NCBI GenBank assembly: GCA_004764695.1
Contig: SMSO01000007.1
Span: forward strand, 699,501 to 763,500
Source of the DNA: Schizochytrium sp. TIO01
Lineage: Eukaryota > Sar > Bigyra > Thraustochytrida > Thraustochytriidae
DNA: 64,000 bases
Reading direction: 5' to 3'
The notes below the pieces were generated by a model that was given only the letters and a program-made list of their open reading frames with translations, did no database searches and was not told the origin of the DNA. A program made the translations under genes and the position numbers. This document shows positions 1 to 64,000 of the stretch, one piece after another (the stretch's first letter is position 1; each line of letters begins with the position of its first letter).

Positions 1-345
1 CTGCGTTCTTGTCTAATGCTAATGGAATGAAAGTGTAGACCAATGTTTGGAGGTTCTACAGAATATATAATCACACCCCGTCAGCACCAGTTGCTCTTGT
101 AAAGGGCATTTATTCTATAAGGCAAATGCTTGAACTATAACCTGGTTTTATGTTTCGTCGCTTAGTGATTAAAAACATAATATATTAACCGTCTCGTCGA
201 CATTCACATTTTCCATACTTCTGCTCGGGAATTTCTCATATACAGGTTTGGATCCAAGGGTCTCCTTCCCTTCCATACATGGTTACATGTTGCGCGTGCA
301 CGAAATTTGCAATGCCTCTAGAGGGAGTGCGCTTATGACTTGCTT
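1..345. other. intergenic, no gene seen
   Basis: No ORF with recognisable content. This is the 3' flank of the minus-strand SANBR-like gene and probably contains its 3' UTR. I see no repeat or RNA gene. Confidence 0.5.
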
Positions 346-2475
346 TCACAAATGGGTCGACCGACGCATAGCCTGAAGTTTCTGGGCCAGAGACCGCATA
401 CTAACCCAGTCGTCATCACGCTGACGCTCTAACATATATGCGGAAGAGCCCCCTGAGGGTCGGGCAACGACACTAGGGTACAAGGATTCGACTCCACATG
501 TTACTGACTGCACTGAAGATCCTCTTTGGGTAGGCGGTTCCTGACTACCAAACCAGGAGTTCGAAACGGTCAGGTTTGACAAAGCTTCAGGGCGATCTTG
601 CAGGGGAACTTGTTGCTCCTTTGATGCCATAGCCTGCTTGTCTTCTTTAAAGGGGAGGTGGCTGTGTTGATAAATTACTAGGTAGGTTACATCCTCCGCA
701 TTCGAAAAATCTGTTGCTCGGGCGTGATGAGCCGAGCGCTGGCAGCCGTCGCGAGAGCTAGTCCCTTTTACAAAATATTTTGGCGGGGCATTTGTATGCC
801 CTGCACAGCAAGGGTAGACTCGATTCTCAGAATACGAAGCATTGCCAAGTTCTGGGTTTAAAACAGTTTCTTGTGTTTTCAAATGTGGATGTAGACGGCA
901 GTGGTGGCTTGTAGGCCCATCAAACAAGCTTTCGCAATTTGTGCAACGGAAAAGCCTTGTTACGCCCCATAATGTCCAGTAAATCTTCTTCCAAGAATGC
1001 CCCGATGTTTGTCGGGCAGCTACAATGAAATCTCTAACCACATCCCATTCAGGTTGTGCCTCATGACTTTGACAAAGCCGTCCATGAAAGTCTACACCAG
1101 CTGGCGCTTGTGGACAAACAAGGTTTTCTGAAAAGCGTTGAGAAAAGAGATTCGAACAGAATTTACACTTTGCGAGTTTGGCACCGTGCTTGCTCAGAAG
1201 ATGTTCTGTGCGGATACGAAAGAGTGAGCCGACAATTTTGTTTCTTGGGTCTGAGACTCCGATCAAAGACCCAAGCGGAATAGAGCTGGCAATTTGCTTC
1301 ACCATCGAAGGCGTAAGGCATTTTAGGTCTACAGGTAATGTTACAATTTCTGCCAAATTTGCTACTACAAAGTTAATAGCCTCACTAACCAAAGTTGTCA
1401 TACCAAGGAAGTCTGACGCAATCAAAACGGAAACCACATTTCGAATTTCCAAATACGCCTCATTTGGGGCACGAATTCGACGCATTAGCCACTCAAAAAT
1501 ATGCACATCACAGTGTACGGATATGTCCATTTTGTGCAGGTCTTTCAGGTATGGTTTGAAGTAAGGCATTTCTTTGACCAGAACTTCCTTGTCGCAGTGG
1601 AAATCACGCGTCAACTTGTGAGCTTTATCTCGTACGTGGATCACTACCTCGCGCCTGCGCATTTTCATGGGACTCTTATGGTTTGACACAGCACTTGGGT
1701 GATCAGGACTTCTGGGTGACCTCCCAGCCTTTAACATCAACTTTGAAGCTTGGTCAGCTTTCTGAGTTTCTTCTTTGGGTGGCAACGAGCTGGGAAGTAG
1801 CATACTTGAGGCAGAAGTTTCTTCTGGGCCTTTTGTGAGACTTGATAATGTATGTGAAGAAATTGACTGGGATTGCGCATTAGCAGCTACTTCCCTTTTA
1901 TGCGAAGGCGACCTAGTTTGTGACTCTGGATAATTCTTGCTGTTCCCTATGGAGCTAACACATATCTCATGGCGATTCTGTTGTTCAGTCCTTTCTGAAG
2001 TGTCCTTCTGCGATTCATACGCCATACCAGTGGCCTGCTTAAAGTTCCCATATTGTTTCAAATCCATGTTATTCCCACTTAGCCCAGAGCATACATTTCT
2101 ATTGGAAACCCTTCTATCATAGCTTTTATAGTGTTGTTCACGACAAGATTCTTCATCAACACAGGCCTCATGTATCGTTGACACGCCAGAATCTACACTA
2201 AGGTGCTTAACGGCTTGCAATGGGTTAGTCTGTGCTCGCGCAACACCAGTTCCTTCCTGGAAAGAAAGGTTTTTTGTATGATCAGGACCAGTGACGGTTG
2301 CGTCACAAGGTGTTGCTCGAATCCCTGCGTGCTCAGCCTGAAGAGCACGCAAGTTTTCTTCTTGTTGTTGTTTGCGCCGCAGTGCAATTCCAGCAGATAC
2401 AGATGGTTTGAGACGTTCCATCCCACTCAGTGAGGAGCTGGAGCGTCCACCAGTGTGCTCAAGTAAAGACTGCAT
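346..2475 (-). CDS. SANBR: SANBR/KIAA1841-like BTB-domain protein
   Basis: Single-exon ORF of 709 residues from the first ATG (2475, reading MQSLLEHTGG); the frame is open a little further upstream, but only with a GTG. Residues 1 to about 270 are low-complexity, Ser/Gln/His-rich and probably disordered. From about residue 274 comes the BTB-like core of the KIAA1841 family: VVIHVRDKAHKL, then DISVHCDVHIFEWLMRRI, then a segment matching the family's 'SVLIASDFL' stretch. This is followed by Cys pairs (CKFC near residue 435, CTNC near 507) and the family signature WTLWGVTRLFRC with a trailing HHC.LHP. In mammals SANBR is a nuclear BTB protein that represses class-switch recombination; that role cannot apply to a protist, so an ancestral chromatin or adaptor role is more likely (inference). 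I see no N-terminal SANT domain. The last 150 residues look disordered. Family assignment is firm, function unknown. Confidence 0.85.
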   Translation of the reverse strand: MQSLLEHTGGRSSSSLSGMERLKPSVSAGIALRRKQQQEENLRALQAEHAGIRATPCDATVTGPDHTKNLSFQEGTGVARAQTNPLQAVKHLSVDSGVSTIHEACVDEESCREQHYKSYDRRVSNRNVCSGLSGNNMDLKQYGNFKQATGMAYESQKDTSERTEQQNRHEICVSSIGNSKNYPESQTRSPSHKREVAANAQSQSISSHTLSSLTKGPEETSASSMLLPSSLPPKEETQKADQASKLMLKAGRSPRSPDHPSAVSNHKSPMKMRRREVVIHVRDKAHKLTRDFHCDKEVLVKEMPYFKPYLKDLHKMDISVHCDVHIFEWLMRRIRAPNEAYLEIRNVVSVLIASDFLGMTTLVSEAINFVVANLAEIVTLPVDLKCLTPSMVKQIASSIPLGSLIGVSDPRNKIVGSLFRIRTEHLLSKHGAKLAKCKFCSNLFSQRFSENLVCPQAPAGVDFHGRLCQSHEAQPEWDVVRDFIVAARQTSGHSWKKIYWTLWGVTRLFRCTNCESLFDGPTSHHCRLHPHLKTQETVLNPELGNASYSENRVYPCCAGHTNAPPKYFVKGTSSRDGCQRSAHHARATDFSNAEDVTYLVIYQHSHLPFKEDKQAMASKEQQVPLQDRPEALSNLTVSNSWFGSQEPPTQRGSSVQSVTCGVESLYPSVVARPSGGSSAYMLERQRDDDWVSMRSLAQKLQAMRRSTHL

Positions 2476-2608
2476 TATTTTGCTTCTTGGCACTGTTTTT
2501 CATGAACTGTTTGTTTACCGCTCCTGAAGTACTTATTGTAACTGCCAAAATATTTTAAAACAGCAATAGGTTATAATATGGGTGGTTACATGTTATTAAC
2601 CAAAAAAA

Positions 2609-3477
2609 TGCAGAACTTGCGTTTCCTATGGTGACGTGGGGCTAAGGTTCAATCGCAGGTTAAAACCTAACTCGCAACTCCAAAAAAATTCTTAATCATA
2701 TCTTTGGATAGGTAGTGCAAAGAATGCCTCTGGGGGCATGGATATCACGATCACCTACATGTTTGCATTTTTGGGATGTCCTTGAACACCTTGAATGTTC
2801 CGAGCTTGTTGTCACATTCATTGCATGGTTTCGAAGTGCAATCATCTCGGGAATAACCAACTTACACCACTGGTAGGGGGTAAGCTTGGCTTTGTGAATG
2901 AGCACTTGGCGGAGGTCAATGAACGACACATCATTCCAGCTGTCTCGATTTGATCCATGTTGTTAACTTGTTGAGGTTTCAAATTTAGGCAATCGTAGTT
3001 TTCACAGAGCCAAAGCACAAGGTAGTCCAGTATGGCGCGCAAGCCAGGTCTTTTGAAATTGATCACTCTACTAATGTCTTTGTAGACGGCGGAGGTGTCT
3101 GGATAGGCACGCTGGAGGTCATCAATCTCTGGCATTTGACATTCTCTTTTTGCTTGGTTGACACTCTGGCGTAGATAATAGTACGGCCAGTGCTGTATTG
3201 CTCGCGGGCGCCGAAATAAACCGCAGTCATAGGGATGCTCAATGTTGTCACTTGCTGAGATGCCAAACTTCTGGTTAAAGTACTTTGCTAGCTTGAATTA
3301 AAGGTTGACTTAACTTATAGTGTTTGGAACTTGGTGGTTCCTTATTCATGCCATTTTATTACCTAATCTCCAATTCTTAACAAAGTACTTTGATAATTTG
3401 AATTGAAGGTTTGATTTATTTGTAGTGTCTAAAGCTTGTTGGTTCCTTGGCCATGCCATTTTCTTACCTAGCCTCCA
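2609..3477 (-). mobile_element. IS607-type (TnpA/Fanzor) element, internally deleted copy A
   Basis: Minus-strand relic related to the longer element at 20649-22712. From 5' to 3' it holds a degraded HTH region, the recombinase catalytic block (TIIYARVSTKQKE, coded around 3150-3190), the segment YKDISRVINFKRPGLRAILD, and then an abrupt join near 3020 to the TnpB/Fanzor segment LWLCENYDCLNL. After that come the last part of the nuclease (KCKHVGDRDIHAPRGI near 2725-2770) and about 90 nt of conserved 3' non-coding sequence ending near 2609. Roughly 1.3 kb of the long copy is missing at the join. Frameshifts and stops interrupt every part, so no protein can be made. The 5' end is a 105-bp tandem duplication (3268-3477). 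It looks like a non-autonomous deletion derivative that has since decayed. Confidence 0.85.
3268..3477. repeat. 105-bp tandem duplication at the 5' end of element copy A
   Basis: Units 3268-3372 and 3373-3477 align without net gaps. Shared blocks include aaagtacttt, ggttcctt and catgccattttnttacct. Read on the minus strand, each unit holds an ATGGCATG start region and the N-terminus of the recombinase. The outer unit reads MAWPRNQQALDTT in frame; the inner one carries a stop after MA. Confidence 0.85.
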
Positions 3478-6045
3478 CTTAATAATTATAATATATCATT
3501 CATATGGAATAGTTACTACCATTTAGTGGTGATAAAAGCTCGAACATTTTCATAGATACAAAATAAAATATACAAGCACTAGTATGTAGGTTGCGATTTT
3601 GTTCAAGCGAGTCAAGTAAACGCTGCGTTCGAGTCTAGAAAATATTATTCCTGGATAAACAAGCGAGGTACTTCGAGCTGTAAACTGTAGGGTGCTATCT
3701 CTGTAGCTTTGGGCACATGTGTAAATTCGACGCATCTGTATCAAGAAATGAATAGAATCTTGGGTTAAAGACACTCTCACTAGCCACATGCTGCTCCTAT
3801 CAATCCTTTTGCTTGGGCAGCAACCCAAGTCGAGAGCAGATCCTAGTTCCTGAAGATGTTTTCATATGTTATTTATCGCTGCCAATTGACATGCCTAGCT
3901 AAATAGAAAAGAAAAAGAAACCGAGAGAATATCGTCTCTATTCTCTCAAGCAGAATTACTATTGCAAGTGGGTCTAGAGGTATTGTATTTGCGAATTGGC
4001 ATAGGTACTAGGTATGGAGATTTTGGCTACGCTATTTCCGAGCTTATCTTAGTCCTAAAACTATTAGATTTGGCAAGATTGTATATCTATACAAAGCCCA
4101 TGGAATACCTTTTCATGATGATTTCTCTATACGGCAAATCCAATTTTTGGTGCCATTTGTTTCTCAGGATGTACAACACAAGTATAAATTTCAAGTGAGC
4201 CACTTTGCTACAATAGACAGTCATCTTTATGGCTCAGTCTTCATTTTTCGCTTGTTGAATTACGCCTACGTGGCATGGGCGTAAATAAAAACAAGAAGTC
4301 AAAGCCGGATAGCTGCTCTTTTAGGTCACGTGGTTGCTCCTGTAATTGCTTTCGACTTATATTCTGGTTAGCTTTCGGCAGTTTAAAATTAGCTCAGTGA
4401 CCAGATTTGGCAAACATACTCTTGATGTGCAAACAATATTTAATCATGCCTTCGGGCACGTTGCAATAAACTAAATAAAATGTTACAACATGAAGATTAC
4501 TCCTAAACGAACTCTGTCACGTGCGATTAGAAGACGCCTATACAATTTGGTCTACTGCTCTTCAGGCTTCAAACAAAACGTCCAAGCTTTGTTTGCAGGC
4601 ATACCTGGGCTTCGCAGGATACGTAGGAACTGTCTGTCATTCACTATCTGCGGCATGAATTATTCTAAGAATTATCTTTAGAGGCCTCTTCCATCGCGGT
4701 ATCCTACAATAGGTAGGTGTAGGCGTTTGAGCAACTGAGGGGCAACTTAAGTCTTGAACTTAAGCAAACAAATTGCAACGAAGACGAGAGAAAGAGAGAT
4801 ACTAGTACCTACATCTAATTTGTCTAAGAGGTTGTACTTGCCCTTAGCTTTACCTCTTTAGTCCAGTTAATACCCTCTGTTGAAGGGAAGTTTTGCAGCC
4901 AAAATTATGAGGAGAAAATATATTCTCAACTCTTTCCCACTCAGGTAGTGTGTCATTTATGTTTTTCATATGGTTTATTTTCTTGAGTTGCAGAAAATAT
5001 TAATTGTCTCTATAGATAAATAAAATTGAATATTTTCTCTGCTGTTTCTATAGTTTACATTAGCTATTTACATAGTGTAGGAAAGAGCTATTGGTTGCAG
5101 TGGACCTCTGGCTCCACTGAGAAAATATTGTCAGTGGTGATGCCTCCACGATATTTGTCAGTGGGCCCAGAGGGAGGGGTCATGCTAAAAATATGACTGC
5201 AAATAATAAAGCTCCACCTACCTACCTACTGGATGCTGATTCTTTCGATTTAGGACTCTACTACAGGTAGATATGCGTCTAGCACATGCTTATCGCTGGG
5301 TAGTACTGGAGTGCTGCTGGTACTTAGTGGCATTACTGCAACTACTTTGCATACTACATACCTAACCCTCCTCTTTTCGTTAGAATGGTTGCATTGCATC
5401 TTTCGGTTATTGCACAATTCGTCCTCAGACGAAAGATCAACTAACCCAACGATTGAGTTTGGATCGTAAATTACACAGCTAAGTCTGTCCTGCTCTTAAG
5501 GTTTAGCAGGTAGCCTTCTGTCCTCAAGAGGCCAGGATCTTGGAATTCACCCGGACATTGCTCCGCGAGAGATTGAAAGCGATAGTTGCAGTAATAGAAG
5601 CGACTAATGCACTGCTAACAGTTGACTAGTTGCAGTGAAACTTTTCAGTAGTAGTGCGGCTAGTAGTCACCCGCAGGGCTGTTACTAGTGATTACGGTAG
5701 GTTGGGTCCTAACAGTAGCTGTCTGCGCCTGTCAGTCAGTTTGCAATATAGCGAAAACAGTAGAGTGGGTAGCAATAGTAATGTACACGCTCTGTTCCTG
5801 CATATATCAAAAATGTAAAGGAGGCTATGAGGGAATGTAAACGAAGGAAAACGAAGAAGGAAAGAAAACATCTAAACAGACAAATCAAATAGAAGACCAA
5901 GAGGTGGCAAAGTGAAAGCTCAAATGTTTCATTTGTCCATCATTCGTAAAGTAACTTGAAGTTGTAGTTTTTTATTCCAAGCTTAACATTTCTTTGTTTC
6001 TTTGTTTCTTTGTTTCATTCATTAGTCGGTTTTGTAATCAATCAT

Positions 6046-6048
6046 TAA

Positions 6049-6113
<65 letters not shown>

Positions 6114-6115
6114 AC

Positions 6116-6146
<31 letters not shown>

Positions 6147-6158
6147 CTTAGTTAGTAT
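6046..6158. repeat. (TTAG)n microsatellite, interrupted
   Basis: More than 100 bases of TTAG units, interrupted by single-base variants near 6113 and 6147 (agtacttag, gttacttag). Confidence 0.95.
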
Positions 6159-6165
6159 GAGTGAG

Positions 6166-6200
6166 TGAATGAATGAATGAATGAATGAATGAATGAATGA
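6166..6200. repeat. (GAAT)n microsatellite
   Basis: About eight uninterrupted GAAT units directly after the TTAG tract, separated by a short gtgagtgag bridge. Confidence 0.95.
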
Positions 6201-7218
6201 GTGACTGTAAATGAGCGAAAAGAAGAAAGTCAACAAAGAGGCGCAAGCAGAGGCAAGCAGAGACGATTCCTTGGCCAGGTAGGTCACCGCCGGACGCGCG
6301 GCTGAGAGAGGCGCATCGGGGGCGCGCTACGAGAGGGGATTTGCGGACCACCTTGTTACACGCCACGCAGAGTACCGCGGGGAGGCACTGCCCTTAGAAG
6401 GGCGCTCTGCACGTCAACAGATGGAGGCTGCATGGATAGCTGGATGGCTGGATGGAGTGAATGAACGAATGAAGGAGTGAGTGAGTGAGTGAGCAGAGCA
6501 ACCTGCTGTATCTTCATTCACCCCTGTGGCTTTTTATATTCCCGCTGGGCTGGCGAGGCGCTCTGCTCCTGATCTTGCTGCTGCTGCTGCTGCTGCTCCT
6601 TCTCCAACCTGATCTTATTGATCCTCTTCTCACTCGCGGTCTTCGTGTCCGTGAGTCTATTATAATAGTCAAGAGATAGAGAGACAGGCAGGCAGAAGAA
6701 GCAGTAGGCAGTACTAGCTAGTAGCTAATACTTACTCTATGAAGTCTGCTATATGTTTCTGCGTGTCCAAGTCCGAGAGCAAACGTCCGCAGAGGAGAGG
6801 AGCACGAACGAGAGGAGGGAGTAGTAGGATAATAGAGTTGAGGAGGAGAGGGGGAGGACGCGCAATGGCACAGACACGCAGACAGGAAAATAGATAGACT
6901 ACGTTTATACATCGTATATGTGCTGAGAGAGAGATAACTGTGCGTAGTTACTTATGCACTCATAGATACGGGCCGTCCGCGAGAAAACCACTGAAAAGAA
7001 AAAGGAGAAGAATCAAAAGATGGTGAAAGCGAAGGGTACAGACAGAGGATATAGAGGGAGTGATGAGTTTGTACTACAGCTCCGAGTCCCAATGGGGAGA
7101 AAGAGGTGGATATGAAGGTTTGTGCACTGCAGAGAATCAGTCTTCACTAACTAAAATTACTTTTTATACGAAATCCACAGTACTAGACTAGATTCTTCAG
7201 GTCCCGTTCATTAGCAAA

Positions 7219-7723
7219 ATGCTCTCTGCTCTCCGCCGTTCTGCCACTGGTAAGTGTAGATATAACGCTTGTCGTCTTACAAGTGCTCAATATATGGATA
7301 CTCCGTTCTAAATTCAAAGGGAGACAAATCAATGTTCTCTCAAGAATGCAAGAATTTAACAGTAGTAGTATTATACTGCTTGGTATGGGGAATTGGGACT
7401 AACGTCTGTTTGCTTGTGTCGATTAATGCTATGCATCATAACACAAATTCGTTTCTTTGAATTGCGTAGGCACCCTCCGTGCCGCCCAGGTCCAGCGCGC
7501 CGTGGCCCCCACCACCATGCGCTCCCTCAGCGTGTACGACATCCCCACCGACCAGGACTACGTCGAGCCCCCTAAGGAGTACACTGACAAGGGTGCCCTC
7601 ATCGTGGACAACATCGCCTTCACCCTCGAGTGGGTTCTCTCCAGCCCTCCCCCCCTCCACGCCTTCGAGGAGCCCCCCATCATGTGCGAGTGGCCCGAGG
7701 GTGAGGATGGCCACCACCACTAA
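7219..7723 (+). CDS. nuclear-encoded C-terminal fragment of cytochrome c oxidase subunit 1 (Cox1-C), two exons
   Basis: Exon 1 is 7219-7249 (MLSALRRSAT plus one base), followed by GTAAGT. Exon 2 is 7470-7723 after ...TTGCGTAG. The joined frame gives 94 residues. The N-terminus (MLSALRRSATGTLRAAQVQR) is Arg/Ser/Ala-rich with no acidic residue, a typical mitochondrial presequence. Residues 65-90 contain FTLEWVLSSPPPLHAFEEPP, which matches the extreme C-terminus of mitochondrial COX1 (family pattern N/TLEW....PPP.H.FEEP). So this is a nuclear gene for the tail of COX1, which should be imported and joined in trans to a shortened, mitochondrially encoded Cox1 in complex IV. The middle (about 35-60) is not COX1-like, and the protein ends in an acidic, His-rich tail (EGEDGHHH). 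Codons are strongly C/G-ending, as in highly expressed genes. Homology rests on about 25 residues, but they are diagnostic. Confidence 0.85.
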
Positions 7724-8602
7724 GTATTAGTGTGACGGCGACGACGACACCTTGCTTGTCTTTTCTGTAAACGAGAAAAACAAAAAAAACCAACACAATC
7801 ATCACATTCTTTTTACGCACCCATCCCCTACTTACTTCTTCCTTATGCCCCATTTCCATATGTTTGTACTTCCTTCAGTACTTCTCTTGGCGTTAGCATT
7901 TAAACCTTGATTTTAGTGTAGCTTGCATGTTGTACTTCGTGTATCTACCCTTGCTGTAAACTGAGAAAGTTAGGGCAAGCAAATTCCTGATCTTTCAAGA
8001 CTCGAAGTTCCATAACTGTTGCATTCTAGGTATTCGATACTTTTAGTGTCCAGTATCACAGCTAGCTTGTACCGTTGATTGTTCTGCACATTCCTTATAG
8101 ACTTGTCCTCATGCTCACATGAACGTGTCAGAGAAGAAGAATGCTACAGTAGTTTTGCAATGTTTACTTAAAAAAGAATACATGATTTCGTATTAAGACT
8201 TTTCCCAAAGGAACTGGTAATGTGGTCTCTAAATTTATGTAACGCGGAGTTTAATACATGCGGCAAATATGGTCTGCTTTGAATTAGACGCATGAGGCTT
8301 GATCTCAATTTAGGTAAGCTGGTGAGGTGCGCACTACAGGGTGAAACTGAGTCTGTGCCGATATATGGGAAATAAATAAAAGAGAAAAACATATACAAAG
8401 AGGTCTATATAGACACATATTATCGTTTGCTTAATTTCTTTTTAGGAATAAAGTTTAGCTGTATCATGCACAACAACATTTTGATAGCTTTTCCCTTTAG
8501 CCTTCAAAATTTGTCTTTTGTAAATTGTCGTCTTTGACAACTTGAACTTTTTAATAGATTCATGATAACAATATCAATTGCATGCACTTGGGAAGGATAC
8601 AT
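7724..8602. other. intergenic between convergent genes
   Basis: 3' flanks of the plus-strand Cox1-C gene and the minus-strand CFAP97-like gene. AT-rich, with A-rich stretches near 7775-7795; no ORF of interest. Confidence 0.5.
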
Positions 8603-9877
8603 CTACTGCCAAATAAGCATCAGCGTGTTTTCATTCCCGAATAGTCTCAAGTGAGATGCCGCAACCTCAGCAAGATTGATGCCTTGAACTGCAAGGATGC
8701 TGTTTACGGACGCCTCCTCAAGCGCTTGGCGCATGATCTCGTAAGAGACTTTAGCATATCGAGTAATAGGTCCCACCGTGACTTCGAAAAGAAGCTGATT
8801 AGGCTCTTTAGGGTGCTTGAATCCGATCAAAAGTGCATCGACAAGGATGGGCTGCTCTGCAGGACGTACATGTGGAATGTGTACGCGTTGGTGGCACAGT
8901 TGGCCGCGATCCTCATTTGAGCGGATGATTGCTCGGTCTGCTTTGTCTTGTGCATGTTGAGCGCGATGCTCCTCTTTAGACATGGGGCGAGTAGTGACTT
9001 TACCTCCAGTAGCATGGTTCACATCATTCGCAGCTGATGGATTAAGGCTCAAGGCTTCCATAGAGCGGGATAAGGGTCTCCGGAATAGGTCCTGAGTATC
9101 TGCTTGTATACACCGCGAGTGTTGGGTTTGGCTAGACTTTGAGTCCTCATTAGACTTTGTCATACCAAGGAGGCTAGATGACGAAAAAGAGTTTGAATTT
9201 CCACTCAATGATGGTAGATTTCGACCCTGAGTGGACGGCCGAAGTTGCTTACGAGAATGCGGGGGAACAGAGAGACGGCACATGTTTTTACAGACCTTTC
9301 GGTGGTGCTTGTATTCTTCATTGAGCTGATTTCGAGGTCGAATGGATGGCTTAGCAGTGATAAGGCGCTGCAGAAATTGCGCATTCTCCATGTCAAGCTT
9401 GTTCTGGGCATGCCGTCTTGCCGTATTCAAATACTTCTTCCGATCCTTCATTGTCTTCACGTGGGTTCTTCGCGCGGGTAGGTTGGTTGCGGTAATCTCC
9501 GTTTCGGTTTCTTGGACTTTGACAAGGCGTTTAGCGAGCGCCTCATTCTCGCGTCTTATTCGGGCAAGCTGTAGTTCTAGTGCATGCGCTTTGTTGCTTG
9601 ACCCGAGAGACAAAATTTCCTCTTGGCGCTTAAGCATAGACATATGCTGCTCTACAGTTTGTGCTACAGAGGAGCGCATAGTCCGAAGCGCTTTTTTATG
9701 CAGCGTGCGTTCGCGTTCTCGCCATTGTTTTGTTGTGAAGCTTGGTTTGACACCAAGTTCTAGATCGGGTAGGCGCCACTTCCTCTGCCCTTCATCGTCG
9801 AGTGCTGCTGTTCTTGCTCTAGCTTCTAATGCATCGAGCACTGCCGGGACCCCGGCCAATGCAGGGTCATCTCCCAT
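8603..9877 (-). CDS. CFAP97/Hemingway-domain protein
   Basis: Single-exon ORF of 424 residues starting at a true ATG (9877, MGDDPALAGV). Residues 50-125 are charged and helical, likely a coiled coil (RIRRENEALAKRLVKVQETE). Residues 145-201 carry the CFAP97/KIAA1430 signature: DRKKYLNTARRH, then MENAQFLQRLITAKPSIRP, then NEEYKHHRKVCKNM. The family is axonemal or cilium-associated (Drosophila hemingway, vertebrate CFAP97 and CFAP97D), so it implies a flagellated stage. A disordered Ser/Gln-rich region follows (205-320). Residues 340-424 form a compact folded-looking C-terminal module (PILVDALLIGFKHP...GNENTLMLIWQ) that I cannot assign. The domain call is good; the exact paralogue is uncertain. 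Confidence 0.75.
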   Translation of the reverse strand: MGDDPALAGVPAVLDALEARARTAALDDEGQRKWRLPDLELGVKPSFTTKQWRERERTLHKKALRTMRSSVAQTVEQHMSMLKRQEEILSLGSSNKAHALELQLARIRRENEALAKRLVKVQETETEITATNLPARRTHVKTMKDRKKYLNTARRHAQNKLDMENAQFLQRLITAKPSIRPRNQLNEEYKHHRKVCKNMCRLSVPPHSRKQLRPSTQGRNLPSLSGNSNSFSSSSLLGMTKSNEDSKSSQTQHSRCIQADTQDLFRRPLSRSMEALSLNPSAANDVNHATGGKVTTRPMSKEEHRAQHAQDKADRAIIRSNEDRGQLCHQRVHIPHVRPAEQPILVDALLIGFKHPKEPNQLLFEVTVGPITRYAKVSYEIMRQALEEASVNSILAVQGINLAEVAASHLRLFGNENTLMLIWQ

Positions 9878-11469
9878 CTCCCGTTGACTTTGATCTCGGC
9901 TACGACGAATTCGATTTCCTCTGTTGTGTCCTCCTATGATGGCAGTTTCCTTTGTGCTTCTCCGTAAGCTCCAGGGCTCTGCTCCTATCGCTCAGGCTCT
10001 CACCACCTGTGTTAGCCACTTTTGTGCTCTGTTTCTGATGCACTCCGCTTCTGCTGCCGTGCAAGGTCCAGGTGAAGGTAAGCCGTCGGATGAGAGAATG
10101 AAGCTTATAATATGCGGATCAATTAAGTTCTTGTTCGCAGCAATTGAGGTCGAGGAATGCTTCCAATGCCGCGCCGAAGAAGGACTTCCGTACTGGAGGC
10201 TCTAGCAGTATCCATATAGGCTAAAGCATAGAATTAGTTGAATGGCAGATATCATAGCAGTACTAGGTAGTACTACTAGTGATTTCATTAATAGGTTTAG
10301 TAGAATTGCATAAATCAAACATTTGAACATGATCAAGCTAATAAATGCCTATTGACTGAGCCGAGGGGGGGGGGATGTAAGATAGGAATATATCCTAACG
10401 AGTCCACGATGATGAAAGAGATATTCCACTCACTGTAAGTAAAAGTCTGGTTCATGCAGTGTGGTTATTGAGTCATAATTGTTGTGGTAAAGAAAAAGAA
10501 GAAAATATTAAAAAAAGTGAGGACATCAGCAGCATATGGAAGATGGAAGCATTGATTCCTTTCTTATCACTCCAAATGAAATGAGCAGCAGCTCTGCCCG
10601 TGCTAATCCTGCAACTGTTAAACCGAGTCCACTTTCTTCTCAGCACTTTGTCCTAATATGGGACGTTTTAAAAGACACAGCGGTACAACCTAGTCAGGCA
10701 TATTGTTCTCCGCGCCGTCAAATCTGACCCCTCAATATTCTACTTGTATACCAGTCACTTCAAGACAAAGTCGTCGGTCGTATCCGCGACTCCGGCGGGA
10801 TCGTGATCCAAGTGAGGCAAAGGACGCTCAGGCCTCTGATTGATTATCTGGCCACGGGCAAATTATTTTCGTTTAGTAATTGAATACCTACCTTGGGCTT
10901 CGAGACACTCTCTCTGTTAAATTGGGCAGAACTGCTAGCTTCTTCAATGAATGATCATCACTCACTGCAAAAACAAAAGCAAGCTTTTGTGTTATTCAAC
11001 GAGAGAAGATTAACTTTCCAAGGTTGACAAGCCACTTTCTACAGACAGCTGAAAGTTGACATTGTACCACTCTTTTCGGCTGTCGCAAAATCTGCCAAGT
11101 CCCCTGCAGGGTCCGCGCCGTGTCATTGCGTTCTCATTTCAACTCGGGTTCTTTATTACCAAGCCACATTAAAAACCCCACTGTGAATTATTCTAATCAT
11201 TGTATTTAGACAGAGTGCTTATTATAGGAATGCGTGCGCTACTCGTAGGTCACATTATATTTAGAACAAGAACAAGAACAGAGCACTTCGACTTCCTCTT
11301 CTTTTTGGTTTATGAAGAAGAGGCAATGAAGGAAAGGAGAAAGCCACCACTCTTTTTGCCTATGAAGAAGAAAAGAAAGTAGAGAAGGACAACAAGCACA
11401 AGGAGAAGCACAACAAGAGTCAAACAAAATTGGCTTGCTTAAAGCAAGTTATTCGTCGGAGCTGGCGCA
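9878..11469. other. intergenic between divergent genes
   Basis: Upstream regions of the CFAP97-like (minus) and PDAP1-like (plus) genes. A 93-codon plus-strand ORF starts near 9924 (hydrophobic, Ala/Leu-rich) but shows no family features, so I do not call it. A G run (ggggggggg) lies near 10365. Confidence 0.45.
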
Positions 11470-12132
11470 ATGGCGGACGAAGCTGTGGCACTGAGCGGCC
11501 CTGCCGCCGGGAGGGACCTTAACGTTGACGCAGGTGAAAACTCGGATTTAGATCTTGACTTTCTAAGCGACAGCGAAGAGGAGGAGGACCACGAAAAGGA
11601 GGACAAGCCCAACGATGCTCTGTCTGGGACTGCGTCAAGTGGGTTGGTCATTGAGGGTTCCGATGAAAGTACTAGATTTTCAACAATTGCTGGCGGAAAC
11701 GATGCCGAAAACCTCGCAGTGGGCATCGAAGAAATGCGTGTAGCGCCTACGTCTACCGTCTTCACCAAGGAAAAGAGCTTAACCGTCCAGAGCCTTGTAA
11801 AAATTGAAAACCCAAACTACGAGAAGGAAACTCCAGAACAAGCTGCAATGCGTGAGGCCGCAGCAGCAGAAAAGAAGCTTGCTCAAGAAAGAGCCGAAGA
11901 GGAGCTTTTGGCAAGTGGTGGGACTGTAGAAGCTGCCGCAGATCTTGAGCGTCTAGAGGAGGTTAAACGCCTCCGGGCTCGCGAGACTCGGCGCCGGGAG
12001 CATGAAGCGAGGAAACAGGAAGAGCGAAGGGTTGCTGCAGCAGAGCGCGCAGCTGAGCTGGACGCCAAAATCAAAGCTAAGCTTGCTGGAGGAGGCAACA
12101 AAAATAAGAAAAAGAAGGGCAAGAAGCGATGA
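11470..12132 (+). CDS. PDAP1: PDAP1-like (28 kDa heat- and acid-stable phosphoprotein family)
   Basis: 220 residues from ATG 11470. Residues 24-46 are an acidic, Ser-rich block (SDLDLDFLSDSEEEEDHEKE) typical of casein-kinase-2 targets. Residues 103-190 match the PP28 domain: SLVKIENPN lines up with the family's G(L/I)I.IENPN, and LLASGGTVEAAADLERLEEV with the family's LA.GKTE.A..DLARL. A long basic helix rich in Arg, Glu and Ala follows, then a Lys tail (KNKKKKGKKR) that could be a nuclear or nucleolar signal. PDAP1 is a conserved, largely disordered phosphoprotein linked in animals to PDGF binding and to translation or stress; its molecular role is unclear. The N-terminal half is longer than in animals. 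Confidence 0.75.
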   Translation: MADEAVALSGPAAGRDLNVDAGENSDLDLDFLSDSEEEEDHEKEDKPNDALSGTASSGLVIEGSDESTRFSTIAGGNDAENLAVGIEEMRVAPTSTVFTKEKSLTVQSLVKIENPNYEKETPEQAAMREAAAAEKKLAQERAEEELLASGGTVEAAADLERLEEVKRLRARETRRREHEARKQEERRVAAAERAAELDAKIKAKLAGGGNKNKKKKGKKR

Positions 12133-13189
12133 TTCAGAAGGTCCGCATGGCCAGATAGGTTCCCTGAAACTCAAACAATGCCCCTCTGGACTCCAAAATG
12201 TCTCGCTTTCTATGCTACTTTGCATTTCTTGATGGTACTGCCTCTTGGTTTCTACCTATATTACTTCCCCTTGCTTGGTCTCGCTCTTGCCGATCTCAAC
12301 TTATTATGTGTTTCTTGTTTTATCTGGAAAGGAAAAGGAGACTACACACCACCGAAAATGCTGCTTACTCTTTTGCCTTAACCTGGAGGCTGTTTGAGCA
12401 GCTATAATGATAGCCTTTGGTGCTCTCTAAGTGCTCTGTTATTTTTTTTGTTTGTAGCAATTCAACATCATTTTCGTAGCACCTAGAAAGAGAATAAATC
12501 TACTCAATCGAGATGTGAAGCTACACATAAAATTTATTCTGACTATCTCTTTTGCAGCGCCCCGTTTAGATGTGTGGCTTCTTCTGTTAATGTAGAGACC
12601 AAGTTTGCATAATTCTTAACATATCTGATATCTGGTCAATGGCACATAACGTTTTTAGAATTTTGGCACGATTTGAGAATCTTTGTCGTTAAGTCTAATT
12701 GGATTTGGTGGCACCGAGGCAGGCTTTAGTCTCCATCAGCTGCTTTACTTTTGTTTTACTCTTATGGATAATAAATAAACATGAGCTAACTTCGTTACCG
12801 TTTAACTGTTCGCTATTGTAATATTTTAAGGGAGTGTGACAGGCTTAATTTACTCAGGATATGGCATCTTGACGGAGCTTTAGGACAAAAAAAGAACGAC
12901 GAAGCACTGCTTAAATATCAACTGGCAAAGTAAATCAAATCCGGTATTCCCATAAGGTTATGCAAATAATCCGCACGTCATGTTTAAATGAATAAATAAG
13001 GGCAGTGAAACTCGTCTTTCACCATGTTCCTACAATGAATATCCCGTAACGAATACCTCTGACATGAGCCGGCCTTGCTGTTAAATTAAGTTTACAACAC
13101 GAGGAGAGGTATATATCTACTTTCCTAAAAAACATCGATCAAGACAGAAGAAAATTATTGTAAGATCCTCAGAAAATTGAATAAATTGT
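12133..13189. other. intergenic between convergent genes
   Basis: 3' flanks of the PDAP1-like and RACK1 genes. AT-rich; the ORFs present are hydrophobic, short and unconvincing. Nothing else seen. Confidence 0.5.
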
Positions 13190-14585
13190 TTAGCCAACCA
13201 CGTAGACGCGGATGAGGTTGTCGGAGGAACCAACAAAGAGGGTGCTGCCGTCAGCAGACCAGCAGAGGGAGGTGCAGAAGGGGGGCATGTACTTGGAGCC
13301 GTGGACCTCCTCGTCGTCCTCGTCGAGGCGGATGTCGGCGACGACAACCTTGGACTCGAGGTCCCAGATCTTGACACCGGACTGGGTGGCGGCGCAGAGC
13401 CAGTAGCGGTTGGGGGAGAAGACGAGGGAGTGGATGATCTCGTTGGCGTCGAGCTGGTAGAGGAGCTTGGCCTCGGTGAGGTCCCAGAGCATGGCCTTGC
13501 CGTCCTTGCCACCGGAGGCACAGAGGGAGCCGTCAGGGGAGACGGTCACGCTGTTGAGGTAACCGGTGTGGCCAATGAGGTTGGCCTTGAGGCGGCAGTT
13601 GGAGAGGTTCCACACCTTGACGATACCGTCCCAGCCGGCGGAAACGATGAGGGGGCTGGTGTGGAGGGGGGAGAAGCGCACGCAGGAGATCCACTCGGTG
13701 TGCTGGTCCTCAGTGATGGTGTACTTGCACTCACCAAGAGTGTTCCAGAGCTTGATGGTGCGGTCGCGGGAAGCGGACACGATCTGGCGGTTGTCGAGGG
13801 AGAAGGCGACGGAGAGAACATCCTTCTTGTGGCCAACAAAGCGGCGGGTGGTGGCGCCGGTGTTGATGTCCCAGAGACGGAGGGTGCCGTCCCAGGAGCC
13901 GGAGAGGCAGAACTGGCCGTCGCTGGAGATGACGACATCCTCAACGAAGTGGTGGTGGCCGGTCAGGGCACGGCGAGCGAAGCCCATCTGCTCGTTGTGG
14001 GTGAGGGCCCACACAATAACGCTCTTGTCACGACTGGCAGAGAGAACCATGTTGGGGTTCTCATGGGTGGTGGCGATGGCGGTCACCTACAATTCGTCGA
14101 GCAATTAAACAAAACAAGCACGCATGAATGAGCATTTGACCGTGTTAGTTTACCTGTTCTTTCAGCCTGATCTACATAATAATTGTGTCTGTTGCCTTCG
14201 GCGGTCTTTACATCTTGCACATCCCAGTAACTCAGGACACAAATTATGTCTAGAATTATTTATCCTGGTCTTCCAACCCAACTATGATGACGATGTGGTC
14301 AAGAGGAGACAATGCATCCTCCCGATGGCATTCCTCTCCTTACATCAGAATACGTTAATCCTCCTGAACGGAGGCCAAACGATCAGTGTATAGAAATAGC
14401 AGTAGTAGCAAGTGGCTCCCAGCCGCTCGTTGTCTACTCCATGACCATCATCAACATCATCGAAAAGTTGCCTGGGTACTATAGCGCTGGCGAAACCTCA
14501 GCTGCGTTGCCCTTGCGTTCAACTTATCACTTACCCAGCCCTCGTGTCCGACCAACTGGCCGCGAAGAGTCAAAGAGTCACCCAT
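13190..14585 (-). CDS. RACK1: RACK1, ribosome-associated seven-bladed WD40 scaffold (two exons)
   Basis: Exon 1 is 14535-14585 ([17 protein letters not shown]), then GTAAGT. Exon 2 is 13190-14086 after TTGTAG, resuming [12 protein letters not shown]. The intron is 448 bp and phase 0. The joined protein is 315 residues, the usual RACK1 length. WD repeats end in VIVW, LRLWD, IKLWN, VKVWN, AMLWD, VKIWD and IRVYV, giving seven blades. The family motifs [17 protein letters not shown] and [15 protein letters not shown] are clear. RACK1 binds the head of the 40S subunit near the mRNA exit and docks kinases and quality-control factors. Codon use is extremely C/G-biased, in keeping with a ribosomal protein. 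The first exon is too short to be found as an ORF and was recovered from the splice sites and the conserved GH..W motif. Confidence 0.97.
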
Positions 14586-16390
14586 GTTGTCGCGTGTCTT
14601 GCTGCTGCTGATGCTGCTGCTCTGCTCGCCTCTTGTCTGTTTGGCTGCCAGCCTCTCCTTTCTCTCTCTTATTCTCTCCCTTTCAATGAGGATGTTATCT
14701 CTCTTCTCTTTGCATCTCCTTTAGTTTCTCCTATCTGCTTAGACTAGTTAATAAACCAATCGATTTGAATTAATATCTCTTTCACACTCTATTAGGTGTT
14801 TCGTATATATGCGCTTAGGCAGTCTACAAATTAAAGTAGGTCATCTTACGAGTGCTCCTTTTGCCGTGCTCTTCATAAAGTAAATCATAAGAGTGCTATG
14901 GAGGAGTAATCGAGAGAGACATTGAATTGAATAAGACCAACTAATACCCATGTTGGAAAGTAGACTTATTAGTTTAATTCACTTGCCTTCCCTTTTTATT
15001 ACAGTGCACGAAACCATTCCTCTACAGTATAGTTCGTATAATCAGGAGGCGCTCTTGTCTCCACACATGCATTCCCTGTGTTACCATTCCATATTGGCCG
15101 CTTTCACTTCGCAATAGTTTATCCGAATCACCGAGGTTGCTCATATTATAAACATATAGATGCCCTAACCCTGGCTGTGTCGGGAAAATGAGTTAATCCG
15201 TGTGCGCTCGTAGCCACAGAACTGCGTCAAAAGGGGTAGGACCTCTTAGGGATGTGCCTAGAGTTCGCGAGAGCTGAGGTGTGGAACTTGTGGAACATGG
15301 TAAGAGGAGTGGTGGTGAATTAGGTAATGGGTTAGTGGGTTCTTAGTGAGGAATAGAGGAGTGGAAAGAGGATGATTCGAAGAAGGTAGGGGAATGGACT
15401 AGAAGGGCATAGTGGAAGAGAGGGCGTAGCGGGGTTAGTGGCACTCGTAGAGAGTACTAGGGCGCAGGGAAGAGAGAGGAAGAAGGAGCCAAAGAAACTA
15501 AAAGAAAGGGAAAGAAAGGAAAAGAAGTGGAGGAGAGAGAAGCGATCGATTCTAGCGAAAGAGAGGCCAGCAGTCGCCAAGAGGAAACTGCTTTGCGTGC
15601 GTGCGTGCGAGTCCCGCGCAGCAGAAGACAGACAGCCACCATGTGTAAGTGCGAGGCGCACAGGGCAAGGCGCGAGGCCCGGGGAACGCCGTTCGACTGA
15701 GAGCTCGGCGTACTGCTCGAGGACTCGGATCGACATGGCATGATCGTGTGGACATCAGGATCGGCAGCCACAGGAGCACTAGCCTGAATGAGTGCCACCA
15801 GGCTCGTGGAGGGCAGGGAGGGGATGGAGCAAGGAGTGACAACGACAAGCTGTGTAGCTCTTGGTGAGAGGCTTAGCAAACGTTCATTCGTTGCAGCGAG
15901 TTTAGCAACGCTGGATGAAGTATTGGTTACTCTCATTGTTACTTGCTTGCTTGCTTGCTTGCTTGCGTGGTCATCATTATTGTTAGAGAGACAACAACAC
16001 TGTCAAATGTCTGATGAAGCCACCCTAATGCTCCGTCCTCGTCAGACAAGATGAAACGTGCCGAATAGCACTGTATATATGCTTTTTGCTGGTTCACTTG
16101 CCTGGTTTCTGCACTTCTGAATAACATGTCTGCTCATGGTCGAGACCGAACTGGATGGTGTCACAATTTATCGTTGATTGGATTGTAGCCGAAGAATCTA
16201 CTTAGTCCATCGACAGAATAGAACCCTATCCATTAGTCTCTTTGGCATTCACCGAGATATTTCTAGAGTGGGGTTGGTGTTCGTATTTTTGTGTCGAATT
16301 TGCATGAATTTTGAAGAATCTGTTAGACTAACGTTAAACCCTGTATGCAATTGCTTGTTGCATTTCTGTATGTTAACAATCACAGCCCTC
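14586..16390. other. divergent upstream region of RACK1 and uL29
   Basis: Shared 5' region of two ribosome-associated genes in head-to-head orientation. A (CTTG)n tract lies at 15942-15966. An acceptor-like sequence (acaatcacag, ending 16385) just before the uL29 start suggests a 5' UTR or start-proximal intron. ORFs on both strands near 15330-15940 are Arg/Ser-rich and look like by-products of base composition. Confidence 0.45.
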
Positions 16391-16819
16391 ATGAAGATGG
16401 TTGATATTAAGAGCAAGTCTCCGGAGGAGCTTCTCAAGTCTCTCGAGGAGACCAAGGCTGAGCTCAGCAGCCTCCGTGTGGCCCAGGTCACCCAGAGCGC
16501 CCCCTCCAAGGTCGCCAAGATCAAGAACGTGCGCAAGCAGATTGCCCGCATCTTGACCGTCATCAACACTAACAACAAGGAGCTTGCTCGCGCCGAGGGT
16601 GCCAACAAGAAGAACAAGAACCTCGACATCCGCTCCAAGAAGACCCGTGCCATGCGCCGTGCCCTCACCAAGGACCAGCTCTACGTCCGCGCCACCAGCC
16701 AGCCCACCACCGAGAAGAGCGGTGCTGCCGCCAAAAAGTATGTTCGCCGTGTTACCGCCCGTGAGGCCAAGCGCGCGGCAAACTTCCCCAAGCGCGTGTA
16801 CGCCGTCAAGGCAAACTAA
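16391..16819 (+). CDS. RPL35: 60S ribosomal protein uL29 (L35)
   Basis: 142 residues from ATG 16391 (MKMVDIKSKSPEELL); a second ATG at 16397 is equally possible. The order of motifs is that of eukaryotic uL29: an N-terminal helix (SPEELLKSLEETKAELSSLR), then VRKQIARILTVIN, then the signature LDIRSKKTRAMRRALTK, and a basic C-terminus ending FPKRVYAVKAN. The protein sits at the polypeptide exit tunnel of the large subunit. It is about 20 residues longer than animal L35, mainly from an insertion (ATSQPTTEKSGAAAKK) before the C-terminal helix. The frame is open upstream of 16391, but the preceding CACAG looks like a splice acceptor, so an upstream exon is likely. Codon use is strongly biased to C/G endings. 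Confidence 0.95.
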   Translation: MKMVDIKSKSPEELLKSLEETKAELSSLRVAQVTQSAPSKVAKIKNVRKQIARILTVINTNNKELARAEGANKKNKNLDIRSKKTRAMRRALTKDQLYVRATSQPTTEKSGAAAKKYVRRVTAREAKRAANFPKRVYAVKAN

Positions 16820-17860
16820 GAATATTTTAGAAATGCTTTTGCGGGCTTTCTGACTTATCTGCTCTGCTTTTGATTTTCACCCTTTTGGATTGATACTTCA
16901 TTCCCTTTGAGTCTTTGATTCTTGTCCTTTCCAACTTGGAACATTCTTCCGTGAGCTGCTGCATCTGTATAATTTGCATCGTCTTTGTCGCCTCCCAGCT
17001 CTTATCGCTTGTAATCGTTAATATGGAGATGGAAGAAGATTAATACTACAGTTCTTCATACTCTTGGCGATAGTCTGTTTGTTGTTGTTGCTCTTAGAAA
17101 GTTGGTTCATGAAGAAGATTAATACTATAGTTCTTCATACTCTTGGCGGGAGTCTGTTTGTTGTTGTTGCTCTTAGAAAGTTGGTTCATCCGATAGATAC
17201 GGAGCGGTGCGAGCCGTTACACTACGTTTGCAGTAAAAGTTTACAACAACAGAACATGTTGATTTGGGCTTTATAGCTTTGCTGTCTGTGAAGGCGTAGA
17301 ATAGAAATGGGTTCCTGTTTCTGAAAGGCAGATGATAGATACTTGCACCTAGTCGTACTATTTTTCGTTATGGTAAATGAGGTTGTTGAAAAGATTGCCA
17401 ATGTTTTGTAAACATGGTTTCGAACTTTGTAGCGCCCGGTGCAGTACTGAGGTATATTAGTTCAATAGTTTCAGTGAATTGATTTCGCCAGCTCAAAGGT
17501 GTAAACGATCATCAGACGCATAGTTGTTTATTCAACACTATGAACAAAATGTAGATGCATAGAACTTCTACTATATGAATCTCTGAGGCACTTTATTCTG
17601 CAACAAGTGACTTTGTGTGTTAATCCAAAATACGGGTTCCCTACAAGAGCACAATACATCTGCGACATGCTGCGAATGTAAACTAATAGGAAAAAGCGGT
17701 GCGTCCTTCTATAAAAGAAGCCTACTACGAGTTGCAAGGAAAAAGATACTTGCTTTGATCTTATCATGTCGAATCAAAAGTTCATCTTCCTTGACACAAA
17801 ATAAAAGTTGAATTGAAGAGTTTTCAGATTTTTTAAAATTTCTTTATTCTAAGTACATGA
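16820..17860. other. intergenic between convergent genes
   Basis: 3' flanks of uL29 (plus) and the TMEM45-like gene (minus). It holds a 79-bp tandem duplication (17032-17189). No gene seen. Confidence 0.5.
17032..17189. repeat. 79-bp direct tandem duplication
   Basis: Units 17032-17110 and 17111-17189 start gaagaagattaatacta and end gaaagttggttcat; I count only a few mismatches (for example ctaca/ctata, gcgata/gcggga). It lies about 210 bases past the uL29 stop. Confidence 0.95.
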
Positions 17861-18703
17861 TCAGTTAAGAATACGCTGGTAGCAACGAGCAAAGCCGGCC
17901 GGTACAAGTTCGATCCAGCAATACTGAAACACCATGCAGCTAATGAAACAGAGGCCGAAGAGTGCCTCGATGGTTTCCATGTCGACATCATCGTGCATCT
18001 CACCAAATTTAGGGAACATAATTGCACCAATGAGGCAAATCCAGGTGCCTTGCATCATAAGAAAGCCGGGGCAGCTGAGCTGAACAGCACGGGCAAGCCG
18101 CTTCTGGTTTGCAAGCTGGGCAGCGACAGACACAGCGTAAACAACCCACAACCAAAGTGCTGTCTCAGCCCAAAGGCTGTGGAAGAGGAAGTCTGCGCCA
18201 GGCTTTTTCATCTTGGCGTGGCCCTGCAGAAGATACCATTGGCTGAAAAAGCCCATAGTGAAACCGGCTTGGCTAAGAAGAGGTGCAGACTCAACATGGC
18301 GGACAGTAGATCCGGGGAAAAGACCACTTTCAAGACCATAAGCAACGCTCGCAGGAACGAATCCCAGGTACATGGTTAAGTGACCCTTCTCTTCAAAGAA
18401 GTTGCCTGTCTTGACCAGGACAGAGCCAATGCCCTCGTAAAGCATACCCATGATGATTGAAATGAGCGCATAGAGTGCAAACACGAGTTTGACACGGGCG
18501 GTTTTGCGCTCTGGGTCAGGTCGCAGCTGTACCTGTTCTTGAGCCTCTTTGTCCTCTTCAGAGGATCCCACAACTTCATAGTTGCAGTCTACGCGGCTGC
18601 CAGTTTTATCAGCATGCTGCTCGGCCTTATACACAAGGTTCAAAAGCACGCCAAGAATAATAAACTCGGCACCAGGAATAACATGGCCTCCCAAAGTACC
18701 CAT
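17861..18703 (-). CDS. TMEM45-family (DUF716) multispanning membrane protein
   Basis: 280 residues from ATG 18703 (MGTLGGHVIPGAEFIILG), which fits the family start pattern MG.. GH..PG..F...G. After a charged, probably cytosolic loop (residues 30-70) come several hydrophobic segments: VFALYALISIIMGMLY, YLGFVPASVAYGLESG, TALWLWVVYAVSVAAQL and LFGLCFISCMVFQYCW. The conserved block HLTMYLGF and the late motif MMQGTWICLIGAIMFP match TMEM45 (family L.QG.W..QIGF.L.PP). Members are seven-TM proteins of unknown biochemical function; plant and animal relatives respond to stress or pathogens. Single exon, mixed codon use. Confidence 0.85.
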   Translation of the reverse strand: MGTLGGHVIPGAEFIILGVLLNLVYKAEQHADKTGSRVDCNYEVVGSSEEDKEAQEQVQLRPDPERKTARVKLVFALYALISIIMGMLYEGIGSVLVKTGNFFEEKGHLTMYLGFVPASVAYGLESGLFPGSTVRHVESAPLLSQAGFTMGFFSQWYLLQGHAKMKKPGADFLFHSLWAETALWLWVVYAVSVAAQLANQKRLARAVQLSCPGFLMMQGTWICLIGAIMFPKFGEMHDDVDMETIEALFGLCFISCMVFQYCWIELVPAGFARCYQRILN

Positions 18704-20648
18704 CGTGACTTGACTTGGATTGGATTAAACGGTCTGCAGTTAACTAAAGTTCACTTCTAGGCCGGTGTTGCTGGTGGAATAGATAGCGTCTGATTTCAGT
18801 CTCTTGGACGTTACTCCCTTGCCCAGAATAAGAAGCAGCGCAAGTAGCGGTTCGTCCGCACCAGCGAACTCTACTCGGAGACTAAGAACGCGGCTCTTAG
18901 GGATTTAAACTTTTAAAAATTCTCAAGTGCAACTCCACTTCTTCGCCCTGCAAGTGCTTGTTTTGCGTCAACTGCACAGGTCACAAAGCTCCTAGTTGCA
19001 CCTTTAGGCGTTGATAGGGTCGACGATGATGGTGTCTGTCCGCACCACTATCAGCTACGAGAGTTCGCTCAGCAAGCTAGATGCGCGGCCTCTGGGACGC
19101 TGCACGTGGTTACTAGATTTCTTAGAGGGAGAGACCTGCTAGAAAAGTACGAGAAGGCAACGACGAAGCCTCCAGGATTGATACCATCCTCACTATCTAT
19201 CTACTAACACCAGCTGACTAGGGCTATCTAGCTGACCCAGTAGGACTCGCTCTGAGAAGAGAAGGCGTCAAAAGCTCATGTTGGCGACATCGACCTCAGT
19301 CAGAATCATTGTTTCATGGTTTCTGCTCTTCCTCGTCATCTCACTACTGATTGGGGGTAAGTGGGCAGTAGGCGCCTCCTTTGTTGAAAAGAAGGGGATC
19401 CTGACTAAAAGGTTTTGCATGCCCCTGCAAAGCTCGGCAAAGCAGGGTGCACACGAGAAATAGGGGGCAGTGTGAAAGGAGATTTTCAGTTATCTCGTGA
19501 AAGAAAGCGTACAAACAACAATGTAGGTATCTTCTATCTGTAGCTGGCCTATCTCTCTCTGCTTAGCTCCATATGGAGAACCTGGAGAGATGATGATGAG
19601 GCGCTTACTTTTATGATGGGCTCTGCAGGTAAGCAAGCAAGCTACCTCCCTCTAGAGCTCGCTCACTCGCATGCCAAACAGAACGGATGTGCTGTCTTGT
19701 TTCTGCTAACTAGGCAGGCTGCTGTTCTTCGAAAAGCTTGAACCACCAGCTAACTGCCTGCCTGCTTATTCGTATCGTGGCGTGCGTGTCGTGTCGTGTC
19801 GTGTCGTGTCATGTCATGTCATGTCAGGCAGCATTCGTGATCTATCTGAACACCATTACAAGTTGTAACTTGTGACTTTCTTGACCGGTAGGAGTAGCAG
19901 TCTAGGAGCCCACCTCAAGCGCACTAATAGTACCTCCTCTAATAAGCATGCCAGCTTTTAATTAAGAAAATAAAGATAAAAACATAAAAAAAATTGTTGT
20001 TTTACAAAACGAGAAAAAGAAAACAAGAAACAGCAAAGTTTTCAGCAAAAGTTGGCTTCGCGCGCGAATGAGCTTCAATGATGTTTCGAGACAGACATTT
20101 TTCATCTGATTTGATGTATGCTTTGTCTGTAAAATGACCAAATATGTACATTTTTGTCAGAATAAGTAGTTGGGTCTATTTAAATAAATACTGTTGTAGT
20201 CAAATTTGCAAGAGCGGCTGAGAAAGTTTGTTTGTTTGTTTGTTTGTTTGTTTGTTTGTTTGTTTGTTTGTTTGTTTGTTTGTTTGTTTGTTTGTTTGTT
20301 TGTTTGTTTGTTTGTTTGTTTGTTTGTTTGTTTGTTTCGGACTTGATCAACCACCAGACCCTGCAACCTCTGCAGGAAAAAAATGAGTCTGTCCTCTTTT
20401 TGGTTCCATGTTTACTTCTCCGGTAAGAGCACAGAGGTCAAATGCCAATTCGATATAGTTTGGCATTTTATTCGGGCTCAACGGTATCAGAAATTAAAAT
20501 TTATATTAGTTGGCCGTCTTAACGTCAATTTACAAGGATGATAGTGTGCGTGACCAAGTTTTGCTGCTGTAGGCCGGACCTTCAAATTTAAAAAAATAAA
20601 AAATTATAAAATTATAAAAGAAAGTGGGTACACTCTTAGATTTTAAAC
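18704..20648. other. intergenic with simple repeats
   Basis: Upstream of the TMEM45-like gene and flanking the transposon's 3' end. It contains a GTGTC/ATGTC pentamer run (19786-19826), an AT-rich stretch (19965-20035) and the long TTTG tract. No convincing gene. Confidence 0.5.
20227..20337. repeat. (TTTG)n microsatellite, about 28 units
   Basis: 111 bases of uninterrupted TTTG units. It yields artefactual ORFs on both strands. Confidence 0.98.
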
Positions 20649-20760
20649 TGCAAAACTTGCATTTCATAGAGGTAGCTAAGACCCCATCACGAGACTAACC
20701 CGCGACTCAATGAAATGATTTTTGTTTCATCATGTCCCCTTGGATAGGTAGCGTAAAAGG
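20649..20760 (-). ncRNA. candidate guide-RNA (omega/fRNA) 3' region of the element
   Basis: Downstream of the nuclease stop (20730-20732) the two element copies stay alignable for about 80-100 nt despite heavy decay elsewhere. Shared blocks are GAGT(C/T)GCG(G/A)GTTAG, CTTAGC and GCAAGTT(T/C)TGCA. The last forms a short inverted repeat right where homology ends. In TnpB and Fanzor systems the guide RNA scaffold overlaps the nuclease 3' end and stops at the transposon end, with the guide read from flanking DNA. This is an inference by position and conservation only; no structure was computed. Confidence 0.35.
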
Positions 20761-22219
20761 ATGCCTCTGGCGGCATGGACATCACGGTCTGCTACATGTT
20801 TGCACTTGGGGTTAGGGCATCGGAAAACCTTGGATGCACCGAGTTTATGGTAGATGGTATTACACTCATTGCATGTTTTTGAAGTGTAGCTCTCTTGGCA
20901 AAGAACAAGCTTGCACCACGGGAACATCTCAGCCTTATGAATGAGAGTCTGGCGGAACCCAAAGTGGCGCCAACGACACATCATTCGAACAGACTTCTTG
21001 GAGACCCGTCACTCCATCTTCCTACTCATCTTGGAGGTTTCGAATTTAGGCAAGAGAATAACACGATAGTTTTCACAAAGCCAAAGCCCGAGCTTGCGGT
21101 GAATCTCATTGGTCTTGTTCTGGATCTTGAGTTGGGCGCGATAGAAAGCGCGCTTCAAGGGGATGTTGAAATTGTCTTTATCACTGGATGCAGTTTTCTT
21201 ATTATCCTCTTGAGCTTTATCAATCCTGCTCTGGATCTTGTCAACGCGGCGACAGAGATAGAATATGGTTCTAAAATCTTTCCCTGTGTTTCATTCAATG
21301 GCGCGGCCATCAGCGTCATACATCGTCTGAAACGAGCGTACACCTGGATCCAGAGCAACGACACTGTGGTACGCCTTGGGGGTGCCTGGTCCACTGGACG
21401 CTTTTTTTCTTCTTGTAAGAAGCAGAAGTAGACATGCCCAAGGCGATTCATTTGCACACGCATTGCGTTCGAAATCTGGTCGGGGAACTTTTCTTTGCGT
21501 ATTCGGAATTCTTTTAGAAAGTTGGAGGTCTTTGATTTCTTCAAATTCCAGGTACGTGCATTCACTTCGAAAATCTGTGATTCATCACGCTTGGTCCGAA
21601 ACTTATAAAAAGATTGCTCATGAACTTTCTTTTGTACAGCGAGTTCTTCGTTTTTGGCTCGTCCCGAGTCAAGAGCCTTGAAGAAATCCAGAATCCGGGA
21701 ATCACGGATAGCCTGTGGGACTTCGAGAACCCATTCAGGAGCATAATTCCTTTCTTTATATCGGACGGCCTTCTTTTCTCCATAGAGGGCACCATGTGTT
21801 TGGGGATTCCCATTTTCGTCTACCAAGACCTGCTTCGTTTTAATATCCTTTTTGAGACACGCTTTTTGATGTAACTTGATGGCTTTCTCCTCACCCTTCG
21901 CCACATCTCGATGAAACGCAACGCCAGTATTGTAGGCTCTTCTAGTGACACCAAACCATTTAAGCAATTGTGTGCGCTCATCTTTAGTAGGGTATACTCT
22001 AACCTTTCTGGCACGGACAAGGTCATATTCTTTCTTGGTGGTCTTGCGCGCCTTCGTGCGAGCTCGCTTCTTCCTCGCTGCGTCGTCGCCGTCTATTTTG
22101 CGCTGCTCGTTTTCTGTGATGCGATGCCACAAATACGGTGATGATTTCGAGGAGGTCTTTGGTGAAGGTGTCTGAGTCTTCGGCATGTGCATCTTGGCCG
22201 TGTACCACGAGTTTGACAT
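20730..22219 (-). pseudogene. TnpB/Fanzor-type RNA-guided nuclease, broken
   Basis: A start candidate is ATG 22219 (MSNSWYTAKMHM), inside the recombinase gene in another frame. The N-terminal OrfB/TnpB module reads ARKVRVYPTKDERTQLLKWF, then TRRAYNTGVAF. The linker QAPPRRTT leads to RuvC-I, where ALDPGVRSF (Asp coded at 21348-21350) lies in a shifted frame. RuvC-II is LLPKFETSKM (Glu). The zinc finger has CNEC and CPNPKC, and RuvC-III is DRDVHAARGI. So all three catalytic acidic residues and four zinc cysteines remain. Breaks: one frameshift between about 21350 and 21380, and in-frame TGA at 21291-21293 and 21009-21011. Both stops look like single transitions. By association with an IS607 recombinase in a eukaryote it would be a Fanzor2-type protein. 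It is about 490 codons overall. Confidence 0.87.
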
Positions 22220-22712
22220 TTTTCTTTCAAAAAGGTGTTCCAAGAGGTCGACTGCGATTTGCGCAAGTCGGTCGCGGTGCATGACCACAACTTGGCCGAT
22301 TCCGCCGCGGTCACAGGCGTCCAGTAGGGAGCACAGGCCTTGACATTTGAAGCTGACCCCGCTGCCGATGTCTTTGCAGACGGCTGAAGCATCTGAGTAG
22401 GTGCGCTGGAGATCGTCAACCTGGCGTTCTAGGTCCTCCTTTTGCTTGGTCGAGGACACTCTGGCATAGATAACAGTACGTCCAGAGCTGCGTTGCTCGC
22501 GGCCGGTGGAACCGCAATCAAAGATGCGCTCGACATCGTCGCTGGCGTAGATACGCTTGCCTCCGGGGAAGCGCGCGCAGCGCACGCGTCCGCCATCGGC
22601 CCAGCCCCGAAGGGCGCTTGCTGAGACCCCAAACTTCTGGTGAAAGAACTTTGCTGGTTTGTATTGGAGGTTTGCTCCACTTGCAGCGTTTGGAGCTTGC
22701 CGGTTCCTCGGA
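22023..22712 (-). pseudogene. tnpA: IS607-type serine recombinase (TnpA), frameshifted
   Basis: HTH_MerR-like N-terminus: KPAKFFHQKFGVSASALRGW, then FPGGKRIYASDDVERIF, in the order expected for IS607 TnpA. The resolvase catalytic domain follows: TVIYARVSSTKQKEDLERQ, with the nucleophilic serine in the ARVSS motif, then DIGSGVSFKCQGLCSLLDA and VVVMHRDRLAQ. The ATG at 22712 is out of frame by one base relative to the HTH (copy A has the start in frame). At the five-base T run 22219-22223 (an A run on the coding strand) the frame shifts. The domain's last part, VHGQDAHAEDSDTFTKDLL through VFVASHHRKRAAQN, continues in another frame and ends at 22023. At least two frameshifts, so non-functional as written. 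Confidence 0.85.
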
Positions 22713-23121
22713 AATAAGCATAATATATGATTAATATGAAACAAACACTACGAAATATAAGTTATCGAACTTTTCACGGTTTTTGTTATACTGTCTGTAG
22801 TTCTGCAATTGCGGAGTTCTCACCCACGCGAACTAGTTGCTAGAGTATCGATCTTCAGCTACTAGTGATAGCGTCATAAGGTATAGCTATACATGACATC
22901 TTTCTGAGCTTGCTTGCAAATGTGTAGTTGCTTCAAGAAAAAGTCCCGGCAAAGTCCGTCAGGGACGGAAAAGCTTGCGATAAGATGAAGCAAAGCTGCA
23001 TCGCGTGAGGCCCAAACTTAAGGTGTGAACAGACCAGGAGGGCCAGCAAGGCTAGAGCCACTGCTTCTGTTTAACATTCTCTGATAAAACAAAGTAACGC
23101 GAAAAGATATTCTCTGCTAAG
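22713..23121. other. intergenic
   Basis: Short region between the transposon 5' end and the hydrolase gene; the presumed promoter and 5' UTR of the latter. No further feature seen. Confidence 0.45.
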
Positions 23122-24549
23122 ATGGTTAACCTCTTAGCATGGGCTGCACATCGTATTGGTGGCATTTTGTTGCTTGCGAGGCTAATATTGTTTGATTTGC
23201 TATGGCTCTTACCACCTCACCCAAGCCTTTTCATAACTATGCTAGTGCCACGCTTCATTGAGCTTTCGTATCCTGAACTGTACGGTACCATTGGGGCATT
23301 TTTCGATGGCGATACGTCTCCAATCGTGTGGCTCTTGGTGGTGCTTACAATCGTTCTAATGGGAGGATCTGGCTTACCTGATGTTCTGTTTCCCAAAGGC
23401 AAATTGCTGACCTCTTTGTGGAGTTATATCTTAACTTTTGTTATTTTCTTTGCCGTGCCAGTAGGATGGCTTGGTCGGGTATACCACACGTTCCAGTTGA
23501 GCAGAGAAATCGAGTATGAGTTGACCAGCGTCTTTCCAGGACTGAATGCAGAACAATCTCGTGATGGTGTGTTTGCTTTAAATACACCCTATTCTATTGA
23601 AGCGCATGTGACCAATGCTTTCGGGGGTTATCCCCCCTTGGTGCCTGATCTTACATTAACCTACAAGACAATTGAGCCCAAAGGTACTTGCGGGCCCGAA
23701 AAGGAGATCATGGACATCCCCTACGAGTCATATTATGCACAAAATCGTCGTGAGCTCGATAAAGGTAATTTGCAGCTTGATGTTTACAAGCCATCAAAGC
23801 AACACAGGAGTGGTAAGTCGCCAATTATTTTGCACTTGCATGGTGGGGCCTGGTACAAAGGAGATCGTTCTTTCATCCGGATGGGCTATCACGGTGGTGT
23901 GCCACGCTTCTGGCTCGATCAAGGCTTCACAATTGTTTCTGTATCCTACAGGTTGCTTTGTTCGAATTCTCATGTAATGGATGCAATCGAAGATACCGCG
24001 GATGCAATCTCGTTTGTCGAAAAGAATGCGGTAGCCTGGAATGCAGATGGATCTACTATTTTCCCGTTTGGAACTTCTGCTGGAGGGCATTTGGCATTGA
24101 TCACTGCGCTTCAGCATAAGTTGAAGTCTGTCCGAGGTATAATATCTTTATACGGGGTAGCAGAGCTTCGAGAAGTAGAGCTCCAACAAAGAGCAGCCGA
24201 CTTTTTCGAGGCGTCTGGCGCTCGTATGAAAGTATCGGCTTTCATAGAGGCTACTCGACATGTTTGTCAAAATCATGAATTCGATTCTGCAGACGCATGT
24301 TTTCACGCAATTTCACCACTTGCACATGTCAATATTGAAATGCCACCAATCCTTATTGTGCATGGAGAGTCAGATCCGCTGGTCCCCCCCCAGCAAGCAA
24401 GTTGGCTAAAAAATGCCTCAGTAGCAGTTGGTGTACCATCTGTCTTGATTAAGGTACCAGGGTCACATGATTGTGATGTCCATGTATCATCACCGTGCAG
24501 TCAGGCGACGATGTACGCTTCCGAGCGCTTTATCCATTCACTCATATAA
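23122..24549 (+). CDS. membrane-anchored alpha/beta hydrolase (HSL/carboxylesterase type)
   Basis: 475 residues from ATG 23122. The first about 125 residues hold several hydrophobic segments (GILLLARLILFDLLWLL, SPIVWLLVVLTIVLMG, YILTFVIFFAVPVGWLG), giving a membrane anchor of three or four passes. The rest is an alpha/beta-hydrolase: oxyanion motif HGGAW (240-244), nucleophile elbow GTSAGG with Ser319, acid Asp418 in HGESDPLVP, and His449 in PGSHDCD. HGG plus GxSAGG places it in the hormone-sensitive-lipase/esterase group. The membrane-anchor-then-HGGAW layout resembles plant isoprenylcysteine methylesterases and arylacetamide deacetylase-like proteins. The likely reaction is ester hydrolysis at the ER or Golgi membrane, substrate unknown. 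All catalytic residues are present. Mixed codon use, single exon. Confidence 0.85.
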   Translation: MVNLLAWAAHRIGGILLLARLILFDLLWLLPPHPSLFITMLVPRFIELSYPELYGTIGAFFDGDTSPIVWLLVVLTIVLMGGSGLPDVLFPKGKLLTSLWSYILTFVIFFAVPVGWLGRVYHTFQLSREIEYELTSVFPGLNAEQSRDGVFALNTPYSIEAHVTNAFGGYPPLVPDLTLTYKTIEPKGTCGPEKEIMDIPYESYYAQNRRELDKGNLQLDVYKPSKQHRSGKSPIILHLHGGAWYKGDRSFIRMGYHGGVPRFWLDQGFTIVSVSYRLLCSNSHVMDAIEDTADAISFVEKNAVAWNADGSTIFPFGTSAGGHLALITALQHKLKSVRGIISLYGVAELREVELQQRAADFFEASGARMKVSAFIEATRHVCQNHEFDSADACFHAISPLAHVNIEMPPILIVHGESDPLVPPQQASWLKNASVAVGVPSVLIKVPGSHDCDVHVSSPCSQATMYASERFIHSLI

Positions 24550-26752
24550 CGAAGTTTATTTTCTTTTGCAACAAGGCATGACTTTAGCACCTTTAACTTG
24601 AAGTCAATCTTTCAATCGCAACGAGGTTACCAAGGCGGTACCGTTTGTCCAGGGTCTCATGTTCCGGAAACACTTTCACACAAAATCAAATCAGAGTTTG
24701 TGCGTTCCATCATTCGTGAGCGAATTTGTTGGTAACGATACCCCTATATCCTAGACTTATGCAGAAGGGTGATGCTTGCACTTTGAGGTATTTTGGAGTA
24801 TCTTTTAGAGAATGCCAAAACCTACGCTGTAGTTTAAAAGTTGCTGCACGTGGAAGTGTACAAGGATCGATACCAGCGTCAAATCTGGTTAATTTGTGTT
24901 TCGGCAGCTCCCTAAACAAGAAAACATTCACCATAAACATGCATTTTTGCCCCCAAGCTAGAATCTTTTCTTTGCCAGGCGCTATTCGATCTTACATAAG
25001 CTCCAAGGAATACAACACGCCAATATAGCTGATTGGGGTGCAACGCCAAATTCCCTTTTGACTCCGAAATATATCCTATAAGTATATGCAACTGAGTCAT
25101 TCTCAACAGCAAGGAGGCTAGTGTTTGAGTTTGAAAATAACCTCATGGATTGACTGTCTGTAAAGGGTCAATCTGCTGCACGATGGAGAATATTTAGGAG
25201 GTATGCTAAAGAAAAAGTTTCATAACATGTTAAGAACCAATACTTTTTCTATATAGGGTCAACACGAACATCTCTGTTCCTACCAGGTTATAGAATCCAC
25301 GTTCTATCCAACGTCTTCTCTGACTACACCTAAGATAGCAGAATTATATGTTGTGAAATTTCAAAATGGAAAATTTATTCCTCTTTCTTCTTTCCTCCAA
25401 GTTTAAGGCCACTCCGTTTTCTTAATGCATTCATGCAATAGGAGAGATAAGTAAAATGATGACTTTGATTGTATTCCATTATAGAGGGGCTTATTCATGC
25501 CCCACAGTTGCTGTTTTGAACTATTTGCTGATATTCACTGCATTATCGTTCTGCATCATCTTCCCTAACTGGCCAGAAATGGTTTATTGGAGTACCAAGT
25601 TCAAAGCAAAAACCGGCCAAGGTTTACCTACGGGTAGATGCGTCCTGAACTTTGTCCCAAACTCTACAGTGCATGGTAACCATACAACAATCCATGTAGA
25701 AAATCCCTCGCGAAATAAAAAATAGGTTTGCCATTCTATTTCGATGCAACTATGGTCTGTGAACTTGTATGAGGGGCGTAGGTTCATTGGCTCGTACTCT
25801 CGCTCTCCGCTTGAAAAACGTGCCTAGGTTGTATAATACTAGTCGCTTCTACCAGATTAACTAAAAGTTGTTTATGTCATTGCGAAAACACCTATGACGC
25901 AATGAGACTATCTCATCAACTTGCACTGAGGCTACCTGAAGTGACGCAATGCCTTCTTTTCAAGGGGCCGCTGTTTGAAGTTTGCCCTCATGCCTCTGCA
26001 CAGAAAGGATCGTATCAGCCTCAGCTATGACGTGGCGACCAATAAATCAGTTAATCAGAAAACTACACTCGTAGAGATCCAAGTGATCCTGGATACCATA
26101 CACTAAGAAATGTTCGATTCGGTTCAAACTTGCGATTGAAAAATAATACTACGGGAATGCGACGCTCGCTCTGGTAGTAAAAGCCAGCTTCCAAGCCAAA
26201 GGGCTTATGACTCTGTAGCGCTTTGGTAAAGATGATAGGTCTCACTTTGGAAATATAAATAATGTAATAAAGTAACTAACCAGCGGTTTGTTGTCACAAT
26301 CGACTTAAAAACTATTTCATATAATACTTGCTCAGGCTTTCAATCTTGACTTGTCATAGTAGTCAGCTCTTGGTCTATAACACCATGTGCAAATAGCAGG
26401 GGAGCAGCGCGGGAGTAGCCTGCAATAACAAAGGGCAAAGCTAGAGCAGTTGAATTGATTTTTTCTTATGAACGTGCTCCGCGCTCAGATTTTACTAATA
26501 TATATAATATTATTTTTTTAATCTAAGAAAGAAAGCATAATAGGCAATAAGAACATAGCTAGTAGCCATAACATCTGGCACTTCCAAAGTTGGCATGCAA
26601 GTAGCTTGCCAAAGAGTGAGCAAATCCAAAACATTAATCGTGGGTTCTGAAAGTAAGTCCAAGAGCCTGCGCACTCAGGAGACCATATCGAGGCTTGGCG
26701 TGGCCTGACAACTTTGCTTGTAAGGGAAGAACTGTATCGAGGGCGACCAACG
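24550..26752. other. intergenic, no gene seen
   Basis: About 2.2 kb of AT-rich sequence. Short ORFs near 24726, 25456 and 26063 show no family features. An A/T run lies near 26500-26530. Confidence 0.45.
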
Positions 26753-27733
26753 ATGGAGGCAACGGCAGCAACAGACCTGTCTAAGTCGGTTGGAGCAAGT
26801 GAAAGCTCTATTGAGACTAGTACAGTCAGTAGCTCTCACGATGTAGCGAAGATTGAAGGGGCTAACACAGGCGCACATCCGCCTACAGCGCCGGCTTTTG
26901 CTCCGAACCCAACATCAAAACCTAACAGTCACATCTCGAATAACGTGATCAATCACGAAATACTCACTGCCGAAGTCCAGTCGTCGGTGAAAGCCCTCAA
27001 AGAGGCATGCGCTAAGCACGATCTGAAACTTCGAAATGATTTTGAGGCTGTGCGTCTAGTGGTCGCGTGCGAAGGCAACCAGGATAAGATGCTTAAGCGG
27101 ATTAAACATATGCGGGAATTTGAGGTTGAAAACAAATTCGACGAGATTTCGCCAGAAGAGGCGTGGGATTACTACCACAAGAACCTCCCCAAGGCAGCCC
27201 TAACTTTCATCGGACATGACCGTCAAGAACGCCCTGTCCTGTATATCAATGTAGCTGGGTTTTACCCCAGTAAGATCTATAAGGACCCGAAGCTCTTGCG
27301 CTGCCTTTTTCGTTTGTGTGTTTTCGAGCTCCAAGCTTCTGCGACAAATCTCGATGAAGCTAATAAGGGTTTCATCATGCTTATGAATTGTAAAGGTATG
27401 GCCATGAAAAACTTCTCCCTGAAGCTTGAGCATGAGCTCTCATGGTTATATCAAAATGGCTATCCGATCCGCCTCTGTCAGATTATCTTCTTTAACGCAA
27501 ATGCCATCACTCGTGTGGTGATCAAAGCGTGTAAGGTTTTTCTTACACGCAAAATGCAGGAAAGAATCGTTATTGTGAATGGCAATAAGGAGATTCAGGA
27601 GCTTGTCTCAACCGAAAACCTACCCAAAGACGATGACCTTGGATCTCTGTCAACTGCGCAATCTAGGGAGATTGCACTCAAGCGTGTAGGAGAATTGTAT
27701 GCATTCGAATCCCAGTTTTCTCTCGGACTATAG
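26753..27733 (+). CDS. CRAL-TRIO (SEC14-like) lipid-transfer protein, paralogue 1
   Basis: 326 residues from ATG 26753 (MEATAATDLSKS); the frame is open upstream without an ATG. Residues 1-75 are Ser/Thr/Ala-rich and disordered. Then comes a helical N-lobe (LRNDFEAVRLVVACEGNQD, the DxxxRFLRAR-like position) with MLKRIKHMREFE. From about residue 145 follows the SEC14 lipid-binding domain: FIGHDRQERPVLYINVAGF, KGFIMLMNCKGMAMKNFS, YPIRLCQIIFFNANAIT and KACKVFLTRKMQERIVIVN. The last matches the family's hinge, where 'YPER......N.P..F...W...KPFL...T..KI' is typical. These proteins carry phosphoinositides or other lipids between membranes. Its closest relative is the next gene at 29029, clearly from tandem duplication. 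Confidence 0.85.
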   Translation: MEATAATDLSKSVGASESSIETSTVSSSHDVAKIEGANTGAHPPTAPAFAPNPTSKPNSHISNNVINHEILTAEVQSSVKALKEACAKHDLKLRNDFEAVRLVVACEGNQDKMLKRIKHMREFEVENKFDEISPEEAWDYYHKNLPKAALTFIGHDRQERPVLYINVAGFYPSKIYKDPKLLRCLFRLCVFELQASATNLDEANKGFIMLMNCKGMAMKNFSLKLEHELSWLYQNGYPIRLCQIIFFNANAITRVVIKACKVFLTRKMQERIVIVNGNKEIQELVSTENLPKDDDLGSLSTAQSREIALKRVGELYAFESQFSLGL

Positions 27734-29028
27734 ATAGGATTAAAACCTCAATAGAAAATTAATTCTGATTACGCATGGCCATTTAGAATGGTTTGGATTC
27801 ATCTTGGGGCTCCTGTGTCTTGAATTCCAATACAACAAATTGAGTTTTAATATAAGGAGTTGTTCACATGTGCATGCTTCCTCATCCAACCACTAGCCCT
27901 TGTAAGTAAAGCAGCCAATATTCTTGTGCAGCTGAATTTTACCCTGTTGATTGAATGTGTAGTTTATTATGATGTGTGGCATAGGTCGTGTAGTGCATCA
28001 GAGAAAAGGAAATCTCATACATGCACGTTCCCCCGGTTCCCTTCTTCTACCAGAAGATGAGGGCTGTTCTTTTACGAAGTGGACAAAGAACCAGCGAACG
28101 TGCTGTTCTTGCCAAATTTGGCACCAATCATTCCCAAAGTGGGTTTTGTCCATCTCAGAAGCAGCGAGTTCCCTACCTACGAACGAAGCGATGCCTCCTA
28201 CTATGGTAACATGGCAGTACCTACCAGGAGTGGTAGTGGATTCTTTCATTCTTTTCTAAACACATGCAAATCATGTGTATGCCGCGCATGATTCACCTGC
28301 GCATGGCTCTACTGCGCATGGCTCTACTGCGCATGGCTCTACTGCGCATGGCTCTACTGCGCATGGCTCTACTGCGCATGGCTCTACTGAGCGTGGTTCT
28401 ACCGCGGATGGTCCTGGGCAGGTGGTTCCTAGTAGTACTCCACACCATGGAAGTTTCCTGTGGTCATGTTGGCGTGAAGCTCATGACCCAGAATTCAGTA
28501 TTTCTCAAAGCCTTTGGAACTGCCATATTTATCATTTAAAAGCTCTTACATTGGTCAATAGTGAAGCCAGGCTGATGTTTTAAGTAAAACGCAGGCACTT
28601 TCTTGAACAAGGCATCAGCTGACCTATGTGCTGAACAAGGAAAGCTCCGTTCACTGATAACATGCACAAAAGGAACATAGTTCAGTCTCTTCTTTTGTTT
28701 GTCTGATACCGACCTGGTGTTACAACACACTGAAGTAACTTGAACTTTGGGACGTGCCCCAGCACGTTCTCCGTTCCTCGTTCTTCGAGCCATGATAGGC
28801 ATATAGTTGGTGACGGCTCAAACTTAAGTCGGTACTAACCTACTTGCTTAGTAGCTGGCTGGCTACCTACCTTCTACTATCAAACCTCTGACTTGGGCAG
28901 AATCTCAAGTTCAAACAATTACTGTAGCTCAAAGGCATTCTCAGTGGAAACAAGGCGAGACAAACGGCTGGGGCAAATCCATATTGGCAAGCTGCGGATA
29001 ATCTAATCGAAGCCGTGTTGAATCAAAG
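27734..29028. other. intergenic between the two CRAL-TRIO genes
   Basis: Holds a 15-bp minisatellite at 28283-28402. Other ORFs here are short and overlap each other on both strands; I do not call them. Confidence 0.45.
28283..28402 (+). repeat. 15-bp minisatellite, six exact plus two variant units
   Basis: Unit tgcgcatggctctac is repeated exactly six times from 28298 to 28387, flanked by one degenerate unit on each side. Because 15 is a multiple of three, all plus-strand frames stay open. One frame reads (AHGST)n, another (RMALL)n. No family supports a protein. Confidence 0.95.
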
Positions 29029-29970
29029 ATGCACTCGTCAAGCTCAAGCCAAGACAGTAAAGCTACGACAGATATCAAGGACTTAGACATTACGACTGAA
29101 AGTAATGGCGATGGAAAGGCTAGCGGGCATTTGACCACTCAGGCAAATATTCCTGAAAACATAGTCAAGTCTGCCTTGGAGCTGAAGGAGATCTGCAAAA
29201 AAGAGAATCTTGCTCTTCGCAACGATTTCGAAGCTTTACGCCTGGCCACTGCTTGTCGTGGCGACTTTGGCAAGATGAAGAAACGCATTATAAATTTGCG
29301 AGAATTCGAAGCGCACCACAAGCTGGAAGAGCTTTCTCCTGAGGAGACATGGGACTACTACCACAACGAGTTACCAGGAGGATTCATGTCTTTCATTGGA
29401 AAAGACCGTTCAGGTAGAGCAGTTATGTACGCTGACACCGCAAACTTCTACCCTTCAAAAATATTCAAGGATGAAAAGCTGAAGCGTGTTATGTTTCGTC
29501 AGTTCTCACTGCTTATGCAGGCCTCAGCAACACACCCTGGAGAGGTAGACCAAGGGTTCATCATTGTTATGAATTGCAAAGGCATGGCCATGAAAAATGT
29601 TTCAATTACGCTTCAGCAAGAAGTTGCCTGGCTTCTACAAAGCGGCTATCCCATCCGTTTGTGTCAGGTAGTATTCTTTAACGCCAATAGTATCACCCGG
29701 TGGACACTCAAGGCTTGCAAGGTTTTCTTGACAAGGAAGATGCAAGATCGCATTGCAATCATTAACGGAACTGAAGCAATCCAAGAACTTATTTCGGCAG
29801 AAAGTCTCCCTGAAAGTCAGCAACTCGGGACACAGCCGACTGCTCAAGTACGCACGACCCACCTGGAGCGCGTTAAAGCTTTTTACGATTTTGAACCCAC
29901 ATTTACCTTGCACATTTACCTTGCCCAAGTCATCTGCGGCCTAGTACTCAATTTACTACAATTATTATGA
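29029..29970 (+). CDS. CRAL-TRIO (SEC14-like) lipid-transfer protein, paralogue 2
   Basis: 313 residues from ATG 29029 (MHSSSSSQDSKATTD). The same architecture as its neighbour at 26753: a short Ser-rich leader, then LRNDFEALRLATACRGDFG and MKKRIINLREFEAH, then FIGKDRSGRAVMYADTANF, QGFIIVMNCKGMAMKNVS, YPIRLCQVVFFNANSIT and KACKVFLTRKMQDRIAIIN. Whole blocks (NCKGMAMKN, KACKVFLTRKMQ) are identical between the two. The N-terminal leader is shorter. The C-terminus is longer and ends in a hydrophobic stretch (LHIYLAQVICGLVLNLLQLL) absent from paralogue 1. That could be a tail anchor or simply read-through past the ancestral stop. The role is presumably transfer or sensing of a lipid ligand. Confidence 0.85.
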   Translation: MHSSSSSQDSKATTDIKDLDITTESNGDGKASGHLTTQANIPENIVKSALELKEICKKENLALRNDFEALRLATACRGDFGKMKKRIINLREFEAHHKLEELSPEETWDYYHNELPGGFMSFIGKDRSGRAVMYADTANFYPSKIFKDEKLKRVMFRQFSLLMQASATHPGEVDQGFIIVMNCKGMAMKNVSITLQQEVAWLLQSGYPIRLCQVVFFNANSITRWTLKACKVFLTRKMQDRIAIINGTEAIQELISAESLPESQQLGTQPTAQVRTTHLERVKAFYDFEPTFTLHIYLAQVICGLVLNLLQLL

Positions 29971-30138
29971 GTCTTTCTTTAATTATAAATAAATAAATAA
30001 ATAAATTTTAAAAGATATTTAAGTGACGAATGCCTTAAGAAGTCACGTAAGCTAAAGCGCGGATGATTGTGGGAGCAAAACTCATCTGAGGTGCTAGTTT
30101 GATCTGATCTAAACTGTCTAACCAGAAGCTGACCTAAC

Positions 30139-30663
30139 ATGCTTGTTCAGCTGAAGTCCTTGCGTCGCGCCTCGTTTGTTAGCACCAAACGGCCCTGGTT
30201 TCGCGCTGCCTCAACCTTGAGCAGGGCGAAAGTGAATGGCCCAGACCTTGCAGCTCGGGTTGAGAACGTGGAGATCGGTCAAAAGGCCGCAGCAGAACGG
30301 ACGTTCTCTCAAAGTGATGTGCTAGCTTTTGCTAATGTAACTGGAGACCACAATCCAATCCATGTAGATCCGAACCATGGTCAGGCTGGACCATTCTTCG
30401 GCAAAACTGTGGTCCATGGTATGCTTTCTGCAGGCCTTATACCAGCGCTCTTTGCAGAACGACTGCCTGGTTCAATCTACGCCTCACAAACACTTAGTTT
30501 CCAGGATGCCGTCTTTCCCGGGGATACAGTTCGTGTTGAAATTGAAGTCGAGAAGAAGAAAACCCTTCGCGGAACATGTTTAGTGCAATGTAGAACTCAA
30601 GTTTCTCACTTGGACGGTCGGATTGCCGTCACGGGCTCAGCCAGGGTTATGCTAAAAGTATGA
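30139..30663 (+). CDS. mitochondrial MaoC-type (R)-hydratase / 3-hydroxyacyl-thioester dehydratase
   Basis: 174 residues from ATG 30139. The N-terminal about 30 residues are Arg/Ser/Leu-rich without acids (MLVQLKSLRRASFVSTKRPW), a mitochondrial presequence. A single hot-dog domain follows with the hydratase-2 motif FANVTGDHNPIHVDPNHG (catalytic pair Asp70 and His75), then the conserved GPFFGKTVVHGMLSAGL and a later FPGDTVRVEIEVEKKK. Size and motif fit R-specific enoyl-CoA hydratases and the mitochondrial fatty-acid-synthesis dehydratase (HTD2-type). The likely role is the dehydration step of mitochondrial type II fatty acid synthesis, or hydration of enoyl-CoA. The two cannot be told apart from sequence alone. 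Single exon. Confidence 0.88.
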   Translation: MLVQLKSLRRASFVSTKRPWFRAASTLSRAKVNGPDLAARVENVEIGQKAAAERTFSQSDVLAFANVTGDHNPIHVDPNHGQAGPFFGKTVVHGMLSAGLIPALFAERLPGSIYASQTLSFQDAVFPGDTVRVEIEVEKKKTLRGTCLVQCRTQVSHLDGRIAVTGSARVMLKV

Positions 30664-31318
30664 GCTATGCAGAACTAAACCTCGGAAATATCCTATGCGG
30701 ACTGCTGAGGGAAAAGATTTCCGCAATTGAGGAATAAAACCCTCTATCTTAATTCAAAATTTCTTTCCCAAAGCGATACCAAATAACAAAATTCGCATCT
30801 AGAAGAAGGGCTATGTTTTGCGATACAGTAAGCAACCCCAACATCTAGAAAGCCTGTCTGAAATCTCCTTTCCCTTGTTGTATGCATTTGGCAACAACGA
30901 CACACATATATCTAGTTGTTCTTCAAACATGGAGAGAGAACACGGCCACAATGAGATGTCTTGGTGGGGAAAAGGTTATTGGGGCCATGGAAATGATCTG
31001 CATCTTCAAGGCACTAGGCACTATCTCCGGATAAACAACTTCTTCCGAAGAATTCTAAATAATTGAGAAGTTGGTTTGTATGTACGATATTCAAGCATGT
31101 ATGTGTATTATTGATGTGAGAAGGTACCTATCTTTCTAACTTAGAAAGACAGAAACTAAGAATCCTATTGTGAAAATTACTGAATGTTTTTTACTACTCA
31201 TGAATTTAATGCGATTTAAAAAAGTAACAAAGTTTGCTTCTACCCTTCGAGCTCTGATTCCAAGTTTCATGTTTGTTATGCTATGTTTTCGGGAACAAAT
31301 CGAAAGTAGAAAAGTATC
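30664..31318. other. intergenic between convergent genes
   Basis: 3' flanks of the hydratase gene and the minus-strand LRR gene. An 82-codon ORF at 30818 has His/Trp-rich content but no family features, so it is not called. Confidence 0.45.
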
Positions 31319-32266
31319 CTAAATAACGTATGTACATAATCCGTACACAAAGCTGAAGATGGGGACTAGAGAAAGCTTCAGAGGCGTTGCAGAATTGATC
31401 ACACTAGTAGGTCCTGGCGTTGGAACACTGGTCGGAGAGATTGTTGGTGCGGAAGTCGGCGTTGCCGTTTGTGGTGCTATCGTTGGTTCCGGGGTGGGAA
31501 CTTGTGTAGGTGCATTTGTAGGTGCTGTAGTGCATGCCTCGCCCGAGCTACATGCTTGCAATTCGCAGGAGCCAGATTGATCACTGAAAGTGCACTGGCT
31601 TTCCCCAATTCCATTACTAATGCTGAACTCGTTGCACAAATCTAGAAAAGCATCAGAAACACACCCAGTAAGAAGATTTGTGTCAAAATAAATGTTTAGA
31701 ATGTCAGGTAAGTATGCAAGGGAGTCTGGCACCGTACCTGTCAGGTTATTTTCAGATAGATCAAGCATTGTTAATGAGGTCATGTTCCCCAGCGAACTGG
31801 GAATACTGCCAGAAAGATAATTCCGGCTTAGGTCGAGGCTAAGAAGGTCAACGAGAATGCCTAGAGAAGATGGTATATTGCCTGTCAGGTGATTTTCTGA
31901 CAGGTCGAGCTCCGAGAGTGCAGCAAAGCTTGACCAAGAGCTTGGTATGGAGCCATTAAAGTCATTCGAACCAAGCAGAAGGCTCGTCAGCCCCGTGAGT
32001 GAGTCAATGGCGCTAGGCAGTTCTCCCGAGAGATTGTTATTAGCGAGATTTAATAATTCAAGATGGGGAAGCCCTTCGAAGAACCCATTAGGGAAGCTCC
32101 CTGACAGACTTTGGTCCTCACAGTCGATTTGGGTCACATTAGAGCCAAAATTCGGCCAATCTGCACAAGTTGCGGCAACCCCTAGCGCGCTTTGTGAAGA
32201 TCCTGATAAGTGAACAAACCCAATTGTAAGCCCAGCAAGAAAGCTTGAATGTAGATTAGTCCTCAT
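31319..32266 (-). CDS. secreted, probably GPI-anchored leucine-rich-repeat protein
   Basis: 315 residues from the first ATG in frame (32266). An N-terminal hydrophobic segment (SSFLAGLTIGFVHLSG) is a plausible signal peptide. About six plant-type LRRs follow (LxxLxxLdLSxNxLsGxIPsSLG), for example LDLSENHLTGNIPSSLG and LDLSRNYLSGSIPSSLG. Then comes a Cys-rich cap (residues about 235-265), a Thr/Pro stalk of TPxPTxAPT-like repeats (about 268-295), and a hydrophobic C-terminus (PLKLSLVPIFSFVYGLCTYVI) preceded by small residues, as in GPI-attachment signals. It is likely a cell-surface adhesion or recognition protein; the ligand cannot be inferred. LRRs of this type occur in plants, amoebae and stramenopiles. 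Confidence 0.8.
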   Translation of the reverse strand: MRTNLHSSFLAGLTIGFVHLSGSSQSALGVAATCADWPNFGSNVTQIDCEDQSLSGSFPNGFFEGLPHLELLNLANNNLSGELPSAIDSLTGLTSLLLGSNDFNGSIPSSWSSFAALSELDLSENHLTGNIPSSLGILVDLLSLDLSRNYLSGSIPSSLGNMTSLTMLDLSENNLTGTVPDSLAYLPDILNIYFDTNLLTGCVSDAFLDLCNEFSISNGIGESQCTFSDQSGSCELQACSSGEACTTAPTNAPTQVPTPEPTIAPQTATPTSAPTISPTSVPTPGPTSVINSATPLKLSLVPIFSFVYGLCTYVI

Positions 32267-35200
32267 TTCAATCACTCGCCAATCAACCAACTTGCACGGA
32301 CTCTGCTTTTGAGTGTTACGCTTCGGCTCAAGCGTATTTGGCTCTTGAGCATGCAGGAGTAAGTTCCCCTGTGTTCTCTTCACCTGCTGGCGACCCTGTA
32401 TTATATTGATATGCTCTGTTAAGGTTTTAAAAAAATGTTCGTTTCAATATTCAAAGGCCGCCCCGCTCGCTTTGTTATAGTCTCTTCCTTTCCTTGAACA
32501 GGAAGGCATGTAGTACAAATGTCTCTACTTCTCGCGACTAGCCCATCCTGAAAACATGATATTTATAATTGTGTCAAACTTTGTTTCTAGTTGATTGAGG
32601 AGAGTGGGGGTACAGGCCGCCCATGTGCTGTAGGAGCTATTCCAAAGTCTCATTACAGGCCACTACAATCCCATCTCATTTTTCAAAAGCATGACAATAT
32701 CCTCTTACCTACAAGTGTTGCTAGTTGCAACGGAAACATAACTACAAGGCGGTTACGTAAACCGAATCCTGACCATTTTAAGGTGTTCTATTTTCGTTCT
32801 ATGATTGTTTGCCCCAGTTCTTCCACGCTTTATGCGTGATGATAATATTATCAGTATTAAATGCAATTTTCGAAAGCATAAAGCATACAACTGTAGGCAT
32901 CCCTGCTCGTCATGATTAGCTGCAATCAATTCGTGGGTCGTGAACTTAAAAAAGTTCAAGAGAAGAAAGCCATTGCGTTTATTTATGCAGGGAGCATGCG
33001 ACGAGAAATTTCAATGTACGCAAGTATTGCGAAAGTTAGGTATTGAGGTAAAGCGGAGACTCGCAAATTTCGTAGCATCCTTGACAGAACAGTGCGCAGA
33101 ACCGAACCAAATCAGCGGCTTGCTAGGTGTCTACTAAATGGGGCCCATATAATTCATATTAATTAGTAGCTTTGGCCTTTTTCAGAGGGGGATGGAAGAA
33201 GGTGCTACAAAGTGGATGGAGCCTACGTGAAGGTGCTACAATCGCATGAGAATATGCTACATTCGCGGTTTGTGCGCGCAGCATCGAAAACTGCTACGAG
33301 AATTTCTGCTCGCAGCGGCAGCGAGCGTCCCGTCCTAAGAAAACAAGTTGCAAACAATTTATGGTTAGCTGTTCGCATCACGATCTACATAATATGAGAA
33401 CTTACGAACAGCGAGACTCCTAGTAAGAAGAAAACATAATAGGGAACGAAGGATGGCGCTTCAATGAACCTCCAAGGGCAACCCTTGACTGCATGTCTTT
33501 GCAGGCATGTGAACCACCAACAAAAACAGTCTCAGTTTCGACAAGTGTCCACAGTCATCAGTCTAACTGATGGAATTTTCGTAGGCACCGTGCTCAGAAC
33601 AGTGGCAGAGCGTTCTATATGCTGGCGATTCACGGCGCTGACTATCACAAGTTTAGTTTCATATTCATATTTTCATTTTTTAAATTTCACTTCATTGTAT
33701 TTCATTAAAAAAATATTATTATTATTTAAAAAAAAAAAAAAAAAAAAACACTAACAAAAAAAACATACACGTCGCCTCAGGGTCAGGCTGGTTGATGATT
33801 TCGAAGAGGTAATCGCACCATAGGCGATCTGCGTGTATATTCGGTTTTCGCTGTGCAATCAAGGAGTTAGTACTGCTTCCGGACAAATGATTGCAGCTGG
33901 TTTTCTATGAAATTTCGGGTTCGACACCTTTAAAGAAGGAAAAAAAAAGAAAAGAATTTTATTCTTTTACTACACATAAGCCCAGTGATAGGTATTTGCC
34001 GCTGTAGACAGTGTGTCAAATTAGTTATTATCATATGAGATATATTTTAAAGTAAAATTTTAAATTCTTTATTTCTAGTATGATATTGTATCAGCCCAGT
34101 AGAAAAGCCAGAAGCTAGACTGCATGTATCTATACTATATTTTTTTTTTTTTTTTTAAATAGTTGATTTTCATTTCAAATAATTATCATGCAGTAGTTTT
34201 AACTTTTACTTATGATATATGCATATTATATTATCAGAAAGTAAAACCTTACCTACCTACACGCATCTTAGGGAGGGGAGCATGACTCCCAGAATCCTGA
34301 TGAACGACGATGCTACCTATATGTGAATATAGAGAGTAAATGCCACCTTTTTATGCATAGTCGAACAATAGAATAGTAAAGGAAAAGATACAAAGTGCTA
34401 CTTTCTGTAATGGCATTAAAAAGAAGGTTTTGAATGAAATGTAAACGATCTCAAACTCAGAGCAGGGGACTTGAAGTATGCCTACATATTATTAATACTG
34501 CATGCCCCGAAGGAGAGGGTGCTGTTTCTTTTTTATATTCTTGCTTTCTTTCGTCTTTCTAGAAATACACTACTATGGATCACGCAGAAGAAACCGAGTG
34601 CAACAAATTTAGTATCAAATCATACAAACAGTTAACTGTATCATCAAAATAATTTCGAGATTTTTACGCCAATTAGGTAAAAAGCAGACTATTCCCTCGT
34701 GAAAGATGTCCATCTTAAATCCGCCTTTCTTAAAAGTACCTACTGGTGCATGCTCCTTGAGTTGGTGATTTGGCTAGGTGGTTTACTTAGACATTCGACC
34801 TGTTCATCTTGTACCCATTTTCGAAGCGTGTCAATATACTGTTTATGGGACGTGGGAGTTCAGCAAGACCTAATTTACCTTGTCAATGTTCTCAAAGGGC
34901 AAGGCCAAGTAAGGTGTAAACTAGTAGCACCTAAATCCTAAGTGGACGGTTCACATACCGATCAATATATTATGAAAGGTATCAGGGCTACTTCTGTTTT
35001 GGTATTATTCTTAATGGCTACGACGGGAGTCTATCGACTAGTAGCGATTTAAATTTGGACAGTTCATTCTCTTACCGGCTTAGTTGGGTCTGTAGACGAG
35101 GAGGCTCAACGCAGCGGAGTGTTGAAGATAGGGCATTCTTGCAATTGCGCCAACCAAGTAATAGCTATTTTACGATAGCTAGGTATCGCAACAATTATAT

Positions 35201-35823
35201 ACTTATAACTATATTATCTATGAAACATACATACTCTGGGGATTGAAAAGGCTAATTCGATGATTGCTTGTTGTGGTGCAGGTGCTTCATTTCCATTTCA
35301 ATAGAACATGCATTATTTGTTCTGCAAATGTAAAGAGACGCAGACCCCTTTAAATTTTTTTTTAAAAAATCTTTGTTTAACCGAAAACTTCCAGGGTGAA
35401 GGACTAAAAAATAAAAATGAAAGAAATGCTCAAGTTAACTCTAGGTCTACAGAGAGAAAAGTTTCATTTGTAAAAGAGTGATAAAAACAAAATAATCTTT
35501 TTAGTGTGCGCTTAAAAGTTCTCGAAGGAAGGATGGCTCCTACACTGGCGTAGGTGGGTTCTAAGGCTGGCTGTAAATAAAACCTAAGGGATGAAGGCGC
35601 GAGAGAGGGCGAACTTGCAGAGCGTTGTGTTGCCTCGTTTCAAGAGCACTCAACCCAAACAAAGCGTCGCGACTTCTCAAGATCTTCGGTCAGCAAACCC
35701 CCAAAGCGAGCTCGCAAGCAAGCCATCATCAGTGCAAACTAGTCGTCAGTTGCCCATCTAGGTTACAGATTGCATTAAAAGCAAAGCAAATTGTTGAAGG
35801 CAACGCAAAGCAAAGGTAGACCA

Positions 35824-35855
35824 AACCAAAGCAAAGCAAAGCAAAGCAAAGCAAA
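35824..35855. repeat. (GCAAA)n short tandem repeat
   Basis: Six to seven units of GCAAA; related AAAGC words continue at lower density from 35774. Confidence 0.9.
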
Positions 35856-36299
35856 GGTAGCTCTCTCTAATAACCTTATTAGAGCAGCTGGCGCTCTTTT
35901 GGCTCAGGCATCCTCTTTGAATCAGATTCAGCCGCTAATTGCGGATAAGCGGAAGCAAGGCAAGGTAGAGACAACAGGTTTGAGTTGAGGGGCTTCTGAT
36001 TCTTCGATTCCCTCATTGCGCAGGTTTATACTAAGTATTGAACGAGTGTTGTTGAGTGAGACTCGAGTGATTCATTCATTCACTTGTCTCCTTTCTCACT
36101 CGCTCTTTCAATCACATCATTAGTGCTCTAAAGAGAGCATTGGCAGATACTACTACCTCCTAGTTGGGGCTACATCACATTCACTCACTCGCTCCTTCTC
36201 ATTTTTTCTCTTTGTTTGTTTGGTTGTTTGACAGATTGAGTGTTTTTGACTGATTGACTGAATTGTTCATTTGATCAAATTGAACTTAAATAGAGCAAT

Positions 36300-36420
36300 T
36301 GCATTGATTGATTGATTGATTAATTGATTTGATTCTTCACCGTCAATTTAAAAAAAATCATTTGATCCATCGATCATCGTCAGTCAATCAATCAATCGAT
36401 CAATCAATCAATCAGTCACT
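36300..36420. repeat. inverted GATT / AATC arrays upstream of GluRS
   Basis: A (TTGA)n array at 36304-36327 faces (ATCA)n arrays at 36384-36413, so transcripts or single strands could fold on themselves. More GATC/CGAT words follow to 36453. Confidence 0.8.
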
Positions 36421-36555
36421 CATCGATCGATCGGTCACTCGATCCGATCGACAGTAGCAACAGCTCCCGCGAGTGAGCAACCGACCGATCGTTCGCGATC
36501 AACATAGCATTCGACCAGCCGAGCAACAGCCGCAGAGCAGCAGTTGCATAGCAGG

Positions 36556-39366
36556 ATGGAGCGCGTGGAGGCGCTGAGCGCAGCTGCCGCTGCCAAGGGC
36601 GAGGATGTGCGCCAGCTCAAGAGCGAGGGCAAGCCCATCGAAGAGGCCCTCGCCGCTCTCAAGGATGCCAAGAGCGCTCTGGAGGCCGCCGTGAAGGAGG
36701 TCCTCCCCGCGCAGGAGGCTGCTCTTGAGCAGCTTAAGGCCAGCGGCGCCTCGGAGAGCGAGGTGCAGGCTGCTGAGGCCATTGTGAAGGACCTCCAGAG
36801 CAAGCTCCCCGAGGACAAGAAGGCCAAGAAGAAGCGCGAGAAGGAGGAGAAGAAGAAGAACTCCGGCGCTAGCGACGCCAAGGATGCTCCCAAGGCCGCC
36901 AACGACGGCGAGGCAGGCATGTCCAAGAAGGAGCTCAACAAGCTTCGCAAGAAGGAGGCCCGCAAGGCCGCCAAGTCCGAGGACGCCCCCACCCCTGCCC
37001 CTGCCGCCGCTGCTGCTCCTGCTGCTCCTGCCGCCGCTGCTGCTTCATCTTCGGCACCAGCTGCCATCGGCGCGGACTTTCCTCTGCTGGCACTGCTTGT
37101 GTCTGGCATGACCAAGGAAAAGGCAATCCGCGGCAACGTAGCCGAAATCTCCGTGGGAAAGGGTGCCGGCGCAGGCAAGGCTCGTGGCGACGAGTCTGTG
37201 GCTCGCTTCCTTGCACGCTCTCACCCTGAGAGTGGCCTGTACAACGGATCTGCTGCCGCCCTTGCGGAGGTTGACTCGTGGATCGAGGCCTCTCGCACCC
37301 GTGCAATGGACTCTGAGGAGGGCCTCAACGCTCTTGACGAGGCCCTTGGCGCACGCGGCTTCCTCGCGGCTAACTCTGCTGCCCTCTCACTTGCAGATCT
37401 CGCTGTCTGGGCAGCGCTCATTCGCAGCGTCCGCGGAGACCTGGCTGCTCTCCAGAAGCTCGTTGCTAAGCGTGCCAATCTGGCCAGATGGGTCGCCGCT
37501 ATTGGCGGGCTTGGTGAGGCTATGATGGCCGCCAACACCTTCAAGAAGTTTCTCGTCGCCGCCGAAGAGGATGCCAAGAACGGTGCCAAGAACGCCAACA
37601 CTGACAAGAAAAACGCTGGCAAGAACGCCAACGCTGACAAGAAGAGCGCTGGCAAGAAGAAGGAGTTGAAGCTCCCCCCGCTCAAAAACGCTGAGGAGGG
37701 CAAGGTGGTGACTCGGTTCCCGCCTGAGCCGAGTGGACACCTTCACGTGGGACACTTCAAGGCGATGTTTATGAACAAGATGTACGCAGACATGTACAAG
37801 GGCAAGATGCTGCTGCGTTTCGACGATACCAACCCGAACAACGAGAAGGTTGAGTTTGAGGAGGGTATCTTGGAGGACATCAAGTCTTTGGGAATTACCC
37901 CCGCATCTGTGTCTTGGACCTCCGACCACTTTGAGCTTATTCTCAAGTACGCTGTGCAACTCATCAAGCAGGGCGATGCCTTTATGGACGACACCCCCCA
38001 GGAGACCATGTCCGAGGAGCGCCGTGCCGGTACTGAGTCCAAGCACCGCAATGACCCCAAGGATCTCAACCTTGTTCGCTTCATGGGTCTCGTTTACGGT
38101 GACGCCGCGCCGAGCAAGGCCGTAACCTACGGCGCCGGAGAGGTCTTCGAGGACGCCGCTCTTGTGGCTCAATTTGAGAAGGACCTGCCGACGCTCAAGA
38201 ACTGGTGCCTGCGCGCCAAGATTGATATGGCCAGCAAGAACAAGGCCCTCTGTGATCCGGTCATCTTCCGTGGCAACGAGACCCCCCACGCTCGCGTAAA
38301 GAGCACTTACAAGGCGTTTCCCACCTACGATCTGGCCTGCCCCATTGTGGATAGCGTTGAGGGTGTCACCCACGCCCTGCGTGATATCCAGTACCGCGAC
38401 CGTGTGCCGTTGTACCAGTGGTTCTTCCCCAAGCTTGGTCTGCGTCCTGTGGAGATCCAGGACTTCTCGCGCATGAACTTCGTGTACACGCTCATGAGTA
38501 AGCGTAAGCTCAAGTGGTTCGTGGAGCAGGGCATCGTCAACTCCTGGAACGACCCCCGCTTCCCGACCGTCAAGGGTGTGTTGCGCAGAGGTATGACCGT
38601 GAGCGCCCTCCAAGACTTTAACGTGGAGCAGGGTACCAGCAAGAACGTTACCACCATGGAATACGACAAGTTCTGGGCTCTTAACAAGAAGCACGTGGAC
38701 CCTTACGCCCCGCGTTTCATGGCCGTCAGCGGAGAGACTAACGCCATCCTGCGCATCAACAACGCGGACGGTACACCCTTCGCAGAACAGTGGGCCACCG
38801 CCGCCAACCACCCTAAGAACGCAGAACTCGGCACACGAGCTGTCCTCAGGGGCCCTGAGCTTCTCGTGGAGCTTGAGGATCTTCAGGCCAACGAGAACTT
38901 GCCCAAACTTGAGGTTGGCGAGAACATTATCCTCTTTACCTGGGGAGTGATGAAGGTCACCAAGGTTGAGACAGACGCTGACGGCGTTGTTCGCAGCGCT
39001 GAGTGCACCTTTGACCCGCAGGGAGACGTCAAGCTGCCCAAGCGGAAGCTTCACTGGGTTGCCAAGAGCGAGCACAACGTAAACATCACCATGCACGAGT
39101 TTGACCACCTCATCACTAAGCCCAAGATTGAGGAGGGAGATGACTTTAAGGACTTCATCAACGCCAACTCCCACGCAACCACTACTCTTGTGGCTGAGCC
39201 TGCTATTCGCAACATTAAGAAGGACACCTTCCTTGAGCTCATGCGCCGCGGTCTCTTCCGCGTTGACCAGGCTCAAGGTCCTGAGACGCCCATGAACATC
39301 TTTGCCATCCCCGACGGCAGGCAGAAGGCCATGAGCACGCTCGGCTCCAAGCTCGCTCACCGTTAA
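36556..39366 (+). CDS. cytosolic glutamyl-tRNA synthetase with WHEP-like and GST-like N-terminal extensions
   Basis: 936 residues from ATG 36556. Residues 1-50 are a helix-turn-helix, WHEP-like segment (EDVRQLKSEGKPIEEALAAL) followed by a second, similar helical stretch and a Lys-rich linker. Residues about 170-345 look like a GST-C-like domain (HPESGLYN, LADLAVWAALI) of the kind used to dock synthetases into complexes. A second Lys/Asn/Ala linker contains near-repeats of KNANTDKKNAG. The class I catalytic core starts near 385: RFPPEPSGHLHVGHFKA with HVGH at 397-400, LRFDDTNP, DPRFPTVKGVLRRGM, and the KMSKS equivalent MSKRK at 647-651. The C-terminal beta-barrel anticodon domain runs to about 930. 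It charges tRNA-Glu in the cytosol. Codons are almost all C/G-ending. A hairpin lies just past the stop. Confidence 0.97.
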   Translation: MERVEALSAAAAAKGEDVRQLKSEGKPIEEALAALKDAKSALEAAVKEVLPAQEAALEQLKASGASESEVQAAEAIVKDLQSKLPEDKKAKKKREKEEKKKNSGASDAKDAPKAANDGEAGMSKKELNKLRKKEARKAAKSEDAPTPAPAAAAAPAAPAAAAASSSAPAAIGADFPLLALLVSGMTKEKAIRGNVAEISVGKGAGAGKARGDESVARFLARSHPESGLYNGSAAALAEVDSWIEASRTRAMDSEEGLNALDEALGARGFLAANSAALSLADLAVWAALIRSVRGDLAALQKLVAKRANLARWVAAIGGLGEAMMAANTFKKFLVAAEEDAKNGAKNANTDKKNAGKNANADKKSAGKKKELKLPPLKNAEEGKVVTRFPPEPSGHLHVGHFKAMFMNKMYADMYKGKMLLRFDDTNPNNEKVEFEEGILEDIKSLGITPASVSWTSDHFELILKYAVQLIKQGDAFMDDTPQETMSEERRAGTESKHRNDPKDLNLVRFMGLVYGDAAPSKAVTYGAGEVFEDAALVAQFEKDLPTLKNWCLRAKIDMASKNKALCDPVIFRGNETPHARVKSTYKAFPTYDLACPIVDSVEGVTHALRDIQYRDRVPLYQWFFPKLGLRPVEIQDFSRMNFVYTLMSKRKLKWFVEQGIVNSWNDPRFPTVKGVLRRGMTVSALQDFNVEQGTSKNVTTMEYDKFWALNKKHVDPYAPRFMAVSGETNAILRINNADGTPFAEQWATAANHPKNAELGTRAVLRGPELLVELEDLQANENLPKLEVGENIILFTWGVMKVTKVETDADGVVRSAECTFDPQGDVKLPKRKLHWVAKSEHNVNITMHEFDHLITKPKIEEGDDFKDFINANSHATTTLVAEPAIRNIKKDTFLELMRRGLFRVDQAQGPETPMNIFAIPDGRQKAMSTLGSKLAHR

Positions 39367-40820
39367 AATAAGAACTTTGAAAAAAGTTCTTGATGTTGTC
39401 TGCCCGCCTGACTGCCTGTTTGCCTGCCTGCTGTCTGAATCCCTCCTTACTTGGTAAATATCCCAGACTATCGCTAATAATACAACTTTTCAGATAATTC
39501 ATGCTCTCCCAAGTTTTAAAACTAGCTGACTGTGCTGGATATTCCTTCTATCCTTGTTGCCAGGCTATCGCTAATGAAGCTCTTCAAAACCGAAGAGTGA
39601 GGAGGCTGATACAAACAAAAGAAGGGTATTGGACACCGAGGAATCTAGGGTGATTGTTTATCACTTGCATGTTCCTGTTCAACTCTGTGTTCATTTGGTT
39701 TGAACGCACTAAACTATCGCTAGCACAGCCTTTCACATATCTTCAGCTTCTGGCAAACTCTCTTTCACTTTAAAGAAATTAAATTATTTCAGTCTAGCCT
39801 ACAAATTTTATGTGTAGCTTGCTCTTTTGACTCCATCTGATCTACCTGGGGACTGCCTGAGCATTATTCAAGAATTACTTTTAGTTGCTTTGCCTGCTTC
39901 CCTCCACCATTCACTATTCTTCAAAAATTTAACCTGCACCTTATAATAAACGAACCTGGAGTCTTTACCATAGACGAGAATACTCACAAAGAATGAGCTC
40001 CTAATCCTCACCTTCATCCTTCAAATTGGTTGGATTTTGTGCTCGGACCTCATCATTTCTCAAGTTTGGACTTGCAACTAAACTTGAGGATCAATTTCAG
40101 GAGCAAAGTAATTTTGACTAGTCCAAGCATTCTCAAAGAGGAATAAGAAGAGCTCCGGCTGATTGTGTTGTGATAACGAAAACGAAATTCATAAAGACTT
40201 ACATCCAGCTTGCTGATTGGACTGGGTGTTTTAGAAAACCTCAAACTTCAGATTTGCACTCTTGCGAAATATCCAGCTCCTTGGAAACATCATCTTGCTT
40301 GATGAGAGATACCAGCGCTCTTTTTGTTCCTGGTAGATACTATGCTAGCCCAAACGATGCTCAATAAAGGCGGACTTAGCCCACTCACTGATTTTTGCAG
40401 TTTATTTCTCACTTATGAACCGATTCCACAAATCTAAAATTCCACATCTATATTTTGATAAATTGGTTTCTATATTTTTCAGATGCATGTGGTTAATGAC
40501 TAAATTCGAAGTTTGTTTTTTATTTATCAAGCATAATGCGATGCTCTGCCTCACGGGATAAAGACAATCAAACCATTGCAAGGAATACATAGTATGTGGC
40601 TAGGAAACGTGTAGTGCAACTAACAATGGGGCATTTGAGCAAGCATGCAATATAGGAGTGGAGCAATCAATCGTTGCAGAAAAGGCATAGGGGATAATAC
40701 GTTTTATCATTATTATTGTTATTGTTATTGTTGTTTGTCAGTTATTCCAGAGAAAGATGAGAGAGATAAAGTGGGAACTAATGTATGTTGCACGAAGGGT
40801 TTGGAGGTAGGTTTAAATAC
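39367..40820. other. intergenic between convergent genes
   Basis: 3' flanks of GluRS and the four-TM gene. The word ctatcgcta recurs three times (39468, 39563, 39714). No gene seen. The hairpin at 39370-39391 is listed separately. Confidence 0.45.
39370..39391 (+). other. perfect 9-bp hairpin with GAAA loop just after the GluRS stop
   Basis: AAGAACTTT, then GAAA, then AAAGTTCTT, starting three bases after the TAA (39364-39366). The stem is perfect and the loop is of the GNRA class. It would lie at the start of the 3' UTR. Role unknown; chance is possible for a stem this AT-rich. Confidence 0.7.
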
Positions 40821-42163
40821 CTACACAGCCGTGAGATCCTCTTGACTGTCAATCTCCTGGAAAGCACCAGATGGATACTCAGAGGTGAGCCCCTCCTCAC
40901 GGCCATCATCGCCAAGAAGCTGATCCTTCGCCTTGACCAAAAGTGCACCAAAAGCACCATAGAGAAGAAATAGCGCAATGGCGAAGAGCAAAGCAAAAAC
41001 ATTACCAGTGACACCAAAATCTTTTCCACATGCAGCGTTCATAGCCTTCTTTTTATGAATCTGGCCGCCCAAGAGCACAGCAGTGCACAAAGTCCAGTTT
41101 GCAAGCATAAAAATGGCACCAATGAAAAGACCAACACCGATCGCCGTGCGGTGCTTCTTCATAATGAGAGTTCCTGCAACGGAAACGAAAATTGCACAGA
41201 ACGAGAACCACACAAGCATGAAAGCCTCATGATGGTCGGTAATCCCATCCGCACTTGCATCGGAGCACGATGGGCCTTTAAAGTTGCCAACCGAGCCGAA
41301 CCAACTAAAAAGCACAAACATGCACAGAAAAACCTAAACATCTCACGCAAATGTAGATTTTAACAAACCAACTAAGTCAGTAATTGTTCATCATGCATTG
41401 ATACAAACACCTTAAAGTATCGATTTCTCGCTTGCATGCCAATTATTCACTATTCCTGCCTTCCTAAACCCGCAAGACTCTCAAGCTTTCACTGCATAAA
41501 AACGACACAAGCATCAGCAATATGCGAAAGGGGTTGCCTGTCGGGTAGATTTGATCAACAATATTTCTGCTCAAGATCCTGATATTGTACGCCTCCTTCT
41601 TTGCAGAACGATGTAAATCTATGCTCTGCATGTGGAACCACCGCCTAGCGTTACCGAAACCAACCCTCAAGAAAGCAACAGCAATGAATCATGGGTAGGT
41701 CTTCAATAACTGCATCGACTATGGTTTCCTGATTGTAGCACAGTCAGATTGTAGGATTGACAAACAACATCAGAAGAAATTTATGTCGTAATATGCCAAA
41801 GATTTTCGTGTCTGTACTGTCTACGTAAGCAACAGAAAGACGAAAGTAAGATTGGATTCAAGGCTGTTCAGTTCCTCCAACATTCGCGCTCACACTGGAA
41901 AGTCATCTAACGCCTTCAAAAATAGAAAGCGAGTTTGGGGAATGGGCAAGCAACACAGGTCGTGGATCATCGTACAGAATGAATCCTTTCTGTACGAAGG
42001 GGAAGCAGCTTTCTAGTGGTTGTTTGTTTGTACGTTGTCTTGGTTTGGCTACTTTTGCAGACGTGCCACCTGGTCATCAGGAGAAGCGAAAAAAAAAAAT
42101 CAACTGCTGTTAACGTACCTGGATGAAGCTCCATAGGAGCGTGAGCAAGTCGAAGTCGTCCAT
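40821..42163 (-). CDS. four-transmembrane protein, two exons, family unknown
   Basis: Exon 1 is 42119-42163 (MDDFDLLTLLWSFIQ), then GTACGT. Exon 2 is 40821-41333 after GATGTTTAG, resuming VFLCMFVLFSW. The intron is 785 bp and phase 0. The joined protein is 185 residues. There are four hydrophobic segments: FLCMFVLFSWFGSVG, AFMLVWFSFCAIFVSVAG, AIGVGLFIGAIFMLANW and NVFALLFAIALFLLYGAFG. Between the first two is a short loop with a Cys (GPSCSDASADG), and before the fourth another Cys (NAACGKDFG). These could form a lumenal disulphide, as in MARVEL-like tetraspans. The C-terminal 35 residues are acidic and cytosolic-looking. I do not recognise the family. The recovered first exon makes the first membrane segment complete, which supports the model. 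Confidence 0.75.
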
Positions 42164-43414
42164 CTAGGCTATGAAGCGTGTATGAATCTCGCGCAGATTA
42201 TAATCGATGCACGAAGGATTGAGGTCTGATTGATTGATCGTTTGTTTGATTCACCTACTTGTACGCATATTTAATCTTTTTCTTCTTCTTCTTCTTTTTT
42301 CTAGGAATTCCTACTTGTTACGTAGTAGTAGAAAGATCTTTCACCTCAACATTGTTTTCATAGGTACTATAAGATAGATAACTAATGCAATCTTACAATC
42401 ATTAGGGAAAACGAGCACTGGGTATTTGCATCTCGTTACTTTGCACATGACACCAGTGCGGGAAGGCAATGTTTTCAGCTAAGCCGATAGACATTTTGAT
42501 TATGATACTAGCTTGGTTTTTAAACTCAAAAGTTTTACTAGAACTTGCAATTGGATTGGGTGTTTCAAGGCAATTTTACAATTACTAAGTTTTCGAAAGG
42601 ATTTGCAACAATGGGAGATGAAAACTACAACCGCTTCCTTTATTCCTCATATAGATGGCGGAGGTTACGTTGATACCCCATTCCTTCAAGGTGCAAAAAG
42701 TTTTCTCACCATACTCATTGCTGTTTAAACTGCTCTATGTTGGAGCCTGGAACAACTCCTAGCTTGAGGACAGGCCAAGATATGTAGAGCAAAAATAAAG
42801 AGAGCAAATTGAAGCAAAACATTCTCTTGCTGACAAATGTACATTGGTTAGTACAAATCAAAGTCTTATAATTTTGAGCCTTTTTAATGTGCAAAATTAA
42901 ATGCAAGGTCAGGAACCCATATCTACTTTATTAAAATGTTATGAAATGAAAATTACCGGGCAATGAAAGAGAATAACGAGTCTTGCATTTGTGTGTGTAT
43001 GCAAGCGTGGAAGTGGTAGGGATGTTATGAGTAAAGCACGTAGGTAGTTGATCAATCAAAAAGTCAATAGTCAGACGAATGTGCCCAATTGCTCATTACG
43101 AGCTACCGCCTTCTTCTTCTTGATCACCGAAAGAAAAACAAGGTGTTGCCTTTCCCCTCAGTTATGAGCACATTGGGCGCACAGAGTTAATTTTGGATCA
43201 GAGCTTGAGTGGTACATTTTTAGATTTGGCAAGTGCTGATATCCAATTCAGTAAAAGAGAGACAGGATACGAAGTTAGAAACTGAGTTAGGCGTCGAGGC
43301 GGGATATTGTTTTGGTCCGTGTCTATATCGCAATACTCTCCTTCTTCCTCTTCCTTAGGATAGACGTGCAAAGGGGGGAGGTCGTTGTCCAAAAGAAGAG
43401 GAAGAGGCTGATTG
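42164..43414. other. intergenic
   Basis: Upstream of the four-TM gene and downstream of the Zn2Cys6 gene. A CTT run (cttcttcttcttctt) lies near 42280-42295. No gene seen. Confidence 0.45.
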
Positions 43415-45052
43415 TCAATGGATCCAGTCTCCTCCCTCGATGGCGTCACGACCGCCTACACTATCAATGACGAGATCGAGGGCCTCAAGCAATTCTTTTG
43501 AGTCCATGCGAGGCAAAACGTCATCCCAGGACTTCTTGCCGGTTTTGTCGATCTCACTACCATCGCTGCTGGGCGCCGGAGCCACCTCTGCATCCATCGC
43601 AGGTGGTAACATTTCAGAGAAAAGAGAGTCGAAGCGCTGCATCTTTGGCGGAGGGCCGGGAGTGGCCGCGGAGCGGTTGATTCCCGCTGCCCTCAACTGG
43701 TCAAAACGACGACGCGCGCCTTCATCCACAGGAGTAATCTGCTGGAAACCAAAAACTAAAAAGTCAAAGAAACCACTTCCAGACATGGAGCCGTACTCAA
43801 AGAGAACTCCGGTGTACGAGTTGCCTTCCTTATCTTTGAGACGGGTAGGCTTATCGTCTTGTACAGTCCAATTGATCTGAGGTGGGCTGCCGACGGGCTC
43901 ACCAGCCACGAGGAAACTCTTAACAATCTCTGCAGTGAAGTTATCGCATACCGACTGATCTTCGACAAAATCTCTCCACAAGCGAAAGTGGGGGCTACGC
44001 GAGAGACGTCCAACCATATCCCCGGCTGATTCGAAATAGAATTCATATGTCTCATTAGCAACAATGCCTCGATCACCTGCATCTAGACGGATAATAAAAT
44101 AGGCTTGTGACGGGTCGTCTACCAAGAAAGTTGAGTGCACATAATCCTCCACAAGCTTCTTCTGTTTTGGCGAGAGTGGTGTGCGTTTATGGTTAAGCTG
44201 TTCCACATCAATCTCTATACCAGTAGCTACAGCGAGTGTCGCCGATGTGTGCAGCAAGCCCATGGACTTTTCAGTAATGGCAAGTAGATACAAAAGGTTG
44301 ACGATCCAGCGGATTGACGTGGGAGGCTTGTTGAGGCCAAGTTTACGATAAGCCCGGACAATGCTCGCCGTGGCCGCATAATGTTGGCCAAGGTGTGGAA
44401 GGTCATCAAAGATGGACACTGAACGGTACGCATCGAGGTCCAGCCCCGACATATAATCTGGCGAGGCTGGCGTCGATCCACCTCCTTGATTAGTAGTATC
44501 ATTTCCATTAAGCGTAGCTCCCGCTGCTCCAGACATGCCATATGGCTGCAGCTGTTGAGGTTGCGACTGATCGTGGTACATTTGGGGGAGAATCTGTTGC
44601 TGTAATTGAGGTTGCGACTGATTCTGCTGTTGTTGATTTTGCTGCTGCTGCTGCAGATTAATTTGCTGAGGTTGTTGTTGCTGGTGTTGTTGTGAAATCT
44701 GAGGCTGAGGCTGCATAGGTTGTGGCCGAGGCTGCATGGGTTGCGGCTGCGGGTAATGTGAAGGAGCCTGTTGGGGCATAGGCTGAGGCCGTGCAGAGGC
44801 ATCCTGGCCATTGTTGCTGTGATTCTGGTTGATGGGGTGGAAGTGGCTGCTGCCGGGCAAGAAAGTGCCCTTGGGCTTGGCTACCTTGGCCGCCTTGCCT
44901 CTGACGACAACGCGCGGGATGCACTCACGCTTCTGCCTCGCGCATCTTATACACGTGTCGCTATCGGGGCGTGGGTACTCGCATTTGACGCGCGACACGT
45001 AGCACCCCTGGCAGGCATTCCGCTTCACCTTGGTCGAAGGGCGTTCACTCAT
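43415..45052 (-). CDS. Zn2Cys6 (Gal4-type) binuclear-cluster transcription factor
   Basis: 545 residues from ATG 45052 (MSERPSTKVKRN); the frame is open upstream, but that part is low-complexity Lys/Arg and probably UTR. Cysteines 14, 17, 24, 34, 37 and 44 follow the spacing C-x2-C-x6-C-x9-C-x2-C-x6-C, the Zn2Cys6 pattern that binds two zincs and CGG-type DNA sites. Basic residues between them (RVKCEY, CARQKREC) fit DNA contact. Residues 65-195 are a Gln/Pro-rich tract (many QPQ and QQQ runs), likely an activation region. Residues 225-475 look folded (HLGQHYAATASIVRAYRKLG, FDFLVFGFQQITPVDEGARR); I cannot assign a domain. There is no recognisable fungal middle-homology region. Such factors are abundant in fungi and rare elsewhere, which makes this one notable. 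Confidence 0.85.
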   Translation of the reverse strand: MSERPSTKVKRNACQGCYVSRVKCEYPRPDSDTCIRCARQKRECIPRVVVRGKAAKVAKPKGTFLPGSSHFHPINQNHSNNGQDASARPQPMPQQAPSHYPQPQPMQPRPQPMQPQPQISQQHQQQQPQQINLQQQQQNQQQQNQSQPQLQQQILPQMYHDQSQPQQLQPYGMSGAAGATLNGNDTTNQGGGSTPASPDYMSGLDLDAYRSVSIFDDLPHLGQHYAATASIVRAYRKLGLNKPPTSIRWIVNLLYLLAITEKSMGLLHTSATLAVATGIEIDVEQLNHKRTPLSPKQKKLVEDYVHSTFLVDDPSQAYFIIRLDAGDRGIVANETYEFYFESAGDMVGRLSRSPHFRLWRDFVEDQSVCDNFTAEIVKSFLVAGEPVGSPPQINWTVQDDKPTRLKDKEGNSYTGVLFEYGSMSGSGFFDFLVFGFQQITPVDEGARRRFDQLRAAGINRSAATPGPPPKMQRFDSLFSEMLPPAMDAEVAPAPSSDGSEIDKTGKKSWDDVLPRMDSKELLEALDLVIDSVGGRDAIEGGDWIH

Positions 45053-45160
45053 GCTGCTTGCGCGCTTCCTCTTGTCGTATTTGGTTTCTGCCGTAAAAAG
45101 AAAGGTATTACTCCTCTTTCCGCTTCTTTCTTCTTTCTCTTTCTTCCCCTTTTGACTGAG

Positions 45161-45200
45161 TTTTTCTTTGTTTTTCTTTGTTTTTCTTTGTTTTTGTTTT
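45161..45200. repeat. TTTTTCTTTG decamer x4
   Basis: Four exact 10-bp units just upstream of the Zn2Cys6 start, in its 5' UTR or promoter (purine-rich on the coding strand). Confidence 0.9.
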
Positions 45201-46540
45201 TGTTTTTTCAGCAAAAGATAATAAAACTTCGCTCACTCTTTCGCTCAGCAAGTCAATCGCTACTTTCACTCGGATGCTCTGGTTGAGTCAATGACTCAAT
45301 GAAGAGGTAAGCAGGAACTTTGAAGGCGACCTAGCTCGAGTCTCGTTACTGATGAGTGACTAACTATTCAGAATGAATAGACTTATCTGTCAAGGAACGA
45401 ACAAAAAGCCAACCAGCCTCACCTGGGCGCTGAGCAAATGAACTGGAAGAGCAGACAGGTATATCCTGATTTTCGCCAAATGCTATCTTCTGCAGCTGCT
45501 GCTGCTGCTAGAACCTCTGCTAGTTTCCAAGAACTTCGGTAGGTATAGTTAAACTAGCTATCTGCAGCACTTACACAGAGTATCTCTCGCTCACGAAATG
45601 TTGTCGCAGGCAGCGTCGAGGTTAATTTGGGAGGCTGCTCGTCAACTAGGAGCCCCGTGGCAAAACTGCTTCTGCTGTTTTAGGTACCCTTTTCGAGACG
45701 AGCGTCGACGCCAACGCAAAGATGGAAATGGGAATCCCGGTGGAAATAAAATTGCTTGAACCCGCGCAAACCCGCGCACGAATGAGAACAAAAGGTCAAT
45801 CGAATCGCGTGTCCTGCGCTTGTCCTCTTTCCACTTCCGCTTTAGGTGGTTGTTTGATTGCTTGTTTCTTTGTTTCTTTGTTACTTGGAAACTGCTTGCT
45901 TGCTGCTTGCTTGCTGCTTTGCTTTCGTTACCAAGCAAACTATTCTCGTTCCCCTCGCACTCACGACCTCAACAATCCTTCGCTCAAAATCTCAGTAGCT
46001 CAACCAGCCTGTAAGCAAATGGATCCTCTAGGTGCTCTTGCGCTCGCTCTCTAAGGTGGAGACGGTGCTTTCCTCAACTTATTGTCGATGACCGAGTAGT
46101 GCGTACCTACTGCTGTTCAAGAGTAAGATTAAAGTGAAGGCGACAGCGACGCCACACTCGCGTTGAGTCTCCTGCTGCTTTGCTGTTGTGTTCGTGAAGA
46201 GTAGCAACTCTTGCCACCACGCAAGAGCCCAAAAGCCAACGAGCACAAGCACAGAATGGCTCCAGACTTCTTCTCAAGTCCTACTTGTCCTAGGTAGAGA
46301 GAGAGTCTTTTGAATGTCCCGTGTCGATGCTGCTCTTGCCTGCTCTTGCCTGGCTGGACTTCCTCGCGCTGCTCTTCTAACCGGTTGCCTTGGTGCTGTG
46401 CCCCGTCCTTTGTGGCTTTGTGTCTCTGCCGATTGCCGTTGGTGTCTGCCGATGCTGTCTAGTGCCGCGTGCGCCTCAGGGAACGCGAGAATGATCGATT
46501 GATCCCTCTCGAGATAGATTGCTTTGTGGACGAACTTTGA

Positions 46541-46581
46541 CTTTTTACAATTTTTTACAATTTTTTACAATTTTTTACAAT
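46541..46581. repeat. TTTTTTACAA decamer x4
   Basis: Four 10-bp units, the first starting with C. Confidence 0.9.
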
Positions 46582-47645
46582 AGAGATCTGTTCAAGAGAG
46601 AGAGAGAGAGAAGAACGGGATACTTCAAGTTTCATTCAAGTTTCATTCAAGTTCTCTCTCACTCACTCTCATGAATCTGTCGCTCTTCATTTTATATTTT
46701 AGAACATGGGATAACAATATCACGATCATGAATTGAATAAACATCGAATTCTTTTTAACTCTTTTTAATTTTAAAAAGAAAATGTGATTCGAAGTGAAGA
46801 GTAACATTACTTTTGTAGACCAAATGTCAGATTGAAGCGTCGTGGTCGTTAATAGTTTGCTTTCTCCCCCAACGTGAAAACATGTGAGTTCTCTCTTTGG
46901 AGATCTGATGTCTTTCCATCTCGTTGCATGTGCAGCAGCTTATCATACAGGCTGATAGGCAAATCTAGGTTGCTGCCAGTTCGACTCATCTTCATTCGAA
47001 GCCTGCATTCATGATCAGCGGTTCTTCCTCTGTTTCTTTGTTTCTCTGGAAGCAGAGAAGAAGCGGTAGCACCGGGTCCGCAAAGAGAAGCACCGCGCGA
47101 GAATGCTAAGCGAAAGCAGAGGCTCTGGTAAAGAAGCCGGTAACAGAAGCACCGCTTGCTCTAAAGAAAGTAAGTGAGGGAACTGCGCTCTTTTCTCTTT
47201 CTTGCATTTTTTAAAATAAGAATTTAAAAAAATTAAAATTAAAATTAATATACTTGAAGTTGAAGTAAACTTGAACCCTCTTTTGTATTTCACAGTGTTA
47301 GTACATAAATAAATATACCCGAGTGTGGGTAGTTTGATTGATACCATTGTATCATCATACTACAGTGAACACTTCGAGAATGAAATGAAAATAATAATCC
47401 ATAGCTGATGAAGCAAAGACGGTACCTACGTTCGTAGAAGTTGACGTTCGAAAGAACTTGACGCGCCATACTGACAGGGGAAAAGCGATCTCGTTCCCTG
47501 TATCTATCTTCACTTCACTTCGCTTTGATTCTGGCTGCAACTCTGGAAACCAAAGCGAAAACATTTCTTTCTTTGCATTTTTCTCCTATGATAATTCTAA
47601 GATATATCAGATAACATTAATTAAACAATTTAGAACTATGCGAAT

Positions 47646-47705
47646 GATTCATTCATTCATTCATTCGTTCGTTTATTCATTCATTCATTCATTCATTCAT
47701 TCATT
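47646..47705. repeat. (ATTC)n microsatellite
   Basis: About 15 units with a short interruption (gttcgttt) near 47666. Confidence 0.95.
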
Positions 47706-48855
47706 TACTTGTTACACATATTTACCATCGCAGATCATTACGAACTAGAAATACAAATGCAGGAATAGTCGAATTGTTCTCAAACAGCTCCATCGACAAT
47801 CGGCACGAGTGAAAGATAGCGACCGCCTCTCCCGAAGGAGAGCCGTCGCTCGAAGATGAACTCCCAACGAAGGCTCGAGAAGACCTCTGACCCGACTCGA
47901 GCATCACTCAGTAACCCGCTCAGTCATGCGAAGGGAAGGGACCGCAACACTCCTCGCGTGCATTGCATTGCATGCTGTCTGCCTGTCTTAGATGATCTTG
48001 ACAGTCGCTGGCGAGGCTGCCACGGCGCAAGCCAATCGGCAAAAGGGCAAGCGCGTGCGTGCCTGTGGCGAGGCGCTTGATTCCTTGCTCTCTTTGGGTG
48101 TCCGTGCCGAGCGAAGCAGCGGGCAGAAGCAGAACCGGAGCGCGAGGAACTCAGACTCTGCTGCGGTTTCCGTCATTCGTTCTTATTGATTAACTTACAT
48201 TTTTCAAGCTTGAGCTGTTAAAAGCATTTGGTTTACTTTAATTGTTTTATTTTACTTCGTTTCATTTCGTAAAAACAATAAAAATAATGATTACTACTGT
48301 GTAAAAATTTCCAAGAACTATGATTGTTTGGAAATAAGTATACGACAGTGCTACGGCGCCGTATACCACTGCACTAGAGCTAGCTGGCTGCCTATGCCAG
48401 AAGGGAAAAAGCAAAGTGAAAAACAGGTAGTTAGGGAAGCTAAAGTTCGCTCTCCCTCTCATTCGTAGTTGGCAATGCTCAGTTTTTTTGGTTTTTTATT
48501 TGTTCTTCAGAATGCTCCTTTTTAAAAGGAGTTTTAAACTTGAAAGAACTTGAAACACGGGAATGGAGAATGTAGCCACAGATCGATCAACCCTCGTCAC
48601 TCGACTGCTGACCAGGTCGGCCTTAGATAGCACCCAGGCAGACATCTAATATCCTAACCACCACATCTAACCGGGAAGGCTTTGAGAACCGTCATCCAAG
48701 TTCTCAAGTTTGAAGGAGCTCTGCGGAACTTGAGTTTCTGGCATATGAAATGCGTTTCCTTATTCCTGCCTGGCGTCTCTCTAGAGAGGCGCTCTCTCCT
48801 TCATGAAATTTGGCCTTCGTTTTACACACGCATTCAATCTCCCGCACGAAGTTCC

Positions 48856-48904
<49 letters not shown>
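48856..48904. repeat. (ATC)n microsatellite, about 16 units
   Basis: Pure trinucleotide tract; it gives poly-Ser, poly-Ile/His, poly-Asp or poly-Met ORFs depending on the frame, none of them credible. Confidence 0.95.
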
Positions 48905-50311
48905 TCCGCTTCTAAGACCTTCGTCTTCAGCGCATTCGGTTGTTTCCACAACGACAGAATGCATAAAAGAGGGCACTCGGATAGCCAGCTATCTTCGAAG
49001 GCGAACTCGAACTCGTTGCAGGCAAGAGACGAGGTCCGTGGAAAGCGGTCCTCCATGTGAGCCTAAGCAGCCTCGGGATTACGAGTAAGGATGTATGTAT
49101 ACTTTGGGTCAACCAGCGCGAAGCAGATTTGGTTATCTCGATCGAATTCGGTTCTCTCGATCGGCCTCAATGGTCTCCGCTTCGAGGCTGACTTGTTGGA
49201 GGCTCTTTCTTCAAAGCAAGGCAGAGCAGAGCAGAGCAGACGCAGCCAGGACCACGCGATGCGAACATGTGGTTCTTGAAGTTCGTTCTCTGGAGTTGAA
49301 CTTGGGTGGGCACGTGCCACGCGCGATCTCGAAGTCGTAGCAATTGCTATATCGATCGCCTGTCAGCGCGTGTATGGGTGGAAGAAGGGCGCCATTCGCT
49401 GCACGACGACTTGGCTTGGATTGAGAAGGAGAAGGATATCTTGCCTCGGCTTCGATTGGGGCTGTGAAGATTGATTCCACAACGACAAGAAGAACTTGCG
49501 CGAGTTTCTTTGCTGCGATTTGTGGGCTAGCTGGTAGGTTTAGTCGAAAGCTGAAGACGCCTTGCTTGCAGCAAGTCACTCGCATGGGCTCCCATGCATT
49601 GTTCACCCAAATGTCGAGAAGTATCACTGTAGCACAAATAGAAAGAAAGGGAGAAAGCCAAAAAGCGAACTTTTTATGTCTATATTTTTAAATTATATAA
49701 ATATATAGTTTTTTAGAAAAACGCTTTCAAGTTATAAGAGGAAGTGAAGAGACGGTGACTGTGGACAGTGGAGTAGTGACGGGAAGCCAGAGCAAAATAG
49801 AAACTTTGTCAGAGACTACTAAGTCTCTCCACCAACCGTCACTGTCAGTAAAATGTCCAGTGTGGCTAGGAAAGAGCCAGACATGCTACGCAGCATTCTT
49901 AGTCACTTCCTCTCTGCCACTCATGGAAGCCCTGGGAAACAGTCTGGACCATCTGAAAGTTGTGTGTCCCAGCTGTCCCGGCCTCCCCACGACCACAACA
50001 ATCGAACAGTGGAGAGAAAGTCAAAGTCAAAGTCAAAGGGGCTGGAGGAAAGGAAAAGGAACACGCCAAGAACGTCGAAAACACAAGTTAGAGTTCTTTA
50101 CTTTCTTCAGCTTTCACCCTATGAGATGATGGGAGAGGAAGAGATCTCGCGAGCTCGAATGCTGTGTCGATGCGACGCACGGTCATTGTCGAAGTTGAAA
50201 CGCACTACCTACAAAGCAAACCTTGGGCAGCAAGGGACGTACTCACGACGTACTAGGATATCGATGGGCCTTCGAGCTTAAGGTGGAGTGCATGGAATAA
50301 GGAGCGGGAAT

Positions 50312-50347
50312 ATTGCATTGCATTGCATTGCATTGCATTGCATTGCA
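50312..50347. repeat. (GCATT)n pentamer repeat
   Basis: About seven units. Confidence 0.95.
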
Positions 50348-50462
50348 GTTGCTTGAATATTAGACGAGAAACGTGGGAGCTACTTGGTCAGTGTGGAAAG
50401 GAAGGTATCTATCTACCCTACCTATCTACCAGTGTGTAGAACCTAAGCATTGGGCTGAGATT

Positions 50463-50488
50463 GAGAGAGAGAGAGAGAGAGAGAGAGA
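50463..50488. repeat. (GA)n dinucleotide repeat
   Basis: 13 GA units. Confidence 0.95.
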
Positions 50489-50782
50489 TTCAACACTAAC
50501 ACCAACACCAACGCCGAAATGAGAAATGAACTCGTGGTTCGCTTTTTGTTAAAAAATCAAGACCAAACACTCTTGTTTTAACCCAGCTTACAGCAATTGT
50601 GTGATAAGCTTGAAGAACTGGCATTCAAGGCTGGGAAGAGACGCTTCCGAGTGTAACAGTCACACGCGCGGCCAATTCCACGAATTAGTGAGAAACGTGC
50701 TGCTCGCTGTCTTCAAGCAAGTGCAGCCTTGTTGCACTAGTATGCTACTAAAAAAGTAAAAGCAATTTTTAAAAACCATGCA

Positions 50783-51313
50783 ATGGTTTTGATTCTTGAT
50801 ACTTCCACTGTCTATCTAGTTCAGGTATCTACTACTCAGAACGATATGATAATTCAGAAAAACTCAGAAGATACAAATAAGATCTCATATAGATCGAATT
50901 ACTCTCGAGGGGCGGAGGCTGCTCCTAGTAATCTCTTTACGTGGGTGGTAAAGCCTCCTCAAGTCAAAATACATCACGAATACTGGAATCAAATAGAATA
51001 TAAGCGTTTGCTAGTCCCGACGCGTGTCATGCCTACTATAGCGACCCCTTTTCGATGGGATCATATTTGTCATCCCTTTGTGGAAAATAAAGGGCTCTGG
51101 CCAGTTTTCTTTCTCATAGCTACAATGCAGGACCTACTCGGCGCATACATAACACAGCAAGAGCATTACTTCCATGAAGGCAGACAGATAATGCAGTCTG
51201 CACGCCACATATTATTGATTAAATGCATACCACATGATATTGATAGGATAAATGATTTTCTTAGGGTTCAATACCCATTTGAGCTAGAGTATTTGCCTCG
51301 TTGGGACATCTAA
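50783..51313 (+). CDS. hypothetical protein, 176 residues
   Basis: An open frame from ATG 50783 with balanced amino-acid composition. Residues 50-176 look globular, with many aromatics: YWNQIEYKRLLVPTRVMP, TPFRWDHICHPFVENKG, LWPVFFLIATMQDLLGAY, then FLRVQYPFELEYLPRWDI at the C-terminus. I do not recognise the family. A single hydrophobic stretch (WPVFFLIATM) is too short to be sure of a membrane segment. Its length in an otherwise ORF-poor, AT-rich stretch, and the unbroken frame, favour a real or recently real gene. It could also be an exon of a larger gene or a transposon remnant. Confidence 0.4.
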   Translation: MVLILDTSTVYLVQVSTTQNDMIIQKNSEDTNKISYRSNYSRGAEAAPSNLFTWVVKPPQVKIHHEYWNQIEYKRLLVPTRVMPTIATPFRWDHICHPFVENKGLWPVFFLIATMQDLLGAYITQQEHYFHEGRQIMQSARHILLIKCIPHDIDRINDFLRVQYPFELEYLPRWDI

Positions 51314-51650
51314 AACATGTAATTTTCCATATCACCATGATAGGAAGTTGAACCAGTTCTTAAAATGGGATTTCAACATAGAAGTGCACAATCTATTGTA
51401 GAACAACAAAAGAAAAATGTACTCGTGCGGAGAAAAAAAGAAGCAGCAAACATCACCAAAATATTAATTTAAATAATAATAATTTACAATCAGTGACTCG
51501 CCTACAATTAAATGTGAAATAGATATCCGATTGATTGGATCATCAAGACATGTCCGAAACGGAAAGCAAAGCGACATAATAGAAATAATAATAAATAAAT
51601 AGACTCATAGAATTTAATTGCAACCATGTATTCACGTGATCGAAATTGCA
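51314..51650. other. AT-rich intergenic
   Basis: A/T-rich with ataataataa words around 51470-51600; no gene seen. Confidence 0.5.
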
Positions 51651-51851
51651 CTACAAAGTGCCACCACCATAGAGGCAATATAAATAAAAAGCAAAGATAG
51701 TGTGGCGACGTAAAGTTGTAAGGGCAACTTGACGGCCAATGTCGGATCCATTCGGAAAGGTAATAGCATTCCCAAGACTAACAAAAAGGGAACTAAACGC
51801 TGCAATTAATGCTGCGATTAGCAAGCCATGGTCTACAACTACTTCCATCAT
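51651..51851 (-). CDS. small membrane protein, 66 residues
   Basis: From ATG 51851 (MMEVVVDHGLL). There are two hydrophobic stretches: LLIAALIAAFSSLFVSLGNAI (about 10-30) and a weaker C-terminal one (TIFAFYLYCLYGGGTL), separated by a polar segment with basic residues (IGRQVALTTLRRH). This gives a hairpin or single-pass topology. The sequence ...CTAG just before the start could be an acceptor, so an upstream exon may exist. I do not recognise a family. The size and shape would fit a small respiratory-complex or ER subunit, but this is only a guess. It lies about 130 bases downstream of the signal-peptidase gene on the same strand. Confidence 0.45.
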   Translation of the reverse strand: MMEVVVDHGLLIAALIAAFSSLFVSLGNAITFPNGSDIGRQVALTTLRRHTIFAFYLYCLYGGGTL

Positions 51852-51979
51852 CCTAGTTTGGATTTGTTCATATGTACAATAAGTGGGGCTCACTGGTTTC
51901 CTTCAAGGAGAAGTGCACCCAAGTGCGCGAGTAAGTTGTTTCCTCGGTTCATATAGCAATAGCACCTGACGAGATTACA

Positions 51980-52816
51980 TTACTGCAGAAACGAAATCTG
52001 GGACAGGGGCCAAACGCGAGCCACTACGCGAGCTGATACTGCAATCGCAGGTACTGGCCCATACAATCGCGAGTCAGAGGAGCTAGCTTTATTGTCACCC
52101 TCGAGCCAAACAAAGCCCGACGGAACTCGAATATACCGCGGCTTTGTTGTTGTGTCCATCTCACCATCTCCCTCTTGTGCATCCCTGGATACGCCTGATT
52201 CAACTTCTTCGTCAGGCTCCTCTCGAGCAAGTTGCACGCAGTCCCAAGCCAACTTTCGATTACCCTTTTCGCTACCTTGCACGTGCTGCAAATCCGCAGG
52301 TGCTGCAAACGCAGTCATCCTCCTTGATGTTGCCAAGTTCGAAGCCACTTCACGCACCAAGCTCCTCCTTCCCAAGTCACCCTCGCCCTCAGCCCCAAGC
52401 TCATCTTCCACCTCGTCCCAGAGCTTTCGGAATCGATCTTGATTTGGATCTTGATCCTCGGTCGTCCGACCATTTGGAGTGGCCAAAGGCACCTCGAGAT
52501 CCGGTCCAAGATAATACGAAAACGCAGTGTGCTGGTCCACTCGCACAAGGTCTCCAGCGACGCCAATGACACGCTTACAGACGATCCCGCGAGGTTCGCC
52601 AGGAGGCCTCGCAATTACGAGGTCGCCTTTGCGATAGGAAAGTAGGCGAGGAGAGAGCGTTTCCACGAGCACGCGGTCACCACGCTCATTGATGGTAGGC
52701 AGCATGGAGGGACCTTCACACTGGAGCACAGTCACCTGAGAGCCCAAGAGGGTACCTACGGCAGCGGATACCGCGAGACCACGCCAGGCCAGAGCCCAGG
52801 AACGAGGCGCTGCCAT
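51980..52816 (-). CDS. mitochondrial inner-membrane-protease-like signal peptidase (S26)
   Basis: 278 residues from ATG 52816 (MAAPRSWALAWRGLA). The N-terminal hydrophobic segment (LAVSAAVGTLLGSQVTVLQ) is the membrane anchor. The catalytic motifs of the S26 family are present: GPSMLPT with Ser37, GDRVLVET, KGDLVIARPP, and CKRVIGVAGD with Lys81 as the general base. The late box is FVWLEGDN followed by SSDSRLYGPVP. Motif wording and the short N-terminus fit IMP1/IMP2, which cut presequences on the intermembrane-space side of the inner membrane. Unlike typical IMPs (about 160-180 residues) it has an insertion of about 110 residues between the Lys box and the FVWLEGDN box; this insertion is acidic, Glu/Asp-rich and probably disordered. 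All catalytic residues are intact. Confidence 0.88.
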   Translation of the reverse strand: MAAPRSWALAWRGLAVSAAVGTLLGSQVTVLQCEGPSMLPTINERGDRVLVETLSPRLLSYRKGDLVIARPPGEPRGIVCKRVIGVAGDLVRVDQHTAFSYYLGPDLEVPLATPNGRTTEDQDPNQDRFRKLWDEVEDELGAEGEGDLGRRSLVREVASNLATSRRMTAFAAPADLQHVQGSEKGNRKLAWDCVQLAREEPDEEVESGVSRDAQEGDGEMDTTTKPRYIRVPSGFVWLEGDNKASSSDSRLYGPVPAIAVSARVVARVWPLSQISFLQ

Positions 52817-53065
52817 GAGGGCGAGAGCGATCTTCGCCCGCACTTCACGATGGGCTAGAGAGGGAGAAGAACAGTCCAGGAAGCACGAAAGGATAAACTT
52901 GAAATCCACGAGAGGAAGGCTCACCAAGATCAAGAGGCAAAATCAGATGTCCAACTCAGAGAATAGAACTAGTCCTCAATTGGGTTTGGATTTGGTGATG
53001 ATGTCGATTTCGCTTTCGATTCTGTTTCTCTTCATTCATATGAACGAAGTTCCGAAGGCAACTAC

Positions 53066-53115
53066 GTAGTAGGTAGGTATAGGTAGGTAGAGGTAGGTAT
53101 AGGTAGGTAGGTATT
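53066..53115. repeat. (GTAG/GTAT)n imperfect tetranucleotide tract
   Basis: Alternating aggtaggta, taggta and gaggta words for about 50 bases. Confidence 0.9.
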
Positions 53116-54540
53116 TATTGCTAGGCTTTTCTCTGATGTAACATTCCACAAACCTCTGCAGTTGCATCTGCCTCAAAGAAACTTCAAGGCAGTCACATCG
53201 TTTAAGCATTCAAGCAATACGCAAAACAAATCAATATATCCAACGTGCAGCCTGAGCAGAAGCAAATTCCGCGAATCCTTTTTCGTGGCAGTTCTGGTAC
53301 CTACCTCCTTGCAAAGTGTTCTCATAGAAGGGTACTACTGCCTTGCCTAAGACTAAGTTTTAGCATAAAGTAAATAGCTAGGAAAGTACCTTTCCCTCAT
53401 TTTGACAAGCCAATGATTGATTTTTTGGCTGGAGGTTTTACCAAACTTGCTCAAGATTATAACTTGTTACTATCCTTGGCTAGGGAGAGTGAGGCTCTAG
53501 TGCCTGGCTAAAAAACTTAAGGTAGGTAATAAACTGAAAATCAAATACAAGATTGTCAAAGACGGTTGCTCAAATTATTCCTGGACCGGTTTGAAGATGG
53601 CGTTTTACGAATTCGAGTTTAATAACCGCTTACATATTGGTGGTGATATTTTGAAGTACCTAGGTACCTACCAAATCTATCCTACCTAGAAGTATCTGCG
53701 AAAGGTACCGTACCATCGTGCTATTCATTTTTTCGTACCGTGAACAAATAGATATGCTTTGTATACTAAAATAGACCAAGATACATGAAGACTACGTTAC
53801 GTAGGTGCATCGATCTATAGAACTAAATGCCTTAGTATTGCCACTAAACTCTAAGCAATCTATAATAGAGCATGTTGAGAAAGACTTGAAGGCGAAGTAA
53901 AGACTGCCACGTAGCTAACATCAAAATGCTCTAAATAACTCCACCTTACGGAGTCACGTACAGCGAGAGTATATGCTGATATAAATGTTTCTGTATTTAT
54001 GACTAGCACTAACTCAACTCATGCCGCTGAGCATGAAATGGAAATCTTGTGAGATTTCAATGAGAGAATTGTAGTGCATACCTGTAACTCGGAATAACTC
54101 AGATTTAGAAACTTCAGAATGAAGGTTATCTGCTTAATGTCATGGCTGATAGTCAGCAGATGAAGGTACAAGCCATCTAGATAGCAACAGTATTATGATA
54201 GTAGAGTAGACTCGTTTAAGTTATTACTCTATCCTTTGTAGGAAGACTGGGACAGCAAAGATGGGATGTTTTGAAGCGCTAGTGACTTCAACCACTCCTA
54301 AAAATCAAATCGACTGAGTGACTGAGAAGAAAAGCGATTATTTTGTATTGATTTAGCTGCGCATCTCGGTTTATACATGGAAGTATACAGGAGGTAAAGT
54401 TTGGAGGAGCTCCAGTACACCTTAACTTAAGTAAACATGCCCTTGGTTTGAGCTTTCTATAAATGAGTCTTTCACTGAGCATACACGCAAACCTCTTAGC
54501 AATAATCACCAACCAAAGGCGCTCTTTATTAGCACCTAGC

Positions 54541-54742
54541 TTCTAGCAATGGTACAAATACCAGTAAGGTATATCTGTACATTTTTGTCATGACCAATAA
54601 AAGAAAAAACAGAATATGCAAATATTGCCGAGCTACTTATTTTCTAGCAATGGTAAAAATTACCAGGAAGGTACATCTGTACATTTTTGTTTTAACCAAT
54701 AAAAGAAGAAACACAATATGCAAATATTTTCCAGGCCTTTCA
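54541..54742. repeat. diverged 101-bp tandem duplication
   Basis: Units start at 54541 and 54642. Shared blocks: ttctagcaatggta, atctgtacatttttgt, accaataaaag and aatatgcaaatatt. Mismatches are scattered, so the duplication is older than the 79-bp one at 17032. Confidence 0.9.
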
Positions 54743-54784
54743 GAACAAAAGAGATGCCAATGGTATGGTAGATAAGTTGAGTTT

Positions 54785-55774
54785 CTACATCTGATCGAAC
54801 TGTTTACTGTGCGCTTCGTAGGCTTTAACGAAAGTCTGCGGAAGGTCACCCATTCGTTTGTGGGGTTTCGAGAGAATTTGAAGTTGCGGGCTTTTGATCC
54901 GGATTCCCATAGAACCAAAAATGCAAATGAATTCTGCATTAAAATTATTGGGAATTCCTCTGTGCCTTGGGAAAAGAGCAATGTTGTTCAACAAGACGGC
55001 AAGGTTGAGCTTTATTTGGTTCCCTGAGAGCTGTACTTTACTTGCACGGACCTTGAGCAGTCCCAAATTCTTGTGAGCTTGACCATTGTAGGTGGTGTTA
55101 TCACGCGTGTCTCTTTGCCAAATTGCCGTGACATCCACAAACCGATCTTGGTATTCATCGGCATCTCCTTCGGCATCTTTCTCGTTGGTAAGTTTTTTTT
55201 TATTGCATCGAACGCGCGTGTTTCCATAGAGTCGTACGCCGATGGCATCCGGTGGAGTTTGGCTGAATGAAATGACAGAACGCCAATGCCGATACTTTGC
55301 ATACGAGTGATACACCGGAAGACGATTCTGGAGGACAAGGGAGACCTCATTAACTCCAAAGGAGCCTAGACTTTCAGCTTTCACAGCATTCCGGATATAG
55401 CCGGGAGGGTTCGAATCTTGACTTTGTACATCTGTATCTAAGCTGCCCGAGGAACTATTATTATTTGCTGAACCCAAACCAGCCGCTATATCTTGCAAGA
55501 AGCTGAAAGAGTCTGTCGTTAACTGTCGATTCAACTGTTCCCGCAAGTCATTCTTGATTCTTTCATGTGTTACATTCAAGTCCTCCTCACGAGAGACATC
55601 ATCATTAGTATTGGACGGTCCTCTTTCTAGCTTCACCAGAATGTTCGATTGATTGATCTGAGAGGTGGTCCTCAGCTTTGCGTGAGAGGTCCGCAGAAAC
55701 TTGACAGAGTCTACCTTTGGTGATACCTCTTCATCCTTAGTCTCTTCACGTGGCAATGGAACAGTGCGCTTCAT
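54785..55774 (-). CDS. hypothetical protein, 329 residues
   Basis: From ATG 55774 (MKRTVPLPREETKDEE). Residues 1-125 are polar and disordered, with Asn/Ser runs (NNNSSSGSLD). Residues about 130-310 look like a beta-rich domain: SLVLQNRLPVYHSYAKYRHW, DAIGVRLYGNTRVRC, RFVDVTAIWQRDTRDN, KVRASKVQLSGNQIKLNLAV, then FICIFGSMGIRIKSPQLQIL and SKPHKRMG. The ending 'SPxxxILSKPxKR' resembles the close of beta-sandwich DNA-binding domains I have seen in protist transcription factors, but I cannot name the family and treat this as a weak hint. The frame is unbroken with normal composition, so the gene is probably real. Mixed codons, single exon. Confidence 0.6.
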   Translation of the reverse strand: MKRTVPLPREETKDEEVSPKVDSVKFLRTSHAKLRTTSQINQSNILVKLERGPSNTNDDVSREEDLNVTHERIKNDLREQLNRQLTTDSFSFLQDIAAGLGSANNNSSSGSLDTDVQSQDSNPPGYIRNAVKAESLGSFGVNEVSLVLQNRLPVYHSYAKYRHWRSVISFSQTPPDAIGVRLYGNTRVRCNKKKLTNEKDAEGDADEYQDRFVDVTAIWQRDTRDNTTYNGQAHKNLGLLKVRASKVQLSGNQIKLNLAVLLNNIALFPRHRGIPNNFNAEFICIFGSMGIRIKSPQLQILSKPHKRMGDLPQTFVKAYEAHSKQFDQM

Positions 55775-57951
55775 TCTTAAGCGCTATAGCTTCACCACTC
55801 AAAGGGTGAATTCGCTGTTATTGAATCTACTATTGTTGGGGTTGGTGTTTTCAAAATACTCAGGCTAGACTCAGGCGCCTCAATTATTGATTTGTTCGAG
55901 GAATTGTTGATATATTCTGTTTAGGAAAGCTTGCTCAAGTCTCTTCCTAAAATATCAAGAGCGACCCCGCGATGAGCTTGCAAACAGCAAACTACCTTTT
56001 AAGATTATCATATATGGTCGCGAGTCTTTGCTTCTAATCTCCTCCGTGCTTGGGGCTTGACTTACAATGCCTTTGTCCTCATAGAGGACCCGAGCCTGAA
56101 GAATCGAGGTATGGGCGCGGAGCAAATCAATTCTTATCTCTTAGAGAGCATGTTGCAATGTGGCATTAATGGTCAATCACGAAAGATCATCTTTTCTCAG
56201 TGTATCAGTCGCTTCCTTTGTTACAGTAGGAGACACCTTTCTATGGCATATAAAAGTTGTGCTGACTGCGCCGTTTCGGTACGTCATGCAAGACTACCGG
56301 ATTACAATTGTTCTTTATCAACGCGCACGTCCATTAATCACAATGCGTTGATGAAGCAAGATGTTTCATCCTCGTGAAGGAAAGCGTCCTACCTACTCCC
56401 TTCGTCCCCGGTACCTATTACACAACATCCGTTCAGCAATGGTTCGAAGGACGTAGCGCGGCTTTATGCAAGGTGACTGCAATTTTATTGAGTGGCCTGT
56501 GGGTTCTAATTATTCTGGTTACCGCTGATCTACGCAATCGATAGAGCAGTCAAAACGGACTCATTGGTCAGGCATGCCTGACTAGAAGAATAATTGACAT
56601 CGAGTTCATCCACTCAAACACTTTATTTAAAAATAAATATGGCACAGAATATATCTTTAAAAAAGTCAGCCTTTTACTAGCAACAATATTTGTCGTATAA
56701 ACACTCGCCTGCTACTCCTTTGCTAATCGGGGCTTGCTTTTCGAGGTGTGCAGATAGTACGGTCAAATGTTATCTTAGAAACAGGCCTGAATGCTGTAAA
56801 TTGGCCACCCTCTATCCTTAAGTATCATTCTACCTACTTACTTAAAAGGCTGGTGACACTGGACACATTTAACATGTCCCTGCTTCCACCTGGTGTTGGG
56901 AGATAAATCTTGATTATATAGTATCCTTAGCCCGAGCACCTCTCGCGACAGCAGCTATTCGCTTTAGTTTGTAGACTATACGCGGATCTCTCCTTCAATA
57001 TGAAATCGTTAGGTTCAAAGAGATTTCTGGTTTATCATAACGACCAACGGATGTTACTTACTACTCAGTGACCTCTGTTCTTCTTGAGTTAGTGAATATG
57101 AGATTCTCCAATTTACCACATATTCCCATGCATGATCAAGTTCTTGAGAGGACTGCGCATACCTCTCCGTCTTTCTCCAGGACTTTCCCTTTCGATTTGA
57201 TTAGGGTGTACGTCATACAGTTTCGTCTTGGTTTTTATATGTTCCGATCATTGTGACCATTTCCTTCAAGGTATAGTTGAAATTTAGCCATTCCGTACTT
57301 GGTGAAGTTTTTTTGGTTGTCGGACTTGTCCCTAGGTATGTTCCAAGCTCCTTGGAATCGAGTTGAGCTCTGTGTAGATCCCATAAGGTATGATTGTTGA
57401 AGCCTTAGCTTCTTTCATGGTTCGTATTTCTGCCATTGGCATCTTCATGGGTTCCTTCACCTTTTGCATATCCTTTTCCAAGGTTTTCTGGGTATCACTT
57501 TTCACCGTTTCCTGAGTGACTTCCATTTCAGACTCCAAGTCAGCTGAGTCTTAATCTCCGTCGTTGCTACCTATGTAGTCTTGGGCTTGTATCCTTGATC
57601 CTTGACCATTTTGGTGCTCTACTCTATCTGACTCAGTGAAGCTTGCTTTCAGACTCCGAGATTAGTTTCGACGCTCGCTCCCCTTTGCGTTTTGCTGGGG
57701 CCCATAGTCTATCGAGAGTTAGCGCTCATCTTGCTCACGCTGCTCTTCGGCCTCTGGACTGACGAACGCCACCTCTCGATAATTAGACAATCTCCCAGTT
57801 GATAAGTATCAACTTTCAATGGGCATGCCCCTTTTAGATGTCTCATCTCCAAATTTGATGTGAAATCACTGATCACCCAAGATCACCTGGTCCTGCCAAT
57901 ACATATTCTGGCATAGAGATATATCGCAGAGCTACATTGAATAAATAATTT
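55775..57951. other. intergenic, AT-rich
   Basis: About 2.2 kb without a recognisable gene. Its right part may include the 5' flank or LTR of the adjacent retrotransposon relic, but I found no LTR pair. Confidence 0.4.
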
Positions 57952-60674
57952 TTGTTGTATCTTTATTTTTTATTTCTTGCAGGACTTGAAATTTGGTCTG
58001 ATATACTTCAGCTAAAGATGCAAGAACTGGTCCAGCTTATCACAATTGCATTTGAGGTCTGTCACTCAAGTTTTCCAGAGCCAAGCGTACCATGTTGTAA
58101 GTTTTTTAAGGGACGTCATGGAGAGGAACCAGAAGAGAGGACCCAGGGAAACCTGATAAAATTTTCAAGTTTGCTGGCAAAGAAGACAACGAGTAGATTA
58201 AGGATATAATTAAATCATGGTTCGACTTTCTTCTATATGGAAGAAGGAGATTTCACCACAATGAAAATAATGATACTTACTTTCATCACCCCTCTACAAC
58301 ATTATTTACCTAACAATCTAGAACTCATAAAGAAGAAGCTCGTCCAAGATGAACAATTTATAGTGGAACTCATTCGCAAATGCTCCGATACACAGGTTAA
58401 GATCAAAGATAGCATTGGTCCAGCTTGATCGGATCCCGGCATTAAGAATAGGCTCCAAACGAATCAGCTTTATAAAACTTGGGAGAAGGAGCTTTAACCC
58501 AGTTAAGTTCGAAGTAAAGTTTGAACGTATCAAAATAATTAAAAAAAAAATCACTCTGGAGGAACAGAGTCGTACCATATCAAAACGGAACCTTTACAAA
58601 ACATAACTACTGCGGAAAGACAAATCATGAAACGCCAGACTGCTAATTCAATCTATAAAGTGCACAACTAGTAATAGAACGGGACACCGTTACAGTCAAT
58701 ATGCAAATAATCAAACCAACAAATGTGGGCATCAATGTAACAAACGTCGCAGACCTGAACAGGACAACGGTTTTAGTAACCAGTCGTTCTATGAAATAAT
58801 CCAACAGGGAAGAAACAAAGGCTAGATTCTGATAATCAACAAGGTAGGAAGAGATCCGGCGTTAGAAGTCAAGAGACTAGAAGGCGCATATGGTTTCATC
58901 ATCGATTTTGGATGCAACATGCATATGGCATCACATTTTTCAATATTATAAAACTCCGAGGTAGTGAAAACTATGCACATGAGTGCTGCACAAGGTTCTA
59001 GAGTACATGTATAGATTCTAGAATGATTTTCCAAGTACGAACTACATCCAATCGAATAAACCCCAAGTCTATTCCAATGCATTATGAACCAAATCTTTAA
59101 CACACCTTGTCATCAATATTTCAACTTACTAAGAATGGGTATTCGTTGCATCACACCCCTACGCACAGTTACATGGAGTCACGACATGGGAATTACATCA
59201 TGCTTAACCACGCCACGGATGTATTGATGTTCATACCAGCAAGAGAACCAAATGACACTTTCCTTTCCTTATGAGTAGTTAAAGGCTTACAACTACAAAA
59301 ATAAGGTTGGCTGGAAGCACATCTACGTTTTGGACATGCTTCTGCAGCCAGGATGACCAGTACAATAGGCGTACCAGAATCTGCAATGAAGTTTTTCTGT
59401 TTAGTTGGAATTTCGAACGAAGTTCTTTATCCAAAGAACCTCACAAAACGTATGCATATGGTCCCACAGCAAGCTGTTAGTGTTGATGTGATGAGACTAT
59501 TTCCAAAACCAGGATTACCAGGCAAATGCAACAAGAATGCAACTGTCTATCGCGATCTCTATTGAGATTATGCTCATTTATATTTTATGTAGTTTACGGA
59601 TGAAAGTATCGAACACATTAGCAAGCTTTAAAACTATGCTTGAGCAATGACGCACAGAAAGTCACTATTCGCACTGATGGAGTACATACTTCAAAGGAGG
59701 ATATTTTACTTCTCTATTAAGACAATTGCGCTGGCAACACATATTCTCTGCACGACATTCTCATGCGACAAATTCTGCAGAAGGGATCAATAGAGGACTT
59801 ATGAATAGGCTTAGATCCATCTAAAAACTGGAGGTCTAGATATGAAATACTGAACATTTACATTTGCACATACGGCATATATTCGCGATTCAACAGCCTC
59901 AAGTAGGATCAACAAGTCACCTGATGAAAGACGCCTTGGTGAGATCCCAGACTTTAGGCACTTCCACATTTTTGGAACGCCATGTATATTCAAGCCATTT
60001 TCAATCCCATCAAAACTACATTGCACGAGGACAATCAGGAACTTTTTTAAGATACGCTTCAATTCGCGCTTTCGGAACATAACATGTACATGATTCGGGG
60101 AAACTCCTACACGCCCGAAAACTTCAGATCTACAATCAACAACGTACAGAACGCGTGAGGAACTGATCCCTTATTTTCCACAATTATCTATTTGACGTTG
60201 TAATACGCCAGTAGACGCATGAAGATGCAAATAAACTGATATAAGGAGAGCCATTCCGAGCAGTGCAGACTAAGCGTTCTAATATTTTAGAAGTTGATAC
60301 GTACATACTAAATTTAACCAATAATCATTCTCATGACGCATACTTCAGACAATATTGACATCGGTCGACATGCAATTTCTCCGGATCATGAACTTTCCGA
60401 AAAGGCGACGCACGATACTAGCGAAGACAGTGCACATGAAAACATCCTTTCGTTTAGTGAGCTATCGGAAATCACCACTCACGATATTGATACTAAACAT
60501 ACTGAAAAGTCTAGGCTGTATCGTGATCATCCGGAAAAGTCCGATCACGAAAGTATAAATACTAGTGGTGATGAAATGTCCCAAAGTGAACATTCGGAAA
60601 TGACCATTCACCGGAGTTCTCAAGTTAGTACAGAATCGGCAAAAGATGGTGAGAACTTAAATACCTCAGTTTAA
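57952..60674 (+). mobile_element. Ty1/copia-type retrotransposon relic (gag-protease-integrase part)
   Basis: Broken into short frames, but the parts appear in the correct order on the plus strand. A gag-like segment (KIFKFAGKEDNE, stop, IKDIIKSWFDFLL) lies near 58150. A zinc-knuckle remnant (CGKTNHETPDC, 58611-58643) is followed by the aspartic-protease remnant GFIIDFGCNMHMASH (58892-58940), matching the copia pattern IDSGA..HM. Integrase remnants are VTIRTDGVHTSKED (59661-59702), SAEGINRGLMNRLRSI (59774-59821) and IPDFRHFHIFGTPCIFKPF (59944-60000). A Ser/His/Glu-rich open frame (60333-60674) may be the integrase-to-RT spacer. No reverse transcriptase or LTRs were recognised. Many stops and shifts: old and inactive. 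Confidence 0.75.
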
Positions 60675-63600
60675 TATATGTGAGGTGGAACACTAGTTCA
60701 GTGATCAATTAAGGCTTAGGAGTTTTGACTTATGCGTAAGAAACCTCCTGATCTCCATAAAATATTCTAGGTCTTCTGATATTTATGGTCCGTATATTGT
60801 TTATTCACGATGAAGCACTCTGGGGTTTACTCATAACTCATGGACATCATCCGAAGTTGGGGTCCCAACATATTCCCAACCATTGGATTGCTTTCAATTA
60901 ACTGCAACCTGAAGAGTTCTTGAAAATGGTTCCACTCTTCTGACTTTACGGCCTGGGAATGACCATGTCCAACACTGAAGCATTTCCTGATGCATGACAT
61001 ACGCTTAGAACCTTACAAGAAATATCCTAGAACTAGATTAGTGTTAGAACTACTTGATCTTCAAATTATCAATTTCAGCAATGCAGGGGGATCTTCGAGA
61101 ATTACCTTTTCAACGATTGCAAATTGAAATATCTATATCGTCTTCTTGATTTAAGTAACTCCATTGGGCCTATTTTGTTGCTGGTTGATTTCGTACCTAC
61201 ACTTTGCTATATTGAAATATATTGGTGGGGGCACATGGAGCAAATATGTGGGGTTTTGTACCATGAAACATGTTGTGACATGGTGATCCCATGTCGTACA
61301 GTCTAAGCCAAGGCGTGCTGTGCTGTTCAGGATTCTAGCAACACTAAAATAACAATTTAGAACCGACTGTAACTGACAATTGGAGGGGCGCGTGCACAAA
61401 GGGGAGCTCAAGTCCATAGGAATGCTCTGAAAGGCTAGGGATATTGGGACTTACTGAGGATAATATAAAGCATCTGATGGATGACTTGCAAAGTTCAGAC
61501 TGCGTGGTTGAAGAGGCTTAGACCAACACTGGTGATAATGTAGCTAGATGGAAACTTTGTAGTTAAGCCTCTGCGTGAAGATTCAGCCTCTTAGGATAGC
61601 CTAGATTAATGGATAAGTCAGTTATGATTAGCCAGTTGGAAACAAATTTCAGTCGCAAGGTCAGCAGAGTGATAATTCATCATATTATTCGACTCTTCAC
61701 CTTTTCAAAATTTAATCGAAGTTGCATGCAAATGTAGTGCTGAAAGAGCCCATAACACTCCTTTTAATAGCTCTGGGACGGTGAGGTATGCTTAAGAGAA
61801 TGCGTAAGCATCAGAATATATGAAGCCAAAGTATGCTCGCATGTGATATTATTGGAAGTTTGACAAACCACTTAAATATTGCTGTGAGGATGTTGATATA
61901 AGATCGAGTAGAGTTGCTCTCCTCACGTGCTATAGAAATTCAATACTTGTCAAACTAGATGTTGACTTAGATAGATGAGGATAAGAGACTTGAGCGCTTT
62001 ATGACAAGCTGTAAGAGCAGGAAGAATATTGATAAAGGAGTTTGTTATGCTTATGGGCTAGCAGTCGAATGACCTTGGAGTCGAATTAAAGAGCCTAGGC
62101 TGACCTCGTGCTAGGTACGTCTCGCTATAGGCGTAGTTATACCTTATGAATCTCATAAGGGTTTATATGCTTCCATGCAGATCTTCAGTCATTAATTTTG
62201 GACTTGGTCAGCCGTGCATCCAGTAGCACACCTTTAACCTTACTAGCAATGCATGCTGAAGATGCCAAGCAGCGGTATTTCCACTTTATTTGCTCCATAG
62301 ATGGTCTATCAAAGAGCTCATTTGATGACCATTCCTATTTCAATTCTGCAGAAAGTTCCGACTGAGGTTGTTGGTATGAAAAAATGGTTTAGAGACAATT
62401 CTTGAGGATTGCAATCGAAATTTTAGCCATGGGATTGAAAATTTTATGGAAACTAAATGCTGACTATCATTACTAGATTTGCAAGTAAGCTGCTCCATAC
62501 TATGCATATGTAAACCCGAGAAATCTGAAGTTCTGTCTGACATTTATATTGTATCTAGATCTGTTCATGTCAGCATGAAATAGCTTAGGTCCACGTTAAA
62601 CCATATACGACAATTTGAGTGGGCTACTTTGGCGTCAGCAAGTGGTTGAGATCCCTGTCATTATAAACGATGTCACGACTCATATCCTTAGCTATTCAAT
62701 GAACGAAGTAATATATTTCTAGAGCCCTTTCCAACAATTCTTAACATAGTTTTTGAAACTCTGTTGTTGAACTTTAGATTTCTAGGTAATGTTTGGAGGG
62801 AATGTTGAAATTCAGCACTGGTATCATGCAATTATGTTCTCTTGATTCTCAGCTTCTTTGCACTCCTAATTAAAGAATCTGCGAGCATTTCTTCTCTATC
62901 AGAGCATCATTTCATTCTGAGCCTTGAGGCTTATTACTAGTCTTTGAGTATTTTGAGTATTTTTGTATTTGTTTTATAGAATTGATGCTATAGAAAAGCT
63001 TTGAAGTTTCGTTAAGCGTTCTGACTCTGGAAATTTTGTCTCAGAATGAATTCCGGTCAATCTGAGTGATTAGTCGCCTTGGTCCATTTAGTATTTTAAA
63101 AGGATTGTTTGAGATTAGACTCTCACTATTTGATGGTGTTTATATACATGTTCAATTTTTCAGATGCCATGGCACTTAGGATGAGACAAAGATTTTCATT
63201 ATTTCTTACTGCCTTGTAGATTTTGCACGTGCCTGTAAACGAGAGATGTGTTTTGTCGTCAAGTTGTATTTTGATATTGTTGAAGCATATGAGAGACTTT
63301 AGCTGAAGTTGAAGAAGTAAAGCAACTCTGCGATGACAGGAGTTAGTGGTAGCCTGGTCTTCAAGGTGAAATAATAATCCTACTAGTAACCATCATGAAG
63401 GTCGATGTATTATTTTGTTTTATTTTTTTAGACATTCAAACAGGACAGGCAATAAAAAGGGATAAATACGTCACATGGATACTACATACTAGCTAACACT
63501 CTACTAAAGCAATGGTTGAAGTTAGTATTTTGTTGCATGAATAAATAAACTGCTTTCCAAGGGAAGCTCGAGTGACTCTGTGCCATTTAGAAGGTTTTCA

Positions 63601-64000
63601 TAGAGAAATGAAGCCTCATGCGCTTCACCTGACCATACCATTTCAAAGTAGCACTCCCGAAGAAAGTCTGCCAACGAGTGAGGGAGTTAGTATAGGTGAC
63701 TAGTTCAAACTGAGCAACCTGTAGGGAGGCTAGCTTTGCACCGAGAAGCTTTCGGTTTACCAGCTCTATCACAATATACAGCGTGTTTATTCAAGATGCG
63801 CTTCTGAGCATGAAACACTCAGGAGCAAATGTTGCTTAATTGGCCTGCTAATGAGAGGTTCTGAACAATTCCCTTCACTTGGTAAATATTCTTGTATATA
63901 ACTAAACTAGGAAAAAGCCCCATCCATGAGGAATGCATTTTTGCTTGAGTTTCACCCAAGAAAAAGGTTTTTTCCGGAGAAAGAAAGCCTGAGAGGGGAA
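60675..64000. other. AT-rich, no gene recognised
   Basis: Only very short ORFs. It may hold further decayed retrotransposon (the reverse transcriptase and 3' LTR expected downstream of the relic), but I could not identify any motif. No RNA gene seen. Confidence 0.4.

Follow-up and report, generated by a model that had tools for sequence, protein, structure and literature searches.

Probable TnpA/Fanzor2 homing mechanism of a recently active IS607-type transposon present as a dead copy in a eukaryotic nuclear genome

The window, by which we mean the whole stretch of 64,000 nt that was analysed (C6:699501-763500, in a genome of 64.06 Mb on 37 contigs), contains on its minus strand what is by its sequence an IS607-type element, with TnpA and Fanzor2/TnpB genes overlapping in different frames (Table 1). 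The extent of 20649-22712 given by the sequence-only reading was not borne out, as the alignment of the ends of 19 copies placed the element at 20633-22792, with a length of 2.16 kb (2158 bp plus one AG). The motifs named in that reading (ARVSS, DPG, LLPKFE, a four-cysteine zinc finger and RDVHA) were all located on the minus strand, with ARVSS at 22465-22451, LDPGV at 21353-21339, LLPKFE at 21056-21039 and RDVHA at 20786-20772. We searched eight separate window frames against Pfam and two of them matched; the six others were short or lay out of frame. Matches of the 530-aa frame were Resolvase (PF00239, E 4.8e-12) and HTH_OrfB (PF12323, E 2.7e-7), and that of the last frame was the TNB domain (PF07282, Table 1); as sequence matches both frames are far beyond chance. 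A single open frame (21155-22747, minus strand) holds both a TnpA piece and the N-terminal part of Fanzor2, whose start is likely at 22219 and whose sequence exits this frame near 21380. The window copy is dead and, as had been claimed, broken. Both genes are damaged: tnpA has lost the region of its start and its frame is interrupted, and the nuclease, which extends from about 22219 to 20730, carries a single frame break (near 21380) plus two early stops. No Rfam match was found anywhere in the window at gathering scores. A long (GTTT)n tract lies at 20226-20337, about 300 bp past the right end of the element.

Table 1. Positions of the element, its parts and a deleted relative in the window.
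Feature	Position	Strand	Evidence
Whole element, AG core at each end	20633..22792	-	End alignment, 19 copies
Right-end core dinucleotide AG	20633..20634	-	CTA[A/G]GAG at 18/18 right ends
Left-end core dinucleotide AG, context CAG	22791..22792	-	CAG in 14/18 left ends, by eye
TnpA (IS607 serine recombinase), residues 4-168 without the start region	22217..22711	-	Own-genome protein search; Pfam Resolvase
TnpA C-terminus, residues 164-232, other frame	22026..22232	-	Own-genome protein search; ORF 22023-22226
Fanzor2 N-terminal part with HTH_OrfB	21380..22219	-	Frame analysis, Pfam
Frame with RuvC-I DPG; Fanzor sequence from ~21380 downward; early stop at end	21291..21581	-	
Fanzor2 segment with LLPKFE, usual glutamate position replaced; early stop at end	21009..21290	-	
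Fanzor2 segment with alternative glutamate, C4 zinc finger and RuvC-III DRD; TNB domain	20730..21008	-	PF07282 E 7.6e-14
Predicted guide-RNA (omega RNA) scaffold	20633..20763	-	Covariance model 95.2 bits; pair counts; swap test
Old internally deleted relative (family B)	2585..3550 (left end approximate, by eye)	-	Model match 2585-2726, 33.4 bits, E 3e-7

The recombinase and the nuclease were further characterized using profile and structure searches. TnpA of the sister copy L009 scored 144.9 bits against the NCBIfam IS607 model NF033518 (cut-off 110), with residues 27-210 aligned to positions 4-187 of the 187 in the profile, which upholds the assignment to the IS607 type with a serine recombinase. 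Its relatives with solved structures were the TnpA proteins of ISC1926 and ISC1904 (E about 1e-18), which share the serine recombinase catalytic domain. For the nuclease, the Fanzor fingerprint is DPG together with an alternative glutamate placed shortly ahead of the C4 zinc finger, as described in PMC10711439. Both marks were present: the RuvC-I motif DPG of Fanzor2, and a glutamate about six residues ahead of the zinc finger (in CQESYTSKTC), judged by eye in an alignment with four other TnpBs. The Fanzor/TnpB assignment of Fanzor2 type was therefore retained. In the same alignment the usual glutamate position holds P, so that LLPKFE did not stand as the catalytic motif. The nuclease scored 94.4 bits against the NCBIfam TnpB model NF040570, under its cut-off of 100, and its closest solved match was mimivirus L79 (E 1.1e-17). 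From this sequence, Fanzor2 would be expected to cut DNA in an RNA-guided, TAM-dependent manner. The best matches were IS607 TnpA and TnpB/Fanzor, and not an unrelated recombinase or zinc-finger protein.

Six of seven window proteins passed the curated Pfam cut-off. The WD40 protein had RACK1 as its solved matches (best E 2e-141), and the other matches included Glu/Gln-tRNA synthetase, BTB_SANBR, CRAL-TRIO and S26 signal peptidase. Two adjoining similar open frames (26714-27733 and 29029-29970, plus strand) are apparently a tandem duplication by eye; the first of the pair is the CRAL-TRIO protein. Elsewhere in the genome (C4:608161-617209) we found a PUFA synthase of PfaA type that contains repeated segments; its 2172-aa frame scored 1157 bits against a cut-off of 1010. 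Among eukaryotes, such a synthase is a thraustochytrid mark, which suggests that the host may be a thraustochytrid. We regard it as very improbable that the locus stems from contaminating bacterial or viral DNA or belongs to a giant virus that has integrated. Giant viruses do carry Fanzor2 elements, as reported in PMC3627910, and the closest solved relative is a mimivirus protein, but at least 21 long copies lie on 11 contigs with given sizes of 1.1 to 9.0 Mb, the window genes tested include eukaryotic RACK1, Glu/Gln-tRNA synthetase, BTB and CRAL-TRIO proteins, and three scans of viral contigs, made with few peptide patterns and of limited reach, gave no confirmed relative. The normal nuclear surroundings described in the sequence-only reading were thus found again, and with the long copies spread over one eukaryotic genome contamination is refuted for the window. 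The family may have entered by a viral route long ago.

A 2.2-kb query gave at least 62 matches in the genome (40 of 199 candidates scored). The long copies (family A; at least 1.76 kb and at least 81% identical) were analysed at 19 loci, namely the window copy, L009-L024, L026 and L036, with C7:513506 and C34:70713 represented by 3' ends only. The Fanzor frame was open, with DPG and RDVHA, in 14 of the 19 copies and broken in five; TnpA was whole (232 aa) in nine, and both genes were whole in eight, so that the intact copies suspected elsewhere in the genome exist. The closest pairs of long copies were 99.5-99.7% identical and lay at unrelated sites. When 1.2-kb flanks were compared, 16 of 19 copies matched no other compared locus; the flanks of the remaining three match elsewhere because old family B copies lie there. 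L016, L022 and L024 each have an old family B copy no more than about 500 bp away, in two cases in head-to-head orientation. Near-identical copies at unrelated sites, with mostly unmatched flanks, show that the family moved recently, in line with the recent activity suggested earlier.

We measured coding constraint between pairs of copies. Fanzor dN/dS was below 1 in all 14 pairs tried (0.19-0.77) and at most 0.35 in nine of them, and TnpA dN/dS was below 1 in all 13 pairs giving a value; the pairs share members, including the broken window and L026 copies, and the values are to be read with caution because the copies recombine. Variable sites in Fanzor were distributed 40/38/72 over the three codon positions (15 copies). 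The frame is open for 661 aa, and a Fanzor start far upstream inside tnpA was considered and rejected; a start near MSKSW is preferred because the third-position signal is absent upstream of it (10/14/11). Splicing of a leader intron to give the Fanzor message, from an AGGTAAG just before the TnpA ATG, was not supported, because the GT is lost in seven of the 16 copies showing the site (L013-L017, L019 and L036), among them L014 and L016, which have both frames whole.

These counts bear on a reading in which TnpA alone explains the spread, with Fanzor carried along or only regulating TnpA and no cutting of the donor site. The five of 19 copies with a broken Fanzor frame agree with it. However, Fanzor is open in more copies than TnpA is whole (14 against 9 of 19), its dN/dS is below 1, and the 3' end carries the covarying RNA described below; we consider this reading quite unlikely. 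The constraint on the Fanzor frame could also be expected of a nuclease gene adopted by the host, but the many dispersed copies with element ends, many of them broken, speak against such domestication. Constraint is explained by transposition with no need of domestication, which we hold to be extremely improbable.

The ends of the long copies were uniform on the right side. All 18 right ends terminated in CTA[A/G]GAG, followed by A (11 copies) or T (7 copies); L036 was cut off before the end. On the left side, read by eye, CAG stood 4-9 nt before the A-rich start in 14 of 18 copies, where the chance of a CAG per 8-nt window is 8.4%, and was absent in L009, L016, L020 and L026. The inferred target preference is C-AG-[A/T]. 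Terminal inverted repeats were not found: L009 contains six inverted pairs of at least 11 nt, none of them linking the two ends. L022 is nested in the left end of a family B element, and its flanks, by eye, rejoin around a single AG, in a comparison where there are several differences from other B copies. Searches with the joined flanks of L010, of L015 and of the window copy gave no empty paralogous site. In the 13 copies with a left CAG and a right end, the left-end bases after AG agreed with the copy's own right flank above permutations (sum 21, mean 7.7, p 0.002; p 0.004 when capped at three bases per copy). This agreement came mainly from L010, L012, L013 and L019, with stretches of 2, 3 or, in L019, 11 nt. 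The AG at 18/18 right ends, the CAG at 14/18 left ends and the one nested case may reflect insertion at a single AG without further duplication, but some copies have extra shared bases and no clean empty site was found.

Internally deleted relatives (family B) number dozens or more in this genome. They measure about 0.8-1.0 kb, and 19 of the 20 loci L046-L065 have one junction in common, at which about 470-525 of the L009 query is joined to about 1710-1745. A family B query gave at least 42 matches (40 of 233 candidates scored), which include fragments of older long copies; most matches were 68-76% identical to the query. Among 21 B copies the pairwise identity was 66-75%. TnpA remnants of all kinds gave at least 156 matches (150 of 241 candidates scored), and the family B copy in the window retains a TnpA remnant at C6:702525-702755 by protein search. 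Selection keeping the guide-RNA region in B elements was considered and set aside: column identity along the 21 B copies was mostly 0.65-0.83, and this flat conservation had no peak confined to the RNA region.

The 3' end of the element was folded and compared among copies. Folding gave z scores of -4.2 for the terminal 145 nt of L009 and -5.2 for the terminal 148 nt of L013, and 197 nt of the 3' end of the family B copy L034 was unremarkable (z -1.8, with 10 of 200 shuffles as good). Within 12 family A copies, 39-43 of the 43 pairs hold. A covariance model found 58 places in 54 sequences, which had been picked for carrying copies, and matched both the window copy and the window family B copy (Table 1). 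In the model-based alignment, which is fitted to structure and leans towards it, 88.6% of cells pair against 83.2% in shuffles (0/500 as high), and changes on both sides occurred in 34 of 43 pairs against a mean of 18 in shuffles (0/500 as high). In an independent arm swap test on stem 1, own arms formed 7.85 of 11 pairs and swapped arms 7.15, with 9 of 5000 permutations as good; this test covered 44 of the 58 ends with arms anchored from outside and 33 distinct arm pairs, with a few anchors plainly misplaced. By family, 29 of 5000 permutations were as good for B alone and 638 of 5000, which is not significant, for A alone. An unguided alignment of both families (RNAalifold) gave almost no consensus structure (3 pairs). 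The 3' ~146 nt of the element are a predicted guide-RNA scaffold with covarying pairs, and the predicted guide would start at or just past 20633 and run to lower coordinates.

In the homing model, a TnpB-type nuclease cuts the vacated site and repair restores the element. The covarying RNA at the 3' end makes a guide RNA with nuclease homing the best mechanism, and we consider it very probable that the window holds a dead copy of a recently active eukaryotic nuclear IS607-type transposon that spreads by TnpA and Fanzor2 homing. TnpA is a serine recombinase whose DNA-binding domain is N-terminal; it would join the two ends at AG into a circle, and the circle would insert at a matching AG, preferably in C-AG-[A/T]. 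Fanzor2, made from the overlapping gene, would bind a structured RNA transcribed from the last ~146 nt and extending into the right flank; that flank would be used as the guide, and the predicted TAM is the left flank with its terminal CAG. Fanzor2 with its RNA would then cut the emptied donor site, and repair from a copy still holding the element would restore it.

Family A copies from different contigs have mosaic sequences, made up of segments of one another. Across 15 long copies (136 informative sites) PHI was 0.223 against 0.344 in permutations, with 0/1000 as low, and blocks of 250 columns matched different sisters at 100% identity; misassembly of repeats could produce part of this signal. 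The same 295-bp repeat (99.7-100%) was found inside tnpA of five family A copies (L013, L015, L017, L036 and C13:5455966-5456260) and at no fewer than 35 other genomic places (41 matches; 40 of 130 candidates scored). Some of its places are near contig ends (C31:2582 and C7:1137983). Of the four retrieved copies with the repeat in tnpA, the Fanzor frame is still open in three, and the other is truncated at its 3' end; the fifth (C13:5455775) is a fragment. Such TnpA-dead copies would have been either moved by TnpA supplied from elsewhere or copied by repair. The PHI signal, the copies with a repeat-interrupted tnpA at five sites and the agreement between left and right flanks could together point to a variant in which breaks made by the nuclease drive copying between elements, so that Fanzor-directed homologous repair would shape and spread the family together with TnpA. 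We put this forward as a tentative possibility of low probability, and prefer homing at the vacated donor site.

Relatives of both proteins were searched for in phage and plasmid sequences by tblastn. For the nuclease, the best of the 15 phage records listed out of 34 was Microcoleus phage My-WqHQDG (OR578706; 33% identity, E 6e-51), followed among the matches listed by a Vibrio phage (25%, E 7e-21), and the best among 20 of 458 plasmid records was Trichormus variabilis NC_007410 (29%, E 4e-33). For TnpA, the lowest E among the 15 of 203 plasmid records listed belonged to Nostoc (2e-24), and among the 15 of 74 phage records listed to Nodularia phages (2e-22). Single-sequence and alignment scans of viral contigs and prokaryotic genomes gave no confirmed relative, whereas tblastn of phages and plasmids found some. 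DPG and the alternative glutamate of the protist protein are both present in the proteins from the Microcoleus phage and from Trichormus; the Vibrio phage protein has DVG, and the Thermus protein has DLG without the alternative glutamate. In the phage and plasmid sets searched, the closest proteins are thus of the cyanophage/cyanobacterial 'pro-Fanzor' type. They differ from the protist protein in being prokaryotic and about 30% identical to it, and its lysine/arginine-rich stretch before the HTH has, by eye, no counterpart in the Microcoleus phage protein. The sequence points to a cyanobacterial-type source, and this fits the origin of Fanzor from pro-Fanzors that was proposed from cyanobacterial IS607 TnpBs in PMC10711439. 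Mimivirus L79 (PDB 9b0l) matched over 201 residues across RuvC and the zinc finger, with 67 bits against 192 bits, by another program, for the cyanophage protein.

Fanzor2 in an IS607 element of a eukaryote is already known, having been in print since 2013 (PMC3627910), and the family here is a further case. The elements ACa-1, ACa-2, CRv-1 and ISvMimi described there have the same IS607-like recombinase and Fanzor2, lack of terminal inverted repeats, C4 zinc finger and RD motif. The present family differs from them in its host, in having eight of 19 copies whole in both genes, and in the large internally deleted family in the same genome. The table of PMC3627910 places Fanzor2 in a choanoflagellate, fungi, Acanthamoeba, three Phytophthora and giant viruses, some of which also have IS607 recombinases, and contains no labyrinthulomycete. 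The core dinucleotide of IS607 is GG as given in PMC4058570, in contrast to AG here. The CAG predicted here is like in kind to TAG and CCG, which PMC10432273 gives as the TAMs of two Fz2 proteins. The most abundant repeat of a green alga, according to PMC12636532, likewise encodes a Fanzor. A literature search for Fanzor together with thraustochytrids found no paper, and supplementary tables may list such elements.

One genome therefore holds whole genes, near-identical copies, a predicted TAM and scaffold, TnpA-dead copies and a deleted family, and with these the homing model could be tested in a native setting. If the host is a thraustochytrid, labyrinthulomycetes would join the hosts of two-gene IS607-Fanzor2 elements. 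Given apparently intact and recently moved copies, the natural role of the putative cutter could be tested in its own host.
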